Origin: Acetobacter okinawensis
GTDB taxonomy: Bacteria; Pseudomonadota; Alphaproteobacteria; Acetobacterales; Acetobacteraceae
Reading direction: 5' to 3'
Length of the DNA stretch: 64,000 bases
Assembly (NCBI RefSeq): GCF_002153655.1
Contig: NZ_JOPJ01000006.1
Span: 1-64,000 of the forward strand
Made by a program: the position numbers and the translations under genes. Each line of letters opens with the position of its first letter. Position 1 is the stretch's first letter. This document shows, piece after piece, positions 1-64,000 of the stretch. The notes under the pieces were generated by a model. The model was not told the origin of the DNA. It saw nothing but the letters and a program-made list of their open reading frames with translations, and made no database searches.

Positions 1-959
1 GGGGGGGGGGCAGTGGCTGGGATGATGACCCGGTGCAACGGGCTGGCCGCGTTATGCTGGCGTTTGGCCTGCTGCTTATGGTGCTGGAAAACGGCATTCA
101 GCCAGACCGCCTGCTCCGCAGCCTGCCACATGTGTGTACTGCGCTGGCGGGGCTTGCCTGCGTTGCCCCCGAGCCTGCGGTGGGGCTGGGTATTCTGGAA
201 CTGGCACTGGCGTGGGGTGTTTTTGTTTTCACCCGCCCTGCCGGGCAGGCCAAAACCGGGTGGGGGCTGATCCGCACCGGCTCGGTGGGGACGGTGCTTG
301 TGCTCTCCGGTCTGTTGTTGCCGCAGGGGAGCGTTGTGTCGGGCCTGATGATGGCCTGCGGCCTTGTCATTTTAACCGGGCTGGCCCCGTTTGGTCAGTT
401 CTGGCGTGATGAGAACGATAGCTTTCTGTTCCTCCCCTTTGCGGGTGCGTCCATTCTGCTGGCCATGCGTTTGCGCGGGCATGGCGGTATGGCGTTTGAA
501 ATGGCTTTGGTGGCGGCGGGGCTTGTCTCGGTCTGGCTAACGGCCTGCGCAGGCCGCTCGCGCGACAGACAAAGGCTGTTCCGTACCTTTCCATCAGCGC
601 TGGCGCTTATGGCGGTGGGGGTGGAGGCGGATGTTGCGGCTCTGCTGTTCCTGTGCGGGTGGTGTCTGGCCGGGGGGAACCGTAGCGGGCGTGGCTGGGC
701 GATAAATGTTCTGGCGTGCTTCCCCCCCGGTGCGCCGTTTGTGGGGTGCCTGCTTCTGCTTTCCGTCATGACCGACTGGTCGTGGTCTGTGGCGGTGCTG
801 ACCGTATGCGGCATTTTGGCCGCCGTGCTGCGCGCCGTACCTGACCGCGAGGCGGCGCGCCTGTTCTGGCCGGAGGATACAGCCGGGCGTGTGGCATGCT
901 CTGTTCTTACGGTCATGGGTTTTCTGGTGCCGCTGGCCATGATGCTCGGAGCGTTCTGA
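1..959 (+). CDS. Hydrogenase-4/complex-I-like membrane subunit, 5' truncated by window edge
   Basis: The frame is open from the first bases to the TGA at 957-959, so this is the 3' part of a longer gene; a GTG at 33 could serve as a start but need not. The product is very hydrophobic, with many predicted membrane helices. Two short segments, TGLAPFGQFW and FPPGAPFVG, resemble the proline-rich loop of antiporter-like subunits (NuoM/NuoN/HyfF). The next two genes are NuoCD/HyfG-like and NuoB/HyfI-like, so a HyfF- or HyfE-type subunit of an ion-translocating membrane complex is expected by position. The stop overlaps the next start (TGATG-type), implying translational coupling. The window opens with a run of at least ten G inside this frame. 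Family assignment leans on context; exact subunit uncertain. Confidence 0.6.
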   Translation, partial: GGGSGWDDDPVQRAGRVMLAFGLLLMVLENGIQPDRLLRSLPHVCTALAGLACVAPEPAVGLGILELALAWGVFVFTRPAGQAKTGWGLIRTGSVGTVLVLSGLLLPQGSVVSGLMMACGLVILTGLAPFGQFWRDENDSFLFLPFAGASILLAMRLRGHGGMAFEMALVAAGLVSVWLTACAGRSRDRQRLFRTFPSALALMAVGVEADVAALLFLCGWCLAGGNRSGRGWAINVLACFPPGAPFVGCLLLLSVMTDWSWSVAVLTVCGILAAVLRAVPDREAARLFWPEDTAGRVACSVLTVMGFLVPLAMMLGAF

Positions 960-2455
960 TGGATGTTGTCGCCCATATTCAGGCTGGGGAGCAGACGGAC
1001 ACGCCATGGCGCTTCCGGCTGGATGAACTGGCCTGGCGGGACATGGTGGATCTGCTCAGGCATGATGATCTGCCCTTTGTCGGCCTGTGGTGCGATGGGG
1101 TGGACGTGCATGCCCTGTTCCTCCCCGATGGCTACCCGCTTGCCGCCACACTGGCGCTGGAGGGCGGGCGCTACCCGGCTCTCTCCCCTGCACGGGTTGC
1201 CTCCAGCCTGTATGAGCGTACGATTTACGACCTGTATGGCGCAGAGGCCATGTGGGCGGTGGATGTACGCCCCCTGCTAGACCATGACGTCTGGTCCGCA
1301 ACCGCCCCTTTGTCCGCGGCCCCCGGGCGCGGCGGGCAACACAAGGGGCTTGTGAGCTTCCAGCCATCCGATGCCATGAGTGCCGCCAAGGGCCGGGTCG
1401 ATGGGCGCGGACCGGCCACGGGTGGTCTGGCTCCGCCGTTTTATACGCGGCTCGTTCTGTCCGGCTCTTTAGTCGCCTGTGGTGAAACACAGACGGGGTA
1501 TGCCCATCGTGGGGTTGCCGCACGTGCGCGCCATGCGCGGGTGGAGGATGTCTGCCGCCTGAGTGCTCGCGTTGCGGCTGGGTGTTCGGTTGCCCATCAG
1601 GTCGCCTTCTGTCTGGCGGTGGAAAATGCCTGTGGTCAGAGTGTGGGGGCCGAAATTGCATTGCTCAGGGTCGCTCTGCTGGAAATGGAGCGCCTGTTCC
1701 AGCATCTTTACACGCTTGCAGCACTGGCGCGGCTGGCGGGGGCGCATCTTGTGGCGTCGCACTGCATGGCCCTGCGTGAAAAACTGGTGGCCGAGGCAGC
1801 ACCCGTAACCGGGTCGCGGTTGTTGATGGATGTGTGCATACCCGGCGGTCTGTCCGTGCGGGAGACGGCGCAGATGGCGCAGCTCTGCACACAACTGTAC
1901 GAGATAGGGCAGCAGGCCTACCCCCAACTGGTGCTGTTATGGCGCGAATACCCCGGTCTTTCCGCGTTGCTGGCTGGGGTGGGGCAGGTGCAGGCCGATG
2001 ATCTGGAACGTATAGGACTTGATGGGCCCGTTGCCCGCGCCGCAGGGTGGGATTGCGATGGCAGGCGCATTATGCCCGCATATGACGGGCTGTGGCGCTA
2101 CACATCGGGCAGGCAGGGCGGTACGGCGGAAGACCGCGCGCTCCTTCTGCTGGACGAGGTGGAGGAAAGCCTGCGGATACTCGATCTGGCGTCCGCCCGT
2201 ATTGGCCTTGCACCTGCGGCCAATCATACCCTGTCCGTGCAGGATGGGGAGGGCACAGGTCTGGTAGAGGGGCCATGGGGCGGGGTGCTGTACTGGGTAC
2301 GTCTGGCGCATGGTCGTGTGGCAGAAGCATTCTGCCGCAAACCCGAAACCGCCGCCCTGCTGGTGTTTGAGCAGGTATTGCCCACCCATGCGGCAGAAGA
2401 TGTAGAGCTACTGGCGTGCTCACTGGGTGTGAATGCAGCAGCGCTGGATGGCTAG
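959..2455 (+). CDS. NuoCD/HyfG-like large subunit lacking [NiFe] ligand cysteines (Ehr-type)
   Basis: 498 residues from the ATG at 959, chosen because it overlaps the upstream stop. Residues about 1-110 resemble the NuoC/30-kDa domain and the remainder NuoD/HycE. The motif that in HycE reads RVCGICGYAH is here RVAAGCSVAH (204-213), so the first cysteine is alanine and only C209 remains. The C-terminal stretch DVELLACSLG aligns with the NuoD-type end rather than with the DPCxxC motif of hydrogenases; both C-terminal cysteines are absent. Enzymes with this pattern are known as energy-converting hydrogenase related (Ehr) complexes and are not expected to bind nickel-iron. It probably forms the peripheral arm with the NuoB-like subunit downstream. 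Substrate unknown. Confidence 0.8.
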   Translation: MDVVAHIQAGEQTDTPWRFRLDELAWRDMVDLLRHDDLPFVGLWCDGVDVHALFLPDGYPLAATLALEGGRYPALSPARVASSLYERTIYDLYGAEAMWAVDVRPLLDHDVWSATAPLSAAPGRGGQHKGLVSFQPSDAMSAAKGRVDGRGPATGGLAPPFYTRLVLSGSLVACGETQTGYAHRGVAARARHARVEDVCRLSARVAAGCSVAHQVAFCLAVENACGQSVGAEIALLRVALLEMERLFQHLYTLAALARLAGAHLVASHCMALREKLVAEAAPVTGSRLLMDVCIPGGLSVRETAQMAQLCTQLYEIGQQAYPQLVLLWREYPGLSALLAGVGQVQADDLERIGLDGPVARAAGWDCDGRRIMPAYDGLWRYTSGRQGGTAEDRALLLLDEVEESLRILDLASARIGLAPAANHTLSVQDGEGTGLVEGPWGGVLYWVRLAHGRVAEAFCRKPETAALLVFEQVLPTHAAEDVELLACSLGVNAAALDG

Positions 2456-2491
2456 GAGAATGCATATGAACACGCATACGGCAGAACTGCC

Positions 2492-2989
2492 ATGGGGCTG
2501 ATCCGTGCGGTTATGGATACGGCGTTCTGGAAGGGGAGGCAAAAACGCAAACCCCTTGGCCCACGTTGGCCTTTGCTGCTGTTTCATGTGGATACTGGGG
2601 GGTGTGGTGGCTGTGGCATGGAGCTACAGGCCATGACCTGCCTGCCGTATGATATGCAGGGTGCGGGCTTCGGGTTTGTAACGTCCCCGCGTTCCGCCGA
2701 TGTGCTGCTGGTTACAGGCCCGCTTACGCGCACCATGGCACCGGTTTTGCAGGCTGCGTGGGAGGCCATGCCAGACCCCAAAGGTCTTATCAGCGTTGGC
2801 GCCTGCGCACTTGATGGCGGACTGTTTGGCGAAAATTATGCCGTTATGGGGGGGCTGGAGCGCAGGGTTTCCGTCGATCTGGCCATTGCTGGCTGCCCGC
2901 CTAGCCCGCAGGAGATTCTCAACGGCCTTTGCGCTTTGCTGGGCAGTGCCGCACAGGGCAAGGAAAAGGAAACGCCCTCAAGGGGTTGA
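2492..2989 (+). CDS. NuoB/HyfI-like [4Fe-4S] small subunit
   Basis: 165 residues. The fold is that of complex I subunit NuoB/HycG/HyfI, which carries the cluster nearest the catalytic or quinone site. The cluster cysteines are visible: GGCGGCGMEL near residues 31-40, GACALDGG, and AGCPPSP, so the N2-type cluster site looks intact even though the partner large subunit has lost its nickel ligands. ATG 2492 is the only in-frame ATG after the upstream stop at 2455. The gene converges on pssA, and the two coding ends overlap by 12 bp inside an inverted repeat. It is the last visible gene of the complex; the remaining membrane subunits would lie left of the window. Confidence 0.82.
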   Translation: MGLIRAVMDTAFWKGRQKRKPLGPRWPLLLFHVDTGGCGGCGMELQAMTCLPYDMQGAGFGFVTSPRSADVLLVTGPLTRTMAPVLQAAWEAMPDPKGLISVGACALDGGLFGENYAVMGGLERRVSVDLAIAGCPPSPQEILNGLCALLGSAAQGKEKETPSRG

Positions 2990-2998
2990 GGGCGTTTC
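2969..2998. terminator. 12-bp perfect inverted repeat over two convergent stop codons
   Basis: Left arm GAAACGCCCTCA (2969-2980), loop AGGGGT, right arm TGAGGGCGTTTC (2987-2998). It contains the stop codons of both the HyfI-like gene and pssA. No long T tract follows on either strand, so it may be a weak bidirectional terminator or a 3'-end stabilising hairpin. Confidence 0.55.
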
Positions 2999-3898
2999 GG
3001 TATCATCCTTTTGCAAATCTTCCGCAGCTTTTTTCAGTTTAAGAAAGCTGCGGCGGCTGAGTGGCAGCAGCACCATGTAAATAATGCCTGCCGTAGCGAG
3101 CGCTGCCCATGGGTCCGCGACTAGAATAACGGCGTAAATGCCCGTTCCCAGCATAAGCGGCAGCACAAACTGCGCAGGGACCTTGAAGTTCTTGAACGAC
3201 CAGACCGGCAGGGTAGAGACCAGCAGCAACGCGGTACTGGTTAGTGTAAAGTCTGGCAGCCAGGGCAGGCGGGTCAGGTTATACAGCCAGTCGATGCCCA
3301 GCTTTTGCGCCTCCAGCCCCAGAAAAAGAGGGAAAAGAGCCAGACCCGCCCCTGCGGGGGCCGGTACGCCCGTAAAAAAGTTGCTGGCGTATTTGGGCTT
3401 GAGTTCCTCACCATCCAGATTGGCGTTAAAACGTGCCAGTCTGAGCGCCATGCACACCGTAAACAGCAGGCAGGGTAGGAACGCGTACCGATTGCTGTCC
3501 TTGATCGCCCAGAAATACAGCAAAAAGGAAGGGGCAACCCCAAAGCACAAAAAGTCTGAAAGACTGTCAAACTCCGCGCCAAACCGCGTAGCACCACGCA
3601 GCATGCGCGCAATGCGGCCATCCAGCCCGTCTATGAACGCGGAAATAAGCAGAGCCGCCGCTGCGGCCTGAAAGCGCCCTTCAATAGCAAAGCGCATGCC
3701 GGTCAGCCCCGCGCAAAGCCCCAGCATTGTCAGAATATTGGGGATCAGGCGGTTAAAGGAGGGGCCACGGCTCTTGTTGCGCACACGCCGCTTGCGGCGG
3801 CGTGGGGGCTGCTGGGCGTCTTTGGTCTGCGGCGGAGGGGATATGGGGGCAGGGAGTGTCACGGTCTTATCAGAGACGGGCCATAACGGTTTCACCAC
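2978..3898 (-). CDS. pssA: CDP-diacylglycerol-serine O-phosphatidyltransferase
   Basis: Makes phosphatidylserine from CDP-diacylglycerol and serine, the precursor of phosphatidylethanolamine. The CDP-alcohol phosphotransferase signature DGxxAR-x8-G-x3-D-x3-D is complete (D90/D93, R98, G107, D111, D115), followed by multiple hydrophobic helices typical of the type II membrane enzyme. The first about 45 residues are a proline- and arginine-rich cytoplasmic extension. It starts inside the 3' end of psd (29-bp overlap), so the pair is almost certainly one transcript with psd first; the two products act consecutively. 306 residues, somewhat longer than compact family members because of the N-terminal tail. 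Confidence 0.93.
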   Translation of the reverse strand: MVKPLWPVSDKTVTLPAPISPPPQTKDAQQPPRRRKRRVRNKSRGPSFNRLIPNILTMLGLCAGLTGMRFAIEGRFQAAAAALLISAFIDGLDGRIARMLRGATRFGAEFDSLSDFLCFGVAPSFLLYFWAIKDSNRYAFLPCLLFTVCMALRLARFNANLDGEELKPKYASNFFTGVPAPAGAGLALFPLFLGLEAQKLGIDWLYNLTRLPWLPDFTLTSTALLLVSTLPVWSFKNFKVPAQFVLPLMLGTGIYAVILVADPWAALATAGIIYMVLLPLSRRSFLKLKKAAEDLQKDDTETPSTP

Positions 3899-4559
3899 CC
3901 ACCATGGTCTGGCCGACGGCTACAAGCGGCTCCACACCCGGTGGCAGGTACAGGTCAGTACGTGAGCCAAAGCGGATAAGGCCAAAGCGTTCGCCTGCTT
4001 CCATCTGCATGCCTTCGCTTACGGAGCAGACAATGCGGCGTGCAACCAGCCCTGCAATCTGCACCACGGCAAGCATGCGGCCATCGGGCAGGGTCAGGCT
4101 AAGGGCATTACGCTCATTCTGCTCGGAGGCCTTGTCCAGACTGGCGTTCAGGAACAGGCCGGGGTGGTAGGCAATGCGGGTTACGGTCCCGGCGGCAGGC
4201 ATGCGGTTAACGTGCACATCCAGCACGGACAGGAAGGTGGCAATCCGCCATACGGGGGTTTCCCCCATGCCCAGTTCGGCGGGAGGGGCAATTTTTTCGA
4301 TGGAGACAATATGACCATCGGCAGGGGCCACCGCGACGTCACTGCGTGCAGGTGTTACCCGTTCCGGATCGCGGAAAAAATAGAGGCAGAAGCCAAAAAA
4401 ACCTGTGCTGGCATGGCCAAGCAGGCGCAGCTTGGGGCATCGCAGCTTGCGGCCAAGCAGGTAAGACACAACAGATGCTGCACCCGAGGCCAGCAGAAAA
4501 GGGCGCGCTTCCGGGTGGGGGCGCGACACAACAAGTTTAAGGGATTCAAGTAAAGACAT
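3870..4559 (-). CDS. psd: Phosphatidylserine decarboxylase proenzyme
   Basis: Pyruvoyl-dependent enzyme converting phosphatidylserine to phosphatidylethanolamine at the inner membrane. The self-cleavage site is visible as RFGS with G198-S199, leaving a 30-residue alpha subunit; this is the short PSD form common in alphaproteobacteria (229 residues here). A hydrophobic N-terminal segment and the metal/substrate-like motif DVHVNRMP are present. The start at 4559 is preferred over an upstream TTG at 4589 because AAGGA lies about 8 nt upstream. Followed by, and overlapping, pssA. Confidence 0.93.
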   Translation of the reverse strand: MSLLESLKLVVSRPHPEARPFLLASGAASVVSYLLGRKLRCPKLRLLGHASTGFFGFCLYFFRDPERVTPARSDVAVAPADGHIVSIEKIAPPAELGMGETPVWRIATFLSVLDVHVNRMPAAGTVTRIAYHPGLFLNASLDKASEQNERNALSLTLPDGRMLAVVQIAGLVARRIVCSVSEGMQMEAGERFGLIRFGSRTDLYLPPGVEPLVAVGQTMVGGETVMARL

Positions 4560-4651
4560 AACGCAATCCTTACGCCAAAAGCAGACCAAGAGGAAGCGGC
4601 AGAACAGGGACGCACGCCCCCATTCCGCGCTTGGGTTTATGGCCGGATGTG

Positions 4652-7297
4652 TCAGACAGTGTTTTTAAGCACGTCACGCACGGCGGCAAATGCGGCATCG
4701 GCCGCCTGGCCATCCGGTCCACCGGCCTGCGCCATGTCAGCACGGCCACCACCGCCCTTGCCGCCCATGGCAATGCTGGCTGCCTTGACCAGTGCTACAG
4801 CATCTACCTTGTCTGTCAGGGTAGGGGCTACGGCTGCAACAACGCTCCCTTTGCCCTCGGTGCAGGAGATCAGGACCACCACATTGGCCTCGCCCTGCTT
4901 GAGAATGGTTTCGGCCAGCCCCTTGAGTTCGCGCGCAGGTGTTTCACCCACGTTGCGCGCGGCCAGACTTGCGGCCCCCACTTTTTCCACCCCGGCGGCG
5001 GCAACGCTGCCGGTCGCCATCTGGCGTTGCAGGTTGGCAATCTGGCGCTCCATGGCACGCCGTTCTTCCAGCAGGGTTGCCAGACGTTCGGGTGCTTCGG
5101 CAACGCTGACCTTCATCATGCTGGCGAGCTGGAGCAGTCTTTGTTCGTTTGTGGCCGTCAGGGTTTCGGCTGCCTTGCCGGCTACGGCTTCAATACGCCG
5201 CACACCGGCGGAAACACCGTTTTCGGCGACAATGCGGAACTGGCCAATATCCCCCGTGCGGCTGACATGCGTGCCACCACACAGTTCCATGGACCACGCT
5301 CCCTTGCCATCTTCCGCCGGACCCATCGCCACAACGCGGACCTCGTCACCATATTTTTCGCCAAACAGGGCGGTCGCCCCTTCGGCAATGGCTTCTTCCG
5401 GGGTCATGGAGCGGGTGGTTACAGCCGCATTCTGGCGGATGCGGTGGTTGACCTCGGCTTCTATGTCGGCCAGTTCTTCCGCCGTAATGGGGCGGGGCTG
5501 GCTGACGTCAAAGCGCAGGCGGTCTGGTGTGTTCAGGCTGCCTTTCTGTGCCACATGCGCACCAAGGCGGCGGCGCATGGCCTCATGCAGCAGGTGGGTG
5601 GCAGAGTGGTGTGCACGAATGGCCGAGCGGCGGTCATGGTCCACAGTAGCGGTGACAGCCATGCCGGGCTTGAGCGTACCTTCGGTCACTGTGCCGTAAT
5701 GTACGATCAGGTCTCCCGCCTTTTTCTGCGTATCGCGGATAGCGACTTTAAGCCCCTTGGCGCTCAAAAAGCCTGTATCCCCGGCCTGACCACCACTTTC
5801 GCCGTAAAAGGGGGTCTGGTTGAGCAGGATGGCAACATCCTGACCGATTGTGGCTTCTGGCACAAACGCATTGCCTGCGATAATGCCCAGAACCTCACCA
5901 TCGGCCTGTTCGGTGGAATAGCCCAGGAATTCGGATGCCCCGAATTTGTCACGGGCTTCAAACCAGACAGTTTCAACCGCGGTATCACCAGAGCCGGTCC
6001 ATGCCGCACGCGCACGCTGGCGCTGGATGGCCATGGCGTCGTCAAAGCCTTTGACGTCCACATCATGCCCGCTGCCGCGCAGGGCGTCCTGCGTCAGGTC
6101 CAGCGGAAAGCCGAATGTGTCATACAGGCGGAAGGCCACGTCACCGGGGAGCGGTGCGCCCGAGGCAAGCTTGCTTTTTTCGTCGTCCAACAGGTGCAGG
6201 CCACGGTCGAGCATGGCTTTGAAGCGTTCTTCCTCACCACGCATGGTTTCGCGGATCAGGGCTTCACCCTGCACCAGTTCGGGGTAGGCAGTACCCATCT
6301 GCTGAATGAGTGCGGGCAGCAGCTTGTAAAAAACAGGGTCGGTTGTACCCATCATGTGCAAATGGCGCATGGCGCGGCGCATGATCCGGCGCAGCACATA
6401 CCCACGGCCATCCTTGGCGGGCAGAACGCCATCAGCGATCAGGAATGCGGTGGAGCGCAGATGGTCAGCCACAACGCGGTGGCTGGCCTTGAAGGGGCCA
6501 TCCACAGCCTGATGTGTCAGGTCCGATGAGGCGTTGATGAGCGAGACAAATGTGTCGGTATCATAGTTGTCGCGCTTGCCCTGCATGATGGCGGCAAAGC
6601 GTTCCAGCCCCAGCCCCGTATCAATGGAGGGGCGTGGCAGGGGGGAGCGGGTGCCCGGCGGGTCCTCGAAATACTGCATGAACACAAGGTTCCAGATTTC
6701 GACAAACCGGTCGCCATCCTCATCAGGTGAGCCGGGGGGGCCACCGGGGACATCGGGGCCGTGATCATAAAAAATTTCGGAACAGGGGCCGCAGGGGCCC
6801 GTATCACCCATCCGCCAGAAGTTGTCGGAGGTGGGGATGCGAATAATACGGCTGTCATCAAGCCCGGCAATGGAGCGCCACAGACCGGCCGCTTCCTCGT
6901 CCTCGGCATAGACAGTGACGAGCAGCTTGTCCTTGTGGAGGCCAAACCCTTTGGTAATCAGGTTCCATGCCAGCTCTATGGCCAGTGGCTTGAAGTAATC
7001 CCCAAAGGAGAAATTCCCCATCATTTCAAAAAATGTATGGTGCCGGGCTGTGTAGCCTACATTGTCCAGATCATTGTGTTTGCCGCCTGCGCGGACCACT
7101 TTCTGCGCGGTTGTCGCGCGTGAATAGGGGCGCGTTTCCTGCCCTGTAAACACGTTTTTGAACTGGACCATGCCTGCGTTGGTAAACAGCAGGGTCGGGT
7201 CATTGCTCGGCACGAGGGACGAGGAGGGGACGATCTGATGGCCCTTGCTGGCAAAATAGTCCAGAAAAGCGGTGCGGATTTCATTTGTTGTCAGCAT
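4652..7297 (-). CDS. alaS: Alanine-tRNA ligase
   Basis: Class II synthetase of 881 residues from the ATG at 7297; upstream in-frame codons exist but the family N-terminus ([15 protein letters not shown]) begins here. In order: catalytic core with the TNAGMVQFK and [11 protein letters not shown] stretches, editing domain with the zinc motif [12 protein letters not shown] and the distal CGGTH, and a C-terminal DHHA1 region rich in glycine near [16 protein letters not shown]. It charges tRNA-Ala and clears mischarged Ser/Gly. Stands between a GtrA-like gene and psd on the same strand, with gaps of about 150 and 92 bp. A long antisense open frame across it is a composition artefact. Confidence 0.97.
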
Positions 7298-7449
7298 GGC
7301 GTGAGGCAGCAAAGTCCTGAAAACTGGTTGGGCGCGCCACACCTTGCCACACAGCGCAGGGCGATGCTCAAGGCCGGGTGATCGCGCGGTATTCTCTTAA
7401 TCTGTTGGTAAATGTAGCGCACCCCGTGCATCTCTGAAAGAGGGCAGGA

Positions 7450-7947
7450 TTATGGCCCTGCATCATGGGTGTGGTCGGTGGGGGATATCTCCACCGTCAT
7501 TTCGGCCAGATCAAGCGCGGAGGATGGGGGTTTTGTGCGGAAAACCATCTTCTGGCTGAGTTTGAAATTGGCGATCAGCCCCGCAAAACTGCCAGCCGCA
7601 AGTGCTATAACCGGGTGCCGGATGCACAGCGGAAATGCGTAAAACAGTGTGTAAACCGTTCCACGGTTAAGAAAAAAGCCAAGGCTGTTAGCCGAGAGGA
7701 ATCGTAGCCATTGCAAAACGGGGTGGTCGTGGTGGCCCATGCCACGGAACGTCCACAAGCGGTTGAGAATCCAGTTGAGTGTCGCCGCAAAAAAATAGGC
7801 GATCAGAGTGGCTGCCGTCAGCCCGATGAAGGGGCGCAGCCCATAAACCGCACCTGTATCCCAGATAAAACCAAGACTGCCGACAACGCCAAATTTTAAA
7901 AAGCGCAGCAGACGGTGCGGAGCAATGGATGGAGGAGTAAGGCGCAT
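7450..7947 (-). CDS. GtrA-family membrane protein
   Basis: 165 residues with four hydrophobic segments, the arrangement of GtrA/DPMS-like proteins that help flip or position polyprenyl-linked sugars in surface polysaccharide modification. Visible family features are FLKFGVVGSLGF at the start of helix 1, NWILNRLWTFR after helix 2, and NFKLSQKMVFR near the end. A TTG at 7983 is an alternative start adding 12 residues; ATG 7947 gives the conventional N-terminus. No glycosyltransferase partner lies next to it, so its specific pathway cannot be read from context. Confidence 0.8.
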   Translation of the reverse strand: MRLTPPSIAPHRLLRFLKFGVVGSLGFIWDTGAVYGLRPFIGLTAATLIAYFFAATLNWILNRLWTFRGMGHHDHPVLQWLRFLSANSLGFFLNRGTVYTLFYAFPLCIRHPVIALAAGSFAGLIANFKLSQKMVFRTKPPSSALDLAEMTVEISPTDHTHDAGP

Positions 7948-8377
7948 GAGTGTGCAAAGGTCAGAAAAACAGAATCTGGGCAAGACCTAAAACGCAAGGC
8001 GCGCTTTTGTACGCGTCCTTCCATGCTGTTGAGGTCTTTTATCTAGCATGAAAAAGTGGGTGCGGAGTAGGTGGCGCCCATTGTGCTTTTAACGCGGTAG
8101 AGGCTGTGCTGCTCGGGGGAAAAGCTGGGGCGGTTTGCCAGAAACTGTGTTCTGTTTGCAACAGCCTGCGGGGCCTGAAACTACGCCTTGCTAGTGAGGT
8201 GAGGGGCAGTGTCCGCCAGATGTTTTTGTTTGCGAATACAAAACATGTGCCAACTCTTCTTGGAGTCAGCTTTATATAAGGTATAAAAAATAGGTTTTAT
8301 TAACTTTTACAGGCTGAGCTTGGGCTGTGAGAGTATTTTTGCTTGTGGCAGCCTGTTTGCACATGTGTGCTGCACAT
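7948..8377. other. Non-coding stretch with no recognised element
   Basis: About 430 bases between the GtrA-like start and the ompA terminator. It is noticeably more AT-rich than its surroundings, especially 8215-8345. I find no open frame with family features, tRNA or convincing promoter pair. It must contain the leader of the GtrA-like gene at its left end. Confidence 0.5.
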
Positions 8378-8404
8378 AAAAAAAGAGGTGCCCGAAGGCA
8401 CCTC
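8378..8404 (-). terminator. Rho-independent terminator of the OmpA-family gene
   Basis: Read on the minus strand: stem GAGGTGCC, tetraloop TTCG, stem GGCACCTC, then seven T residues. A UUCG-capped 8-bp stem followed by a U tract is a textbook intrinsic terminator, 35 bp after the ompA stop. Confidence 0.92.
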
Positions 8405-8439
8405 CCTTTTCTGTTCCGAAGCAACCCGGAGCAGACCGA

Positions 8440-9552
8440 TTAGTGGAGGATGATTTCCACGCGGCGGTTCTGCGGTTCGCGGGTGTTCGGGCCGGTCGGG
8501 ACCAGCGGGTGAGCTTCACCGTAACCATGGATGTCGATGGCAGCAGCCGGAACACCGTCATGGATCAGTTCAGCCTTCACGCTTTCAGCACGATGCAGGG
8601 ACAGGCCCAGATTGTACTTTTCGCCGCGCGGGCCGGGGTGTGCAGCGGAGTTATCGGTGTAACCGTTAACTTCAATGCGGGTGGTCTGCACGTGGGTGGA
8701 AGCCTGAGCAGCTTCAGCCACGATCTGACGTGCACGTGCGCTCAGGACAGATTTGTCCCAATCGAAGAACACGAGGTAGGAACGTGCGGGCAGCGGAGCA
8801 GGAGCAGCCACGATCGGAGCAGCCGGCGGCGGGGGCGGGGGAGCCGTGTCGAACGCATAACGCAGGCCAACCATGAACAGGTGGTTGAAGCGATGGTCAA
8901 CGCTGGTGTCGCGAGCTGCCGGATCGTAGGATTCGTCACGGAACTGGCCGTTACGGAAGGTGCCCGGCTGACCGATCATGCGGTACTGCGCGGTTACCTG
9001 GAAGCCAGGGATGCCCGTGTCGAATGCTGCACCAACAATGGCCTGGTAAGCAAAGCCACCCTTTGTGCCACGGTAGCCAGCAGTAGAGTCACCGCCGTAT
9101 GTGAAGCTGTGGTGTTCCTGCGTCCACAGGTAGCCAGCGCCAACGCCGATGAACGGAGTGACAGGCACATTGTTGATGCCGAACTTGGCCAGATCGAAGT
9201 CATACAGCGCGTTGATGAAACCGCCGTAGGACGAATCCTTGCCTTTGTTGCGGACGCCATCGTTGCCCGTGTTGCCGCTCAGGTTGGAGCGCAGGTAGGT
9301 GCCTTCAACTTCAGCGCGCAGGCCGTTGCCAAAGCCCCAGCCGACGGAGCCGTAACCGGTCCAGCCGCTCTTGTGGCCAACTTTGTTGCGATCGATATCG
9401 CCATCGCCACCGTTGGTTTTGAAGTGCTGGGTCTGGGTCAGGTCGTAGCCGCCGCCAAGGTCGACATACGGGCCGGTGATGGTGGTGGCAGATGCGGCCG
9501 CCGGAGCCGCTGCCATCAGGGTTGTTACGAGTAACGCCGTGCGGAGACGCAT
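8440..9552 (-). CDS. OmpA-family outer membrane protein
   Basis: 370 residues. An N-terminal signal peptide ends near AAASA-TT; residues about 25-240 form an eight-stranded-barrel type domain rich in glycine and aromatic residues; a proline hinge (PPPPPPAAP) then leads to a C-terminal OmpA peptidoglycan-binding domain with NGYTDN, the LSLHRAESV helix and the closing NREPQNRRVEI segment carrying the arginine and aspartate type contacts to diaminopimelate. It anchors the outer membrane to the cell wall and is probably abundant, given an isolated transcription unit with a strong terminator. GAGGG lies close before the ATG. An 1.1-kb open frame on the opposite strand is a shadow. Confidence 0.93.
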   Translation of the reverse strand: MRLRTALLVTTLMAAAPAAASATTITGPYVDLGGGYDLTQTQHFKTNGGDGDIDRNKVGHKSGWTGYGSVGWGFGNGLRAEVEGTYLRSNLSGNTGNDGVRNKGKDSSYGGFINALYDFDLAKFGINNVPVTPFIGVGAGYLWTQEHHSFTYGGDSTAGYRGTKGGFAYQAIVGAAFDTGIPGFQVTAQYRMIGQPGTFRNGQFRDESYDPAARDTSVDHRFNHLFMVGLRYAFDTAPPPPPPAAPIVAAPAPLPARSYLVFFDWDKSVLSARARQIVAEAAQASTHVQTTRIEVNGYTDNSAAHPGPRGEKYNLGLSLHRAESVKAELIHDGVPAAAIDIHGYGEAHPLVPTGPNTREPQNRRVEIILH

Positions 9553-9905
9553 TTTTTGCCCTCAATATTTCATTTAGGTGACGCTGTTCTACCAATTACT
9601 GGCGTAACTGACCACCCAATGCACCAAAAAATCGTATAGAGCGATAACTGAAGCCCTGAGTGGCTTCAAGCACATCACTCATACTCTTGTCGACTAAAAG
9701 ACACAGCAGTGATTTAGTTGCAACAGATCATTTTGCAGCATGAACATGAACTGACTGCATGCGGCATGTTGTTGCGTCATTTACTGCGTCCAATAGCTCT
9801 GCAATAGCAGATGTGAGGCATGCTCTCGCGCCAGAATAAGGCGGAATTGAGGCTGGGTTGCAAATTTGCAACGCCCCAAAAATAAAGTGCATGCCCCCCT
9901 GCAAA
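9553..9905. other. Upstream region of the OmpA-family gene; two symmetric elements
   Basis: 353 bases without a gene. A 7-bp stem with a 6-nt loop (TGAAGCC / GGCTTCA, 9649-9668) lies about 100 bp before the ompA start and may sit in its mRNA leader. A perfect 16-bp palindrome GTTGCAAATTTGCAAC occupies 9857-9872. I could not settle on a -35/-10 pair. Confidence 0.5.
9857..9872. promoter_or_regulatory. Perfect 16-bp palindrome, possible operator
   Basis: GTTGCAAATTTGCAAC is fully self-complementary with no spacer. It lies 34 bp beyond the aroKB stop and 305 bp upstream of the OmpA-family start. The size and symmetry fit a dimeric regulator site, but no regulator is encoded nearby. Confidence 0.35.
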
Positions 9906-11636
9906 TCACCCCCGTGCGCCATCGGCAATCAGAACTTCCCTTACCGCATCAGCAGGAACGTCCTGCGTGGTAAAGGCGCGACCGATTCCGTGCACCAGTA
10001 CAAAGGACAGACGACCGTCCTGCATCTTCTTGTCGCGCTGCATGTGGGCCATCAGAGCCTCCACATCAAAAGTCTGGGGCAGTTCGTGAATATGGGCCGG
10101 CATGCCCAGACTCTCCAGATGACGTGTCACGCGGATTTGATCTTCCACCGGGCACAGCCCGAGCCTGACCGATAGCGCAAATGCCAGATGCAGCCCGATG
10201 GATACGGCCTCGCCATGCAGCAGGCGACCATCGTAGCCGAGCTCTGCTTCCAGCGCGTGACCAAAAGTGTGCCCAAGGTTGAGCAGGGCGCGGCCGTTGC
10301 TTTTTTGCTCCTCGCGTTCGTCTGCGGCGACCACGCGGGCCTTGAAGGCGCATGCCTGCCGTACCGCTTCGGCCAGTGCCTCGGGGGCTTGGTCCAGCAC
10401 GTCGGCACCGTGTTTTTCGCACCAGTCAAATAGAGCCGGGTCACCGATCAGCCCGGATTTGACAATCTCGGCATAGCCCGCGACCAGCTCGCGCCGGGGG
10501 AGGGTACCAAGTGTTGTCACATCGGCAAGCACGCACAGGGGTTGATGGAAGGCTCCAAGCAGGTTTTTGCCCCAGCGTGTGTTAATGCCGGTTTTGCCAC
10601 CCACGGAGGAATCGACCTGCGAGAGCAGGGTGGTCGGGATTTGTATAAAGGGCAGACCGCGCAATGTGGTGGCGGCGACAAACCCGGCCAGATCGCCCAC
10701 GACTCCCCCGCCAAGAGCGATAATGCTGGTGCGCCGCTCCACTCCCTGTTCCAGAATGGCATCGGTCAGATGCTGGTAAACGGTCAGGCACTTGCTCTGC
10801 TCGCCCGGTGTTACGCGCAGGCTGCGGGTGCGCACGCCTGTATCGTGCAGCGAATCCTCAAGCGTTTTCAGGTAAAGCGGGGCGACCGTGCTGTCGGTGA
10901 TGATTATGGCGTTTTTCTGGGGGAGCACAGGAGCCAAAAGACCGCCTGCGCGCGCAAGCAGGTCCGTGCCGATCACCACATCATAGGACGCTCTGTCCAA
11001 AGAGACGGGAAGCCGCAGCGGGCGGCGGGACAGGGCAAGCGCTTCCATAACGCGGGTTGTGGTGTGTTCCACGTTGTTGTCTCCACAATCGACTATAATC
11101 TCGGCTTCGGCATAAACCGGGTGGCGTATGGTCATCAGCCTGTCCAGCACATCCCGTGGAGATGCGGTGTTGAGCAGGGGGCGGTGGGTGCGCCCGGCCA
11201 CACGGCGGAGCAGGACGGGCAGCGGGCAGCGCAGCCAGACCGAAACTGCCTGCCTGCGTACCAGCGCACGGGTCTGGGAATCCATGAAGGCACCGCCCCC
11301 CGTGGCCAGTACCATGGGTGGGCCTTCAAGCAGGCGGCGGATGACCCTGCGCTCACCATCACGGAACGCACTTTCGCCATAGAGTTCGAACACATCGGCA
11401 ATGGAGCAGCCTGCCGCCCGTTCGATCTCCACATCGGCGTCAACAAAGGGCAGGCCGAGTCTGGTGGCAAGGTGGCGGCCAACGGTGGTTTTGCCCGCTC
11501 CCATCAGCCCGACCAGCACAATACTGCGGCCTGACGTCATGCCGTTGCTGCCGGGGGTGCGGACAATCCGCTCCAGGTCAAGCGGGATGGGTGGTGGGTC
11601 GGTTGGTTGGGGGGGGGAGGAGATACGTGATGACAT
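9906..11636 (-). CDS. aroKB: Fused shikimate kinase / 3-dehydroquinate synthase
   Basis: 576 residues carrying two steps of the shikimate pathway in one chain. Residues about 35-200 are shikimate kinase, with P-loop GLMGAGKT (43-50), the substrate residues of FVDADVEIE and ATGGGAF, and the lid RTHRPLL. Residues about 205-576 are dehydroquinate synthase, with GGGVVGDLAGFVAAT, the metal/substrate stretch SVGGKTGIN, HQPLCVLAD and NLGHTFGHALE. One uninterrupted frame joins them, so the fusion is real. The two enzymes are not consecutive steps. ATG 11636 is chosen; a nine-C tract codes residues 7-9, and a second ATG (residue 33) just before the kinase domain could act as a backup start. Divergent from the 11702 gene. 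Confidence 0.95.
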   Translation of the reverse strand: MSSRISSPPQPTDPPPIPLDLERIVRTPGSNGMTSGRSIVLVGLMGAGKTTVGRHLATRLGLPFVDADVEIERAAGCSIADVFELYGESAFRDGERRVIRRLLEGPPMVLATGGGAFMDSQTRALVRRQAVSVWLRCPLPVLLRRVAGRTHRPLLNTASPRDVLDRLMTIRHPVYAEAEIIVDCGDNNVEHTTTRVMEALALSRRPLRLPVSLDRASYDVVIGTDLLARAGGLLAPVLPQKNAIIITDSTVAPLYLKTLEDSLHDTGVRTRSLRVTPGEQSKCLTVYQHLTDAILEQGVERRTSIIALGGGVVGDLAGFVAATTLRGLPFIQIPTTLLSQVDSSVGGKTGINTRWGKNLLGAFHQPLCVLADVTTLGTLPRRELVAGYAEIVKSGLIGDPALFDWCEKHGADVLDQAPEALAEAVRQACAFKARVVAADEREEQKSNGRALLNLGHTFGHALEAELGYDGRLLHGEAVSIGLHLAFALSVRLGLCPVEDQIRVTRHLESLGMPAHIHELPQTFDVEALMAHMQRDKKMQDGRLSFVLVHGIGRAFTTQDVPADAVREVLIADGARG

Positions 11637-11701
11637 AAAGCCTAGCTTAACATAGAGCAGAAAGAACACACCTATATCTGTTGTTAGGGGAGCCTGCCTG
11701 T

Positions 11702-11962
11702 ATGAGCCGTACGGTTCTGATTGTTTTTGCCGTTGTTGTGCTTGGTGCCGTGGGGGGCTTTGCCGCTCTGGGGCTGACCGGTCGGCCACCTGTGCAGCAG
11801 CAGGTACACCGTGACCTGCCATTTGCTGCGGATGTAGTGGCGGCAACCCCGTCTGTTGCCGTACCTCCGCCCCCCGCTGCACCGGTTGTAACACCCGTTG
11901 TGCCTGCGGCTCCGGCCCAGATCAGCGTTGCTCCCACGGGACCGGCCCCCGCCCACCCGTGA
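11702..11962 (+). CDS. Small membrane-anchored proline-rich protein, unknown function
   Basis: 86 residues: one N-terminal hydrophobic segment (about 4-26) then a tail made almost only of Pro, Ala and Val with repeated APV/PVVP units, ending in PAPAHP. No known domain recognised. AGGGGAG lies about 9 nt before the ATG at 11702. Its stop overlaps the GTG of xerD (GTGA), so it is the promoter-proximal gene of an operon with xerD. The tail looks like a periplasmic spacer or low-complexity linker. Real on the basis of start signal and coupling, though the sequence alone gives no role. Confidence 0.65.
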   Translation: MSRTVLIVFAVVVLGAVGGFAALGLTGRPPVQQQVHRDLPFAADVVAATPSVAVPPPPAAPVVTPVVPAAPAQISVAPTGPAPAHP

Positions 11963-12891
11963 GCGGGACGGAAGGCAGCGTAGAGCTTTTTTTGGAGATG
12001 CAGGCGGCTGAACGTGCCGCCGCGCCCAATACGCTGGCTGCGTATCAGGCCGACCTCGAATCCTGCACGCATAGTCTCGCCCTAGCAGGGCAGAGCCTGC
12101 GCACAGCCGGGACCGAAGATTTGCGGGGCTGGCTGGCAGATCTGTCCGCTCAGGGGCAGTCGCGCCGGACCGTTGCGCGCCGTCTGTCCTGTATCAGGCA
12201 GTTTTATCTGTTTTTGCTGCGTGAGGGCCTGCGGGCAGATAACCCGGCAGAGCATCTCGATTCGCCACGGGCGGAGCAATCCCTGCCACGGTTTTTATCC
12301 GAATCGGAGGTGCTGGCGCTGCTCGATGCCTGCGAGGAGCCAGAGGGAGCCTCGGCCGCCAAAACGCGCCGTGCGCTGGTGGGGCGGGCTGCGCTGGAAC
12401 TGCTGTATGCGTCGGGGTTGCGTATTTCCGAGCTGCTGGCGTTACCGCGGCAGGCTCTGGCGGGGGACCAGCGTATGCTCAGTGTCCGGGGTAAAGGCGG
12501 GCGGGAGCGGCTTGTACCTTTGTCTGATAGTGCGCGCCTTGCCGCGCAAGCCCTTGTTGCTGCGGATGCGGGGCTTGGGAGCCCGTATCTTTTCCCCGGG
12601 CGTGACCCCCAGCGCGCCATGACCCGGCAGGCTTTTGACCGGATTTTGCATGATATTGGGCGCAAGGCCGGGTTGGAGCCTGAGCGCCTCTCCCCTCATG
12701 TGCTACGTCATTCCTTTGCCACCCATCTGCTCGCGCATGGGGCGGACCTGCGGGCGCTGCAAATGCTGCTGGGGCATGCGGACATTGCGACCACCCAGAT
12801 TTACACGCATGTGCAGACCGAGCGATTGCAGCGTGCTGTGGCTGAACACCACCCGCTTTCTACCTCCCAAACAGGGAATTCGGAGGGGTGA
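11959..12891 (+). CDS. xerD: Tyrosine recombinase XerD/XerC
   Basis: 310 residues. Resolves chromosome dimers at dif. An N-terminal SAM-like core-binding domain (about 5-95) precedes the catalytic domain with the full tyrosine-recombinase set: R155 (ASGLRISELL), K179 (VRGKGG), H247 and R250 (HVLRHSF), H273 (LLGHADIATTQ) and Y282. The GTG start overlaps the upstream stop by 4 bp. XerD is preferred over XerC from its usual place between aroKB and accA in this family of bacteria; the sequence by eye does not separate the two. It is a housekeeping recombinase, not evidence of an integrated element. Confidence 0.9.
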   Translation: MSGTEGSVELFLEMQAAERAAAPNTLAAYQADLESCTHSLALAGQSLRTAGTEDLRGWLADLSAQGQSRRTVARRLSCIRQFYLFLLREGLRADNPAEHLDSPRAEQSLPRFLSESEVLALLDACEEPEGASAAKTRRALVGRAALELLYASGLRISELLALPRQALAGDQRMLSVRGKGGRERLVPLSDSARLAAQALVAADAGLGSPYLFPGRDPQRAMTRQAFDRILHDIGRKAGLEPERLSPHVLRHSFATHLLAHGADLRALQMLLGHADIATTQIYTHVQTERLQRAVAEHHPLSTSQTGNSEG

Positions 12892-12972
12892 AGGCTAAAA
12901 AGCACGTCCAGAACACATTTGGATGCACGAAGTGACTTGGCTTTAAGCGCCATTGTGCTATCGGCTTTGCTC

Positions 12973-13929
12973 ATGCGTCAGTTCCTGGATTTTGAAAAGC
13001 CCGTCGCCGAACTTGAGAACAAGATCGACGAACTGCGGCAGATGACCGACCCCGAAGGGGTCAACATTGAAGAAGAAACGGCCCGCCTTTCTGACAAGGC
13101 GGAAAAGCACCTGCGCACGATCTACGCCAAGCTTACGCCATGGCAGAAAGTGCAGGTGGCCCGTCATGCCCAGCGTCCGCACACGCAGGACTATATTGGT
13201 CGGCTGATAACGGATTTTACACCGTTGGCAGGTGACCGGCTGTTTGGTGATGACAAGGCCATTATCGGTGGTATTGGCCGTTTTGATGGCATGCCCGTGG
13301 TCGTGATCGGGACCGAGCGTGGCTCGGATCTGGAAACACGGCTCCAGCACAACTTTGGCATGGCCAGACCAGAAGGCTACCGCAAGGCCCAGCGGCTGAT
13401 GAAGATGGCTGGCCAGTTTAAAATGCCGATTCTCACCTTTATTGACACAGCAGGTGCGTGGCCCGGTATTGATGCGGAACAGCGTGGGCAAGCCGAGGCC
13501 ATTGCCCGTTCCATCGCCACCTGTTTTGATGCCCCGGTCCCCCTGATTGCGACAGTGATTGGCGAGGGTGGGTCTGGTGGCGCGGTGGCTCTGGGCGCGG
13601 GTGATCGGGTGCTTATGCTCGAACACGCCATTTATTCCGTTATCTCGCCCGAGGCCTGTGCCTCCATTTTGTGGCGTGACCCCAAGCAGGCCAGCACAGC
13701 GGCGGAAACCCTGCGCCTGACGGCTCAGGACCTCAAACGCCTTGGGCTGATTGACCAGATTATTCCCGAACCCGTTGGCGGTGCACAGCGCGACCCCGCT
13801 GCCGCCATGGATGGTGTGCGTAGCGTGCTGGCTACAATGCTCAAGGACCTGCTGCCATTGGCACCGGGGAAGCTGAAGGAATTGCGGCGCGAGAAGTTTT
13901 TGGCCATGGGGCGTGAAGCCCTGCACTGA
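12973..13929 (+). CDS. accA: Acetyl-CoA carboxylase carboxyltransferase subunit alpha
   Basis: 318 residues. With AccD it transfers the carboxyl group from carboxybiotin to acetyl-CoA, committing carbon to fatty acids. The family N-terminus RQFLDFEKPVAELENKI begins at ATG 12973; an upstream TTG frame extension at 12919 is not supported by homology. Crotonase-fold features are visible: FDGMPVVVIGTERG, the conserved RPEGYRKAQRLMKMA, and GEGGSGGAVALG forming the oxyanion-type glycine loop. It follows xerD by 81 bp on the same strand. No good ribosome binding site is seen before the chosen start. Confidence 0.96.
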   Translation: MRQFLDFEKPVAELENKIDELRQMTDPEGVNIEEETARLSDKAEKHLRTIYAKLTPWQKVQVARHAQRPHTQDYIGRLITDFTPLAGDRLFGDDKAIIGGIGRFDGMPVVVIGTERGSDLETRLQHNFGMARPEGYRKAQRLMKMAGQFKMPILTFIDTAGAWPGIDAEQRGQAEAIARSIATCFDAPVPLIATVIGEGGSGGAVALGAGDRVLMLEHAIYSVISPEACASILWRDPKQASTAAETLRLTAQDLKRLGLIDQIIPEPVGGAQRDPAAAMDGVRSVLATMLKDLLPLAPGKLKELRREKFLAMGREALH

Positions 13930-13959
13930 CCACTCTGTCAGAACTTTTTTGAGTGCGGT

Positions 13960-13979
13960 TGGCCAGCGTTTGCTGGCCA
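13960..13979. terminator. 8-bp hairpin after accA, no T tract
   Basis: TGGCCAGC, loop GTTT, GCTGGCCA between the converging accA and the MoaB-like gene. No T run follows on either strand, so a terminator role is uncertain. Confidence 0.35.
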
Positions 13980-13985
13980 GTCGGG

Positions 13986-14741
13986 TTACGCAGGCGGTTC
14001 ACCTTCCACGGGTGAGCCGCCTTTTGCGTTGAGCAGGTCATGAATAGCCTGTGCCGCAGCATTGACGCGCTGCATGTCCTGCCCCTTGGCGACCAGAGCC
14101 ACGCCATGGCGGCCATCCTCACGGTGGAAGGGGTAGGAGCCAAGGTCCAGATCGCTGAACTGGTCCTGAATGGCTTCCAGCCCATCTGCCAGAGCGCCTT
14201 CGCCCAGTAATGTCGTGTGCCATGTGCGCGAAAAGACGGGCGCGCCTTTTTGCAGGGTTGGGGCCAGCTCCTCAAACATGGCACGCATGATTCGGGGGAC
14301 CCCGGCCAGCACATGCACATTGCCAATGCTAAAGCCCGGCGCAATGGATACCGGGTTGGCAATGGGGGTAGCCCCTCTGGGCAGCTTGGCCATGCGCTGG
14401 CGCGCGGTATTGAAGTTTTCAGCCCCAAAGCGCTCTTCGAGCACGGCAAAGGTTGGGGGATGAATTTCCCACGGCACGCCAAAGGCTTCGGCCACGCAGG
14501 GGGATGTAATGTCATCATGCGTGGGGCCAATGCCACCTGTTGTAAACACCTCGTCAAAGCGGGCGCGTAGCTCGGTCACCGTGTTGACGATGGTCGCGCG
14601 AATGTCGGGAATGACACGGATTTCGACCAGTGGAATACCCATCTCCCCCAGTCGTAGAGCCAGAAACTGGATGTTGTCGTCCCGTGTGCGGCCAGAAAGG
14701 ATTTCGTTACCAATAAGGATGAGTGCGGAAGTGCGGCGCAT
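13986..14741 (-). CDS. MoaB/CinA-N-like molybdopterin-binding domain protein
   Basis: 251 residues from ATG 14741, chosen because the domain begins at once (RRTSALILIGNEILSGRTRDDN). The MoCF_biosynth fold motifs are clear: GNEILSGR and TTGGIGPTHDD, as in the N-terminal half of CinA and in MoaB/Mog. There is no C-terminal nicotinamide-nucleotide amidase domain, so it is a stand-alone version often annotated as competence/damage-inducible protein A. Possible roles are pyridine nucleotide repair or pterin binding; the sequence does not decide. Converges on accA and is divergent from lysK. Confidence 0.85.
   Translation of the reverse strand: MRRTSALILIGNEILSGRTRDDNIQFLALRLGEMGIPLVEIRVIPDIRATIVNTVTELRARFDEVFTTGGIGPTHDDITSPCVAEAFGVPWEIHPPTFAVLEERFGAENFNTARQRMAKLPRGATPIANPVSIAPGFSIGNVHVLAGVPRIMRAMFEELAPTLQKGAPVFSRTWHTTLLGEGALADGLEAIQDQFSDLDLGSYPFHREDGRHGVALVAKGQDMQRVNAAAQAIHDLLNAKGGSPVEGEPPA
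13993..14025 (+). terminator. Possible accA terminator overlapping the convergent gene
   Basis: GGCGGTTCACC pairs with GGTGAGCCGCC (one G-U pair) across a 7-nt loop, followed by TTTT at 14022-14025. It lies inside the last codons of the minus-strand MoaB-like gene. Confidence 0.4.
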
Positions 14742-14898
14742 GACTCGGGTTTGACCTTCTTGTTCTGGGCTTCTTGAATACGGGTAAAGGATGGAGCGGA
14801 GTGTTTGCGGGGTCAATGGGCGTAAAAATTACACTCAGGGGGGTGTCCTGCGCGTTTTTGCATTGACCGGGTGCTGTGCAATTCATAGCTTCCCGCGC

Positions 14899-16518
14899 AT
14901 GTCAGACAGCCAAACAGCATCCGCTTCCGATCTTCCGCGCGCGTGGCCTTTTGAAGAGGCACGCAAACTGGCCGATCACGTTGCAACGCGTAGCAGCACA
15001 GGCGCCGATGAGCGCCCGGCCCTGCTGGAAACCGGGTATGGTCCCTCGGGCCTGCCCCATATCGGCACCTTTGGTGAGGTCGCCCGCACATCCTGGGTGC
15101 GGCAGGCCTATACCGCCCTTACGGGTCGTCCTTCCCGTCTGCTGGCTTTTTCGGACGATATGGACGCCCTGCGCAAGGTGCCCGATAACGTGCCCCAGCG
15201 TGAGATGCTGCAAAAATATATTGGCCAGCCGCTCTCCCGCGTGCCGGACCCGTTTGGCACGCACGACTCGTTTGCGGCCCATAACAACGCGCGGCTGTGC
15301 GCGTTCCTCGACAGTTTCGGGTTTGAATACGAGTTTGCGTCGTCCACCCAGTATTATACGTCCGGCCGGTTTGATGCGGCTTTGCTGCGCGTGCTGGAAG
15401 TGCATGACCAGATTCTGGCCGTGATCCTGCCCACACTGGGGCCGGACCGCCGGGCAACCTATTCCCCCGTTCTGCCGCTGCACCCCCACACGGGGGAGGT
15501 CATGCAGGTTAAGATGGACGCCATTGACGCGGTCGCAGGCACCGTGCGCTGGACAGACCCCACCACGGGTGAGGTGTTTGAAACACCAGTAACGGGTGGC
15601 CATGCCAAAATGCAGTGGAAGGCCGACTGGGCCATGCGCTGGTATGCACTTGGCGTGGATTACGAAATGTCGGGCAAGGATTTGATCGACAGTGTGCGCC
15701 TGTCTGGCCGTATCTGCAAAATTCTGGGCGGCACGCCGCCTGCGGGCCTGACATACGAACTGTTTTTGGATGAGCAGGGGCAGAAAATCTCCAAGTCCAA
15801 GGGCAATGGCCTGTCGGTGGAGGAATGGCTGCGTTACGCCCCGCCGGAAAGTCTGGGCCAGTTCATGTTCAACCAGCCCCAGCGCGCCAAACGGCTGTAT
15901 TTTGACGTGATTCCCAAAACGGCGGACGACTATCTGACGCATGCCGACAAGGCACGTGCATTGCAGGTGGAAAACCCGGCAGGCAATGACCTGCGCGCCA
16001 ACCCTGCGTGGTTTATCCACAAAGGGAGTGTGCCGCAGGATGCAGGCAGCCCGGTGCCATTTGGCATGCTGCTCAACCTTGCCAGTGTTGCCAATGCCGA
16101 CACGCCCGAAGTGCTGTGGGGCTTTATCCGCCGTTACGATGCGGCTGTCTCTCCCCAGACGCACCCCATGCTGGCGGAACTGGTCAAACACGCCATCGCC
16201 TATTACGCGGACTTTGTGCGCCCTGCCAAAACCTTCCGTGCCCCTGATGAGAAGGAGCGCGCAGCACTGGTTGACCTTGCCGAAACCCTGCGGGGTTTTG
16301 AAGGGGAGGCGGCGGATGCCTCCACCTTGCAGAATCTGGTGTTTGAAATTGGCAAAAGGCACGGATTTGAACCGCTGAGAAGCTGGTTTGGCTGCCTGTA
16401 CGAAGTGCTGCTGGGGCAAAAGGAAGGGCCACGTTTTGGTGGGTTTGTTGCGCTGTATGGCGTGGCAGAGACCATCGCCCTGATTGACGCTGCCCTCCTG
16501 CGAGATACGCAGGTCTAA
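14899..16518 (+). CDS. lysK: Class I lysine-tRNA ligase
   Basis: 539 residues from ATG 14899. This is the archaeal-type class I LysRS found in many alphaproteobacteria in place of the class II LysS. The Rossmann signatures are GLPHIGTF (HIGH-like, residues 51-58) and KISKSKGNG (KMSKS-like, near residue 295). It supplies Lys-tRNA for translation. The next gene, 17 bp on, encodes an MprF-like protein, whose full-length relatives use Lys-tRNA to lysinylate phosphatidylglycerol, which is a suggestive pairing even though the partner's synthase domain is short. Confidence 0.95.
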
Positions 16519-16535
16519 GCAGGGTCTGGCCGCAG

Positions 16536-18602
16536 ATGACGCAGATGCCTCAGCCCCCCAGCCAGCAACCGGACCTCCATGAAGGGGGCAAGGGGTGGAA
16601 AAAAAGGCTGAAGCATCTGCCCCATCTGCTCGGGCTGGTGTTGATGGTGGCAGCCATTGTGGTGGTGCAGCATGAGCTGCGACACCTTAAAATGGCCGAC
16701 ATCCGCATGGCCATGGAGGCTATTCCCCCCTCCCAGCTCTGGGTGGCGGTTGGCTGCACGCTGCTGTCCTACTTTATTCTCTCTTTTTATGACCGGCTGG
16801 CCGTTATTCAGGTCGGGTATGGGCAGTTGCCGTTCCGCAGAGCAGCTTTTGCGGCTTTCTGCTCTTATGTGTTGTCGCATAATCTGGGATTTTCTGCGGT
16901 TTCTGGCGCTGCGGTGCGGTATCGGCTGTACCGGAACTGGGGCGTTAATGCTTTTGCCATTACCCAGATTATTGCCTTTTGCTCTGCAACATATCTGCTT
17001 GGTGCGGCAGTCCTGATTGGTGCGGTGCTTATTCTGGAACCCTCTGTTCTGCCCGGTGTGGGTCACCGTGTGCCGCAGTGGGTTCTGGCCTGTGTGGGTG
17101 GGTTCTTGTGGCTGGCGGTGGCCGGGTATGTCGGGCTTGCCTTTTGGGTGCGTGAGTTCCGGTTCCGCAAATGGGTGGTTGCACTCCCATCTCCTCGCAT
17201 GGCCATCATGCAGACCGTGGTTGCTGCGGCCGAGGTTGCGGCAACGGCCAGCATTGCGTTTGTGCTGCTGCCCAAAGGGTGTGGGGTAGATTTCGGGTCT
17301 TTTCTGGCTATTTACATCGCGTCTTACACGGCGGGGCTGGTGGCCAGCGTGCCCGGTGGGCTGGGGGTGTTTGACGGGGCCATGCTGCTGGCGCTCGGCC
17401 CTTACATGCCCGCTCCCCAGATTTTGGGTGTCGTCCTGATTTTCAGGCTTTTTTACTACATTATTCCCCTTTTTATGGCTGGCATCATGTTTGCAGGGCA
17501 TGAGCTTTTCCTGCGTGGGGATGCAGCGCTTGCCAAAAAGAAGAACCCCGGCCAGAGCACGGACGCGCAGCTTGTCAGGCGCAGGCCCAGCCAGGTCGTG
17601 CGTGAGAGCGAGGCGGCTTTTTCCGTCGCTGTGGCAACAGGTACGGTCACTCTTTGTGGCGTGCTGCTGCTCTGCCTTGTGTTGATGGAGCCTGTGCCCA
17701 AGTTCTCCATGCTACCAGACACGTTTGCGGGGCTGGTGCATGTGGGGGGGAACTACCTGCTCTCGCTCATGGGGGTGGCGCTTATCAGCCTTGCCATTGG
17801 CCTTTCGCAGCGGGTGACGCTGGCGTGGCGCGGTGCACTGGGGCTGCTGCTGCTGGCAACGGTCATGACCTTTTTGCGCGGCAACACCATTTTGGTGCCG
17901 TTCATGCTGGGGCTGTCCGCGCTGTTTATTGCGCCCTTCCGCACCTGTTATTACCGCCATGCCAAGTTGCTGAGTGAGCCGCTCTCGCTTTCCAACCTGT
18001 TGTGTCTGCTGCTGTTTTTTTGCTGCATTATTGCCTTGGCCACCCGCAATGCGGGGGAGGGGAGCTGGTGGCAGCTTATGCTTGCCTCCCCCACGCATGG
18101 AGCCGTGCGCTGGACTGTAGCCCTTGCTGTGCTGCTGGCGCTGGTGGTGCTGGCCCGGCTGATGTGGCCTGCCAGAATTCCCATCCAGCCATGGACGCAG
18201 GACATTGCCGAGTATTACAAAACACTCGAACACGCCCTGCCTGACATTGCAGACATGAACCCCGAAGGCTTTGTGGAAGGGGAGGCAGGCGAGGCTGTTA
18301 TTCCCTTTACGCACCGTGAGAACATGCTGATCGGTCTGGGCGACCCCGCGGGGGGCGAGGATGACAGCATTTCCGCCATCTGGCGGCTGCGCGATCTGGC
18401 CCTGCAGCAGGGGTTGCGGCTGGCTTTCTGGCAGGTGGGGGACAGTTTTGTCCGGATATATAACGATATCGGGCTTAACGTCTGGCCGCTGGAGGATGGT
18501 AGCAGGACGCATCTGTGCTACCCGCCCGGTGATATTGCTCTGGTATCACGGTTTGTGAAAACATATACGGACAACAAGACCGCGCCCAACGTGCCTCTCT
18601 GA
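16536..18602 (+). CDS. MprF-like flippase with shortened lysyl-phosphatidylglycerol synthase domain
   Basis: 688 residues. Residues about 25-540 hold many membrane helices of the UPF0104/MprF flippase type (FRRAAFAAFCSYVLSHNLGFSAVSG-like core near 90-115 and SVPGGLGVFDG). The remaining 140 or so residues match only the first part of the cytosolic DUF2156 synthase domain (ENMLIGLGDPAGG and WRLRDLALQQGLRLAFWQV-like strands), then the frame ends at a TGA. Full MprF proteins are about 840 residues and have a second GNAT-like half that binds Lys-tRNA. No remnant of that half is found before the marC gene 46 bp later, so this is a short form rather than a frameshift. It may flip lipids without making lysyl-PG. 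Confidence 0.82.
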   Translation: MTQMPQPPSQQPDLHEGGKGWKKRLKHLPHLLGLVLMVAAIVVVQHELRHLKMADIRMAMEAIPPSQLWVAVGCTLLSYFILSFYDRLAVIQVGYGQLPFRRAAFAAFCSYVLSHNLGFSAVSGAAVRYRLYRNWGVNAFAITQIIAFCSATYLLGAAVLIGAVLILEPSVLPGVGHRVPQWVLACVGGFLWLAVAGYVGLAFWVREFRFRKWVVALPSPRMAIMQTVVAAAEVAATASIAFVLLPKGCGVDFGSFLAIYIASYTAGLVASVPGGLGVFDGAMLLALGPYMPAPQILGVVLIFRLFYYIIPLFMAGIMFAGHELFLRGDAALAKKKNPGQSTDAQLVRRRPSQVVRESEAAFSVAVATGTVTLCGVLLLCLVLMEPVPKFSMLPDTFAGLVHVGGNYLLSLMGVALISLAIGLSQRVTLAWRGALGLLLLATVMTFLRGNTILVPFMLGLSALFIAPFRTCYYRHAKLLSEPLSLSNLLCLLLFFCCIIALATRNAGEGSWWQLMLASPTHGAVRWTVALAVLLALVVLARLMWPARIPIQPWTQDIAEYYKTLEHALPDIADMNPEGFVEGEAGEAVIPFTHRENMLIGLGDPAGGEDDSISAIWRLRDLALQQGLRLAFWQVGDSFVRIYNDIGLNVWPLEDGSRTHLCYPPGDIALVSRFVKTYTDNKTAPNVPL

Positions 18603-18648
18603 GCGGTTTGGGGCGGCTGCTTTTGGTGTTGGAGTGCTGGGCGGGGTC

Positions 18649-19389
18649 ATGTCGGTTCATCTTCCCGAGGTTCTGTTAAGCGGCAGTATGGTCCGGACTG
18701 GTGTTTCGGCCTTTCTGCTGGCCTTTCCCGCACTTTTTTCCATTGTTAATCCGTTTGGCGCGGCCCTTATTTTTGCGCAGGCATCTGCTGGGCGGTCCCA
18801 AAAAGAGATTATGGCCCTTGCGCGGCTGGTCTCTTTTTACTCCTTTATGATTGTGGTCATCTCCCTCTGGCTGGGGGGGATTGTACTGGCGTTTTTTGGT
18901 GTAACCGTGAACGCGCTGCGCGTTGCAGGCGGTCTGGTTGTGGCCGTGCGGGCATGGGACCTGCTGCAAAGCCCGGAAAGCGTGGAAGCGCAGAAGGAAA
19001 AACAGGCCCTACAGGGCGGGCGTACAGTTATGGCCCCCAACTGGGCAGATTCCGCGTTTTTTCCGCTGGCCATGCCCTTTACCGTGGGGCCGGGTACTAT
19101 TGCCGTGGCTATTGCTCTGGGGTCTGGCTGTCCGTCGGGGCATTCGTTCTGGGCTTATACGGCAGGCACCACCGCCGCTGCCGTGGGTGTGGTGCTGATC
19201 GTGTGGGCAGCTTATTCCAGTTCCGAAAAACTGGTTGCCATGCTGGGCGTGACCGGCACGCGTATTGTCAGCCGTATGGCGGCTCTGGTCCTGCTGTGTA
19301 TTGGTGTGCAGATTTTGGCCGCAGGCGTGCAGGGCTTTGCAACCGATATGTGGCACAACCTGCTCAAGGACATACGCCACCCAGCCTGA
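18649..19389 (+). CDS. MarC-family integral membrane protein
   Basis: 246 residues, six hydrophobic segments. The family stretch FPALFSIVNPFGAALIF opens the domain and FPLAMPFTVGPGTIAVAIALG marks the second repeat half. MarC/YchE/YhgN proteins are widely annotated as transporters, sometimes of amino acids; no substrate can be deduced here. Here the second repeat keeps PFTVGPG. ATG 18649 is preferred over a GTG at 18634. It follows the MprF-like gene on the same strand with a 46-bp gap and may be cotranscribed. Confidence 0.85.
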   Translation: MSVHLPEVLLSGSMVRTGVSAFLLAFPALFSIVNPFGAALIFAQASAGRSQKEIMALARLVSFYSFMIVVISLWLGGIVLAFFGVTVNALRVAGGLVVAVRAWDLLQSPESVEAQKEKQALQGGRTVMAPNWADSAFFPLAMPFTVGPGTIAVAIALGSGCPSGHSFWAYTAGTTAAAVGVVLIVWAAYSSSEKLVAMLGVTGTRIVSRMAALVLLCIGVQILAAGVQGFATDMWHNLLKDIRHPA

Positions 19390-19407
19390 CCCGAGGGGAC
19401 ATGGTTG

Positions 19408-19428
19408 CCCCCTGCGCGTTGCAGGGGG
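19408..19428. terminator. GC-rich hairpin between convergent marC-like gene and rlmJ
   Basis: CCCCCTGC, loop GCGTT, GCAGGGGG; symmetric and located in the 51-bp gap between two converging genes. No T tract follows. Confidence 0.4.
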
Positions 19429-19440
19429 AGGCTGTTGTGC

Positions 19441-20262
19441 TTATTCAGGTACAAGCTCACTGACGATGGCTTCAAACGCACCAAGGGCGGTTTTCAGCCG
19501 GTTGAGCTGTGCCTTGGCCTGCTCGGCAAAACCATAAGGCGGTTTGATCACCAAAAGACCTGCGCCGTTAAGGGCATCGGGGTTATGGGGTGGGCGCATC
19601 AGCAGTTCGGCAACCAGAACATTGCGATACCCTGCCTGCTCCACATTGGTGTGGAACTGGCGCACCGGAGTTCTGTGCTTGATGGGGTACCACACTGCAA
19701 TCATGCCTGCGGCAAAGCGGGTGTGAATGGTCTGGAGCGCCTGAGCCAGGCGGTCAAACTCTCCGGGTTCTTCAAACGGAGGGTCGATGAGCACAAGGCC
19801 ACGTCGGGCGGTTTTGGGGGGGAGGAGTGCGCGCAGGCTCTCATACGCATCGCGCTCATGCACACTGATGTTGGGCTGGCCTGCAAAAAGCCGGTAGAGC
19901 GCGCGCTTGTCCACGGGGTGTTTTTCGCAGCAGATCAACTGGTCCTGTGGGCGGAGCATAAGGGAGGCCAGCAGGGGCGAGCCGGGATAAAAGCGCGGCC
20001 CCCCGGCTTTGCGTACCAGTTCCAGCCATGGGGTAAGCGGGCTGTCAGGCGCTTCTGCCCAGAGCTTGCCAATACCATCGTGGTATTCGCCCGTTTTTTC
20101 GGCCTCCGGGCTTTCAAGGTCGTAGCGGCCAATGCCTGCGTGGGTGTCCAGCACGACAAAGGGCGAATCCTTGCGCAAAAAATGCTGGAGCAGGCTTACC
20201 AGCAGCGTGTGCTTCATGCAGTCGGCAAAATTGCCGGCGTGGTAGATGTGGCGGTAATTCAT
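19441..20262 (-). CDS. rlmJ: 23S rRNA (adenine2030-N6)-methyltransferase
   Basis: 273 residues. Methylates A2030 of 23S rRNA. The family start MNYRHIYHAGNFADCMKH is complete, followed by the SAM-binding DTHAGIGRYDL and the catalytic motif IV DPPFE (LVLIDPPFEEPGEF) typical of N6-adenine enzymes acting on RNA. It begins within the last 4 bp of tsaD, so the two are translationally coupled. Confidence 0.94.
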   Translation of the reverse strand: MNYRHIYHAGNFADCMKHTLLVSLLQHFLRKDSPFVVLDTHAGIGRYDLESPEAEKTGEYHDGIGKLWAEAPDSPLTPWLELVRKAGGPRFYPGSPLLASLMLRPQDQLICCEKHPVDKRALYRLFAGQPNISVHERDAYESLRALLPPKTARRGLVLIDPPFEEPGEFDRLAQALQTIHTRFAAGMIAVWYPIKHRTPVRQFHTNVEQAGYRNVLVAELLMRPPHNPDALNGAGLLVIKPPYGFAEQAKAQLNRLKTALGAFEAIVSELVPE

Positions 20263-21365
20263 GCTTGGGTCAGACCGGGTTCAAAGCGCTGGGCCATGTC
20301 TTCAAGCGGCCAGCGCGGGCGGGGGCGCAGGGTGGTGTTGTTGGGGGTGGGCAGGCCGCGCTCTGCACTCTCCCGCCATGTTTCAAGCGCTGCCCAACCG
20401 ACCATGACGGCATTGTCAGTGCAGAGTTTGAGCGGTGGAGCCGCAAAGCGCAGGCCGCGCTGCTGGGCAACCTCTTCCAACCGGGTGCGTAGGGCGGTGT
20501 TGGCCGCAACCCCGCCCGCTGCGACCAGCAGACGGGCCTGTGGCATCATGTCCAGCGCATGGTTGATGCGATCGGCCACAACATCGGCCACAGCCTGCTG
20601 GAAGGAGGCTGCCAGATCGGCGGCAAACTGGTGGGGTAGGGGGGCCTGACCAAAAGGGGCCAGTTTTTGTGCAATGGCGGTTTTAAGCCCGGAGAACGAA
20701 AAATCGCAGCCGGGGCGGCGCAGGAGCGGGCGGGGTAGGGGAATGGCGTTGGGGTTGCCCTGTTGGGCCAGTTTTTCCAGTGCCGGGCCGCCGGGCCAGC
20801 CAAGGCCGAGCATTTTTGCAACCTTGTCAAAGGCCTCCCCCGCCGCATCGTCTATGGTGCCGCCCAGTTTGCGGTAATGGCCGACACCATCCACAGCAAT
20901 GCACTGGCAGTGCCCGCCCGAAACCAGCAGCAGCAGGTAGGGAAAAGGCGCGCCATCAGGCACAATACCGGGCAGGCGGGCGGTGAGCGCATGGGCCTCT
21001 ACATGGTTGACGGCAACAAAGGGAATATCGAGCGCTAGAGCCAGACCCTTGGCAAAACTTGTGCCAACGATCAGCCCGCCAATCAGCCCCGGCCCGGTGC
21101 TGGCGGCTACAAAACCCAGATCTGTTGTGCTCAGCCCTGCATCGGCCAGCGTGGCCTCGACCAGACCGGGTAGGAGGGCCAGATGGGCGCGTGCTGCAAT
21201 CTCTGGCACCACGCCCCCAAAGTCTGCATGCCCATCTTGCGAGACAACACGCTGGGCAAGGCAGGCACCCGTGGGGGAGAGAATGGCGCAGGCGGTCTCA
21301 TCACATGAAGATTCGATGGCCAGAACAGGCCCGGGGGGCTGAGCTGTGGCGGAAAGGTGACTCAT
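20259..21365 (-). CDS. tsaD: tRNA N6-adenosine threonylcarbamoyltransferase
   Basis: 368 residues from ATG 21365. Catalytic subunit that transfers the threonylcarbamoyl group to A37 of ANN-decoding tRNAs with TsaB and TsaE. ASKHA-fold motifs are visible: AIESSCDETACAI at the N-terminus, the metal site NHVEAHA, VSGGHCQ, and GGVAANTALR. An in-frame extension to 21398 is not supported by the family. Divergent from hemC across a 146-bp gap and coupled to rlmJ downstream, a common pairing of tsaD with hemC in alphaproteobacteria. Confidence 0.96.
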   Translation of the reverse strand: MSHLSATAQPPGPVLAIESSCDETACAILSPTGACLAQRVVSQDGHADFGGVVPEIAARAHLALLPGLVEATLADAGLSTTDLGFVAASTGPGLIGGLIVGTSFAKGLALALDIPFVAVNHVEAHALTARLPGIVPDGAPFPYLLLLVSGGHCQCIAVDGVGHYRKLGGTIDDAAGEAFDKVAKMLGLGWPGGPALEKLAQQGNPNAIPLPRPLLRRPGCDFSFSGLKTAIAQKLAPFGQAPLPHQFAADLAASFQQAVADVVADRINHALDMMPQARLLVAAGGVAANTALRTRLEEVAQQRGLRFAAPPLKLCTDNAVMVGWAALETWRESAERGLPTPNNTTLRPRPRWPLEDMAQRFEPGLTQA

Positions 21366-21511
21366 GGACGCACCATAAAAAAAACGGTATTCTTGCACGA
21401 ATGCAACGGATGGGGAGGGGCGGAATGTTTTTCCGGTCGCGCAAGTTTTTCAGACCAGCCGGGCTTCATCGTATCTTGTCCTTTCTCCATTCCCGGTAAT
21501 AGACACATCTT

Positions 21512-22588
21512 ATGGATTCAGCCTACCCTTCCTCACCCGTCCTTTCTCCCGCTTTGCAGGAGATCGCCGCGGAAGCCGCCGCACGCCAGAAAAAAGCGGG
21601 CAGTCATTCGGGGCGTCATTCCTTGCCCTTGCGCGTGGGTACGCGTGGCTCCCCTCTGGCGCTGGTCCAGACGCGTGCCTTCCTGACCACGTTGACCCGC
21701 TTTTGCCCTGTTCTGCGTGACATGAACGCTTTTCAGGAACACCAGATCAACACCACAGGTGATCAGGTGCAAAACCGGCGGTTGGCGGAAATTGGCGGTA
21801 AGGGCCTGTTTGCAAAAGAAATTCATGAAGCACTGGCCGACCGGCGGATTGATTTTGCCGTGCACAGCCTCAAGGACCTGGAGACAACACTCCCCCCGGG
21901 GCTGGTGCTGGCCTGCACGCTCAAGCGTGAAGATGCGCGTGATGCGCTGATCCTTGGCCCCCGGCTGGAACAGTCCGATCCGGATGATCCGTACTCGGCC
22001 CTGCCCGAGGGCGCACTGGTCGGCTGTGCTTCTGTCCGCCGTCAGGCGCAGATGCTGCATGTCCGCCCGGACCTGAAGTTTGGCCTGCTGCGTGGCAACG
22101 TGCAGACCCGACTCGACAAGCTTGCCGCCCGCCAATGCGATGCCACCCTGCTTGCGCTGGCAGGCCTGCGCCGCCTTGGCATGGCGGAGCGCGCAAGCAT
22201 TGTGCTGTCCCCCACCATTATGGTGCCCGCCGCAGGGCAGGGCATTGTGGGTGTTACAGTGCGCGAGGACGATGTGGAACTGCGCGAACTGCTGGCAGCT
22301 ATTGAGGATTACGAGGCCCGCGCCGTCGCAACGGCAGAGCGCGCCCTGCTGGCCGAGCTTGATGGTTCCTGCCGGACTCCCATTGGCGGTTATGCCCAGA
22401 TGATCCCCGTTGTGGCTGGGGATGCACCCAAACTCCACCTGACCGGCCTTGTCGCGCGGGAGGATGGGTCCTTCCTGCTCAAACGCAGTGTGAGTGGCGC
22501 GCCAGAAGATGCAGCCCGCCTTGGGCGTGAACTGGGGTGCAGCCTGCGTAAGGACAGCCCGGCAGATATTTTTGAGGAAAACGCATAA
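21512..22588 (+). CDS. hemC: Hydroxymethylbilane synthase (porphobilinogen deaminase)
   Basis: 358 residues. Polymerises four porphobilinogens to hydroxymethylbilane in haem and sirohaem synthesis. About 38 extra N-terminal residues precede the core that starts LRVGTRGSPLALVQT. Active-site features: the catalytic aspartate region HSLKDLETTLPPGL, cofactor-binding arginines in VRRQAQ and GNVQTRLDKL, and the dipyrromethane cysteine in LDGSCRTPIGG. hemD follows after 15 bp and makes the next intermediate. Confidence 0.96.
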   Translation: MDSAYPSSPVLSPALQEIAAEAAARQKKAGSHSGRHSLPLRVGTRGSPLALVQTRAFLTTLTRFCPVLRDMNAFQEHQINTTGDQVQNRRLAEIGGKGLFAKEIHEALADRRIDFAVHSLKDLETTLPPGLVLACTLKREDARDALILGPRLEQSDPDDPYSALPEGALVGCASVRRQAQMLHVRPDLKFGLLRGNVQTRLDKLAARQCDATLLALAGLRRLGMAERASIVLSPTIMVPAAGQGIVGVTVREDDVELRELLAAIEDYEARAVATAERALLAELDGSCRTPIGGYAQMIPVVAGDAPKLHLTGLVAREDGSFLLKRSVSGAPEDAARLGRELGCSLRKDSPADIFEENA

Positions 22589-22603
22589 AAGCAGGCCATA
22601 CCC

Positions 22604-23326
22604 ATGCCAGTGCCGCGTGGCGTTATTATCACCCGGCCGGAGCCGGGGCTGGGTGAGACGGCATCCGCTGTTGCGGAGCTTGGCTGGGAGCCTGTTCTTG
22701 CTCCCGCACTTTCTGTACGGTCCTGTCAGGTGGGCGTACTGCCACGGCGGGTGGCGGCCTTGTTGCTCACCAGCGGGCAGGCGGTTGCCATGGCGGCGGC
22801 ATGCGTGCCGCTATCTGTTCCTGTCTTTGCTGTTGGTGACCGCACGGCGCAAAAAGCGCGGGAGGCAGGGTTTACTACTGTCCATAGTGCTCATGGCAAT
22901 GCGCAGGCGCTTGAGCATCTGTTATGCCAGCAGTGTGCGCCAGCACTGGGTAGTCTGCTGCTGTTTTCGGGCGTGGGGCAGGGTATGGAACTGGCCGCCA
23001 GCCTGCGTGCGCAAGGCTTCAGGGTTGTGCGGCGGATCGCTTATCGGGCGGACCCTGTGGAGGCACTGCCTGCAGTGGTGGATCACGCGTTACTGGCCGG
23101 ACAGATTGCGGCTATCCTGTTTTTTTCTGCCCGGAGCGCACAAAGCTGGCTAAAGCGGGCTCCCTCGGTTGGTATGGGCGCGCGGGTGCGGGGAGTGCGT
23201 GCGGTTGTCATATCCGATGCCGTGCTCAAAACACTGCGTCAGGCAGGTTGGCAGGGGGGCGTCAGTGTTGCGGCAACTCCTGATGCACCAGCCATGCTGG
23301 AGGCCCTTGGAGCATGGAGCGCATAA
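22604..23326 (+). CDS. hemD: Uroporphyrinogen-III synthase
   Basis: 240 residues. Cyclises hydroxymethylbilane with inversion of ring D. The family is weakly conserved; identity rests on the position directly after hemC and on RGVIITRPEPG at the N-terminus, LLLTSGQAVAMAA in the first domain, FAVGDRTAQKAREAGF, and IAYRADP at the domain hinge. ATG 22604 gives the conventional start. A bidirectional terminator follows the stop directly. Confidence 0.9.
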   Translation: MPVPRGVIITRPEPGLGETASAVAELGWEPVLAPALSVRSCQVGVLPRRVAALLLTSGQAVAMAAACVPLSVPVFAVGDRTAQKAREAGFTTVHSAHGNAQALEHLLCQQCAPALGSLLLFSGVGQGMELAASLRAQGFRVVRRIAYRADPVEALPAVVDHALLAGQIAAILFFSARSAQSWLKRAPSVGMGARVRGVRAVVISDAVLKTLRQAGWQGGVSVAATPDAPAMLEALGAWSA

Positions 23327-23360
23327 AAAAAACCGGCACCACAGGGATGCCGGTTTTTTT
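23325..23360. terminator. Bidirectional terminator between hemD and secB
   Basis: Stem AACCGGCA / TGCCGGTT (23331-23338, 23348-23355) flanked by eight A on the left and seven T on the right, so both strands read a stem plus T tract. It serves the two converging genes. Confidence 0.92.
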
Positions 23361-23389
23361 GTAAGTAACGCCACAAAAGCCGGATAGGC

Positions 23390-23887
23390 TTATGCGTTGC
23401 CTGCCGCTTCGGGGAATTCCGCACGGCGTTCCTGCCAGAGTGCGACAAAGTCGATGGGCTGGAGCACAATGGGGGGAAAACCACCATCGCGCGTCACATC
23501 GCTGATGATGTTCCGTGCGAAGGGGAAGATCAGGCGGGGGACTTCCACCAGCAGGATCGGCTCGATCAACTCGGCAGGCGGGTTGGTCAGGGTGACGACA
23601 GCGGCATAAACCAGTTCGGTCAGGAACACGGTGCGCCCGGCGGGGCCGTTTTCCGTTGCCGGGGCTTCCTTGGCTTCAGCCTTGATGCTCAGGGTGACCT
23701 CGTAAACCATCTGGTCATCCTGCAGGCGGTTGGCCTGCACATCAATGTTCACACCGATCTGGGGCTGTGCGCGCAGAGTGGCAAAAATTTCTGCCCCAAC
23801 GGGCACTTCAAACGAAAGATCGCGCGTGTACTGGAGGTTAATAGCCAGTGGCAGGGCGGGCGGAACGGACTGGGCAGTATCGGACAT
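23390..23887 (-). CDS. secB: Protein-export chaperone SecB
   Basis: 165 residues. Keeps preproteins unfolded and delivers them to SecA. The core runs from LPLAINLQYTRDLSFEVP through LTELVYAAVVTL and EVPRLIFPFARNIISDVTRDGGFPP-like segments, which form the family signature. The ATG at 23887 has AGGAAG about 8 nt upstream; longer in-frame extensions are not needed. Single-gene unit ending at a shared terminator; divergent from the Tim44-like gene, the usual alphaproteobacterial arrangement. Confidence 0.96.
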   Translation of the reverse strand: MSDTAQSVPPALPLAINLQYTRDLSFEVPVGAEIFATLRAQPQIGVNIDVQANRLQDDQMVYEVTLSIKAEAKEAPATENGPAGRTVFLTELVYAAVVTLTNPPAELIEPILLVEVPRLIFPFARNIISDVTRDGGFPPIVLQPIDFVALWQERRAEFPEAAGNA

Positions 23888-24220
23888 TGATGACAGCTTC
23901 CTGCTCTCAAACGTATTGGGTTCCTCTAAGGCGGTAGCATGACCTGCGGGGTTAGCCAACACTCCAATCCGGGTATGTTGGGGCCGCGGTCTCCTGCGTG
24001 GCAGGTTCAGGCGGTCAGGCAATGTGGGGGCGGCTGCAAATGCCCGCGTGGTTTTTTTAAAACACGAATGCTCTTTTACAAGGGCGGATGGGCTGGTAAT
24101 CATTGTATCCGCACTCGGTCATGACTATGTGATGACAAGAGCCTGAGGGAAAGAGCGTTTTCCCTGTAATAGACAACCCTGCAAACAGTGTGTGCAGGCA
24201 GTTTGGTGGACGGTTAACAG
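23888..24220. other. secB-timA divergent intergenic region
   Basis: 333 bases holding the start regions of both genes. A 7-bp hairpin AGGGAAA / TTTCCCT (24146-24165) lies about 55 bp before the Tim44-like start. No clear -35/-10 pair or regulator site stands out. Confidence 0.5.
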
Positions 24221-24901
24221 ATGGATTTTTCTCTCGACCACTTTCCGGTCGATCTGGTTCTTCTGGCTTTGGTAGCCGCTTTTCTGGCGCTGCGGTTGCG
24301 CAGTGTTCTGGGCAAGCGCGTTGGCATCCAGCCCCCTCCCATGCCTGTCACTGCGCGCGCGGATGTGCCGCCACGTGTGGCGGAAAACAAGGTGGAGCCC
24401 ACAGGCCCCGCCGTTGAATATGATGTTCCTGCCCCCGGCACCAGAGTTGGGCAGTTGCTGGTGGATATTCACCAGCAGGATGCCACCTTTACGCCCCAGC
24501 AGTTCCTGATGAGCGTGCAGACTGTCTTTGCACAGGTCGTGGGTGCTTATGCGCAGGGCAACCGTGATGTGCTTAAAACCTACCTGACCCCTGCGGTCTA
24601 TGCATCGTTTGATGCGGCAATTACCGCGCGGGAGGCAGCAGGTCAAAAGCAGCGGACCGAAATTCAGACCGTGCGCGCGCTGGCGATTGAAGATGTGCGG
24701 CTGACGCAGCTGGATGTCGGGCTGGGTGCTGCGGTTGATGTGCGCATTGTGTCTGACCAGATCAGTCTGGTGGAAGATCAGGCGGGGCAGCCTGTGACCG
24801 GTACGGATGCAGTAACCGAGTTCTCCGACCTGTGGACACTGGAGCGCCTTCTGGGCGTTGGTGGCAGCGGCTGGCGTCTTGCGGCGGCGCGTAGTGCGTG
24901 A
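24221..24901 (+). CDS. Tim44/TimA-like membrane-associated protein
   Basis: 226 residues. One N-terminal hydrophobic segment (about 10-27), a proline-rich linker, then a Tim44-like domain from about residue 85 to the end (FLMSVQTVFAQVVGAYAQGN through TDLWTLERLL-like WRLAAARS). Bacterial TimA proteins are inner-membrane relatives of the mitochondrial import motor adaptor; their bacterial role is not firmly known. Divergent from secB, consistent with a protein-traffic theme. The stop overlaps the GTG start of the DNA methyltransferase. Confidence 0.85.
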   Translation: MDFSLDHFPVDLVLLALVAAFLALRLRSVLGKRVGIQPPPMPVTARADVPPRVAENKVEPTGPAVEYDVPAPGTRVGQLLVDIHQQDATFTPQQFLMSVQTVFAQVVGAYAQGNRDVLKTYLTPAVYASFDAAITAREAAGQKQRTEIQTVRALAIEDVRLTQLDVGLGAAVDVRIVSDQISLVEDQAGQPVTGTDAVTEFSDLWTLERLLGVGGSGWRLAAARSA

Positions 24902-25752
24902 GTGCGCATACACCGGCCGGGAAGGCGCTAGCGCCTCCGGCAAGGGCAAAACGGTATAAGGTTGGTCGTCAGGACATTGTTCAGGGCGATTGCCTGCGGG
25001 CGCTGCGGCGCATGCAGGCGGAAAGTGTGGATGTTATTGTAACATCTCCCCCCTACAATATTGGCTTGTCCTACCGGAGTTACCCCGACCGGCGGGAGGA
25101 AGACGACTATCTGGACTGGATGATGCAGGTTGCAACCCAGTTACAGCGGGTGCTCCGGCCTGATGGGTCTTTTTTTCTCAATATTTCCGGCTCATCCGCC
25201 ATGCCCTGGCTGCCGTTTGAGCTGGCCGTGCGGCTGCGCGCGTTGTTTGTGCTGCAAAACCATATTTCGTGGGTCAAATCCATTTCCGTGGGGGAGGACA
25301 GCTTCGGCCATTTCAAACCCATGAACAGCCAGCGCTATCTGCACCGTGGGCATGAGCATCTTTTCCACTTTACGCTGGAAGGCGATGTGCCGCTGGACCG
25401 GCTGAGTGCAGGCGTGCCTTACAAGGATAAAACCAATATTGCCCGTCGGGGCCACCGTCTGGACCGCCGCTGCCGGGGGGATGCATGGTTTATCCCATAC
25501 GAGACAGTGCGCGGACGGGCAGAAAAATTTGACCATCCCGGCACTTTTCCCATAGCGCTGCCCGAGCAGTGCATTCTGCTCCATGGCAAGAGCGGGGGCA
25601 GGGTGCTGGACCCGTTCATGGGTACGGGTACCACCCTGCTGGCGGCCCAACGTCTGGGGTGCAGCGGCATGGGGATGGAAATAGACGCCGACTATGTGGC
25701 CATAGCCCGTGCGCGGCTGATGCATGATCTGGTAAACAGCCCCCTCACCTGA
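24898..25752 (+). CDS. Beta-class DNA methyltransferase, orphan
   Basis: 284 residues. Motif IV TSPPYN (49-54) precedes motif I FMGTGTT (near residue 235), the circularly ordered beta class of N4-cytosine/N6-adenine methyltransferases. SPPY rather than DPPY leans toward N4-cytosine but does not prove it. GTG 24898 overlaps the Tim44-like stop by 4 bp, so the two are coupled. No restriction endonuclease or specificity gene lies beside it, so it looks like a solitary enzyme that may mark DNA for regulation. Recognition sequence unknown. It lacks the C-terminal extension of about 80 residues seen in CcrM. Confidence 0.87.
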   Translation: MSAHTPAGKALAPPARAKRYKVGRQDIVQGDCLRALRRMQAESVDVIVTSPPYNIGLSYRSYPDRREEDDYLDWMMQVATQLQRVLRPDGSFFLNISGSSAMPWLPFELAVRLRALFVLQNHISWVKSISVGEDSFGHFKPMNSQRYLHRGHEHLFHFTLEGDVPLDRLSAGVPYKDKTNIARRGHRLDRRCRGDAWFIPYETVRGRAEKFDHPGTFPIALPEQCILLHGKSGGRVLDPFMGTGTTLLAAQRLGCSGMGMEIDADYVAIARARLMHDLVNSPLT

Positions 25753-25796
25753 TCGGTTTTATCAATTATTACGATAAAAATAATCGCTTTGACATT

Positions 25797-25810
25797 TTGA
25801 TGTGTATCAA
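25797..25810. promoter_or_regulatory. Perfect FNR/Anr-type box
   Basis: TTGAT-GTGT-ATCAA matches the FNR consensus exactly. Its centre is about 71 bp before the peroxidase start codon. With an AT-rich -10 candidate at about 25831-25836 the box would lie near -40, the position of class II FNR activation. A second AT-rich inverted repeat, TTTTATC / GATAAAA, is at 25757-25779. Confidence 0.8.
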
Positions 25811-25874
25811 ACACAACAGGCCAAAGAATGAATAAAACGTATAAGAGAAAGAAATAGAACCGGGGGATCGGGGT

Positions 25875-27293
25875 TTGAAACGTATATTGGTATCTTTGGC
25901 TGGTGCGGGTTTATTGGCGTATGGTGGTACAGTTGCTTTTTTGCAGCATTACGACCATGTAACGGCAACGGAGTTGGTGGCCAGTTCTCCAACACATAAG
26001 GACCCTGTTGCTCTGGCAGCATTTAATGCGCTCAACGAGGCGCGTTGTGATTACTGCCACGCAACCAAGCGTGACCTGCCATTTTACTTCCATCTGCCTG
26101 TAGCCAACGCCATTATGGAAAAAGACCTCCATGAAGGCTTGCGCCACTTCCGCATTGAGCCCGTTCTGCATGCGTTTGAGCACGGCACGCCCCCATCGGA
26201 GGAGGAACTGTCCCGCATTGAGGAAGTCATTGTGCAGAACCGCATGCCGCCCGCGCAGTACCTGCTGCTGCACTGGCATGCCCATCTGTCCAACGCCGAG
26301 CGGCAGGCTATTCTCACATGGGTGCAGCAGACCCGGCGCAAGTATTACGCCAATACAGGTGCGACCGAAGCACTGGCGGCGGAGCCCATACGCCCTGTGC
26401 CAGAAAGTGTGCCGGTGGACCCCGTAAAGGTGGCGCTGGGTAAAAAGCTGTTTTTTGATAAAAAACTGTCTGGCGACAACACACTCAACTGCGCAAGCTG
26501 CCATGGTCTGGACAAGGGGGGCGTGGATAATCTGGTCACGGCAACAGGGATTGGCGGCCAGAAGGGGCCGATCAATGTGCCCACCGTGTACGATGCCTAC
26601 TTCAAGGTGGCCCAGTTCTGGAACGCCCGTGCGCCTGACCTTGCAGCACAGGCGGCAGGTCCGGTTATGAACCCGCTGGAAATGGGCTCGCACGACTGGT
26701 CGGAAGTGGCGACAAAGCTGGCGGCTGACCCCGACTACGCAGCCATGTTCAAGGCAGCCTTCGGCCCGGATGTGCAGGTTGGCCAGCAGAGCATTACGCA
26801 GGCTATCGCAGAGTTTGAAAAAACCCTGATTACGCCCGACAGCCCGTTTGATGAATACCTCAAGGGCAAGGAAGATGCGATCAGTGCGCAGGCCAAACGG
26901 GGTTACGAGCGGTTCAAGGCCATTGGCTGCTCGGGTTGCCACAGCGGCATTGGTGTTGGTGGCGGCGGCTACGAGGTTATGGGGCTGGAGGGTGATTACT
27001 TCAAAGACCGTGGCCGCAAGCAGACCGATGCGGACGAGGGGATGTATGCTGTCAGCCACAACTCTGCGGACCAGAACCGTTTTGTCGTGCCGACCTTGCG
27101 CAATATTGCCCTGAGCGCTCCGTACTTCCACGACGGCAGCGTGAAAACACTGGATGAGGCCGTGCGTAAAATGGCGCGCTACCAGACGCCCGATAGCAAC
27201 CCGTCCGATCAGGATGTGGCGGATATTGTTGCGTTCCTCAAAAGCCTGACCGGCAAGTATGACGGTCATGACCTGACGGATATCAAACAGTAA
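25875..27293 (+). CDS. Tri-haem cytochrome c peroxidase (YhjA-like quinol peroxidase)
   Basis: 472 residues starting at TTG 25875, the only start after an in-frame stop. An N-terminal membrane anchor (about 4-24) is followed by an extra haem domain with CDYCH (58-62), then the di-haem peroxidase with CASCH (206-210) and CSGCH (352-356). E. coli YhjA has this three-haem layout and reduces hydrogen peroxide with electrons from quinol. It acts on the periplasmic face of the inner membrane. The perfect FNR-type box upstream suggests expression under low oxygen, as for yhjA. A strong terminator follows. No haem ligand motif appears damaged. Confidence 0.92.
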   Translation: MKRILVSLAGAGLLAYGGTVAFLQHYDHVTATELVASSPTHKDPVALAAFNALNEARCDYCHATKRDLPFYFHLPVANAIMEKDLHEGLRHFRIEPVLHAFEHGTPPSEEELSRIEEVIVQNRMPPAQYLLLHWHAHLSNAERQAILTWVQQTRRKYYANTGATEALAAEPIRPVPESVPVDPVKVALGKKLFFDKKLSGDNTLNCASCHGLDKGGVDNLVTATGIGGQKGPINVPTVYDAYFKVAQFWNARAPDLAAQAAGPVMNPLEMGSHDWSEVATKLAADPDYAAMFKAAFGPDVQVGQQSITQAIAEFEKTLITPDSPFDEYLKGKEDAISAQAKRGYERFKAIGCSGCHSGIGVGGGGYEVMGLEGDYFKDRGRKQTDADEGMYAVSHNSADQNRFVVPTLRNIALSAPYFHDGSVKTLDEAVRKMARYQTPDSNPSDQDVADIVAFLKSLTGKYDGHDLTDIKQ

Positions 27294-27308
27294 AATAACA
27301 GCAGGTGG

Positions 27309-27334
27309 AGCGGGTGCCGTTACTGGCACCCGCT
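27309..27334 (+). terminator. Terminator of the peroxidase gene
   Basis: 10-bp perfect stem AGCGGGTGCC / GGCACCCGCT with loop GTTACT, followed by TTCTTT, 15 bp after the stop. Confidence 0.8.
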
Positions 27335-27454
27335 TTCTTTGCTTGAACAACGGCTCGTTCACAGGTGATAAAGCCTGTTGGGCGGGCCGTTTGTGTTTAC
27401 GGTTACCCTGCACGGGCCAGATCGGTTGGAATAAAGCGCGGTGGGTAAGACAGG

Positions 27455-28078
27455 GTGGTAAAAAGGCGGCGTCAGTTACAGGAGGCAGAAAAACAGCTCT
27501 GGGCGCTGGTGGTGCGGGATGTCGCTCCCCTGAGCGGGGCCAGCCTTGTTCCCCCTACGGCAGACACAGCTTTTGTGGTGGAAGGCGATGTTCCACCCCC
27601 CGCCATTCCACAAAAAAACTATAAAAAAGGCTACACGCGGGCCAAGCCGGTGGGGGGGCTGCTGTGGGCAGAACGTCCGCTGGCGGCCGTGGCTCCGGCT
27701 CCGCCTCCACTCACCGTGCAGCGTATGCCCCCGGTTGCGGAAAAAATTGGTCAGCGCCAGCCCGGTGTGGATGATTATAGCTGGCGGCGTTTCCAGCAAG
27801 GGGACATGCGGGTGGAAAAACGGCTCGACCTGCACGGTATGGTGGCGCAGGAAGCGTTTGTCCGCCTGATGGAATTTATGGATGTCGCCGCCCATCGTGG
27901 CCTGCGCTGTGTGGAAATTATTACCGGGCTAGGCACAGGGCAGGAAGGGGGTATTTTGCGGCGCGAACTGCCCTACTGGCTGGAGCGCGCGGAAATACGC
28001 ACCCGTATTCTGGGGCTGGCTTACCCGCATGTGGGCAACAAAGGGTCCGTACGGATTTTACTGCGCAAGCGCAGGTAG
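27455..28078 (+). CDS. Smr-domain protein
   Basis: 207 residues from GTG 27455. A proline-rich, probably disordered N-terminal half leads to a C-terminal Smr domain (about 118-207) with LDLHG (124-128) and the loop ITGLGTGQEGGILRR. Smr domains are nicking or RNA-binding nucleases found alone or on MutS2; the standalone alphaproteobacterial type is of unknown role. Its 3' end overlaps the converging minus-strand gene by 21 bp. The N-terminal half carries no family motif. Usually paired with mltA in related genomes; mltA is not seen beside it here. Confidence 0.85.
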   Translation: MVKRRRQLQEAEKQLWALVVRDVAPLSGASLVPPTADTAFVVEGDVPPPAIPQKNYKKGYTRAKPVGGLLWAERPLAAVAPAPPPLTVQRMPPVAEKIGQRQPGVDDYSWRRFQQGDMRVEKRLDLHGMVAQEAFVRLMEFMDVAAHRGLRCVEIITGLGTGQEGGILRRELPYWLERAEIRTRILGLAYPHVGNKGSVRILLRKRR

Positions 28079-29200
28079 CTGGGGTGGTGCGGAGGCAGCA
28101 CTTTTCCAGCGTGGCAGGTTCAGCGCCAGCCAGCGGCGGAGCGCCATGCCCACATTCACATCCGGGGTCGCCATATTGTAAAAAGCAATACACTTTGCTC
28201 CCGACAGAACCGTCTGCTCACTGGCGAGCGCAATCTGTTGCAGGCTCAGCCGGGCCGCACAGGCTTCTGCCGCATGGCGCCAGCGTGCTACTTTGGCGGG
28301 TGGGGTCAGCAGGGGAAGCACAAGTGCGGCTTTAAGGCTGGCGGCTGTTGCAATGGCCTGCCACGCAAGGGGCAGAAAAGCCGGGGTGGATGTCCTGCGC
28401 TCACGTAGCAGAACGGTAGGAAATGTGGGGGGCAGAACCATATCCGCCGGTGCGGGAGCCTGCTGCGTGACCGTGTTGAGGAAAAGTGGTGTAAAACCTT
28501 TTGCCCCCAGCATGGCCAGCCGCTCCCTGAGTGCTGCATCCATGGGGAGCTGGATGGCATCCACCACACCGCTGGTCAGTGCGGCCATGGCGGTATCCGG
28601 TGTTGCATAACCGCTGACGGGCAAAGGCCGCAGTGCCAGCAGGTCAAATGCCAAAAGGGTGGGGAGTTCCGGCCCGCTGGGGGTGGAAACGGCAATGCGG
28701 GTGGTCTTGCTGCCCAGAATGACCCCCAGTGAACGGTGGAGGTTAACATGCCCGACAACCACGCTGGGCTGGCAGACACTCAGCACTGGTAGCCAGCGCT
28801 GGTAGGCGTAATGGACGCGGCTGTCCCCGGTCATGGAGGCCATGAGCGCGGTGCCGGGTACCAGCAGGCTGCTGGAGGCGCTGCTCAATTGTTCCTGTGC
28901 ATCAAACAGATTGGCCCCGGTTACCCCGTCCCACCCGGTGGTGAAGGAGAGGTCAAAGGGGGGCTGCCCCAGTTCTTCCGCCATTTGAGGGGCCAGATGG
29001 CTGGCCCATGTGCCGCACGGTGTTTCCGCACTGCCAGCAACGATCAGCCTTGTGGTCTGCTCGGAGGTTGAGGTGGCAACCGGACCAACGAGAATGTCAT
29101 CTGCCGCCCGGGCTGCTGTGGCGGTTGCCGCCAGACACCCCACAGCGCCCCCCAAAAACAGACGGCGGGAGAGGGCGGCACCCTGGCGTTGATGCATCAT
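28058..29200 (-). CDS. Tat-exported periplasmic binding-protein-like protein, unknown function
   Basis: 380 residues from ATG 29200 (a TTG at 29227 is possible). The N-terminus has a twin-arginine signal, SRRLFLGGAVGCLAATATAARA, written here as SRR followed by a hydrophobic stretch and an AxA cleavage site. The mature part resembles TRAP/TAXI or TctC-like solute-binding folds only in outline: alternating hydrophobic strands, a GYATPDTAMAALTSGVVDAIQLP segment typical of repeated allocation of ligand loops, and no transporter genes alongside. The ligand is unknown. Convergent with the Smr gene with a 21-bp overlap, and upstream of nothing on its strand within the next 70 bp except hemF in series. 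Confidence 0.6.
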   Translation of the reverse strand: MMHQRQGAALSRRLFLGGAVGCLAATATAARAADDILVGPVATSTSEQTTRLIVAGSAETPCGTWASHLAPQMAEELGQPPFDLSFTTGWDGVTGANLFDAQEQLSSASSSLLVPGTALMASMTGDSRVHYAYQRWLPVLSVCQPSVVVGHVNLHRSLGVILGSKTTRIAVSTPSGPELPTLLAFDLLALRPLPVSGYATPDTAMAALTSGVVDAIQLPMDAALRERLAMLGAKGFTPLFLNTVTQQAPAPADMVLPPTFPTVLLRERRTSTPAFLPLAWQAIATAASLKAALVLPLLTPPAKVARWRHAAEACAARLSLQQIALASEQTVLSGAKCIAFYNMATPDVNVGMALRRWLALNLPRWKSAASAPPQLPALAQ

Positions 29201-29300
29201 GGATGAGGCAGGAAGGAGATCAGACAAACACCAGGAGCCTTATTAAAGTTATTGCCGTCTCATATTATGCGAAATTAACGGCAGAAACACGGCCATTTTA

Positions 29301-30215
29301 TTACGGCCATTTAACCTCTGGCGGCATGCTCATCAGAATGGCTTCTGTATGCCCCCCGGTTTTGAGCCCGAACAAGGTGCCCCGGTCGTGCAGAAGGTTG
29401 AACTCCACGTAACGGCCACGGCGTACAAGCTGGGCGTCACGCTGTTCGGGGGTCCATGGTTCCATCATGCGGCCACGGATAATGCGCGGATAAGCGTCCA
29501 GAAAAGCCAGCCCGACGTCCTTGGTAAAAGCAAAGTCGGCCTGCGCATTGCCGCTATCCAGCCGGTCATAAAAAATGCCGCCAAGGCCGCGCGGTTCGTT
29601 GCGGTGGGGCAGGTAGAAGTATTTGTCACACCATGCCTTGAAGCGGGGGTAATACTCCGGGTCATGCGTATTGCATGCCTGCGCAAAGGCGGCATGGAAC
29701 GTGGCGGCATCATCCTGTGCCTCGTCACTGGCGGGAAACATGGGGGTAATGTCCCCCCCACCGCCAAACCAGCCCTGCGTTGTAATAATCATGCGGGTGT
29801 TAAAATGGGCCGCAGGCACAAGCGGATTGCACATATGCGCAACAAGGCTGATGCCGGTTGCAAAAAAATGCGGGTTTTCGCTGGCACCGGGGATGCTGGC
29901 GGCAAAGTCGGGTGAAAATGTGCCTTCTACAGTAGAGACATTCACCCCCACTTTTTCAAACACCCGCCCACGCATCAGGCTCATGACCCCGCCGCCACCG
30001 GGGGTTTTGTCCTCGTTCTGGCGGGTCCAGCTTTTGCGCTCAAAGCGGCCGGGCTGCTCGTGGCCGGGAAGAATGGGGCTGTTCTGGGCCGCCGCGTCTG
30101 TCTCAATCGCTTCAAAAGCGGCGCAGATGCGGTCACGCAGGGTTTCAAACCATGTGCTGGCCGCTTCCCTGAGTGTGTCGTGCGTGGGAACAGAGGCGGG
30201 CTTGGTTGGCGTCAT
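29301..30215 (-). CDS. hemF: Oxygen-dependent coproporphyrinogen-III oxidase
   Basis: 304 residues. Decarboxylates coproporphyrinogen III to protoporphyrinogen IX using oxygen. Family segments are complete: [29 protein letters not shown] with the catalytic-region histidine, [29 protein letters not shown] and [17 protein letters not shown]-like closing motif. Cytosolic. Divergent from the cytochrome b gene across 165 bp; haem supply next to a haem-protein pair is functionally sensible but may be coincidental. Confidence 0.97.
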
Positions 30216-30380
30216 GTATCAGGCTCTTTCCATAACAGGTCTGCTGCCTGAGGGGCAGAGAATCGGTTTTGGGTATTTTTCCAAGGGGTGCGCCTTAGGG
30301 GCGGTCATTGCAAGATCACGCGGTTCGTCGTTAAACGGAAACCTCGTTCGCCGGGTGGCGGGTCATGGGGGAGAGGTGCA

Positions 30381-31559
30381 ATGGCTGCTAAACCAGTCTG
30401 CCACAACGCGCAGGAGGCGGCGCCAACACGACGGGGCCAGCTTGGCGCACGTGTTGCGGCCTATGGTGGTCTGCCGTTACCTGCGGATTTGAACTGGTTG
30501 TGGACCGTGGGCGCCATCCTGTGCGCCATACTGGCCCTTATGCTGCTCAGCGGGCTAACTCTTACGTTGGCCTATACGCCTGATGCGGGGTTGGCCTTTG
30601 GCTCGGTCGAAGGGATCGAACGCCGCTTGCCCGCAGGTTGGCTGCTGCGCGCCATGCACATGACGGGCGCATCCTTTTTTATGCTGGCTCTGTATGTCCA
30701 TCTTTTGCGCGGCCTCTATTACCGTTCCTACCAGCCGCCGCGCCGGGCGGTGTGGATGAGCGGGTGCACCCTGCTGGTCATGGTCATGGTTACGGCATTT
30801 GCCGGTTACGTGCTGCCATGGGGGCAGATGTCCTACTGGGGGGCGGATGTGGCGGGCAAGGCCGTGGGGGCGTTGCCGCTGGTGGGTGGCTGGTTGGAAG
30901 GTCTTTTTCTGGGAGGGGATGCACCGGGTACTCCAACCCTGCACCGTATGTTTGCCCTGCACTTTGGGCTGGCGTTCCTGATTGTAGGCATGGTTGTGGG
31001 GCATATTGCGTGTGTGCATGCGCGGGGGAGTTCCAGCCCCTCAGCCTCTGCGGTGCCGGAGCGTGGGATGCTGCCCTTCCACCCGTATTTTACGGTGCGC
31101 GACATGCTGGCCATTGTGCTGGTTGCACTCGCATTTGTCGCGGTCATGTGTCTTTGGCCGGAGCTGATTACAGAGCCCGCCAATTACCGCCCGGCCAACC
31201 CGCTGCACACGCCAGCCGATATTGAGCCTGAATGGTATTTTCTGCCTTTTTACGGAATGATGCAGGCTGTGCCGTTCAAACTGGGTGGTCTTTTGCTGTC
31301 TGGTGGCGCGGTGGCCGTGCTGTTTGCCGTGCCATGGCTGGACCCGGCACACGGTGCCGGGCGACGCACACCTGCTCTGCTGCGGTTTGGCGCCGTGGTG
31401 GTCCTTGCTGGTTCGGCCGTGGCAACTGCCTGTGCGGGCCTGCACCACATGCAGGGCGGCTGGCTGCTTGTGGCCCGGTTGGGAATGGTGGGGTACTACG
31501 CGTATTTTCTGGTTTTTCTGCCTTTGTCGGGCAGGTGTGGGCAGGGGGCGCAGGTATGA
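30381..31559 (+). CDS. petB: Cytochrome b of a bc1 complex
   Basis: 392 residues with about eight hydrophobic helices. Haem ligands are all in place with canonical spacing: H93 and H107 (RAMHMTGASFF, LYVHLLRG) and H194 and H208 (FALHFG, VGHIACVH). The Qo-site segments GYVLPWGQMSYWGADV and PEWY are intact, so the subunit should be functional. ATG 30381 has GGAGAGG upstream. The last codons overlap the c1 gene (ATGATG). The expected Rieske gene (petA) is not upstream: hemF lies there in the opposite direction. Confidence 0.93.
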   Translation: MAAKPVCHNAQEAAPTRRGQLGARVAAYGGLPLPADLNWLWTVGAILCAILALMLLSGLTLTLAYTPDAGLAFGSVEGIERRLPAGWLLRAMHMTGASFFMLALYVHLLRGLYYRSYQPPRRAVWMSGCTLLVMVMVTAFAGYVLPWGQMSYWGADVAGKAVGALPLVGGWLEGLFLGGDAPGTPTLHRMFALHFGLAFLIVGMVVGHIACVHARGSSSPSASAVPERGMLPFHPYFTVRDMLAIVLVALAFVAVMCLWPELITEPANYRPANPLHTPADIEPEWYFLPFYGMMQAVPFKLGGLLLSGGAVAVLFAVPWLDPAHGAGRRTPALLRFGAVVVLAGSAVATACAGLHHMQGGWLLVARLGMVGYYAYFLVFLPLSGRCGQGAQV

Positions 31560-32317
31560 TGCGCCGCCAGTTTGCAGCCATTGGCGCAGGTATGCTGTGG
31601 GCCTGTAGCGCATGGGCGCAGCCTGCGGGCGGTCCGGCGCATGCGCCCCGGCAGCACTGGTCCTTTGCGGGGCCATTGGGGTCTTTTGACCTGAGCGCGG
31701 TGCAGCGGGGCTATGCAGTTTTTGCTGGCTCCTGCGCGTCATGCCACAGCCTGTCCCAACTGCATTTTTCCGATTTTTCGGGCATGGGTCTGAGCGCATC
31801 GGAGGTGGTAGCACTGGCGGCGACATGGCAGGTGCCAGACGGGCTGGATGCGGAAGGTCGGCTGAAGCACCGCACTGCCCGCCCGGATGACGCCCTGCCA
31901 TCGCCCTATTCCGGGCCGGAGGCGGCTCTTGCGGCCAATCAGGGCGTTGTTCCTCCCGACCTTTCACGCATTCTCAAGGTCTATCCCGGCGGGCCAGACA
32001 GGCTGTATGGGCTGTTGAGCGGATATGCCCCACAGGCTGAACGGCAGAAAGGGCGCGGTTTTTTTAACCCCTATGCAATTGGTCACTTTACGGCCATGCC
32101 CCCGCCGTTGCATGGCAACGAGGTCAAATACGCGGACGGCACGGTGCCGGATGTGCAGGCCGAAGCGCGGGACGTTACGACGTTTCTCGCATGGGTTTCT
32201 GCCCCCCATCAGGACCAGCGCCGCAGGTTGGGTGTGGGAGCGGGGCTGTATCTGTGCTTTCTTGCCGTGCTGTTTGCCCTCTTAAACCGGAGAATCTGGT
32301 CTGATGTCAGAAAATGA
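31556..32317 (+). CDS. petC: Cytochrome c1 of a bc1 complex
   Basis: 253 residues. Signal sequence (about 1-22, ending AWA), one haem c site CASCH (60-64), distal methionine in FTAMPPPLHG, and a C-terminal membrane anchor (GAGLYLCFLAVLFALL). It takes electrons from the Rieske cluster to soluble cytochrome c or an oxidase. Two adjacent ATG codons (31556, 31559) overlap the petB stop. The 3' end overlaps mtnP by 14 bp, so transcription likely continues into mtnP. Confidence 0.93.
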   Translation: MMRRQFAAIGAGMLWACSAWAQPAGGPAHAPRQHWSFAGPLGSFDLSAVQRGYAVFAGSCASCHSLSQLHFSDFSGMGLSASEVVALAATWQVPDGLDAEGRLKHRTARPDDALPSPYSGPEAALAANQGVVPPDLSRILKVYPGGPDRLYGLLSGYAPQAERQKGRGFFNPYAIGHFTAMPPPLHGNEVKYADGTVPDVQAEARDVTTFLAWVSAPHQDQRRRLGVGAGLYLCFLAVLFALLNRRIWSDVRK

Positions 32318-33191
32318 AGTTGTGGAACCCGTTATCGGTCTGGTTGGCGGGTCCGGCCTGTATGATATTGACGGTCTGGAAGACAAGGAATGGCGCACGG
32401 TGGAAACGCCGTGGGGCATGCCCTCCGACCAGCTTCTGTTTGGTCGGCTTGATGGCGTAAAATGCGTATTTCTGCCCCGCCACGGTCGGGGGCACCCCAT
32501 TCCGCCTTCACGGCTGAACTACAAGGCCAATATTGCCGCGCTTAAAATTTCTGGCGTGACCGATATTGTCTCCCTTTCCGCCGTGGGCTCCCTCAAGGAG
32601 GAACTGCCGCCCGGCCGGTTTGTGATTATCGACCAGTTTATTGACCGCACCATTGCGCGCGATAAGAGCTTTTTTGATACCGGCTGTGTTGCCCATATTT
32701 CCATGGCGGACCCGCTGTGCAACCGCGTAGGTGATGTGCTCAAGGCCGAAGCTGACAAGCTGGGCATTGAGGCGACACGCAAAGGCACGTATCTGGTCAT
32801 GGAAGGCCCGCAGTTTTCCACACGGGCGGAGAGTGAGCTTTACCGCACATGGGGCTGCTCGGTTATTGGTATGACCAACATGCCCGAAGCCAGCCTGGCC
32901 CGTGAAGCCGAGATCTGCTACGCGACCGTCGCCATGGTGACCGATTATGATTGCTGGCACACCGAGCATGATAACGTTACCGTGGACAGTGTTGTCAAAA
33001 TCATGCAGGCCAACTCCGCCAAGGCCAAGGCGCTGGTCAAGGCGGTTATTCCTGCACTGGGTGGCAAAAAGCGTGGCCTGTGCAGCGCGGGCTGCGACCG
33101 TGCACTGGAATACGCCCTGATTACCGCGCCTGACGCGCGTGACCCGGAACTGATGGGTAAGCTTAAAACCATTGCAGGCCGGGTGATTTAA
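32304..33191 (+). CDS. mtnP: S-methyl-5'-thioadenosine phosphorylase
   Basis: 295 residues. Cleaves methylthioadenosine to adenine and methylthioribose-1-phosphate in methionine salvage. PNP-family motifs: GLVGGSGLYD, the phosphate loop PRHGRGHPIPPS, MEGPQFSTRAES for ribose and base, and GMTNMPEASLAREAEICYA. ATG 32304 lies inside petC. No other salvage-pathway gene is nearby. A closely related alternative, purine nucleoside phosphorylase, is less likely because of the SLSAVGSLKEEL and DQFIDRT segments. Confidence 0.94.
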   Translation: MSENEVVEPVIGLVGGSGLYDIDGLEDKEWRTVETPWGMPSDQLLFGRLDGVKCVFLPRHGRGHPIPPSRLNYKANIAALKISGVTDIVSLSAVGSLKEELPPGRFVIIDQFIDRTIARDKSFFDTGCVAHISMADPLCNRVGDVLKAEADKLGIEATRKGTYLVMEGPQFSTRAESELYRTWGCSVIGMTNMPEASLAREAEICYATVAMVTDYDCWHTEHDNVTVDSVVKIMQANSAKAKALVKAVIPALGGKKRGLCSAGCDRALEYALITAPDARDPELMGKLKTIAGRVI

Positions 33192-33211
33192 ACCACCACA
33201 ATGCTGCTGGC

Positions 33212-33232
33212 CCGCAGGAGAACTGCCTGCGG
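33212..33232 (+). terminator. Weak hairpin after mtnP
   Basis: CCGCAGG / CCTGCGG with a 7-nt loop, 21 bp after the stop; a short T run comes only 15 nt later (33247-33251). Confidence 0.35.
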
Positions 33233-33394
33233 AGCCACGGCTTGAGTTTTTGCTGTGCGGGCAGGTCTGGTTGGGGCCTGTCTGTTCTGCTTTGTGGGGA
33301 ATGGCGCTCTGGGTGTTGCACGGACCCCAAATGCCAGACGCACGACATTTGATGAAATGCCATGTGCAAACAGAGAATTTTTTATTTGGAAACA

Positions 33395-33480
33395 TGGTGG
33401 AGGGGGTTGGATTCGAACCAACGTAGGCGTACGCCAGCGGATTTACAGTCCGCCCCCTTTAGCCACTCGGGCACCCCTCC
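33395..33480 (-). tRNA. tRNA-Tyr (GTA anticodon)
   Basis: Class II tRNA with encoded CCA. Reading the minus strand: acceptor GGAGGGG pairs with CCCCTCC, D arm CCCGAGTGGCTAAAGGG, anticodon stem GCGGA/TCCGC around CTGTAAA, 14-nt long variable arm, and T arm GTTGG-TTCGAAT-CCAAC. The anticodon GTA lies at 33444-33446. The long variable arm fits bacterial tyrosine tRNA. Confidence 0.97.
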
Positions 33481-33495
33481 GACTTGTTGAGCACT

Positions 33496-33524
33496 GATCT
33501 AAAGCCTGATCTGGGGGGTGTCAA
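33496..33524 (-). promoter_or_regulatory. Promoter of tRNA-Tyr
   Basis: On the minus strand a perfect -35 TTGACA (33524-33519), a 17-bp spacer and -10 TAGATC (33501-33496) end 16 bp before the tRNA 5' end. Confidence 0.7.
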
Positions 33525-33693
33525 TGGCTTTGATGAATATTCTTTGCTCATGGTGGGTTAGGGGCTTTTGCCCCGTGTTGTCGTATGGGCGGGCTGGTAA
33601 AAGATTTACAGTCATTGGGGTGGACATCCACCAAGGTTCGGGGAAAAGCTGCACCCGGTTTTGAGTGTCCGATAGCTACGGGGAGTTCAGGTT

Positions 33694-34512
33694 TTGAGCA
33701 AACACCACACAGTCCGGCGGCATACGCCCCGCTCGCTGGCGGCACTGGATGCGCCCATTGTCTCCCTGACTGCCTACACGGCACCCATGGCCCGCCTGCT
33801 GGACCCGCATTGCGACCTGCTTCTGGTAGGGGATTCGCTGGGTATGGTGGTGTATGGCATGGACTCCACTCTGGCCGTGAGCGTGGAGATGATGATTGCC
33901 CACGGGCAGGCGGTTGTGCGCGGCAGCCAGACGGCCTGCGTTGCAGTGGACATGCCGTTTGGCAGTTATCAGGAAAGCCCGCAGCAGGCGTTCCGGGTTG
34001 CGGCGGACATTATGGCCCGGACGGGGGCAGGCTGCGTCAAGCTTGAAGGCGGGCGCGAAATGGCGCCGACCATTGCCTTTCTGGTCCAGCGTGGCATTCC
34101 GGTTATCGGGCATATCGGGCTTAAACCGCAGGCAGTGCATGCACATGGGGGCTTCCGCACCGTGGGGCGTGGGGATGAGGCCGAGCAGATCATGGCCGAC
34201 GCGCTGGCGGTGGAGCAGGCAGGAGCCTTTGCCGTGGTGATTGAAAGCACGATGGAGCCGCTCTCGCGCGCGATTACCGAGGCATTGAGCATTCTGACTA
34301 TAGGCATAGGGGCGTCCCCCATGTGCGATGGGCAGGTGCTGGTGGCCGAGGACATGCTGGGCCTGTTCCCCGACTTTACACCACGGTTTGTACGTAAATT
34401 TGCCAATCTGGGGCAGGAGGTAGAGCGTGCAGCGGCGGACTACGCCCATGCCGTGCGCACACGCAGTTTTCCCGGCCCTGCGGAATGTGTGGGCATGCCC
34501 AAGGCGGACTGA
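33694..34512 (+). CDS. panB: 3-methyl-2-oxobutanoate hydroxymethyltransferase
   Basis: 272 residues from TTG 33694, with GGGGAG about 9 nt upstream. First committed step of pantothenate synthesis: transfers a one-carbon unit from methylene-THF to ketoisovalerate. Family segments: [51 protein letters not shown] and [15 protein letters not shown]-like metal and substrate loops. panC is not in this window, so this is a lone gene. Ends at a GC-rich hairpin facing the old yellow enzyme gene. Confidence 0.95.
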
Positions 34513-34584
34513 CCTGCCAGTCAGTACCCCTCCGGTGTTGGGGGGGGCTGCACAGGATTTACCCCGCGCAACCGGCGGGGCAAA

Positions 34585-34617
34585 CCTTCCGCACAGGCAG
34601 GTTGCCCGTGCGGAAGG
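34585..34617. terminator. 10-bp hairpin between convergent panB and the old yellow enzyme gene
   Basis: CCTTCCGCAC (34585-34594) pairs with GTGCGGAAGG (34608-34617) across a 13-nt loop. No T tract; a smaller CCCCGC/GCGGGG stem precedes it at 34562-34580. Confidence 0.5.
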
Positions 34618-34630
34618 GGCGACATACCCG

Positions 34631-35722
34631 TTACTGGTAGCGTGAGAGCCACCAGGCGTAGGAGGGTGGCAGAATGGTTTTTGCATCTTTTGCGTGCAGG
34701 ATGCGTGCTGCCTCATGCGGCCAGTGCGGGTTGGCCAGCAGCGGGCGGCCTAGTGTGGCCACATCCACAATGTTGTTGCGGATCAGCGCATCGGCCTGAC
34801 GCCCTTCGCTGATATACCATGAGGTGGTGACAGGCAGCCCTGCCTCCTGCCGGACCCGGTGCGCATAAGGGGCCATAAAGCCTGCACTCCACGGAATGTT
34901 GGCATCAGGTGTGGAAAAACCGATGCTGACATCTATGAAGTCCAGCCCGTGCTCTTTCATCTTACGCACAAGGGCAATGGACTCCTCGAGTGTCTGCTCG
35001 TCGTTCCCGTCAAATTCGATCACGCCAAAACGTGCGCTCAGTGGCCGGTCTTCGGGCCAGACAGCACGGACAGCGGCCAGAGTTTCCAGCAAAAAGCGTC
35101 CCCGGTTTTCTGCCGAACCGCCATACTGGTCAGTGCGTTTGTTGGAATGCGTGGACCAGAAGCTCTGCGCCAGATAACCGTGGGCAAAATGCAGCATCAG
35201 CCACTCAAAGCCCGCATCGCGCGCACGGATTGCAGCCGCCACAAAGTCGCTTTTAACGCGTTCAATGTCCTCAAGGGTCATCTCATGCGGCACGCGGGAC
35301 AGGGCAGGGCCAAATGCTATGGGGGAGGGGGCAATGGGCTGCCAGCCACGCGGGTCGGAAGGGGGGATATGGTCATCACCTTCCCACGGTATATTGGCGC
35401 TGGCCTTGCGGCCCGCATGGGCGATCTGAATACCCGGAGTGGCACCGGTTTTGCGGATACTGGCAACAATGGGGGCAAAGGCCTGCGCCTGTGTATCGTT
35501 CCAAAGGCCAAGGCAGTTGGGGGTAATGCGCCCTTCGGGGGAGACAGCGGTGGCTTCCAGCGTGACCAGCCCTGCTCCGCCACGCGCGAGGGAAGCATAA
35601 TGCACAGAGTGCCAGTCATTGGGTATGCCGTCCTGCGCCTGATACTGGCACATAGGGCCAACAGCAATGCGGTTGCGCAGAGTGCTGCCTTTTAGGGTAT
35701 AAGGGTCAAAAAGCGTGGGCAT
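34631..35722 (-). CDS. Old yellow enzyme, YqjM/NamA-like NADPH:flavin ene-reductase
   Basis: 363 residues. FMN-dependent reductase of electrophilic alkenes, quinones and nitro compounds. It belongs to the thermophilic-like YqjM class: redox-tuning C25 (VGPMCQYQ), substrate histidine pair in LHFAHGYL near residue 180, and the (S)NxRTDxYGGS motif as NKRTDQYGGS. AGGAA lies about 8 nt before the ATG at 35722. Divergent from an ArsR regulator with a 38-bp palindrome between them, so expression is probably induced when that repressor senses oxidants or electrophiles. The same pairing (CyeR with Cye1) is known in Corynebacterium. Confidence 0.92.
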   Translation of the reverse strand: MPTLFDPYTLKGSTLRNRIAVGPMCQYQAQDGIPNDWHSVHYASLARGGAGLVTLEATAVSPEGRITPNCLGLWNDTQAQAFAPIVASIRKTGATPGIQIAHAGRKASANIPWEGDDHIPPSDPRGWQPIAPSPIAFGPALSRVPHEMTLEDIERVKSDFVAAAIRARDAGFEWLMLHFAHGYLAQSFWSTHSNKRTDQYGGSAENRGRFLLETLAAVRAVWPEDRPLSARFGVIEFDGNDEQTLEESIALVRKMKEHGLDFIDVSIGFSTPDANIPWSAGFMAPYAHRVRQEAGLPVTTSWYISEGRQADALIRNNIVDVATLGRPLLANPHWPHEAARILHAKDAKTILPPSYAWWLSRYQ

Positions 35723-35750
35723 GGACCATGTTCCTGCTTACGGGGCGTGA

Positions 35751-35788
35751 TTGCCCGTTAGTTCGAATATAATCGAACTAACGGGCAA
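35751..35788. promoter_or_regulatory. 38-bp palindromic operator between old yellow enzyme and arsR-type gene
   Basis: Perfect 16-bp arms TTGCCCGTTAGTTCGA and TCGAACTAACGGGCAA flank a 6-bp spacer ATATAA. The spacer builds a plus-strand TATAAT (35768-35773) for the regulator and a minus-strand TATATT for the reductase, so a bound dimer would block both promoters. The regulator start is 30 bp to the right, the reductase start 29 bp to the left. Confidence 0.88.
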
Positions 35789-35817
35789 AGCAAGAGAAAG
35801 ACAGGCCAGATCGTGAC

Positions 35818-36138
35818 ATGAAGCAGTATGACCACCCCTTGGCGCAGGACCTGCAACTGCCCTGCCTGCTTTACGCCCTGTCCGACCCGTTCCGGCTGGA
35901 GGTGGTGCGCAAGCTTGCCCTGTGCCAGCCCCAACCCTGCGCCCCCTTGCAGGACGGGCGGCCAAAATCCTCCGTGTCCCACCATTTTTCGGTCTTGCGC
36001 AAGGCAGGCATTATCCGCACCGAGGTGGTGGGCGTAACCCATATGAATTCCCTACGTGAGCGGGAGCTTGAAGAGCGCTTCCCCGGTGTGCTGCGCGCAA
36101 TTATGGCCGTAGCCATGGCGGAGAGCGCACAGGGGTAG
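35818..36138 (+). CDS. ArsR-family winged-helix repressor, probable redox sensor
   Basis: 106 residues. The winged-helix core runs ALSDPFRLEVVRKL, then the recognition helix KSSVSHHFSVLRKAGIIRTE and a wing VGVTHMNSLRERELEERFPG. Three cysteines are present (C16, C36, C41); none forms the ELCVC metal site of ArsR proper, so metal sensing is unlikely, and C36/C41 near the third helix could act as a thiol switch like the single-gene regulators that control old yellow enzymes. It probably binds the adjacent palindrome and represses itself and the reductase. It converges on the alcohol dehydrogenase gene, 10 bp away. Confidence 0.88.
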   Translation: MKQYDHPLAQDLQLPCLLYALSDPFRLEVVRKLALCQPQPCAPLQDGRPKSSVSHHFSVLRKAGIIRTEVVGVTHMNSLRERELEERFPGVLRAIMAVAMAESAQG

Positions 36139-36148
36139 GTGCCTGCGG

Positions 36149-37132
36149 TCAGGGCACCAGCACGGCCGCACCGTCAAACCGCCCGTGGCGCAGGTCGTCC
36201 AGTGCCGTGTTGGCGTCCTTGAGTGCGTAAGTGGTTGTGGTGGTGTGAATGCCGATTCGAGGAGCGAGGGAGAGAAAATCCAGCCCATCCTCCCTGGTCA
36301 GGTTGGCGACCGAGACAATCTCGCGCTCCTCCCACAGGCTGTCGTAGGAAAAAGCGGGAATTTCACTCATATGAATGCCCGCACAGACCACGCGGCCCCC
36401 TTTGCGCAGGGTTTTAAGGGCAGCGGGGACCAGCGCGCCATCGGGGGCAAAAATAATGGCGGCATCCAGTGGCTCAGGTGGCAGGTCATTGGACCCACCA
36501 GCCCATTTTGCCCCCAGAGAGCGGGCAAAATCCTGTGTTTTTGTATCTCCAGAGCGGGTAAAGGCGTACACCTCGCGTTTTTGCCACACCAGCACCTGCG
36601 CAATAATATGGGCCGCCGCCCCAAAGCCATACAGACCAACCTTTTGGGCATTGCCTGTTTTGCTCAGTGAGCGCCAGCCGATCAGCCCCGCGCACAGCAG
36701 CGGCGCGAGAGAGACATCGGAACCCTCCTCCCCCATGGGGAAGGCAAAATGCGCATCGGCCACCGCCATTGTGGCGTAGCCACCATCACGCGTGTAGCCG
36801 GTAAAAACGGGGTGGTCACACAGGTTTTCGTGGTCGCTGACACAATAGGGGCAATGGCCGCATGTGTGGCCAAGCCACGGAATACCCACGCGTTGGCCAA
36901 CCTGAAGGGAGGTCACACCACTGCCCAGCATGTCCACCCGGCCAATAATTTCATGCCCCGGTGTTACGGGCAGTTTGGGGTGTGTCAGATCGCCATCGAC
37001 CACATGCAGGTCTGTGCGGCACACGCCGCAGGCCAGCACCTTGACGCGGATCTGCCCGGGGCCGGGTGTGGGGTCTGGCAGTTCCTCCCATTGCAGTGGC
37101 GTGCGTGGGCTGTGCAGGCGCATGGCATACAT
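36149..37132 (-). CDS. Zinc-dependent alcohol dehydrogenase
   Basis: 327 residues of the medium-chain family. Catalytic zinc ligands C38 and H60 with E61 (GVCRTD, PGHE), the four structural zinc cysteines C91, C94, C97 and C105, and a Rossmann GFGAAAH. The start at 37132 has AAGGGAGAG about 8 nt upstream. Likely cytosolic and NAD(P)-linked; substrates probably short alcohols or aldehydes, not decidable here. It lies downstream of TIGR02302 on the same strand after 195 bp, and converges on the ArsR gene. Confidence 0.88.
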   Translation of the reverse strand: MYAMRLHSPRTPLQWEELPDPTPGPGQIRVKVLACGVCRTDLHVVDGDLTHPKLPVTPGHEIIGRVDMLGSGVTSLQVGQRVGIPWLGHTCGHCPYCVSDHENLCDHPVFTGYTRDGGYATMAVADAHFAFPMGEEGSDVSLAPLLCAGLIGWRSLSKTGNAQKVGLYGFGAAAHIIAQVLVWQKREVYAFTRSGDTKTQDFARSLGAKWAGGSNDLPPEPLDAAIIFAPDGALVPAALKTLRKGGRVVCAGIHMSEIPAFSYDSLWEEREIVSVANLTREDGLDFLSLAPRIGIHTTTTTYALKDANTALDDLRHGRFDGAAVLVP

Positions 37133-37326
37133 GAAAGCTCTCCCTTTATGGGGCTGCGGGTTTGCAGGCTGGCATGCCGCATTCCCCCGTGGCCGGGCCA
37201 CGGTGTGGTGGCCTTGTTCCAGTATGTGCCGCCATGACGGGGTGCGCAAAGGTCGGGTCTGTGCATTGCCGGGTTACTGTGGCGGCATAACCGTGTGGCC
37301 AGTACCCCAAGGGCGTGGCTGGTGGG

Positions 37327-40131
37327 TTAGAAAGGTTTGAGCAGACGGTCCAGATAATCCAGTTCCTGCTGCGGGCGGGTCCGTTCTGAATCGCGGCGGC
37401 GCAGTTCCTGTTCAATCTCACGCGCGCGCTGGCGGGCTACCGTGTCGGGAATATGGGTGCTGTCATCGGTGTTCTGGTCCGTGCCTTCACCCTCCTTGCG
37501 GCCGAGCGGGTCTTTGCCTGTTGTGGTGTCGTCATCCCCGCTGTCGCCCGCGTTGTCTGTCGGCTGGCCGTTATCACTTTGCCCCGCATTGCCCGAACCG
37601 GAGGTTCCCTCGCCACTGCCCCCAAAGGAGGGCAGGAAGCTGGGGGGCGCGTTCTGGCCGCTGCCCTTCATGCTGTCCTGCATCTGCTTGCGGCTCTGGC
37701 GCAGGGCTTCCAGTGCTTTTTCTTCCGCATTGGCGGCGGCGGCATCATCCCCATCGGCCAGCGCCTTGCGGGCTGCGGCCATGTTTTTACGGGCGGCCTC
37801 AAACGCATCGGGGGTTTTGCCGGTGAGTTCTTTGAACTCGTCCTTCAACTCGCTCAGGGCCTGTTCCAGCGCATGCTGGGTCGCACGCTCCGTGCGGCGT
37901 GCGGCAGCCTGTGCCTCGGCCTTGGCCGGGTCGGGCAGCCCTGCGGGGGGCTGGTGGGCGCCGGTTGCGCCGGGGCTACCGGTTCCACCCATGTTCTGGG
38001 TACTGGCATCGGGCGGGGCGGGGAGCCCCAGCCTGCGCAGTAGTTCGGATGTGGGCAGGTTGGCGTATTCCGCCGCCTCTCCATCCCCATCATCCGCCAG
38101 ATCGCTCTGTTGTTGGGAGAGGCTGCGCAGGTGTTCGTCAAGGCGGGACTGGGCGTGGTCCAGCAGGCTGGATTCTTTTGTTGTCAGGTCGTGCAGGGCG
38201 GCGGCCTGTTCGCGCGCTTTCTGCTGGGCCTGCATCTGCTGGGCCAGAGCGGCAAGGTCCTGCGGTGTGGCGTTGCGCATGCGCTCGGTTGCATTTTCCA
38301 TATCCTGCAAGCGTTGCATGGCATCGCCTGCGCGGCCATTGGCGGCATCGGAGCGTAACTGCTGCATCAGCCGCTCAAACGCCTTGTTCCCGGCGGCAGA
38401 AAAACCGGGCAGGTCGGGGATGGCCGTGTGGTTGCGCAAAGCACTCTCGGCCAGAGCCTGCATTTTGCGGGCAATGGCATCCTGTAGCGCCTTCAGGCTC
38501 TGTTCCAGCTCTTCCTGTGCCTGCTGGTTATGGGTGCCGTTACGCTTCATCTCCGCCAGCTTCTGGGCGACGTCGGCCTGTGCTGCCCGTACGTCAATGG
38601 AGGCCTGCGCACTGGCATTGTCGCCCGTGCGCCGGTCTTCTATGTCCAGCGCCAGATCCCACAGCAGATTGGTCGCACTTGTGCGTGCGGTCTCGGCGTC
38701 TATGTCGGCATTGTCGAGCAGGGCCACAATGCTGGTCATGTTGAGGAACATGCCCGTATGCTCACGCACTGGCCCCGGAGCCTCGCCCAGTGCTTCCAGA
38801 TCCTGTGCTGTGTCCTCACGCGTTTCCTGCTCCAGTGCAAAGCGACGGCGAACATCCAGAATGGCGCGGGCGATGGGGGAGTGGAAAACCCGGCCCCCAA
38901 GCCTGAACGTAACGGGAGCGCTCTCAGCCTTATGCCCGCTGGTGGCGGTGCCGACAATTTGCCCCGTGACCTCCTGCCCGGCCCATGGGTCCTCCGACAG
39001 GTCGGGGGATACAACATTTTTAACGGATTTAGGGTGCCCGGTTAAAGGCAGCGGCAAGCTCAGTTCCCGCTTTGGGTTGGCGCCACGGGCAGGGTGGGCT
39101 GCGTGCAGCACAACCTGAAGGTTGGATAGCCCATAGGCATGGCTGGCCGTGTAAGGCAGTCTGGTATGCCAGTCACCCTTTGGCCCGGCTCCGGGGGAGG
39201 GACCCCATGCAACCTGTGGTGCCAGATCGGGCAGTACGGTAATGGGCCAGCTTGCAAGTGTGCGCCCACGACCACTCAGGCGGAGTACGCCACTGTGGGT
39301 CAGTGTGGCTTCCAGCTTCCAGCTATGTGGGTCCAGCTTCTGGCGTTTTGCATCCTGCGCCACCATGCCCCGCAGCCCTTGCAGTGCGGGGTGGGAGGCC
39401 ATGCCGTTGACAATAACGCTCAGGCGCGCCCCTTCCAGCACCTGCGGTATGGGGTGGCCAGCACTTAAAAAGATGGGGGCATCCGGCGCGTAAGGGGGCG
39501 GAGTAATCCATGCGTCAATATGGGGGAGGGGGACGTCCGGGTCGTCCCGTCCGGGAATAAAGGCGGCCAGCACACGTCCGGGGGCCGAGGAGCCTGCCAT
39601 AGCTGTGGCCAGACCCAGTGCCAGCACCAGAACACCGGCAGTGATCTGGCGGGGGCGACCCTTGGGCATAAGGTGCGGCCAGCCTGCGCGCAATGTACCC
39701 AAAGAGGCCAGAAGGCGCTGCCTGTGCGCCTGCCATAAAATGGCGCTGCTGGTATGGGGGAGTGGGGCGGGGGTGTCCGCCAGACTGGCAAGGGGGCGGT
39801 TGCGCAGGCCCGATGCCTGCTCGATCCGGTGGTCTATTTCTTCCGGTGTGGCGGGGCGTAGCTGCGCCAGATCGGTGTGGAGCCGCCAGCCACACAGGCT
39901 GAGCCAGCCCGCCACACCAACAAGGCGTAAACCATCGGGGAGTTGCTGAGGCAGGCGCAGCAGCCCGGCCAGAGTATAGGCGCCAAGCATGGCCAGCGTG
40001 GGCTGGAGTGCTGGCCAGAGCCGCTCGGTGTACAAAACAAGGCCCGCGTGGCGGCGCACATGGGCCAGACGGGCCGCCAGTGTGCCGTCCTGCGCGGTTG
40101 ACGCGGTCAGATCATGCTTCAGACCGCGCAT
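37327..40131 (-). CDS. TIGR02302/DUF4175 membrane protein
   Basis: 934 residues. Two or three N-terminal hydrophobic segments (about 35-80 and 165-185), a large soluble middle with a PDLAPQVAWGPSPGAG-type beta region, then long glutamine- and alanine-rich coiled coils (about 480-760) and a low-complexity Gly/Ser/Asp tail before a closing charged helix ending in DYLDRLLKPF. This layout and the place right after lysA (3 bp gap) match the alphaproteobacterial TIGR02302 family, whose function is unknown. The 1.7-kb open frame on the opposite strand mirrors the low-complexity coding and is not a gene. Confidence 0.87.
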   Translation of the reverse strand: MRGLKHDLTASTAQDGTLAARLAHVRRHAGLVLYTERLWPALQPTLAMLGAYTLAGLLRLPQQLPDGLRLVGVAGWLSLCGWRLHTDLAQLRPATPEEIDHRIEQASGLRNRPLASLADTPAPLPHTSSAILWQAHRQRLLASLGTLRAGWPHLMPKGRPRQITAGVLVLALGLATAMAGSSAPGRVLAAFIPGRDDPDVPLPHIDAWITPPPYAPDAPIFLSAGHPIPQVLEGARLSVIVNGMASHPALQGLRGMVAQDAKRQKLDPHSWKLEATLTHSGVLRLSGRGRTLASWPITVLPDLAPQVAWGPSPGAGPKGDWHTRLPYTASHAYGLSNLQVVLHAAHPARGANPKRELSLPLPLTGHPKSVKNVVSPDLSEDPWAGQEVTGQIVGTATSGHKAESAPVTFRLGGRVFHSPIARAILDVRRRFALEQETREDTAQDLEALGEAPGPVREHTGMFLNMTSIVALLDNADIDAETARTSATNLLWDLALDIEDRRTGDNASAQASIDVRAAQADVAQKLAEMKRNGTHNQQAQEELEQSLKALQDAIARKMQALAESALRNHTAIPDLPGFSAAGNKAFERLMQQLRSDAANGRAGDAMQRLQDMENATERMRNATPQDLAALAQQMQAQQKAREQAAALHDLTTKESSLLDHAQSRLDEHLRSLSQQQSDLADDGDGEAAEYANLPTSELLRRLGLPAPPDASTQNMGGTGSPGATGAHQPPAGLPDPAKAEAQAAARRTERATQHALEQALSELKDEFKELTGKTPDAFEAARKNMAAARKALADGDDAAAANAEEKALEALRQSRKQMQDSMKGSGQNAPPSFLPSFGGSGEGTSGSGNAGQSDNGQPTDNAGDSGDDDTTTGKDPLGRKEGEGTDQNTDDSTHIPDTVARQRAREIEQELRRRDSERTRPQQELDYLDRLLKPF

Positions 40132-40134
40132 GCG

Positions 40135-41478
40135 TCATGCTTTTCCGGTCGGGGGGGCGGGCAGGGTTTCATCCTGCCACATTTCCTCCAGCGTCTGCCG
40201 GTGGCGTATGACTGTCCATTGACCGTTCTCCACCAGAACTTCCGAGGCCAGAGGGCGGCTGTTGTAGTTGGAACTCATGACCGTACCATAAGCGCCCGTG
40301 TCCAGAATGGCTATACGGGATGCGCGCCCAAGGGGGGGGAGCAGGCGGTCACGCGCAAATGTGTCTCCACTTTCGCACACAGGCCCCACAACATGAATGG
40401 GGGCTACAGGCTGGCTAAAGTCCTGTGGCGCAAGGGGGAGAATACCGTGCCATGCCTCATACATGCTGGGGCGGACCAGATCGTTCATTGCGGCATCAAG
40501 TACAAGGAAGGGGCTTGGCAGGCCCTCCTCCTTACGCAGGATAACGCTGCTAAGCAGCACGCCAGCCGGGCCGATGGGCCAGCGTCCGGGCTCAATGCTC
40601 AGGCGCAGGCCAAGGTCGCCCAGTTCCGCACGCATGGCGCCAGCCAGTGCTTCAGGCTGGCCTTCCACTTCGTTGCGGTAGCTGATGCCAAGCCCGCCGC
40701 CGCAATCCACTACCTCAACAGCCAGTCCGCTGGCGCGTACGCTCCGCACCAGATCGGCTATGCGGGCATAGGCGGCATGGTAAGGGGCAGTGGACAGAAT
40801 CTGGCTGCCAATATGGGTTGCAAACCCGACGGGGCGCAGGCCCGGCAGGGTAAAGGCGCGTGCATACAGGGCGGCCGCATTGGCAAACGGAATGCCGAAT
40901 TTGTTGTCGGCCAGACCCGTGGTGATTTTTGCGTGGGTCTCGGCATCCACATCGGGGTTGACGCGCAGGGTAATTCTGGCCTGCTTGCCAAGGCGTGTGG
41001 CAATGGCCGAGATAATTTCCAGCTCTTCGGCACTTTCCACGTTAATCTGGCCAATGCCCAGACCAATGGCGTGTTCAAGCTCCGCGTCACTTTTGCCCAC
41101 ACCAGAGAACACGACCCGCTGCGCCGGAATTCCCGCCTTTTGTGTGCGGGCCAGTTCGCCACCGCTGACAATATCCGCGCCATACCCTTCCTGCCCGATA
41201 ATGGACAGGACGGAGAGGTGGTCATTCGCCTTGACAGCATAATGGATGCGTACGTCCAGTCCGGCGTCGGTCATGGCGGTTTGCATGCGTTTGAGACGCT
41301 GGCGGAGCGTGTTGGCCCCGATCACCCAGCACGGCGTACCCAGAGCATCGGCAATGGCGTTAAGGGCAACACCCTCCAGCATTAGCCCGCAGAGCGGGTC
41401 CGTGCTCAGGTGCGGGTGTGTTGCCAGCAGTTCAGCCAGCGAGGGATCGGCATCGGTATAAACTGGTAAGTCAGCCAT
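40135..41478 (-). CDS. lysA: Diaminopimelate decarboxylase
   Basis: 447 residues. PLP enzyme of the last step of lysine synthesis. The PLP lysine lies in HYAVKAN near residue 83; other sites are HIGSQ, the phosphate-binding CGGGLGISY, EPGRWPIGPAG, and the C-terminal cysteine/tyrosine pair CESGDTF and GAYGTVMSSNYN. The usual EPGR(S/A) is here EPGRW. It is preceded by the LptM-like gene and followed after 3 bp by TIGR02302. A 45-nt near-perfect hairpin lies 57 bp before its start. Confidence 0.95.
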   Translation of the reverse strand: MADLPVYTDADPSLAELLATHPHLSTDPLCGLMLEGVALNAIADALGTPCWVIGANTLRQRLKRMQTAMTDAGLDVRIHYAVKANDHLSVLSIIGQEGYGADIVSGGELARTQKAGIPAQRVVFSGVGKSDAELEHAIGLGIGQINVESAEELEIISAIATRLGKQARITLRVNPDVDAETHAKITTGLADNKFGIPFANAAALYARAFTLPGLRPVGFATHIGSQILSTAPYHAAYARIADLVRSVRASGLAVEVVDCGGGLGISYRNEVEGQPEALAGAMRAELGDLGLRLSIEPGRWPIGPAGVLLSSVILRKEEGLPSPFLVLDAAMNDLVRPSMYEAWHGILPLAPQDFSQPVAPIHVVGPVCESGDTFARDRLLPPLGRASRIAILDTGAYGTVMSSNYNSRPLASEVLVENGQWTVIRHRQTLEEMWQDETLPAPPTGKA

Positions 41479-41534
41479 GAGGCGAACAGGGCCTTGGAAA
41501 AAAGAGGTCAGGGGCAGGGTTGGGCAGGCCGGGT

Positions 41535-41579
41535 GGCAGGTCAGCCCCCTGCATGTCTGTGCACGGGGGCTGACCTGCC
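41535..41579. terminator. 45-nt hairpin with 15-bp perfect stem between lptM and lysA
   Basis: GGCAGGTCAGCCCCC (41535-41549) pairs with GGGGGCTGACCTGCC (41565-41579); the loop itself closes by TGCA/TGCA. No T tract on the minus strand, so it could attenuate, stabilise or protect the mRNA between lptM and lysA rather than end it. Confidence 0.6.
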
Positions 41580-41595
41580 GGACCAGACGTTATGC

Positions 41596-41736
41596 TCAGT
41601 CCGGTGGGTAAACGCGGGGGTAGGTGACATCGCTATGGGGGCCGGGGGGCTGATTTGGCCCTTTTTTGCCGCAGGCGGCCAGTGGCAGGCACAGAGCGGT
41701 TGCCAAAAACAGGCCTATAAACAGGCGGGGGGTCAT
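41596..41736 (-). CDS. lptM: LptM (YifL)-like small lipoprotein
   Basis: 46 residues, encoded between argH and lysA: a signal sequence starting MTPRLFIGLFLATAL, lipobox LAAC with the lipidated cysteine at 22, then CGKKGPNQPPG and a short proline-rich tail. The CGxKGP start of the mature part is the hallmark of LptM, which assists folding and disulfide maturation of the LPS translocon LptD in E. coli. Five bp after the argH stop. The argH-lptM-lysA order is conserved in many proteobacteria and supports the call. Confidence 0.88.
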   Translation of the reverse strand: MTPRLFIGLFLATALCLPLAACGKKGPNQPPGPHSDVTYPRVYPPD

Positions 41737-41741
41737 TGCTC

Positions 41742-43193
41742 TCAGCCTTCTGCGGTCGTGTGTTGGCTGCTGGTCAGGGCCTCCAGCCAGCGGGTGGCCT
41801 GGGCCTGCACGTTGGTGGCGGCAGTACCCCCTTCGCTCGTACGCGAGGCGATGGAGGCGTCAACACTCAGCACCGAGTAGATGTCCTGCGTAATGCCCGG
41901 TTCCTCGGCCTGCATTTCAGCCAGTGTCAGCTCAGCCAGACCAATGTTCTGGGCTTCGGCCCGCGCAACAAGGCGACCGGTTACGTGGTGGGCCGTGCGG
42001 AAGGGCACCTTGAGCACACGGACCAGCCAGTCTGCAATGTCGGTTGCGGTCGAGTAGCCCGAGCCTGCCAGTGCGCGCATCTGCTGGGTGTTTGCCGTCA
42101 TGTCACGCACCATGCCGTCACACGCGGCAAGGCATAGGGCTGCGGCATCTGTTGCCGCAAAAACGGGTTCCTTGTCCTCCTGCATGTCCTTGGCGTAGGC
42201 CAGCGGCAGGCCTTTCATGACCGTCAGCAGGCCGATCAGGCTGCCATTGATGCGGCCTGTTTTGGCGCGGACCAGCTCGGCAGCATCGGGGTTGCGCTTT
42301 TGCGGCATGATGGACGAGCCGGTGGTAAAGGCATCGGACAGGCGGATGAAGGAGAAGGGGGAGGAACACCAGATCACGATCTCCTCAGCCATGCGGGAGA
42401 GGTGCATGGCCAGAATGGAGAGAGCTGACAGGTATTCAAGCGCAAAATCCCGGTCCGAGACTGCGTCGAGCGAATTGGCTGTCGGGCGCTCAAAATGCAG
42501 GAGTTCGGCGGTCATTTTACGATCAATGGGGAAGGACGTGCCAGCAAGTGCCGCCGAGCCAAGGGGGCATTCGTTCAGGCGGCGGCGTGTATCGGCCAGA
42601 CGTCCGCGGTCGCGGGCCAGCATTTCCACATAGGCCATCAGGTGGTGGCCAAAGGTCACGGGCTGGGCAGTTTGCAGGTGCGTAAAGCCGGGCATGGGGT
42701 CTGCCGCATGCTCACGCGCACGCAGGGCCAATGCCCGCATGAGCGAGGCAACCTGCTGGTCCAGCCCGTCTATGGCGTCACGCACCCACAGGCGGAAGTC
42801 TGTTGCAACCTGGTCATTGCGCGAGCGTGCGGTGTGCAGCCGTTTGCCTGCCTCGCCTACCCGTTCGGACAGGCGGGCTTCGATATTCATGTGAATATCC
42901 TCCAGCGCTTCGGAGAAGGTAAAGCTGCCTGCTGCAATTTCCGAGCCGATTTCGTTCAGCCCTGCGCGGATCGCGGCTTCATCATCCTTGGAGATGATAC
43001 CCACATGGGCCAGCATGGCGGCATGGGCCAGAGAGCCTGCTATGTCCTGCTTCCACAACGCTTTGTCAAAACTGATGGATGCGTTGATCGCCTGCATGAT
43101 GTCTGAAGGACCACCGGCAAATCGTCCGCCCCACTGCGCATTGGCATTGGCTGTGGTGGCGGTTTGGGCCGGAGGCTGGTTCGTCAAGGACAT
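41742..43193 (-). CDS. argH: Argininosuccinate lyase
   Basis: 483 residues. Splits argininosuccinate to arginine and fumarate. Fumarase-superfamily motifs: [31 protein letters not shown], and the mobile signature loop [12 protein letters not shown] with the catalytic serine. ATG 43193 gives the usual short N-terminal tail [13 protein letters not shown]. First gene of argH-lptM-lysA-TIGR02302. Divergent from a small gene at 43439 over 245 bp of otherwise featureless DNA. Confidence 0.96.
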
Positions 43194-43438
43194 GGTTGGC
43201 TGACCTGTTTGGTTGCGTGTAGTGTTGAGCCGCAGCCATAATACCGGAGTGGGCTGAATGCAAAGCCCATCCTACCGGCGCATGCCCCATGGCGCAAACC
43301 GCCATGTGTGCGCCAGATCATGCCAGCGCTGCGGCGGAAGAGGGCTTTTTATGGCTCATGTGGTGTTTGCAGGGGTGGCTGCACGGGCATTTCTCTGCTT
43401 ATAAAGTGTTTAAAATACACAGAGTTCAGGAAAAGACC

Positions 43439-43747
43439 ATGGTGCACAAACTTGCAACTTTTGGCGTAATTGACCCGGGCGCAAATGTGCTGCTCGAAGT
43501 GATCCGGGCGGAAAACCCGCTTGCCGCAGTGCAGCGGCTGGAAGAAAAGATGCGTGGCCCCGAATACGTGGCGGCCCGCACCTACGCTCAGGGCGGGGAA
43601 GAATCGCTTGATGGCACGGACCCGGCTTACCTTGTCTATGCTCTGGATGACAGCGGGCTGGATGCGGAAGGCCTGACGGGGGAAGACGCAGGGCGCGTCA
43701 GGGCGCAGGCAGCACTTGCCGCCATTGTTGTCTCTTCCGTTAAATAA
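43439..43747 (+). CDS. Conserved-looking small cytosolic protein, unknown function
   Basis: 102 residues, no signal or membrane segment, acidic, with a helix-rich centre (NPLAAVQRLEEKMRG). No family recognised. AGGA lies 7 nt before ATG 43439 and a TATAAA at 43400-43405 could be a -10 element. The next gene, an N-formylglutamate amidohydrolase-like protein, begins 88 bp downstream. Codon use matches neighbours, so it is probably a real gene. Confidence 0.6.
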   Translation: MVHKLATFGVIDPGANVLLEVIRAENPLAAVQRLEEKMRGPEYVAARTYAQGGEESLDGTDPAYLVYALDDSGLDAEGLTGEDAGRVRAQAALAAIVVSSVK

Positions 43748-43835
43748 GACGCTTGAAAAATTGCAGGTCTGTGTGGGGTGGGGGCGTGCATGGCTCCATG
43801 CCCCACCGGGCAGGCAGGCTAATATTTGGGCACTG

Positions 43836-44606
43836 ATGACAGATATACTGGCTGAGAGCTTCAGGGTTTACGGGCGAGACGGGGGTGGCCCCTTTGTGCT
43901 GGTCAGTGACCACGCCGGGCAGGCCATTCCTCCTTCACTGGGTGATCTGGGGCTGAGTGATGTTGAGCGCGCGCGCCATATCGGGTGGGATATTGGCATA
44001 GACGGCGTTGGCCGCAGGCTGGCGGATGCCCTGCCAGCGGTGCTGGTTGAACAGGTCTATTCCCGCCTTGTTATTGACTGTAACCGCGCGCCCGGCCACC
44101 CAACTTCCGTTGTTGTACAAAGTGATGGCACCCTGGTCCCGCGCAACCAGAATCTGGATGCTGCGGATGTGGCATGGCGTGAGCAGACCATCCTGCACCC
44201 GTACCATAACCGGATTGCGCAGGAACTGGACGCCCGGCTGGCCCATGGGCGTAGCGTGGTGGTTGTGGCGCTGCACAGCTTTACCCCTGTCATGCACAAT
44301 GTTGCGCGGCCATGGCATGTGGGGCTGCTGCATAACCATGACCCGCGTCTGGCCCATATCATGATCGAACTGCTGCGGGCTGAAGGGCTGGTCGTAGGGG
44401 ATAATGAGCCTTACGCCCTGACCGATACATCGGATTACACGGTGCCCCTGCACGGTGAGCAGCGCGCCCTGCCGCATATTGAAATTGAAATCCGTCAGGA
44501 CCTGATCACCCACCCGGCTGGTCAGGCGGAATGGGCGGCTCGGCTGGCGCGCCTGCTCCCTGAAGCCTGGCAGATTTTTTGCACAAGGTACGAACAGCAG
44601 CCATGA
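43836..44606 (+). CDS. N-formylglutamate amidohydrolase-family protein
   Basis: 256 residues from ATG 43836. The family fold is recognised from FVLVSDHAGQAIPPSLGDLGL, DIGIDGVGRRLAD, DCNRAPGHP, and the metal-site stretch ALHSFTPVMHN. True HutG enzymes release formate from N-formylglutamate in histidine breakdown, but no hut genes are near, and many alphaproteobacteria carry this paralogue beside aroE, so substrate is open. Its stop overlaps the aroE ATG by 4 bp. Confidence 0.85.
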   Translation: MTDILAESFRVYGRDGGGPFVLVSDHAGQAIPPSLGDLGLSDVERARHIGWDIGIDGVGRRLADALPAVLVEQVYSRLVIDCNRAPGHPTSVVVQSDGTLVPRNQNLDAADVAWREQTILHPYHNRIAQELDARLAHGRSVVVVALHSFTPVMHNVARPWHVGLLHNHDPRLAHIMIELLRAEGLVVGDNEPYALTDTSDYTVPLHGEQRALPHIEIEIRQDLITHPAGQAEWAARLARLLPEAWQIFCTRYEQQP

Positions 44607-45472
44607 CCACATCCGCCTCTTCCGTTCCCGAGCAGATCATAACCGGCAAGGCCCGACTGGCAGGGGTGTTGGGCTGGCCGGTTGCTCATTCGCGCTCGCC
44701 AGCGCTGCATAACTACTGGTTGCGCCGCTATGGGGTGGATGGGGCCTATGTGCCGCTGCCTGCGGCTCCTGCGCGCTTTGAGGCTGCGGTCAGGGGGTTA
44801 CAGGCTGCGGGCTTTCGTGGTGCTAACGTGACCATTCCGCATAAGGAGGCGGCCTATAGTCTGGCAGATAAGCTGGACCAGACAGCCCGCCGGGCCGGAG
44901 CGGTTAACACGCTTGTATTCCGCGAGGACGGCACAATTCTCGGCCTTTCAACCGATGGGGACGGGTTTGTCGCCAGTCTCGAGGCTGAAGGTCTGCCGCC
45001 CCGCCCGCGGACGCGCGCCTTGTTGCTGGGGGCCGGTGGGGCGGCCCGCTCCGTTGCCGCTGCTTTGCAGGACAGGGGGATTGAGGTGTGCATCACCAAC
45101 CGCACGCAGGAGCGGGCGACCGCCCTTGCAGCCGCCCTGCCGGGTGCGGATGTGCTGCCATGGCCGGTGTGGGAGCGCGAACTGGGGGCGTTTGCCCTGC
45201 TGGTCAATACAACTTCTCTGGGTATGGAGGGTGGGCCTGATCCGCTGTTCAGCCCGTCTTTGGCCCATGCGGCGGATGATCTGGTAGTGGCAGACATTGT
45301 TTATGTGCCGCGCATGACACCTCTTTTGGCCTCCGCCAGGCAGCAGGGGCTGCGCACGGTGGGGGGCCTGGGCATGCTGCTGCATCAGGCCCGGCTGGGT
45401 TTTCGGGAGTGGTTTGGCGTTGACCCGCAGGTGGACAAGGCAACGCAGGACCACGTTCTGGGCAGCTTGTGA
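44603..45472 (+). CDS. aroE: Shikimate dehydrogenase
   Basis: 289 residues. NADPH-dependent reduction of 3-dehydroshikimate. Substrate site: GWPVAHSRSPALHN, NVTIPHKEAA with the catalytic lysine, AGAVNTL and STDGDGF; Rossmann loop GAGGAARSV; NADP-selecting NRTQERA; and the C-terminal GLGMLLHQA. Coupled to the upstream gene by a 4-bp overlap; coaE follows after 38 bp. It works with AroKB encoded elsewhere in the window. Confidence 0.96.
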   Translation: MTTSASSVPEQIITGKARLAGVLGWPVAHSRSPALHNYWLRRYGVDGAYVPLPAAPARFEAAVRGLQAAGFRGANVTIPHKEAAYSLADKLDQTARRAGAVNTLVFREDGTILGLSTDGDGFVASLEAEGLPPRPRTRALLLGAGGAARSVAAALQDRGIEVCITNRTQERATALAAALPGADVLPWPVWERELGAFALLVNTTSLGMEGGPDPLFSPSLAHAADDLVVADIVYVPRMTPLLASARQQGLRTVGGLGMLLHQARLGFREWFGVDPQVDKATQDHVLGSL

Positions 45473-45510
45473 GTGCGTGTTACCCCCTTTGATCAGGGCA
45501 AGGTCTGAGC

Positions 45511-46098
45511 ATGAAGATACTGGGCCTGACCGGGGGCATGGGCATGGGCAAAAGCACGGTTGCCACCTTGCTGCGCAGGGCAGGGTTGTCGGTGTTTGAT
45601 GCGGATGCAGTCGTCCACCATCTTCAGGCCCCCGGTGGGGCTGCCCTGCCGCCCATTGCACGGCTTGTGCCCGAGGCCGTAAAGGACGGGCAACTGGACC
45701 GTGCGGCATTGCGGCAGGCTGTGCTGGCACACCCGGCGTTGCTGAAAAAGCTGGAAGCCATCATGCATCCGCTCGTGCGTCAGGCGCGTACGTGCTTTTT
45801 GCGCCGCTCCCGCCGGCAGGGGGCAGCGTGGGTTGTGCTGGATATTCCCCTGCTCTTTGAAACGGGAGGCAACAGGCTCTGCCACCAGGTGGTGGTGGTC
45901 TCTGCCCCCACATGGGTACAGCGCAGGCGTGTGGCGCTCAGGCGGAATATGCCCCATACACAGGCCCGGCGGCTGATTGCCTGCCAGATGCCAGATGCCC
46001 GCAGGGTGCAAAAGGCGGATACCGTGATCCGCACGGGGTTATCCATTATGGAAACAGAACGGCAGGTCCGCCGTCTGCTCGGGAGTTTGAGGGCGTGA
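45511..46098 (+). CDS. coaE: Dephospho-CoA kinase
   Basis: 195 residues. Final step of coenzyme A synthesis. P-loop GGMGMGKST (8-16), DADAVVHHL for substrate aspartate, the CoA-binding LEAIMHPLVR and the lid arginines RRRVALRRN. In most CoaE the motif is GxIGSGKS; the extra Met here (GMGMGKS) is unusual but compatible. The stop overlaps the dnaQ GTG. aroE-coaE-dnaQ is a standard alphaproteobacterial run. Confidence 0.95.
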   Translation: MKILGLTGGMGMGKSTVATLLRRAGLSVFDADAVVHHLQAPGGAALPPIARLVPEAVKDGQLDRAALRQAVLAHPALLKKLEAIMHPLVRQARTCFLRRSRRQGAAWVVLDIPLLFETGGNRLCHQVVVVSAPTWVQRRRVALRRNMPHTQARRLIACQMPDARRVQKADTVIRTGLSIMETERQVRRLLGSLRA

Positions 46099-46769
46099 AG
46101 CGATCCATCCTGTTTGATACGGAAACAACGGGTCTGGACCCTGCAACCGGGGACCGGGTGATTGAAATTGCAGCTCTTGAACTGGTAGGTGACCTGCCCA
46201 CTGGCCGGGAATACCGCACCCTGATCGACCCCGAGCGCGACGTGCCGGAGGAGGCAAGCCGCGTACACGGCTTTACCCGGGCAGACCTTGAAGGCCAGCC
46301 AAAATTTGCCGAGATCGTGGACGATTTTCTGGCGTTTGTAGGGGACGATGCGCTGATTGCGCATAACGCCCGCTTCGACTTTGGCTTTTTAAACGCTGAA
46401 CTCAAACGCATTGGCCGCAAACCGCTGGACATGGAGCGCATGGTGGACACGCTGGACATGGCGCGGGAGCGTTTTCCCGGCATGCCCAATAGTCTGGATG
46501 CGTTGTGCCGCCGGTTTGGCGTGGACCTGTCTGCGCGTACAACCCACAATGCGCTGCTGGATTGCAGGTTGCTGGCCGAAGTTTATGTGGAACTCATGGG
46601 GGGCCGCCAGCACGGCCTTGGGCTGGTGGCAGAGGGGGAACAGGCTCCAGCAGTGGTGTACGATGGGCCAGCAGAGCGCAGGATTGTGCGGGTTTGCCCC
46701 AGTGCGGCCGAGCTGGCAGCCCATGCCGGTTTTGTAGAACAGCTTAAAGACCCGGTTTGGAATAGCTGA
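46095..46769 (+). CDS. dnaQ: DNA polymerase III epsilon subunit
   Basis: 224 residues from GTG 46095, which overlaps the coaE stop (GTGA). 3'-5' proofreading exonuclease. Exo motifs: ILFDTETTGLDP (I), IAHNARFDFGFL (II) and HNALLDCRLLAEVY (III), of the DEDDh type. The C-terminal tail after residue 180 should bind the alpha subunit. No clamp-binding motif was clearly seen. Confidence 0.95.
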   Translation: MKRSILFDTETTGLDPATGDRVIEIAALELVGDLPTGREYRTLIDPERDVPEEASRVHGFTRADLEGQPKFAEIVDDFLAFVGDDALIAHNARFDFGFLNAELKRIGRKPLDMERMVDTLDMARERFPGMPNSLDALCRRFGVDLSARTTHNALLDCRLLAEVYVELMGGRQHGLGLVAEGEQAPAVVYDGPAERRIVRVCPSAAELAAHAGFVEQLKDPVWNS

Positions 46770-46867
46770 GCCGCCCGGTCATTCCCCCACGACCTTGGAA
46801 TAAGGCTATGCAGCAGCAAAAGCCTATGCCATGTTTTGAAGGTCCCGACTACCAAGGAGCATTTTTG

Positions 46868-47356
46868 ATGCGTTTAGCATCCCGTCATTTTCTTGCGGCT
46901 CTGGCCCTCTCCGGCGCATGGGTTCTGCCCGCAGGAGCAGAGACCCTGCTGGGCCCTGTCATGGCGGAGGTCACCTTCAAGACCCGTTCAGCCGATCTGG
47001 GCGTGGGTTACACATGGGGGAATGGTGTGTTGACGTACGGCGGGCATGAATACCCGTTTGAGGTCAGCGGGGCTTCGGCTGCGGCTGTTGGCTTTTCCTC
47101 CGGCAACAGTGTGGGCAAGGTTTACAACCTGCAACGTCTGGAGGATTTTCCGGGCACATACTGGTCACTTTCGGGCGAGACAACAGTGGGCAAGGGTGTT
47201 GCCGGACATCTGATGGAAAATGATTCAGGTGTCCGTATCCGGCTGGATGAAATCCGTACGGGGGGCCGGTTTGCGGCCTCTCCCTCCCGCCTGACCATTC
47301 GCTTCCTGCCCGAGGCTAAAAAAACCACGACCAACCCTCCGGCCAAAAAAGACTAA
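46868..47356 (+). CDS. Exported beta-rich protein, unknown function
   Basis: 162 residues with a signal peptide ending PAGAE near residue 25. The mature part is rich in glycine and beta-type alternation, ending with a lysine- and threonine-rich tail. The segment GNSVGKVYNLQRLEDFPGTYWSLSG suggests a repeated domain but no family is recognised. AGGAG about 9 nt before ATG 46868. A single gene, converging on the heparinase-like gene across 299 bp. Confidence 0.7.
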   Translation: MRLASRHFLAALALSGAWVLPAGAETLLGPVMAEVTFKTRSADLGVGYTWGNGVLTYGGHEYPFEVSGASAAAVGFSSGNSVGKVYNLQRLEDFPGTYWSLSGETTVGKGVAGHLMENDSGVRIRLDEIRTGGRFAASPSRLTIRFLPEAKKTTTNPPAKKD

Positions 47357-47655
47357 AGTTCTGCTAGCGGGACTTGTGGTTCCGCTGGGCGTCTGTGGCA
47401 CAGGCAGAGTGTTGAAGAACGTACGGTTATTTATTTTGCGTTCATCAAAACTATTCTGCTGTGCTGGTTGCAGCGTGCCAGATGGCTTGATGCTGTTAGT
47501 GGGCGCAGGGTGTCTCGCCATGCCTTCCATGCGCCGCGTGGTCACAGGCTGAACCTCTGTCTCTCCATGATTTGGAATCTACACCCCTCGCAAGGACTGC
47601 CCGTTACGCAGTCTTATTGCGTGTGGTGTCCCTGCGCGCTCGGCAGCAATACAGC
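47357..47655. other. Convergent intergenic region with no clear element
   Basis: 299 bases between two converging genes. A G-U containing stem AGCGGGA / TTCCGCT lies soon after the left gene's stop without a T tract. No tRNA fold or coding frame with support. Confidence 0.5.
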
Positions 47656-49542
47656 TTAATCACTCATAAGGGACAGTGCCCAATGGATTGGCTTGGGTGG
47701 GGGCTGCCCGATTATGGGGAAAGGCAGCCCGGCTGCGTTATGTGCGGCAGGCAGAGGCTGTGGCGGTGTGGTGGGGAAGGGCGTATGGGCATCCTGCACC
47801 ATAGGCTGGTCGTTCCCAACTGGTAGTAGCGTTGCGTTGTGAGGTAAGGTTTGCGCATTGTCCAGCGCATGGGCCTGTGTGTCTGGTTCTGTATTCTCAG
47901 GCGCAATAGGTGAGTGTGCTGCGCCTTCAGGCTCTATTGGCTGTTCGGGGGCAGCGGGCTCTTCAGTTGTATCGGATTTGGGCAAAGCTGGTGTCTGCGC
48001 CTGTGGCAGGGGTGGGGTTAGCACAAGCTGCAATGTTGCCGTGCGCTGACCTTGGCCGAGGTAGATACTTTCTTCCACACTGATCTGCCCATCGGACTGA
48101 AAGAGCCAGCTTTCTTCCTCGCTGTGCAGCAGGTACCCGTTTTCTGTCGGTTCCACCATAATGTCGGGGTGGAGGTGGAAGCGCACACAGGGGGCTCGGG
48201 CCAGAGTGGCGCCTTCCAGTTTTTCTTCCCCGCGCAGGGTGCGCCCGTCCTTGCCCAGATAAAGCTGGCGGTGGTACACGCCCCCGCCCTGACTTTCGTA
48301 TCCGTTATGGGTCATATCCAGCCAATGGGCGCCATCTTGCGTGGCATGGGTGCGGCTGACCTGTGGTGGCCTGCTGATGCCCCCACCGGGTTCAAAGGTC
48401 ATGGGGGCCATGTCCGCCAGTTCCAGCACGGAATGGGCGGCGGGGTAACGCAAAGCTTCCGCCCAGCCTTTTTGTCTGCTGGCACCGCAATTGACGACCA
48501 GCCGCTGCTTGCCGGATGAAAACTCGAACGACAGCATGCCAGCATGGGCCGTATGGTCATACCCTTTGGGGGCAGGGGCGGCAGCATCGGCTATGAGCAG
48601 GGCGCGGCCACTGCTCAGGCGGGCAAACCCGCTGTCTGGCAGTCCTGCGGCGACAACCCGTGCGCGGGAGGCACGGTTGAGCACAAGCTCCACCAGATGC
48701 GGGTCGCGCTCGCTGCTTCCGTTAAACAGGGCCAGCCCGCCATCTCCATGCCGCAGGGCGCGCAGGGCTGGTACCGTGCGGTTTGCCGCTTCGACCAGCG
48801 TTGTGGGTAAGGGTAGGCGCGCAACCTGAAGAATATAGAGCATTTCCGCCAGTTCCTTCACGCTCAGGAACAGGCTTTCAGGGTTGCGGGTGATGTGTCC
48901 ACCATCTGGCAGAATCTGGCTTGTAATCACCTCATCAATCAGCCGGAGGTAGCGGGTCAGGAATTCGGGATAATCGGGAATGGAAACGGCAACCGCCAGC
49001 AGTCCTTTGAGCGCGCAAAGCGCCTGCCAGCCGGAGGCCGCCTCGGGCATGAGCACCATGATGGAGCGCGCTTCCATCATGAGTGACGCCATAAGGTGCT
49101 GACGAAAGCTGTCGTCTGCCGAGGCAGCAAAAAACTCGTAACAGCCCAACCATGCGCTCAGGCGCGCCCCAGTAATGGAGGGGTCAATAACGGCCCGCTC
49201 CGCAGCAGGCAGGCGGATCCAGTGTGAAACAAGGGTACGCGCTTTGATCCGTGCGGATTCAGCACCCAGTTCGCGCAGGTCCTGTAACCAGCCAAAGCTC
49301 TGTAACCACCGGCGGTACGCTGCGGGCCATGCCGGGTCGTCCCATACGCCAGACTGGAGTGTGCGTGACACGCCCTCAAACTCCGTCCGGTTCCGGACCA
49401 GTTTTTCCCCTATCGTGGCGTTGCCCGGCCATAGGTCACGCAGCACTACCGCCGGTGCGGCAGGAACACGCGCAAATCCACCAAGCGGGTTGCGCATGGC
49501 GTAGGCAAGGCGGGGTCCACGGGTCCAGCGGCGAAGGGGCAT
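47656..49542 (-). CDS. Heparinase II/III-family protein with proline-rich tail
   Basis: 628 residues. An alpha-helical first half (about 60-310) and a beta-sandwich lyase-like second half (about 330-515: GYDHTAHAGMLSFEFSSGKQRLVVNCGAS, NGYESQGGGVYHRQLYLGKDGRTLRGEE-type strands) match the alphaproteobacterial heparinase II/III-like proteins usually encoded beside rsmB and pur genes. About 100 C-terminal residues are a Pro/Ala/Gln-rich low-complexity extension. No signal peptide is evident. Polysaccharide lyase activity is not established for this group. Last gene of the purM-purN-rsmB-rpe run, 99 bp after rpe. Confidence 0.82.
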   Translation of the reverse strand: MPLRRWTRGPRLAYAMRNPLGGFARVPAAPAVVLRDLWPGNATIGEKLVRNRTEFEGVSRTLQSGVWDDPAWPAAYRRWLQSFGWLQDLRELGAESARIKARTLVSHWIRLPAAERAVIDPSITGARLSAWLGCYEFFAASADDSFRQHLMASLMMEARSIMVLMPEAASGWQALCALKGLLAVAVSIPDYPEFLTRYLRLIDEVITSQILPDGGHITRNPESLFLSVKELAEMLYILQVARLPLPTTLVEAANRTVPALRALRHGDGGLALFNGSSERDPHLVELVLNRASRARVVAAGLPDSGFARLSSGRALLIADAAAPAPKGYDHTAHAGMLSFEFSSGKQRLVVNCGASRQKGWAEALRYPAAHSVLELADMAPMTFEPGGGISRPPQVSRTHATQDGAHWLDMTHNGYESQGGGVYHRQLYLGKDGRTLRGEEKLEGATLARAPCVRFHLHPDIMVEPTENGYLLHSEEESWLFQSDGQISVEESIYLGQGQRTATLQLVLTPPLPQAQTPALPKSDTTEEPAAPEQPIEPEGAAHSPIAPENTEPDTQAHALDNAQTLPHNATLLPVGNDQPMVQDAHTPFPTTPPQPLPAAHNAAGLPFPIIGQPPPKPIHWALSLMSD

Positions 49543-49641
49543 CAGGCGAGTGTAACTCCAGAGCTGGGGGTAAGTGATGCTACTCTAAGGGCACTTTATG
49601 ACAATATTGGGTGTAATTTTGTTTAATATGCATACGGCGGC

Positions 49642-50304
49642 TCAGGCGGGGCGGAGGGCTGCAATGGCGGCGGCGTAATCCGGCTTGCCGTAAACCGCAC
49701 TGCCCGCAATGAGCACATCCGCCCCGGCCTGTATGGCCAGAGGGGCCGTTTTTGCGTCTATGCCGCCATCAACAGCCAGACGGATATCGCGGCCACTGTG
49801 GGTGATCATGTCGCGCAGGCGGGCGATTTTGGGCAACTGGCTGCTCAGGAATTTCTGGCCACCAAAACCGGGGTTTACGGTCATGACCAGAATAACGTCC
49901 ACAAGGTCCATGACTTCGGCAATGGCGTCTGCCGGGGTTGCGGGGCAGAGCACAATGCCCGGTTTGGCTCCAAGCTGGCGGATTAACTGGAGCGAGCGGT
50001 GCGTATGCGGCCCCGCTTCGATATGAATGAGAATCTGGTCCGCCCCGGCCTGTGCAAATGCCTCCAGATAGGGGTCTACCGGGGCGATCATCAGGTGCAC
50101 GTCAAAGGGTATGGAGGTGTGCTTGCGGAGTGCTTGCACCACGGCTGGTCCAAAGGAAATGTTGGGCACAAAATGGCCGTCCATGACATCCAGATGGATC
50201 CAGTCCGCACCGGCTTGGGCAACGGCTTGTACCTCTTCTCCCAGCCGCGCAAAATCAGCGGCCAGAATACTCGGAGCGATCAGGGGGAATGATGCAGAAC
50301 TCAT
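49642..50304 (-). CDS. rpe: Ribulose-phosphate 3-epimerase
   Basis: 220 residues. TIM-barrel enzyme linking ribulose-5-P and xylulose-5-P. Metal and catalytic motifs complete: [43 protein letters not shown] and VDGGI. Located between rsmB and the heparinase-like gene. The oxidative pentose phosphate pathway is the main sugar route in acetic acid bacteria, so the gene is expected. Confidence 0.97.
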
Positions 50305-50398
50305 TCCCCGTTTATCCGCAATAGCAGCCGCCTGCGCAACTGGAGAAAAACGGATTATGCACTTTTACAGGGCATCTGCCCAAGCAGCGGGCAAGCCA

Positions 50399-51721
50399 TT
50401 AAAGTGCGCGGGTAAAGCGGGCAGCAAAAAAACCATCCATGCCCCCTTTATCCAGCCACATGCCGGGGTGGGTGCGCAGCCAGCCTTCGGGGGTTAAGGC
50501 TTCTGGCAGAAAGGACAGTTCTTCCGCCGTAAACGGCATGGGGACCAGACCCATGGCCTGTGCGGCCCGTGCGCGGGCGGGGCCTTCCTCGTCCTGCAAG
50601 GAGCACACAGCATAGACCAGCCTGCCGCCGGGGCGCAGCATATCCCGTGCTGCAGCCAGCAGCTTGTCCTGCATGGCGGTCAGTGTTGTCAGGTCGCGGG
50701 GGCGTTTGACCCATAGCACATCTGGGTGGCGTCTGGCTGTGCCGGTGGCCGAGCATGGCGCATCCAGCAAAATAGCGTCTAGCGGGGCGTCCGGCTGCCA
50801 TGTGGAGGCATCGGCCTGTAAGCAGCGCACGTCCAGCCCAAGGCGGGCCATGTTCTCCTTCAGGCGGAGCAGGCGGGCGGGGTTGTTCTCAACGGCTGTC
50901 ACTTCAGCCCCGGTTATGGCGAGCTGGGCTGTTTTGCCACCGGGTGCGGCACACAGATCGGCCACGCGTTCGCTGGCCTGCACATTCAAAAGGCGGGCGG
51001 GGAGAGTTGCCGCAGCGTCCTGTACCCAGAAAGCCCCTTCTTCATACCCTATCAGTTCGGTCACCCGTGTGCCTGCTGGCAGACGGATGGAGCCATTGGG
51101 CAGGGCAATGCCACCTTCTGGCGCCTGTGCGCCGGGGCGTAGGGTTATATCCAGAGGGGCTTCGTGGCTGATGCCCTGCGCTATGGCGCGCGGCACGCCT
51201 TTGCCAAGTCCCGCCCATGATGTCCACAGCCATGAGGGGATGTCCAGCCGGGGCTGGTCCAGCCCTTCGAGCACACTGGGGCCGTTGCCAGCAACGCGTC
51301 GCAGCACGGCGTTGGCCAGACCGGCAAACGGCGCCAGCTTGCGCCTGCGTAGCAGAGAGACCGTGGTGCCAACCGCTGCATGTGGTGGTGTTTCCAAAAA
51401 CAGCAGTTGCGCGCAGCCCATCATCAGCGCAACCCGCACGGGTTCGGGTGGTTCCTTTTTCAAAAAAGGTTCCAGCACCGTGCGCAGCGTACCCATGTGG
51501 CGCAGGGTTGCCGCTGCCAGACGGTGGGCCGCCGCACGGTCACGCGCTTCGGCCTGATGCGCGGCAGCAGAACGGGAGAGGCTGTTCTCCAGCATCCGGC
51601 GGTGCTCCACCACGCCGCATAGAATATCAAACGCCACATCCCGTGTTGGGTCGGGCTGTGGGGGGGCAGGGCGGAACTTGCCACGCGGTTTGGAAGAGGA
51701 GGGGCGCGCTGGTGTGGTCAT
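50399..51721 (-). CDS. rsmB: 16S rRNA (cytosine967-C5)-methyltransferase
   Basis: 440 residues from ATG 51721. N-terminal NusB-like RNA-binding domain (about 25-150), then a Rossmann methyltransferase with CAAPGGKTAQLA, catalytic DAPCSATGT (motif IV) and YAVCSLQDEEG (motif VI), the two-cysteine pair of RNA m5C enzymes. The first 20 residues are Pro/Ser/Lys-rich. It follows purN after 40 bp and precedes rpe by 94 bp. Confidence 0.94.
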   Translation of the reverse strand: MTTPARPSSSKPRGKFRPAPPQPDPTRDVAFDILCGVVEHRRMLENSLSRSAAAHQAEARDRAAAHRLAAATLRHMGTLRTVLEPFLKKEPPEPVRVALMMGCAQLLFLETPPHAAVGTTVSLLRRRKLAPFAGLANAVLRRVAGNGPSVLEGLDQPRLDIPSWLWTSWAGLGKGVPRAIAQGISHEAPLDITLRPGAQAPEGGIALPNGSIRLPAGTRVTELIGYEEGAFWVQDAAATLPARLLNVQASERVADLCAAPGGKTAQLAITGAEVTAVENNPARLLRLKENMARLGLDVRCLQADASTWQPDAPLDAILLDAPCSATGTARRHPDVLWVKRPRDLTTLTAMQDKLLAAARDMLRPGGRLVYAVCSLQDEEGPARARAAQAMGLVPMPFTAEELSFLPEALTPEGWLRTHPGMWLDKGGMDGFFAARFTRAL

Positions 51722-51761
51722 GGGGGCAGAAAAACCGTTCGGAAAGCAGGGTATAAGGTGG

Positions 51762-52385
51762 CTATGCCACCACAAGCGCAGCACTGTTGGCCGCTGTTGC
51801 CGGGTTTTGCGTTAAAAAATGCCGCAAGGCCAGCGGATAAAGCGCATGTTCCTGGCGCAGCACGCGCGCTGCCAGCATATCGGCTGTGTCATCTGGCAGC
51901 ACAGGGACTGCGGCCTGCCCCAGAATGGGGCCTTCATCCATGCCTTCGGTGACCAGATGCACCGTGCAGCCGTGCAGGCGCACGCCCGCTTCGAGCGCGC
52001 GCTCATGCGTGTGCAGGCCGGGGAAGGAGGGCAGGATGCTGGGGTGAATGTTCAGCATCCGCCCGGCCCATGCGTTGGTCAGGTACGGGGTGAGCAGGCG
52101 CATGTACCCGGCAAGGCAGACGGCTTTTGCCCCGGCCTCTTCCAGTGCAGCATGAATGGCGTGCTCGTGTGCTGCGCGGTCCTTGCCAAAGAGGCGGTGG
52201 TCAATGGCGCGTGTAGGCAGGCCCGCCTGACGTGCCATTTCCAGCCCCGGAGCGTCGGGCTTGTTGCTCAGCACAAGGCAGATACGGGCGGGAAAAGCCG
52301 GGTCGCGCGCCGCATCAATCAGGGCCGTGGCATTGCTGCCACGCCCGCTGAGCAGAATGGCGACAGGTGTTTTGGCCGTGCTCAT
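51762..52385 (-). CDS. purN: Phosphoribosylglycinamide formyltransferase
   Basis: 207 residues. Adds the formyl group from 10-formyl-THF in purine synthesis. Active site: [38 protein letters not shown] with the catalytic Asn and His, and the aspartate of [14 protein letters not shown] 52385 overlaps the purM stop by 4 bp. The usual formylation tetrad is intact. Confidence 0.96.
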
Positions 52386-53464
52386 GCCGCCCGGAAATCC
52401 GGAGTGACCTGCATTTTAAGGTCGGGCTTGGAATCCGGGCTTTCGGCTTTGGCAATGGAGCCGATACGGAAGGCTGGTTCGCCCTGTTCGGCCAGCATGG
52501 CCAGAACTTTTTCTGGTTCGGGGGTAATCAGGATCATGCCAATGCCACAGTTGAACACGCGCAGCATTTCCGCCCCGTCCACATTGCCGGTACGGGCCAG
52601 CCATTTGAATACGGGGGGAATGGGCCATGTCTGGTCAATGACCGCGTCCAGCCCTTCTGGCAGCACGCGCGGCAGGTTGCCCGGCAGGCCACCGCCTGTA
52701 ATATGGGCCGCACCATGCAGCAGGCCTGCCTTGTGCAGGGCCAGCACGGAGCGCACGTACAGGCGTGTGGGCTCCACAAATGCCTCGCCCAGTGTGCGGC
52801 CGGGGGCAAAGGCTGCGGGGTCGGTCCATGTCAGATGGGCGTCGGCTACAATGCGGCGCACGAGTGAAAAACCGTTGGAATGCACACCCGAGGAGGGCAG
52901 GGCGATGAGCGTATCCCCTGCAGCAATGCCAGCGGGGAGCAGGGCGGTGCGCTCGGCTGCACCAACGGAAAAACCTGCCAGATCGTAGTGACCATCAGCA
53001 TACATGCCGGGCATTTCGGCCGTTTCACCCCCCACAAGGGCGCAGCCGGAGAGTTCGCACCCTTTGGCAATCCCACGCACCACCTTGGCGGCAGAAGCAA
53101 CGGACAGACGGCCCGTGGCAAAATAATCGAGGAAGAAAAGCGGCTCGGCCCCCTGCACGATCAGGTCGTTCACGCACATGGCCACAAGGTCAATGCCCAC
53201 GGTTTCATGCAGGTCGTTATCAATGGCCACGGTCAGCTTGGTGCCCACACCATCGGTGCAGGAGACCAGAACAGGGTCGGTAAAGCCTGCGGCCTTCAGG
53301 TCGAACAGAGCGCCAAAGCCGCCAAGTCCACCCATGGTGCCGGGCCGGTCCGTGGCTTTGGCGGCGGGGCGAATGGCGTCAACAAGGGCTTCGCCTGCCT
53401 CAATGTCCACGCCGGAATCACGGTAGGTGAGGCCGGAGGAAGGGGTGCTAGGAGAAGACGTCAT
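52382..53464 (-). CDS. purM: Phosphoribosylformylglycinamidine cyclo-ligase
   Basis: 360 residues. Closes the imidazole ring (AIR synthase), the step after PurL. The family start [57 protein letters not shown], and [16 protein letters not shown] are present. Divergent from hdaA over about 190 bp, the classical purM/hdaA arrangement in alphaproteobacteria. Confidence 0.97.
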
Positions 53465-53652
53465 GGGTGCGCTCTTGGTCCGAATGAGAGTAAGGTCGAT
53501 GCCGGGAACATGTTCAGTTTAGGATTCCCGCGAACAGTCTTTACGGCAGGAGACGCGGCGCGCAAAGCGGCATGACACGGTTTGATGAAACAAAAGCATC
53601 TTCCATGACCTTAAAAGAGGGCGGGAAGCGGCACATAAGCGAAGGAGACGCG

Positions 53653-54351
53653 GTGGCGCAGATTGCTTTGCCATTTGTGTACCGCCCCCGATTCGGGCGG
53701 TCGGATTTTGTTGCGGCCCCCTCCAACGCGGCTGCGCGCGCATGGGTGCTGGACGCGGAAGCCCCGTACCGCTGGCCCGAAGGGCGCTTGGCGCTATGGG
53801 GGGAGGGCGGTACGGGCAAGACGCACCTGCTCTCCATCTGGGCCGGGCGGTATGGCGCGCCTGTTATGGCGGGGGAGCAGCTGAACGAGCCTGCAGTGGC
53901 CGCCCTGTTTGAGGAGGGAGGGTTTGGTGCCGTTGCGCTGGATAATGCAGACCGCGTGCCCCATGAGCATGACCTGCTGCACCTGATCAATCTGGTGCGT
54001 GAGCGCCGCGTGTTCCTGCTCATGGCCGGGCGCGAACCGCCCGCGCGCTGGCCCGCAGCACTGCCAGACCTTGCAAGCCGCCTGCGCGCCACGTCCTCCG
54101 TGCCTGTGGGGCAGGCGGAGGAGGATCTGCTGCACAGGCTTTTGCTGCGCTTGCTGGCCGAGCGGCAGATTGTTGTGGCCCCACAGGTAACCCGCTGGCT
54201 TTTGCGCCACCTGCCGCGCCGCGCCAGCGCTGTGCGGGACTGTGTTGGCGCGCTGGATCAGGCGGCCATGGCCTCGGGCGGAAAAGTCACACGTGTGCTG
54301 GCCGCCAGTGTGCTGGAAGGACTTTTTACTCCCGAAGGGGAGGGAGGATAA
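53653..54351 (+). CDS. hdaA: HdaA, DnaA-like regulator of replication initiation
   Basis: 232 residues from GTG 53653. This start is supported by AAGGAG 5 nt upstream and puts the beta-clamp-binding sequence QIALPF at residues 3-8, where Hda/HdaA proteins carry it. Earlier in-frame ATGs (53572, 53605) would bury that motif. The AAA+ core has Walker A GEGGTGKTH (50-58), a Walker B-like VALDNADRV, and the C-terminal lid. With the clamp it stimulates ATP hydrolysis by DnaA after initiation. Divergent from purM and followed by ppk, as in Caulobacter-type genomes. Confidence 0.9.
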   Translation: MAQIALPFVYRPRFGRSDFVAAPSNAAARAWVLDAEAPYRWPEGRLALWGEGGTGKTHLLSIWAGRYGAPVMAGEQLNEPAVAALFEEGGFGAVALDNADRVPHEHDLLHLINLVRERRVFLLMAGREPPARWPAALPDLASRLRATSSVPVGQAEEDLLHRLLLRLLAERQIVVAPQVTRWLLRHLPRRASAVRDCVGALDQAAMASGGKVTRVLAASVLEGLFTPEGEGG

Positions 54352-54506
54352 GGAATATTTCAGTTTTGTGACATGATAGCGATTTGACGCCTTGGAACAT
54401 TTCGGCGCTACGGTGTTTAAGATATGCTGAATATGTTCGGTTTTGTGGGCCACACGTGGTCCCGCAGCACGGGCATGTTGATGAGCAGGAAAGGGAGCGC
54501 AGGCAA

Positions 54507-56792
54507 GTGGCGGTACAGGACAAAAAAAAGGCAACCCCCGTCAGTCGCGCACGTGCGCCAGCCAAACGCGCACCCTCCCGTACCAGAACGTCCTCCGCTG
54601 CCCGTGCCAAAAAAGTGGTCGAGCAGGCTGTTACGCTGCAAACGCCTTCGCGCTTCATCAACCGCGAACTGTCATGGCTCGACTTTAACCAGCGCGTAGT
54701 GGAGGAGGCGGACAATGCCCGCAACCCGCTGCTGGAGCGGCTGCGTTTTCTGTCCATCAGCGCAAGTAATCTGGACGAGTTCTATTCCGTGCGGGTGGCA
54801 GGCCTTGTCGGGCAGATACGGGAGGGGCTGACCGCCATTTCCCCCGATGGGCGCACCCCGGCCCAGCAGTTGGAGGCCGTGCGTGAGCGTTGCGCCAGTC
54901 TGCTGCGTGAGCAGCAGCGCATATGGGTGGAACTGCGTGGGCTACTGGCGCAGTCCCACGTCACACTGTGCGAGACGCAGGACCTGGACGATACGGACCG
55001 TGAGTGGCTGGAAACATGCTTCATGGACCGCATTTTCCCAGTGCTGACCCCCCTTGCGGTAGACCCTGCACACCCGCTCCCCTTTATCCCCAACATGGGG
55101 CTGGCTCTGGGCTTGCGGCTTTTGTACGAAGGTACGGGCCTGTTCGCCATGAATGCGCTTATCCTGCTGCCAGCGCAGGTTGAGCGTTTTATCCGCCTGC
55201 CGTCATCAGGCGTGCAGGTTGCGGGAGAGCCCGCGCGTGTGCGTTTTATCCGTCTGGAAGACCTGATCTCCCTCTTTATTGACCGGCTCTTTGCAGGGCT
55301 TGTTGTGGGCGAGAGCGGCGTGCTGCGCGTTGTGCGCGATACGGACGTGGAATTTGAGGATGAGGCAGAAGACCTTGTCCGCTCGTATGAGAGCGCGCTC
55401 AAGCGCCGCCGCCGCGGGGTGGTGATCCATCTGGACATGGAAAAGCGCGTGCCTGCCGAGTTGGCGGACGCCATTGCCTCCGACCTTGACCTGCCTGCGG
55501 ACGAAATTGCCGTGCACGCAGGCATGATTGGTGTGGCCGACCTGAAGCAGATGATTGTGGATGACAGGCAGGACCTGCTCTTCCCCCCCTACACACCGCG
55601 CTTTCCCGAGCGGATACTCGATTTTAACGGGGACTGCTTTGCCGCTATCCGGGCAAAAGACCTGCTGGTCCACCATCCGTTTGAAAGTTTTGACGTGGTG
55701 GTCCAGTTCCTGCGGCAGGCCGCACTCGACCCCAACGTAATTGCCATCAAGCAGACGCTGTATCGCACATCGCGCGATTCCCCCATCGTCAAGGCGCTGA
55801 TCGAGGCGGCAGAGGCGGGCAAGTCCGTAACTGCCATGGTGGAACTGCGCGCACGCTTTGATGAGGAGGCCAATATCCGCCTTGCCCGTGCGCTGGAGGC
55901 TGCGGGCGTGCAGGTGGTGTTCGGCTTTGCGGACCTGAAGACCCACGCCAAGCTCAGCCTTGTGGTGCGCAGGGAGGGGGCGCAGGTCCGCTCCTACGCC
56001 CATTTTGGCACGGGCAATTACCACCCCATTACGGCGCGTATCTACACCGATCTGTCGTTCTTTACGTGCAACCCGGCCCTTGCACGGGATTCTGCGCGCC
56101 TGTTCAACTACGTGACCGGCTACGCCATGCCCGCGCAGATGGAGGAGATCGCTTTCTCCCCCATTACCATCCGCAGCACGCTCAAAACGCTGATCGAGGA
56201 GGAGATTGCGCACGTCAAGGCAGGGCGTTCCGGCACGATCTGGCTTAAAATGAACGCGCTGGTGGACCCCGACCTGATTGACTGCCTGTACCGTGCATCC
56301 TGCGCCGGGGTTAAGATTGTGGGCGTCATACGCGGCATCTGCTGCCTGCGTCCCGGTGTTGCCGGGCTGTCGGAGAATATCCGCATCAAGTCTGTGGTCG
56401 GGCGTTTTCTGGAACATTCGCGGATCTTCGCGTTTGGCAACGGGCACCGCCTGCCCTCGCGCCATGCCAAGGTCTTTATTTCCTCCGCCGACTGGATGAC
56501 CCGCAACATGGACTGGCGGGTGGAAAGCATGGTGCCCATTACCAACCCCACCGTGCATGCGCAGGTGCTGGACCAGATCATGGTGTCCAACATGCGTGAT
56601 AACCTTCAGTCATGGATTTTGGAACAAAATGGCGTGTGGCGCAGGCTGAGTGCCGGTGCAAAGCCGTTTTCCTCCCATGAATGGTTCATGACCCATCCCT
56701 CTCTGTCCGGGCGGGGGTCCGCTGCGCATGAGAGCCTGTCCAGAGCGCCTGCATCCCTCTCTCAGGCCAAAGACCTGATGCTAGATGACTGA
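54507..56792 (+). CDS. ppk: Polyphosphate kinase 1
   Basis: 761 residues from GTG 54507, where AAGGGAG lies 9 nt upstream; an extension to 54384 has no family support. After a basic, low-complexity tail (about 5-45) come the N domain ([20 protein letters not shown]), the head, and the two C-terminal phospholipase-D-like domains with the phosphorylated histidine in HFGTGNYHP and the second set [21 protein letters not shown]. It builds polyphosphate from ATP; ppx follows 102 bp later and degrades it. Overlaps nothing, so likely own ribosome entry. Confidence 0.95.
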
Positions 56793-56894
56793 AAACGGGG
56801 TTTCTTTTTCCGGTATGTCGCGTATGTCTGTGCACTTTCAGACTGCCGGGCAGCATAATGGCCTGTGCGGGAACGGCTGGTAATGGAGACGGAC

Positions 56895-58373
56895 ATGCAG
56901 CGTCGTTCAGCGGTGGTTGACCTCGGGTCCAATTCGGTCCGTCTGGTTGTGTTCGAAGGTGTGTCGCGCAATCCGCTGCCCATTTTCAACGAAAAAGCCG
57001 TTCTGCGGCTGGGGCGTGGATTGACCACCACAGGCCGCCTGAATGAGGAGGGCGTGGGCATGGCCATGGAGGTGCTCAGCCGCTTCCATGCCATTGCGCG
57101 GGCCATGCAGGCTGACCCGTTTGAGGTGCTGGCCACGGCTGCGGTGCGGGATGCGACAAACGGCCCCGCATTTGTGGAAATGCTGCGCCAGAGCATGCCC
57201 GGTGTGCCGGTGCGTATTCTGTCCGGCAAGGAGGAGGCTGACCATTCCGCCATAGGTGTGATGTGCGGCATTCCCCGTGCAGAGGGTCTGGTGGCGGATG
57301 TGGGGGGTGGCTCGCTTGAGCTGATCCACATGACCGAAACCGGACGGCACGATGCCACAACCCTACCTTTGGGTATGATCCGTCTGGCTGACCGCAGCGA
57401 GGGTGATCTGGATGTGGCCAAGCTGCTGACCGATCAGGATATTGATAGCGTGGAATGGCTGTCACGGGTCAAGGGGCAGCCGCTGTATCTGGTTGGGGGG
57501 GCGTTCCGCGCCCTTGCACGTTTGCAGATTGCGCGTACGCAGTACCCGCTCAACATTGTGCATTATTATACGCTGGACGTGCAGGAAGCGCGCGAGATGA
57601 CCGGCTGGCTCCAGAACAGCTCCCGCCGGAGTCTGGAACGCCTGCCCGGTGCGCCACGCAAGCGGCTGGATGATATTCCCTTTGCCGCCGTGGTCCTGCG
57701 CAGGCTGATGAAAAAAATCCAGCCAAGCAAGATCGTGTTCTGCGTCGATGGCCTGCGCGAAGGGTGGTACATGATGAATGTTGCCCCCAGCTATCTGCCG
57801 CAGGACCCGATGGAAAGCGTTGCGCGCGATATGTGCGCGCGCTTTGGCCGCAGCAACACCCTGCCAGAAATCCTGTGGACGTGGACAGGGTGCATCAAAC
57901 CCGACGAAACGCCAGAGGAGCAGCACCTGCGCCGCATTGCCTGCTGGCTGTCTGACATAGGAAGTCACGATCACCCCGAATACAGGGCCGAGCAGACTTA
58001 CCTACGGATTTTGCGTGTTCAGGGAGCAGGGTTTGACCACCGCGCACGGGTCTGGCTGTCTTTGGCGCTTGCGGTCCGTTATTCGGTAGATATGAGCGCG
58101 CCAGCACTTATGCCCTCCTTTACCCTGCTGAGTGAGGCAGAGCGGCGTGATGCCACGGCCTGTGGTCTGGCCCTGCGTCTGGCCTATTCGCTCTCGGGCG
58201 GGGCCGGGAGCCTGCTGGAAGGCACATCCCTTGCGTGGGAAGGGCAGGAACTGGTGCTGACCCTGACCTCCGCCCGTGTGGCCGTAAAGGGCGAGAGCGT
58301 GCGGCGCGGGCTGGAACGCCTCGGCCAGACGCTTGGAGTGCAGACACGTTTTGAGGTGGAGCTGTCGGTCTGA
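56895..58373 (+). CDS. ppx: Exopolyphosphatase / pppGpp phosphatase family protein
   Basis: 492 residues from ATG 56895 (GGAG 6 nt upstream); ATG 56883 or GTG 56865 would add a few residues. ASKHA-fold phosphatase with VVDLGSNSVRLVVFEG, the catalytic glutamate region VLATAAVRDA, the GGGSLEL phosphate loop, and a C-terminal HD-like helical domain. Hydrolyses polyphosphate from the ends and in some species pppGpp. Downstream of ppk on the same strand. Confidence 0.92.
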   Translation: MQRRSAVVDLGSNSVRLVVFEGVSRNPLPIFNEKAVLRLGRGLTTTGRLNEEGVGMAMEVLSRFHAIARAMQADPFEVLATAAVRDATNGPAFVEMLRQSMPGVPVRILSGKEEADHSAIGVMCGIPRAEGLVADVGGGSLELIHMTETGRHDATTLPLGMIRLADRSEGDLDVAKLLTDQDIDSVEWLSRVKGQPLYLVGGAFRALARLQIARTQYPLNIVHYYTLDVQEAREMTGWLQNSSRRSLERLPGAPRKRLDDIPFAAVVLRRLMKKIQPSKIVFCVDGLREGWYMMNVAPSYLPQDPMESVARDMCARFGRSNTLPEILWTWTGCIKPDETPEEQHLRRIACWLSDIGSHDHPEYRAEQTYLRILRVQGAGFDHRARVWLSLALAVRYSVDMSAPALMPSFTLLSEAERRDATACGLALRLAYSLSGGAGSLLEGTSLAWEGQELVLTLTSARVAVKGESVRRGLERLGQTLGVQTRFEVELSV

Positions 58374-58379
58374 CCTGCC

Positions 58380-58398
58380 TCCACCCATTGGGGGTGGA
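58380..58398 (+). terminator. Short hairpin after ppx
   Basis: TCCACCC / GGGTGGA with a 5-nt loop (58380-58398), 7 bp after the stop. No T tract; weak evidence. Confidence 0.35.
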
Positions 58399-58406
58399 CA
58401 ACAGGG

Positions 58407-58435
58407 TTGGTGACAGGCACGTTACCGATTATACA
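58407..58435 (+). promoter_or_regulatory. Candidate promoter of the sensor-Mla operon
   Basis: TTGGTG (58407-58412), 17-bp spacer, TATACA (58430-58435), about 110 bp before the sensor start. Partial match to the vegetative consensus. Confidence 0.35.
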
Positions 58436-58545
58436 TCTCTGTTGTATGCAAAAGCGGCTGCCCGCCAGCATGCCCCCTGCTGCATGCAGGATTATGGTGG
58501 CGCGGTCGTGAATGCCCATGACCAACAGGCAGTGGAATTTGGTGC

Positions 58546-60867
58546 GTGTCTTCTGAAGAGATCATAGACCCGACAGTCCAGCATAATGCATCCGTTCGGC
58601 GGGTGCTGCTGCACATGGTCCTCCCGTTTGTCCTGATTATGATGACAGTTGGCGCCATTGTGTGGGTCGGCATCAACTCGTATCGCACGACCAGCGAGGG
58701 CGTGTCGGTGCTGACGCGTGAACTCATGGAGGCAACGCAGCAGTACATCGGGCAGGAAGTGGGGGATTATATTGCCCCCTCCGCCGCAGGGAACCTGATT
58801 GCTGGCGGCATGATCGAGCATGCTCCCCCCCTTGTGTCAGACAAGGTGTTTTACTCCTACGGCAGCGTCATGCTGCAGAAAATCCCGCAGCTGCAGTCTT
58901 TTTATCTGGCGGATGATCTGGGTAATTTTACGCTGATTACCCGTTCTGCCACCAAGGATGTGCAGGACCGCGTGCGGCTGGTTACGGGCGCGGATGGCAA
59001 AAAGTTTCTCCAGCATACGCTCTACAATGCTGCGGGGCAGGTCGTCGGGCATTATGATGCCCCGGCCAATGATTATGACCCCCGGACCCGGCCGTGGTAC
59101 AAAAACACGGCAAACAAAGATACCATCCAGTGGACGCAGCCTTATCTGTTTCCGTCTGACAAGCAGTTTGTCATGACCAGTTCGCTCCGCTTCAAGCGGG
59201 ACGATGGGCATGAAATGGTTTTTGCCACCAATATCTCGCTCAATGAACTGAGTGCGTTTTTGGACAAGATCAAGATCGGCAAAAATGGCAGCGCCATGAT
59301 TGTGGATGCAAATGGTCGGGTCATAGCTGGGCGCAATCTGATGCAGCATGCACAGGCCGCAGGCTGGGACCCGGACAAGATGGTGCTCGACCCCAAGGAT
59401 TACCCGGTTTTTGCCTTGGGTTATGACCACTACCGGGTACGTGGCTTTGGCCCCAAGCATGTGGAATGGGACGGAAAAACCTACATTGCCATGGCATCGG
59501 CCCTGCCGCGCTACTCGCAGGGCTGGATTTTGCTGATTGTTGCGCCAGAGAACGATTTTGGGAGTTTTGCGCACCAGAGCAGCCGGCAGAGTTTGCAGTT
59601 TGCAGGTATTGTCACGGTTTTCTCCCTTCTGCTGGGGGGGCTGTACCTGCGCCAGCTGCGCAGGACAGAGGCTGGCAACCGCAGGCTGTCCGTGCACCAG
59701 TCGCAGGTTGCGCAGGAAAGTGGTGCGCTACAGCAGGTTGCCGTAACTCCCCATCTGTTTGACCCGACAGCCGAACCCTTGGTGATTACGGAGCAACTGG
59801 CGCAGGTCACAGGTGCCCGCCGCGCCAGCCTATGGCGCTTTTTGCACGATGGTGCGGCCATGGTCTGTGATGATACCTATGACCGGACCCAGAACACCCA
59901 TTCCGGTGGGTTTGAAATGGGGCGGCAGGAACTGGGCAAGTTCTTTGATGCGGTGGAGGAGGGAAATTCCTTTTTTGTCTCCAACGCGGCAACGGATGAG
60001 CGGACCACCCGCTTTGAGCGGCTTGTGATGCGTGAAGTCAGCACGCATGCGCTTGCGGTTTACCCTGTGCACGGACCGCATGGTACGTTGGGCATGCTGG
60101 CCCTTGAAGAGCCAGTCATGCTGCCGCACCTGCTCTATTTTGTAGAGCTTATGGCCAGTATTGCTGGCACGCGCTTTGTAGCGCAGAGCACGCTGGAGGC
60201 GCAGCAAACTCCCGTGGTAGCGGGGGGCGGACTACCCGCACCCAATGCGCCCCCTGGACCAACCAAATCCGATAACCTGCTCATGCGCGCGGATGAAATG
60301 GCAGCGGTAACAGGGGCCAGCATTTACCCCTCCGTGGCTGTGCTTGTTGTCAGCTTTTCCGACCCTGTTGTGGAGGGGAACAAGGAGACCGCAACCCTTA
60401 TTGCCCTGATTAACCAGTTGGCCACACAGGTCCAGAGTGTGGCGCAGGAAGAGCAGTTGTTTGCGGTGGAAGTTGCCGGTCACCGCATGATCTGCATGGC
60501 GGGCTGCACAACGGAGCCCGACCCAACGGCCCTGTTCCGTCTGGCCAATGCGGCGCTCAAAATGCGCGAAACCTTTATGGGAGCACTGGCTGCGGCCGAT
60601 CTGGAGCCGGTGTTTACCATGGGTATGGATTTTGGCCCCGCATTTGGTGGCGCGGTGGGGCAGGCGCCTACGGTGTTCAACCTGTGGGGGCAGACTGTGT
60701 CCCTCGCGGAGTTGATGGCCGAGAGCGCCATAGACCCGGGCACCATTCAGGTGACGGAGCGGGTTTATGCCAGTTTGCGTGACCGGTATCTGTTCCGCAG
60801 TCGTGGCTCGTTCTTTGTGCCGCATCTGGGGCTTGGTCGCGCCTATACACTGGCAGCGCGCCGATGA
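58546..60867 (+). CDS. Membrane sensor: dCache-TM-GAF with degenerate class III cyclase domain
   Basis: 773 residues from GTG 58546. Membrane helix at about 20-43, periplasmic double Cache domain (about 50-335), second helix (about 348-368), GAF-like domain (about 405-550), and a C-terminal class III nucleotidyl cyclase fold (about 593-772). The Cache domain carries YxxxxRxWY exactly (Y177, R182, W184, Y185) and Y200, the amino-acid-binding pattern, with N229 where aspartate is usual. In the cyclase fold the first metal aspartate is S603, the KxxGD motif is EVAGH (E642, H646), the DxxGxxVN motif reads NLWGQTVS (N712, S719) and the transition-state arginine is L723. Catalysis therefore seems lost. 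Stop overlaps the MlaE-like start. Confidence 0.8.
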   Translation: MSSEEIIDPTVQHNASVRRVLLHMVLPFVLIMMTVGAIVWVGINSYRTTSEGVSVLTRELMEATQQYIGQEVGDYIAPSAAGNLIAGGMIEHAPPLVSDKVFYSYGSVMLQKIPQLQSFYLADDLGNFTLITRSATKDVQDRVRLVTGADGKKFLQHTLYNAAGQVVGHYDAPANDYDPRTRPWYKNTANKDTIQWTQPYLFPSDKQFVMTSSLRFKRDDGHEMVFATNISLNELSAFLDKIKIGKNGSAMIVDANGRVIAGRNLMQHAQAAGWDPDKMVLDPKDYPVFALGYDHYRVRGFGPKHVEWDGKTYIAMASALPRYSQGWILLIVAPENDFGSFAHQSSRQSLQFAGIVTVFSLLLGGLYLRQLRRTEAGNRRLSVHQSQVAQESGALQQVAVTPHLFDPTAEPLVITEQLAQVTGARRASLWRFLHDGAAMVCDDTYDRTQNTHSGGFEMGRQELGKFFDAVEEGNSFFVSNAATDERTTRFERLVMREVSTHALAVYPVHGPHGTLGMLALEEPVMLPHLLYFVELMASIAGTRFVAQSTLEAQQTPVVAGGGLPAPNAPPGPTKSDNLLMRADEMAAVTGASIYPSVAVLVVSFSDPVVEGNKETATLIALINQLATQVQSVAQEEQLFAVEVAGHRMICMAGCTTEPDPTALFRLANAALKMRETFMGALAAADLEPVFTMGMDFGPAFGGAVGQAPTVFNLWGQTVSLAELMAESAIDPGTIQVTERVYASLRDRYLFRSRGSFFVPHLGLGRAYTLAARR

Positions 60868-61766
60868 GTGAGGAAAACTCACAACCTACCCAGCAGTCCT
60901 CGGCCCCCCAGACCGACACAACACGTGACCCGGTTCTGGCTGGGCAGACGGGTGGCGGCAGGGTCTTTACGCCCATACAGTGGGCGCTGGGCAAAATGGC
61001 ATGGACCGGGCGGCTGACACGCAGGCAGGCCCGCTTTTTGCTGATTATGCTGGGTGCGTCATGGGGGGTGATTTTCGAGAGCTTTCGCGCCCATTCATGG
61101 CGCAGAACGGTGCGGTACGAATTTATCAGCACCATGAACGGTATTATCCGTGGCGGGCTGATCGCCACCATGTTTGCCGGTGTGCTGACCGGGGTGGCTG
61201 CTGTCTCGCAAGTTATTTACTGGCTGGGCCTGACTGGCCTTGCCACCATGACCGGCTCAATCCTGATCAATATTGTGGTGCGCGAAATTGCCCCCATTCT
61301 GGTGGGGATGCTGCTGCTGGGGCGCAATGGTATGCTCTCCACGACCGAGTTGGGGCTGTTGAGCATTGGGGGGGAAATCCGCTCCATGCAGGCTGTGGGC
61401 ATAGACCCGTTTTTGCTGCTGGTGCTCCCCCGTACTCTGGCCTTTACCGTGGCGGGGTTTACGCTGGGCATCCTGTTTTCATTCGCATCCCTTGTGACCG
61501 GTTATGTGATGAGCCGCATGTCCGGGGTTATCAATAATCCCGTCTGGGTTTTTCTGGATGACGTGGCAACGGCCATGTCCGGGACGGATTATATTATTAT
61601 TCCGCTCAAATTCATTACTGTCGGGTTTGTGGTGGGGCTTGGGGGATGCCTGACCGGACTGACCGCCACAAACGAGGATTCACTGCGCACACTCCTGCCT
61701 CGCGGTTTTTCCCGCGGAATGCTGATTGTGATGGTGGTGAGCGTTCTGTTCAGTCTGGACCTGTAA
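60864..61766 (+). CDS. mlaE: MlaE-family lipid transport permease
   Basis: 300 residues. The first 45 or so are a hydrophilic tail, then the MlaE fold with SFRAHSWRRTVRYEF-type interfacial helix, ILINIVVREIAPILVGMLLLGRNG, and ALGIDP-like AVGIDPFLLLVLPRTLAF, the family hallmark segments. MlaE permeases work with MlaF (ATPase), MlaB (STAS), MlaD (MCE) to move phospholipid or steroid-like substrates between inner and outer membranes. Begins within the sensor stop (ATGA); the ATPase-like gene starts 1 bp after its stop. No MlaB gene is present in the visible operon. Confidence 0.9.
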   Translation: MSEENSQPTQQSSAPQTDTTRDPVLAGQTGGGRVFTPIQWALGKMAWTGRLTRRQARFLLIMLGASWGVIFESFRAHSWRRTVRYEFISTMNGIIRGGLIATMFAGVLTGVAAVSQVIYWLGLTGLATMTGSILINIVVREIAPILVGMLLLGRNGMLSTTELGLLSIGGEIRSMQAVGIDPFLLLVLPRTLAFTVAGFTLGILFSFASLVTGYVMSRMSGVINNPVWVFLDDVATAMSGTDYIIIPLKFITVGFVVGLGGCLTGLTATNEDSLRTLLPRGFSRGMLIVMVVSVLFSLDL

Positions 61767-61767
61767 G

Positions 61768-62469
61768 ATGGATGTTTACACTTCCGGCCCACTGCTCGAA
61801 CTGAACAAGGCCATCCCCTCGTTTGATGAGAGCGGGTTGCCCCCTGTTCCATTCAGTATGAAGCTGATGCCCGGTGACTGTATGGTGGTGGAAACGCGCG
61901 ACGTCGGCCATGCCACCATGTTTGCGGACCTGTGCAGCGGTCTTGTGCCGCTGGATGATGGGGCCGTGCGGTTTATGGGGCTGGACTGGACGGACCTGAG
62001 GGACCGTGAACTGAATGCCCTGCGCGGGCGTATTGGTCGGGTTACACGCCGGGCAAGCTGGCCTGAGTTTGTTCCCATTCATCTTGCGATCGTGCTCCAG
62101 CAGCTACACCACACAACCCGCCCGATTGATGAGCTGGTGCAGGATGCTGCACATCTGGCGGAGCGCTTTGGTCTGCCCGGCCTGCCAACGGAAAACCCGA
62201 GTTTTTTGCCCGAGGATGACCTGCTGCGCGTAAGCTGCGTACGGGCTTTTCTGGGGCGGCCCCATTTATTACTGCTGGAAGACCCGATTGAGGGTGGTCC
62301 GGCGGAATTGAGCAATTCTTTTCTGGCTGCAATAACCGAGGCGCGCGACAGGGGTGCCGGGGTTATCTGGCTGGTAAGGAATAACGCAGTCTGGCAGGAA
62401 TATCGGCAGGGTATTACCGCAACCTGGCGGCTTGCAGATGATGGTCTTGTAGCAGTACGGATGGGATAA
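61768..62469 (+). CDS. MlaF-position ABC ATPase-like protein with degenerate ATP-binding motifs
   Basis: 233 residues, the length of MlaF, and placed where mlaF is expected between mlaE and mlaD. Read against the ABC fold: the Walker A loop is TRDVGHATM (43-51), so GKST becomes GHAT with His48 for the essential lysine; no Q-loop glutamine is evident after RIGRV; the signature LSGGQ is LPEDD (147-151); Walker B LLLLDE is LLLLED (167-172), with Asp and Glu exchanged; and the H-loop histidine is replaced in WLVRNN (201-206). The overall order of elements and the RVSCVRAFLGRPHLLLLEDP stretch still show ABC ancestry. It is likely a pseudo-ATPase or needs a separate motor. Confidence 0.78.
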   Translation: MDVYTSGPLLELNKAIPSFDESGLPPVPFSMKLMPGDCMVVETRDVGHATMFADLCSGLVPLDDGAVRFMGLDWTDLRDRELNALRGRIGRVTRRASWPEFVPIHLAIVLQQLHHTTRPIDELVQDAAHLAERFGLPGLPTENPSFLPEDDLLRVSCVRAFLGRPHLLLLEDPIEGGPAELSNSFLAAITEARDRGAGVIWLVRNNAVWQEYRQGITATWRLADDGLVAVRMG

Positions 62470-63419
62470 TGTTCCAACTCCGCTTACGACAGAAAGTAAA
62501 ACCACTCATTTCTCTGCGCTATGCGGATGAATGGGTCGGGTTTCTCGTGCTTCTGAGCATACTCATTTTTGGGGGCGCGGTTATCGAGGCTGGCGTGCTG
62601 CGTGACTGGCTAACCCCTCCGGCACGGTTGCGCGTGGTGCTGCCTGCATCGGGCGTTGGCGGGCTGACCGTAGGGGGCGATGTGCAGCTAATGGGAGCCC
62701 ACGCGGGGACCATTCGCAGCATCAAACTCAATCCGTCGGGGAATATGTACGCCATGGTCGATCTCGACCCGCAGGCAAAGCCCTTTATCCGGCGAGACAG
62801 CACAGCCCTTATCCGCAAACAGCTTATTGTGACCGGTGCATCCTATCTGGACCTCAGCCGTGGGCATGGTGACCCGATGGACTGGAGCTATGCTGTTATT
62901 TCGGCAACGCCAGCCCCCAACCCCGCAGACCAGATTACGGCAACCCTGAACAGTATTCAGGCCGAAATCATGCCTGCTCTGGCCAGTGCAAGGCACATGA
63001 TGGCGCAGTTGGATGGCACCATTACCGACATGCACGCGGGCAAGGGCACAATCGGGCAGTTGATGACCAATGACCAGCTTATCCGCCAGTCAGAAGCTAC
63101 GATTGCCTCCTTGGATGCTGTGATCGAACGGCTCAAGCCGATTGAAAAACAGGTATCGGGGATTATGGCCAAAACAGACGCGACCATGGGCAACCTCAAA
63201 TCCGCAACCAAGGACGTCAAGGATGCAACGCCGCATCTGCCTGCCATTGCCAGCAATGTGGAGGCCAGCACGGCGGACCTGCCAGCCATGCTGGCACAGG
63301 CCCAGACAACGCTGTACGGGTTACAGCAGTTGACTGACCAGTTGCGTGGCATGTGGCTGCTGGGCGGGCAGAAGGTCACACACCATAAACGACTGGCTCC
63401 CAGACAGGTGCGACCATGA
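62469..63419 (+). CDS. mlaD: MlaD-like MCE-domain protein
   Basis: 316 residues. One N-terminal membrane helix (about 22-42, VGFLVLLSILIFGGAVI), then an MCE domain (about 52-130) with GVGGLTVGGDVQLMGAHAGTI and the LIRKQLIVTGASYLDLS end, and a long helical C-terminus (about 150-290) that is rich in Ala, Thr and Gln, as in MCE proteins that form a periplasmic tube. It overlaps the upstream stop by 1 bp (TAATG) and the lipoprotein start by 4 bp. It would present the lipid from the permease to outer-membrane partners. Confidence 0.9.
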   Translation: MFQLRLRQKVKPLISLRYADEWVGFLVLLSILIFGGAVIEAGVLRDWLTPPARLRVVLPASGVGGLTVGGDVQLMGAHAGTIRSIKLNPSGNMYAMVDLDPQAKPFIRRDSTALIRKQLIVTGASYLDLSRGHGDPMDWSYAVISATPAPNPADQITATLNSIQAEIMPALASARHMMAQLDGTITDMHAGKGTIGQLMTNDQLIRQSEATIASLDAVIERLKPIEKQVSGIMAKTDATMGNLKSATKDVKDATPHLPAIASNVEASTADLPAMLAQAQTTLYGLQQLTDQLRGMWLLGGQKVTHHKRLAPRQVRP

Positions 63420-64000
63420 GACGGCTGAGACACATGCTGCTGCTGGCAACGCCGCTGGTGTTGGCCGGGTGCAGCGCAAGCCAGAGCAAACCCACGGCTC
63501 TTGATGATGCGGCATGGGACCAGGCCATGGCGGCAGGGCGGGATTCGTTTGAACTGGGGCGTTACACGGTTGCCGTGTCCCAGTATCGCAAGGCTGCCAA
63601 TCTGGCCCTCGTGCGTGATGACGGATCTGCTGTGGCCGAGGCAGGGTATGACCTTGCTGTGTCCCAACTGGCGGCCAATGCTCCAGCAGATGCACTGCAA
63701 ACAACGCAGGCAACCCGGCAGGCGGTGCAACTGCGTGGGGGAGGGGAGCAGTTCTCGCTTGATCTGGTGGAGGCTGCCAGCCACTACAGGCTTGGCCACT
63801 ATGGGCAGGCGTTACCTCTGGCAAGCCACGCCATGCTCTCGCCCGACACAGGGGTCGCGGCACGGGCGGCACTGGTTCTGGGCCTTGCTGCCGATGCGCA
63901 GGGTGATCAGGCGGGGTTACAGAGTGCGGCATCTTATCTGAGCACCCTCAAAGCACCACTGTCTGTGACCCAGCAGGCGGACAGAGCCGAAATTCAGGCC
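63416..64000 (+). CDS. TPR-like lipoprotein of the Mla-type operon, 3' truncated by window edge
   Basis: 195 codons visible, open to the window end. Signal peptide MRRLRHMLLLATPLVLA then lipobox LAGC (Cys19) and an alanine-rich helical mature part with repeated pairs such as RDSFELGRYTVAVSQYRKA and VEAASHYRLGHYGQALPLA, suggestive of tetratricopeptide helices. Overlaps mlaD by 4 bp, so it belongs to the same operon. In other MCE clusters this place is taken by an outer-membrane lipoprotein (for example the PqiC-type or ABC auxiliary lipoprotein), but the TPR character here is different. The stop codon and any downstream mlaC-like gene are outside the window. Confidence 0.75.
   Translation, partial: MRRLRHMLLLATPLVLAGCSASQSKPTALDDAAWDQAMAAGRDSFELGRYTVAVSQYRKAANLALVRDDGSAVAEAGYDLAVSQLAANAPADALQTTQATRQAVQLRGGGEQFSLDLVEAASHYRLGHYGQALPLASHAMLSPDTGVAARAALVLGLAADAQGDQAGLQSAASYLSTLKAPLSVTQQADRAEIQA

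Follow-up and report, generated by a model that had tools for sequence, protein, structure and literature searches.

The end of the window, which is the whole 64,000-nucleotide stretch of Acetobacter okinawensis DNA analyzed here, carries five genes on the forward strand:

58546..60867, + strand: receptor with dCache, GAF, and cyclase-like domains, 773 aa, GTG start (Pfam, PDB sequence matches, residue counts in 92 rows)
60864..61766, + strand: MlaE-family permease, 300 aa (Pfam PF02405, PDB MlaE matches, alignment of 13 members)
61768..62469, + strand: ABC pseudo-ATPase in the MlaF position, 233 aa (motif counts, AlphaFold2 model, Foldseek)
62469..63419, + strand: MCE protein, 316 aa (Pfam MlaD, NCBIfam, PDB matches)
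63416..64000, + strand: TPR lipoprotein, cut by the window end; the complete gene stops at 64351 and encodes 311 aa (lipobox, TPR superhelix model)

Consecutive genes meet at a 4-bp overlap (receptor/MlaE), a 1-bp gap (MlaE/ABC), a 1-bp overlap (ABC/MCE), and a 4-bp overlap (MCE/lipoprotein), and the next large ORF after the lipoprotein gene lies on the opposite strand. The Pfam families dCache_1, GAF, Guanylate_cyc, MlaE, and MlaD scored above their cut-offs in the block. When compared by ORF start, the five-gene order was exact in 87 of 100 loci of the window's family, the Acetobacteraceae, and two loci outside that family carried all five genes; the ORF calls, inside and outside the family, allowed CTG starts, and some genes are over-extended. 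Shortened or gapped genes were found in loci L047, L057, L088, and L126. The re-measured junctions and an order kept across many genera bear out the initial annotation, which had read the genes as a single coupled block and suggested looking for the same order in Acetobacteraceae. A wider operon with ppk-ppx was considered and rejected: of 102 loci, including short and truncated ones, 25 had both genes, so this adjacency is local. A literature search returned no description of the five-gene operon, which is weak evidence, as subscription journals were mostly outside its scope; similarly, the available portions of PMC10665443 and PMC13209655 do not mention the operon.

Could the ABC protein still work as an ATPase? 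We aligned 103 rows (the window, the 100 loci, and the two loci outside the family), with kinship among rows ignored. A Lys was found at the Walker A Lys column in 0/103 rows, and among the 100 loci there was no instance of the P-loop pattern GxxxxGK[ST] or of the LSGG and SGG signature patterns. The Walker B Asp was replaced by Glu in 101/103 rows; the catalytic Glu was kept in only 4/103 and the H-loop His in 2/103, with a His one column further on in 9/103. A sequencing error was rejected as the cause, because every one of the 103 rows shares the loss of Walker A. At the old Walker A site, Arg occupied the second column in 85/103 rows and Asp the third in 82/103. Across the same rows, 33 positions of the protein were nearly invariant: Gly36, Gly58, Gly65, Arg86, Gly90, His115, Gly138, and Arg159 were present in 103/103, Glu171 in 101/103, and Asp151 and Trp201 in 100/103 each.

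The fold, on the other hand, was kept. The AlphaFold2 model of the ABC protein has an NBD fold (pLDDT 91.6), and Foldseek matched it to ABC NBDs, with E. coli MlaF (6xgz) at rank 6 and a TM of 0.79. The window protein scored 12 bits against Pfam ABC_tran, below the cut-off of 25, and it was not among the 16 of 33 members in which ABC_tran was found at E up to 0.01. The best NCBIfam match was FtsE (3.2e-9), and in a profile search of the PDB, Rv1281c, PhnL, and FtsE ranked above the Mla ATPase chains. Since these sequence matches favor FtsE-type models, descent of the NBD from MlaF is unproven; the protein is also without the C-terminal tail seen in canonical MlaF. Judging by the lost motifs, the pseudo-NBD should neither bind nor hydrolyze ATP normally, and such losses need not mean that all nucleotide binding is gone.

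A discrete family of this ABC protein was found in 137 of 397 Acetobacteraceae genomes. A class-wide search, which scored at most seven candidates per genome, gave six family members at E 6e-76 or better and a next match at 4e-27; judged from score alone, this match and those below it are probably ordinary ABC proteins. By the Nei–Gojobori method, in which dS often exceeded 1 for the more distant pairs, the dN/dS of the ABC gene was 0.025–0.160 over nine comparisons (below that of MlaE in six, above it in three), and the MCE gene was the most constrained in 9/9, at 0.008–0.091. ABC-protein matches were in pieces in 2 of the 137 genomes (G165 and G362). A TGA inside the match was flagged in 11 of the 137 (ten of g48, plus G378), and in G072 (L149), coordinates place the flagged TGA at the gene's own terminal stop. 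Genomes as small as 1.5–2.2 Mb kept the operon, and six of these had no Mpc-type match. The ABC gene is conserved like a working gene, not like a decayed remnant.

The two pseudoenzymes, the matches in pieces in G165 and G362, and the four loci with shortened or gapped genes could suggest the decaying leftovers of an Mpc-like operon. We rejected this explanation, which is scarcely credible, because purifying selection, the distribution of a discrete family, and the near-invariant residues contradict it; retention in small genomes and the presence of all five genes outside the Acetobacteraceae also speak against it. The initial annotation had named a canonical mlaF elsewhere, combined with decay in relatives, as the finding that would mark these genes as remnants. 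The canonical mlaF exists, but the relatives are under purifying selection.

The receptor has two hydrophobic stretches, identified by eye, and its Pfam domains are dCache (residues 158–331), GAF (414–541), and a class III cyclase domain (613–759) whose homology is clear from PF00211 (8e-16) and a PDB adenylate cyclase (1.3e-13). The catalytic set of class III cyclases comprises two metal-binding Asp residues, a substrate-binding Asp, and a transition-state Asn and Arg. Residues were counted in 92 rows, as 7 of the 100 loci had no receptor match and L057 and L126, whose ORFs did not exceed 650 aa, were dropped. The first metal position (placed by eye) was Ser or Thr in 71/92 rows; the second was His in 65/92, Asn in 16/92, and Asp in 4/92; the substrate position was Asn in 91/92; and the transition-state Asn and Arg were kept in 12/92 and 2/92, respectively. 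By these residues, the cyclase domain is degenerate. Consequently, with the ABC nucleotide-site motifs and the cyclase residues both lost, the early reading of two pseudoenzymes among the five genes holds.

The same reading had the receptor report an amino-acid-like ligand, for which the dCache domain gives no support. The dCache_1AA motif of PctA has six residues, with R126 in second place. The others are Y121, W128, Y129, Y144, and D173, of which the Asp is critical, according to the available text of PMC11245519. When aligned to PctA by eye, the window protein matches the motif at its first five positions, but Asn229 replaces the Asp; across the rows, this position was Asn in 80/92 and Asp in 11/92.

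The permease matched PF02405 with 4.2e-33 and 115 bits (cut-off 22.5) and scored 76.6 against NCBIfam TIGR00056, below its cut-off of 212.2. The stretch aligned to the coupling-helix region of canonical MlaE is kept, with the helix placed by eye. At E up to 1, none of the five proteins matched STAS, the domain of MlaB, and there was no Pfam match to MlaA or MlaC in the block. The MCE protein has a single MCE domain at residues 55–132, followed by about 180 further residues; it matched Pfam MlaD (3.1e-11), NCBIfam Mtu_fam_mce (3.5e-12, below its cut-off), and the PDB chains 13hr_I and 8fed_B. Its length and matches agree with those of long MCE proteins, and by this likeness it may form a needle. 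The lipobox Cys of the lipoprotein, at residue 19, was invariant in 22/22 rows, and the model is a TPR superhelix with TPR fold matches. Besides two stray ones, the 22 lipoproteins gave TPR-type matches only, none of them PqiC-like. BamD was rejected as the lipoprotein's family, as its weak match (3.2e-4) was below the cut-off.

Outside the window, the same genome has two mlaE-mlaF pairs with intact ATPase motifs, on C118 and C62, and the C62 pair looks like the genome's own Mpc copy. The remark that no normal MlaF is visible is therefore correct for the block, whose ABC protein is without the motifs, but not for the genome, in which the proposed search for another mlaF found these two. To the MlaE proteins of these pairs, the block's own is only distantly similar (best local matches of 31% over 65 and 22% over 81 residues). 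We also queried 42 small genomes, hand-picked from those having the ABC protein, with MlaE rather than MlaF. All 42 held another MlaE match (in two pieces in G165), and a genome with the operon but no other MlaE was not found among them; hence, in none of them does the lack of a second MlaE argue against a borrowed MlaF.

How does the block compare with known systems? The mycobacterial Mce1 and Mce4 systems share the MceG ATPase, which is encoded elsewhere, and resemble the block in having long MCE proteins with YrbE permeases; we know of no pseudo-NBD gene in the mycobacterial Mce operons, which encode six different MCE proteins. PqiA and LetA are not MlaE proteins, and no NBD-fold protein is known to be involved with them. 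PqiABC and LetAB are MCE systems with an inner-membrane protein that has no ATPase domain, as stated in the accessible part of PMC12436622. The same part describes MpcEFDA of Brucella abortus, the Mla-Pqi chimeric system (Mpc), which likewise combines an MlaE-type permease, an NBD gene, a long MCE protein, and an outer-membrane lipoprotein in one operon; it differs in its STAS-MlaE fusion (no STAS match in the block), its active MpcF (no nucleotide site in the block's NBD), and its PqiC-like rather than TPR lipoprotein. Unlike Mpc, the block's operon is led by a receptor gene. Mla itself (MlaFEDB) shares the MlaE and MCE families, and the NBD model matches MlaF; in the available text of PMC7790496, the complex is MlaF2E2D6B2 and MlaD is without a long C-terminal helical region, whereas the block's MCE domain ends at 132 of 316 residues. 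Mla has an active MlaF and MlaB; in the block, the motifs are lost and there is no MlaB. Some ABC exporters have likewise lost catalysis at one site, but Walker A and one or more functional sites persist in them, whereas in the block's NBD the P-loop itself is gone.

What could such a block do? We favor, at slightly better than even confidence, a needle-type MCE lipid conduit in which the NBD would be a non-hydrolyzing scaffold or gate. Since the genome also has two intact mlaE-mlaF pairs, the block would encode one more system for envelope lipid traffic, on the needle-type plan of Mpc and Mce1. An MlaE homodimer would sit in the inner membrane, joined by an MCE hexamer bearing a long helical needle, and by an outer-membrane lipoprotein dock with TPRs in place of PqiC, while the pseudo-ATPase, acting as a scaffold or an allosteric plug, would hold MlaE on its cytoplasmic side. 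As the fuel site is lost yet the gene is conserved, power or gating is probably provided by something other than the system's own ATPase; the complex itself would use no ATP, and lipid, its presumed cargo, would move down its own gradient or by energy from outside the pseudo-NBD subunit. The receptor with the dead cyclase, co-encoded in most lineages seen, may set the gate. We infer this gating of lipid traffic, and it is weakened by four loci of one distant genus, which keep the other four genes and have no receptor match; receptor gating is therefore not a general requirement. A bolder version, rather doubtful in our view, is that ATP has been given up wholly: the pseudo-ATPase would fill both NBD places and, in most lineages, an outside signal would switch intermembrane lipid flow through the receptor, which, with its periplasmic dCache and dead cyclase domain, would take over from the ATP cycle as the gate.

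The main rival is that a canonical MlaF from elsewhere drives the permease, with the pseudo-NBD as the regulatory partner in a mixed NBD dimer, rather like the use of one MceG by several mycobacterial Mce systems. The intact-motif genes adjoining MlaE on C118 and C62 and the further MlaE match in every small genome queried agree with this, as do ABC exporters in which one site of a heterodimer is degenerate, a known subject in the available part of PMC7756269. However, a single gene encodes the MlaE of the block, which should make its two NBD places equivalent; reasoning from MlaF2E2D6B2 in the part of PMC7790496 at hand, the simplest arrangement would have the co-encoded pseudo-NBD in both. 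The distance between the block's MlaE and the other two and the missing MlaF tail also make a borrowed ATPase rather unlikely. The non-hydrolyzing conduit must also be set against the idea that the block is no longer a transporter but a membrane-spanning tether or signaling complex, with MlaE, the pseudo-NBD, and the receptor as a sensor and the MCE protein and lipoprotein as periplasm-crossing links. The two pseudoenzymes do adjoin a dCache and GAF receptor, and the TPR fold of the lipoprotein is one that binds proteins; nevertheless, the MCE gene is the most constrained, and four loci keep the transporter half without a receptor match, which leaves this idea clearly improbable. Very improbable, finally, is non-standard catalysis, in which a reshaped site would bind a lipid head group, a re-posed nucleotide, or a metabolite and still cycle: the newly conserved Arg and Asp in the Walker A columns, Glu171, Asp151, and Trp201 would suit it, but the P-loop pattern is missing from all 100 loci and the conservation may be structural.

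The energy source and lipid direction of MCE systems are still disputed. A naturally ATPase-dead MlaE/MCE system beside an intact MlaF would offer a handle on the role of the NBD apart from hydrolysis and would test whether lipid flow is possible without it. By its gene content, the block is of a known kind, the MCE lipid transporters; what seems new is a conserved NBD without a nucleotide site in an MlaE/MCE operon. Acetic acid bacteria live amid acetic acid and ethanol, where control of envelope lipids should matter.

The five genes of the block (58546–64351) all lie on the + strand of contig C107 in a 2.7 Mb genome, and their junctions are, in gene order, a 4-bp overlap, a 1-bp gap, a 1-bp overlap, and a 4-bp overlap; the fifth gene, truncated by the window end, reaches its stop at 64351 in the genome. 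In Pfam, the first product matches dCache_1, GAF, and Guanylate_cyc, the second MlaE, and the fourth MlaD (MCE), each above cut-off. The third, a 233-residue ABC protein, scores 12 bits against the 25-bit cut-off of ABC_tran, and the fifth has weak TPR matches only. Against NCBIfam, every one of the five stays below the curated cut-offs. Directly upstream (54384–58373), a Ppx/GppA gene lies with an ORF that, by eye, looks like a polyphosphate kinase gene; both are present at only 25 of 102 block loci.

Among named relatives, the closest at this locus is Acetobacter okinawensis, whose ABC protein is 99% identical. Within the genus, each of the 25 genomes searched (its own included) carries the ABC protein, at no less than 52% identity, beside MlaE and MCE. 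In overlapping samples, the ABC family was found in 137 of 397 Acetobacteraceae genomes (38 of 102 genera; one sample, two profiles), 153 of 299 in the order, 6 of 385 in the class, and 6 of 398 in the phylum. The six members in the class sample matched at E 6e-76 or better, the next match being 4e-27. Named carriers, drawn from 80 of 99 confirmed loci, include Acetobacter, Gluconacetobacter, Komagataeibacter, Novacetimonas, Gluconobacter, Ameyamaea, Bombella, and Parasaccharibacter. Complete five-gene blocks also occur at loci L170 and L171, in genomes from two further families within the class, consistent with transfer of the block as a unit; three genomes from the same family as that of L171 (G574, G671, and G747) gave weak ABC matches only.

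When scored by ORF start in 100 loci (80 named, 20 distant), the order receptor–MlaE–ABC–MCE–lipoprotein was observed in 87, and the two genomes outside the family (G762 and G447) hold all five genes in order, which bears out the conservation that the initial annotation had proposed to check. Among the 13 exceptions, two are short contigs (L082 and L114), two near a contig end are without the lipoprotein (L070 and L142), and L076, L139, and L147, together with L138 from the group below, differ in order by ORF start, which we think reflects only over-extended starts. At L146 (genome G426), the receptor, MlaE, and pseudo-ABC are present, and a script search found no MCE or lipoprotein match. Five (L130, L135, L136, L138, and L141), all from genus g111, have no receptor match. 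L135 starts too close to a contig end for receptor presence to be judged; at the other four distant loci, the match is absent from the fetched stretch, the upstream ORFs within it are unrelated, and MlaE, pseudo-ABC, MCE, and lipoprotein are kept. On the evidence of these loci, the receptor is accessory to a four-gene core. Genes are shortened or gapped at L047, L057, L088, and L126.

The ABC proteins were aligned in 103 rows (the window, the 100 loci, and two loci outside the family) with the host's two intact MlaF proteins. No row has Lys at the Walker A Lys column, where 86 rows have Ala. Glu replaces the Walker B Asp in 101 rows; 4 keep the catalytic Glu and 2 the H-loop His (9 have His at the adjoining column). 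At the Q-loop column, 54 rows have Arg, Gln being kept in some distant rows such as L145. Pattern searches for GxxxxGK[ST], LSGG, and SGG each found 0 of 100 members. At the same time, at least 98 rows agree at 33 positions; every row has Arg86, Gly90, His115, Gly138, and Arg159, and 100 have Asp151 and Trp201, both canonical MlaF proteins differing at the latter two columns. The AlphaFold2 model (mean pLDDT 91.6) matched many NBDs in Foldseek, including FtsE, BceA, MacB, YbbA, and LolD, with E. coli MlaF at rank 6 (TM 0.79). These model matches and motif losses indicate a predicted NBD fold that is retained and a normal nucleotide site that is gone. NCBIfam gives FtsE as the top match (3.2e-9), and in a PDB profile search the Mla ATPase chains 7d06 and 6z5u ranked below Rv1281c, PhnL, and FtsE. 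By sequence, MlaF is thus not singled out as the source, and the protein is called MlaF-like by operon position, not sequence.

Decay of the ABC gene was rejected, as its dN/dS (Nei–Gojobori, window genes versus nine Acetobacter loci) was 0.025–0.160, below that of MlaE (0.031–0.213) in six comparisons and above it in three. The MCE gene was lowest in all nine (0.008–0.091), and the lipoprotein gene (0.066–0.265) was top or level in eight. Counting against intactness, 2 of 137 carrier genomes hold the block in pieces: in G165 (L202 and L203), the receptor, MlaE, ABC, and MCE genes show gaps or frame changes and the other MlaE is interrupted as well, and G362 (L204) has frame changes in four block genes. 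These breaks may be assembly error or decay.

The block is not alone in its genome. The initial annotation saw no normal MlaF; intact-motif MlaF genes are in fact found on C118, where one adjoins a canonical MlaE, and on C62, in an operon read by eye:

C62:1–3436 (locus L013), Mpc-looking four-gene operon

This operon encodes an MlaE with a STAS-length N-terminal extension, which runs off the contig start, the MlaF, a 334-residue MCE protein, and a LYTLG-type (PqiC-like) lipoprotein. A 595-residue frame that, like PqiB, has three MCE matches also lies on C62, and C65 and C107 carry single-MCE genes. Since these contigs carry other MlaE or MCE genes, the block is an extra lipid system. Another MlaE match is present in all 42 small block-carrying genomes (hand-picked, 1.5–2.7 Mb; types assigned by score), in G165 as two pieces; an Mpc-type match is absent in G069, G101, G110, G141, G288, and G395, among others, and the block is kept there. 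Our literature searches found no description of the block. The nearest described system found, in the excerpted text of PMC12436622, is Mpc of Brucella, from which, as excerpted, the block differs in its dead NBD, TPR lipoprotein, and receptor and in being without a STAS domain.

Could the block work without an ATPase? In MlaFEDB (MlaF2E2D6B2), MlaE contacts MlaF through a coupling helix that lies between its TM2 and TM3, according to excerpts of PMC7790496, and a corresponding stretch, placed by eye, is present in the block's MlaE. With one MlaE gene and a co-encoded NBD-fold protein that is strongly conserved, the block would, at its simplest, form a complex in which the pseudo-NBD occupies each half and there is no ATPase. 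PqiA and LetA are ATPase-domain-less inner-membrane proteins of MCE systems (PMC12436622, excerpted text). Given this precedent and the simplest complex, a gated or passive conduit is, by analogy, our first choice. That a borrowed MlaF powers the block, in the manner of MceG, a precedent for an ATPase encoded elsewhere, ranks second; a non-transport tether or sensor ranks third.

The receptor's cyclase domain matches adenylate cyclases in a PDB sequence search, and its residues were counted over 92 rows at positions that we take to be metal, substrate, and transition-state sites. Asn replaces the substrate Asp in 91 rows. At the second metal position, 65 rows have His, 16 Asn, and 4 the Asp; of the transition-state residues, Asn remains in 12 rows and Arg in 2; and the first metal position, placed by eye, is Ser or Thr in 71. 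Asp606 (60361–60363), found in 86 rows, lies three residues after this lost position and is possibly a repurposed site, so the domain may retain residual metal binding. Of the amino-acid motif, the dCache domain of the window's receptor retains Tyr177, Arg182, Trp184, Tyr185, and Tyr200. The motif Asp, critical in PctA according to excerpts of PMC11245519, is replaced by Asn229 (column: 80 Asn, 11 Asp), and the amino-acid-like ligand first suggested is therefore no longer predicted.

The MCE protein has one MCE domain plus ~180 further residues and matches, in PDB sequences, the Mce/MlaD-domain protein 13hr_I (1.5e-4) and 8fed_B (0.0038), a chain named virulence factor Mce family protein. The lipobox Cys of the lipoprotein is present in 22 of 22 rows, and its model (mean pLDDT 83.7), a superhelix of helical repeats whose C-terminal tail is poorly modelled, matches TPR proteins (best E 2.4e-4).
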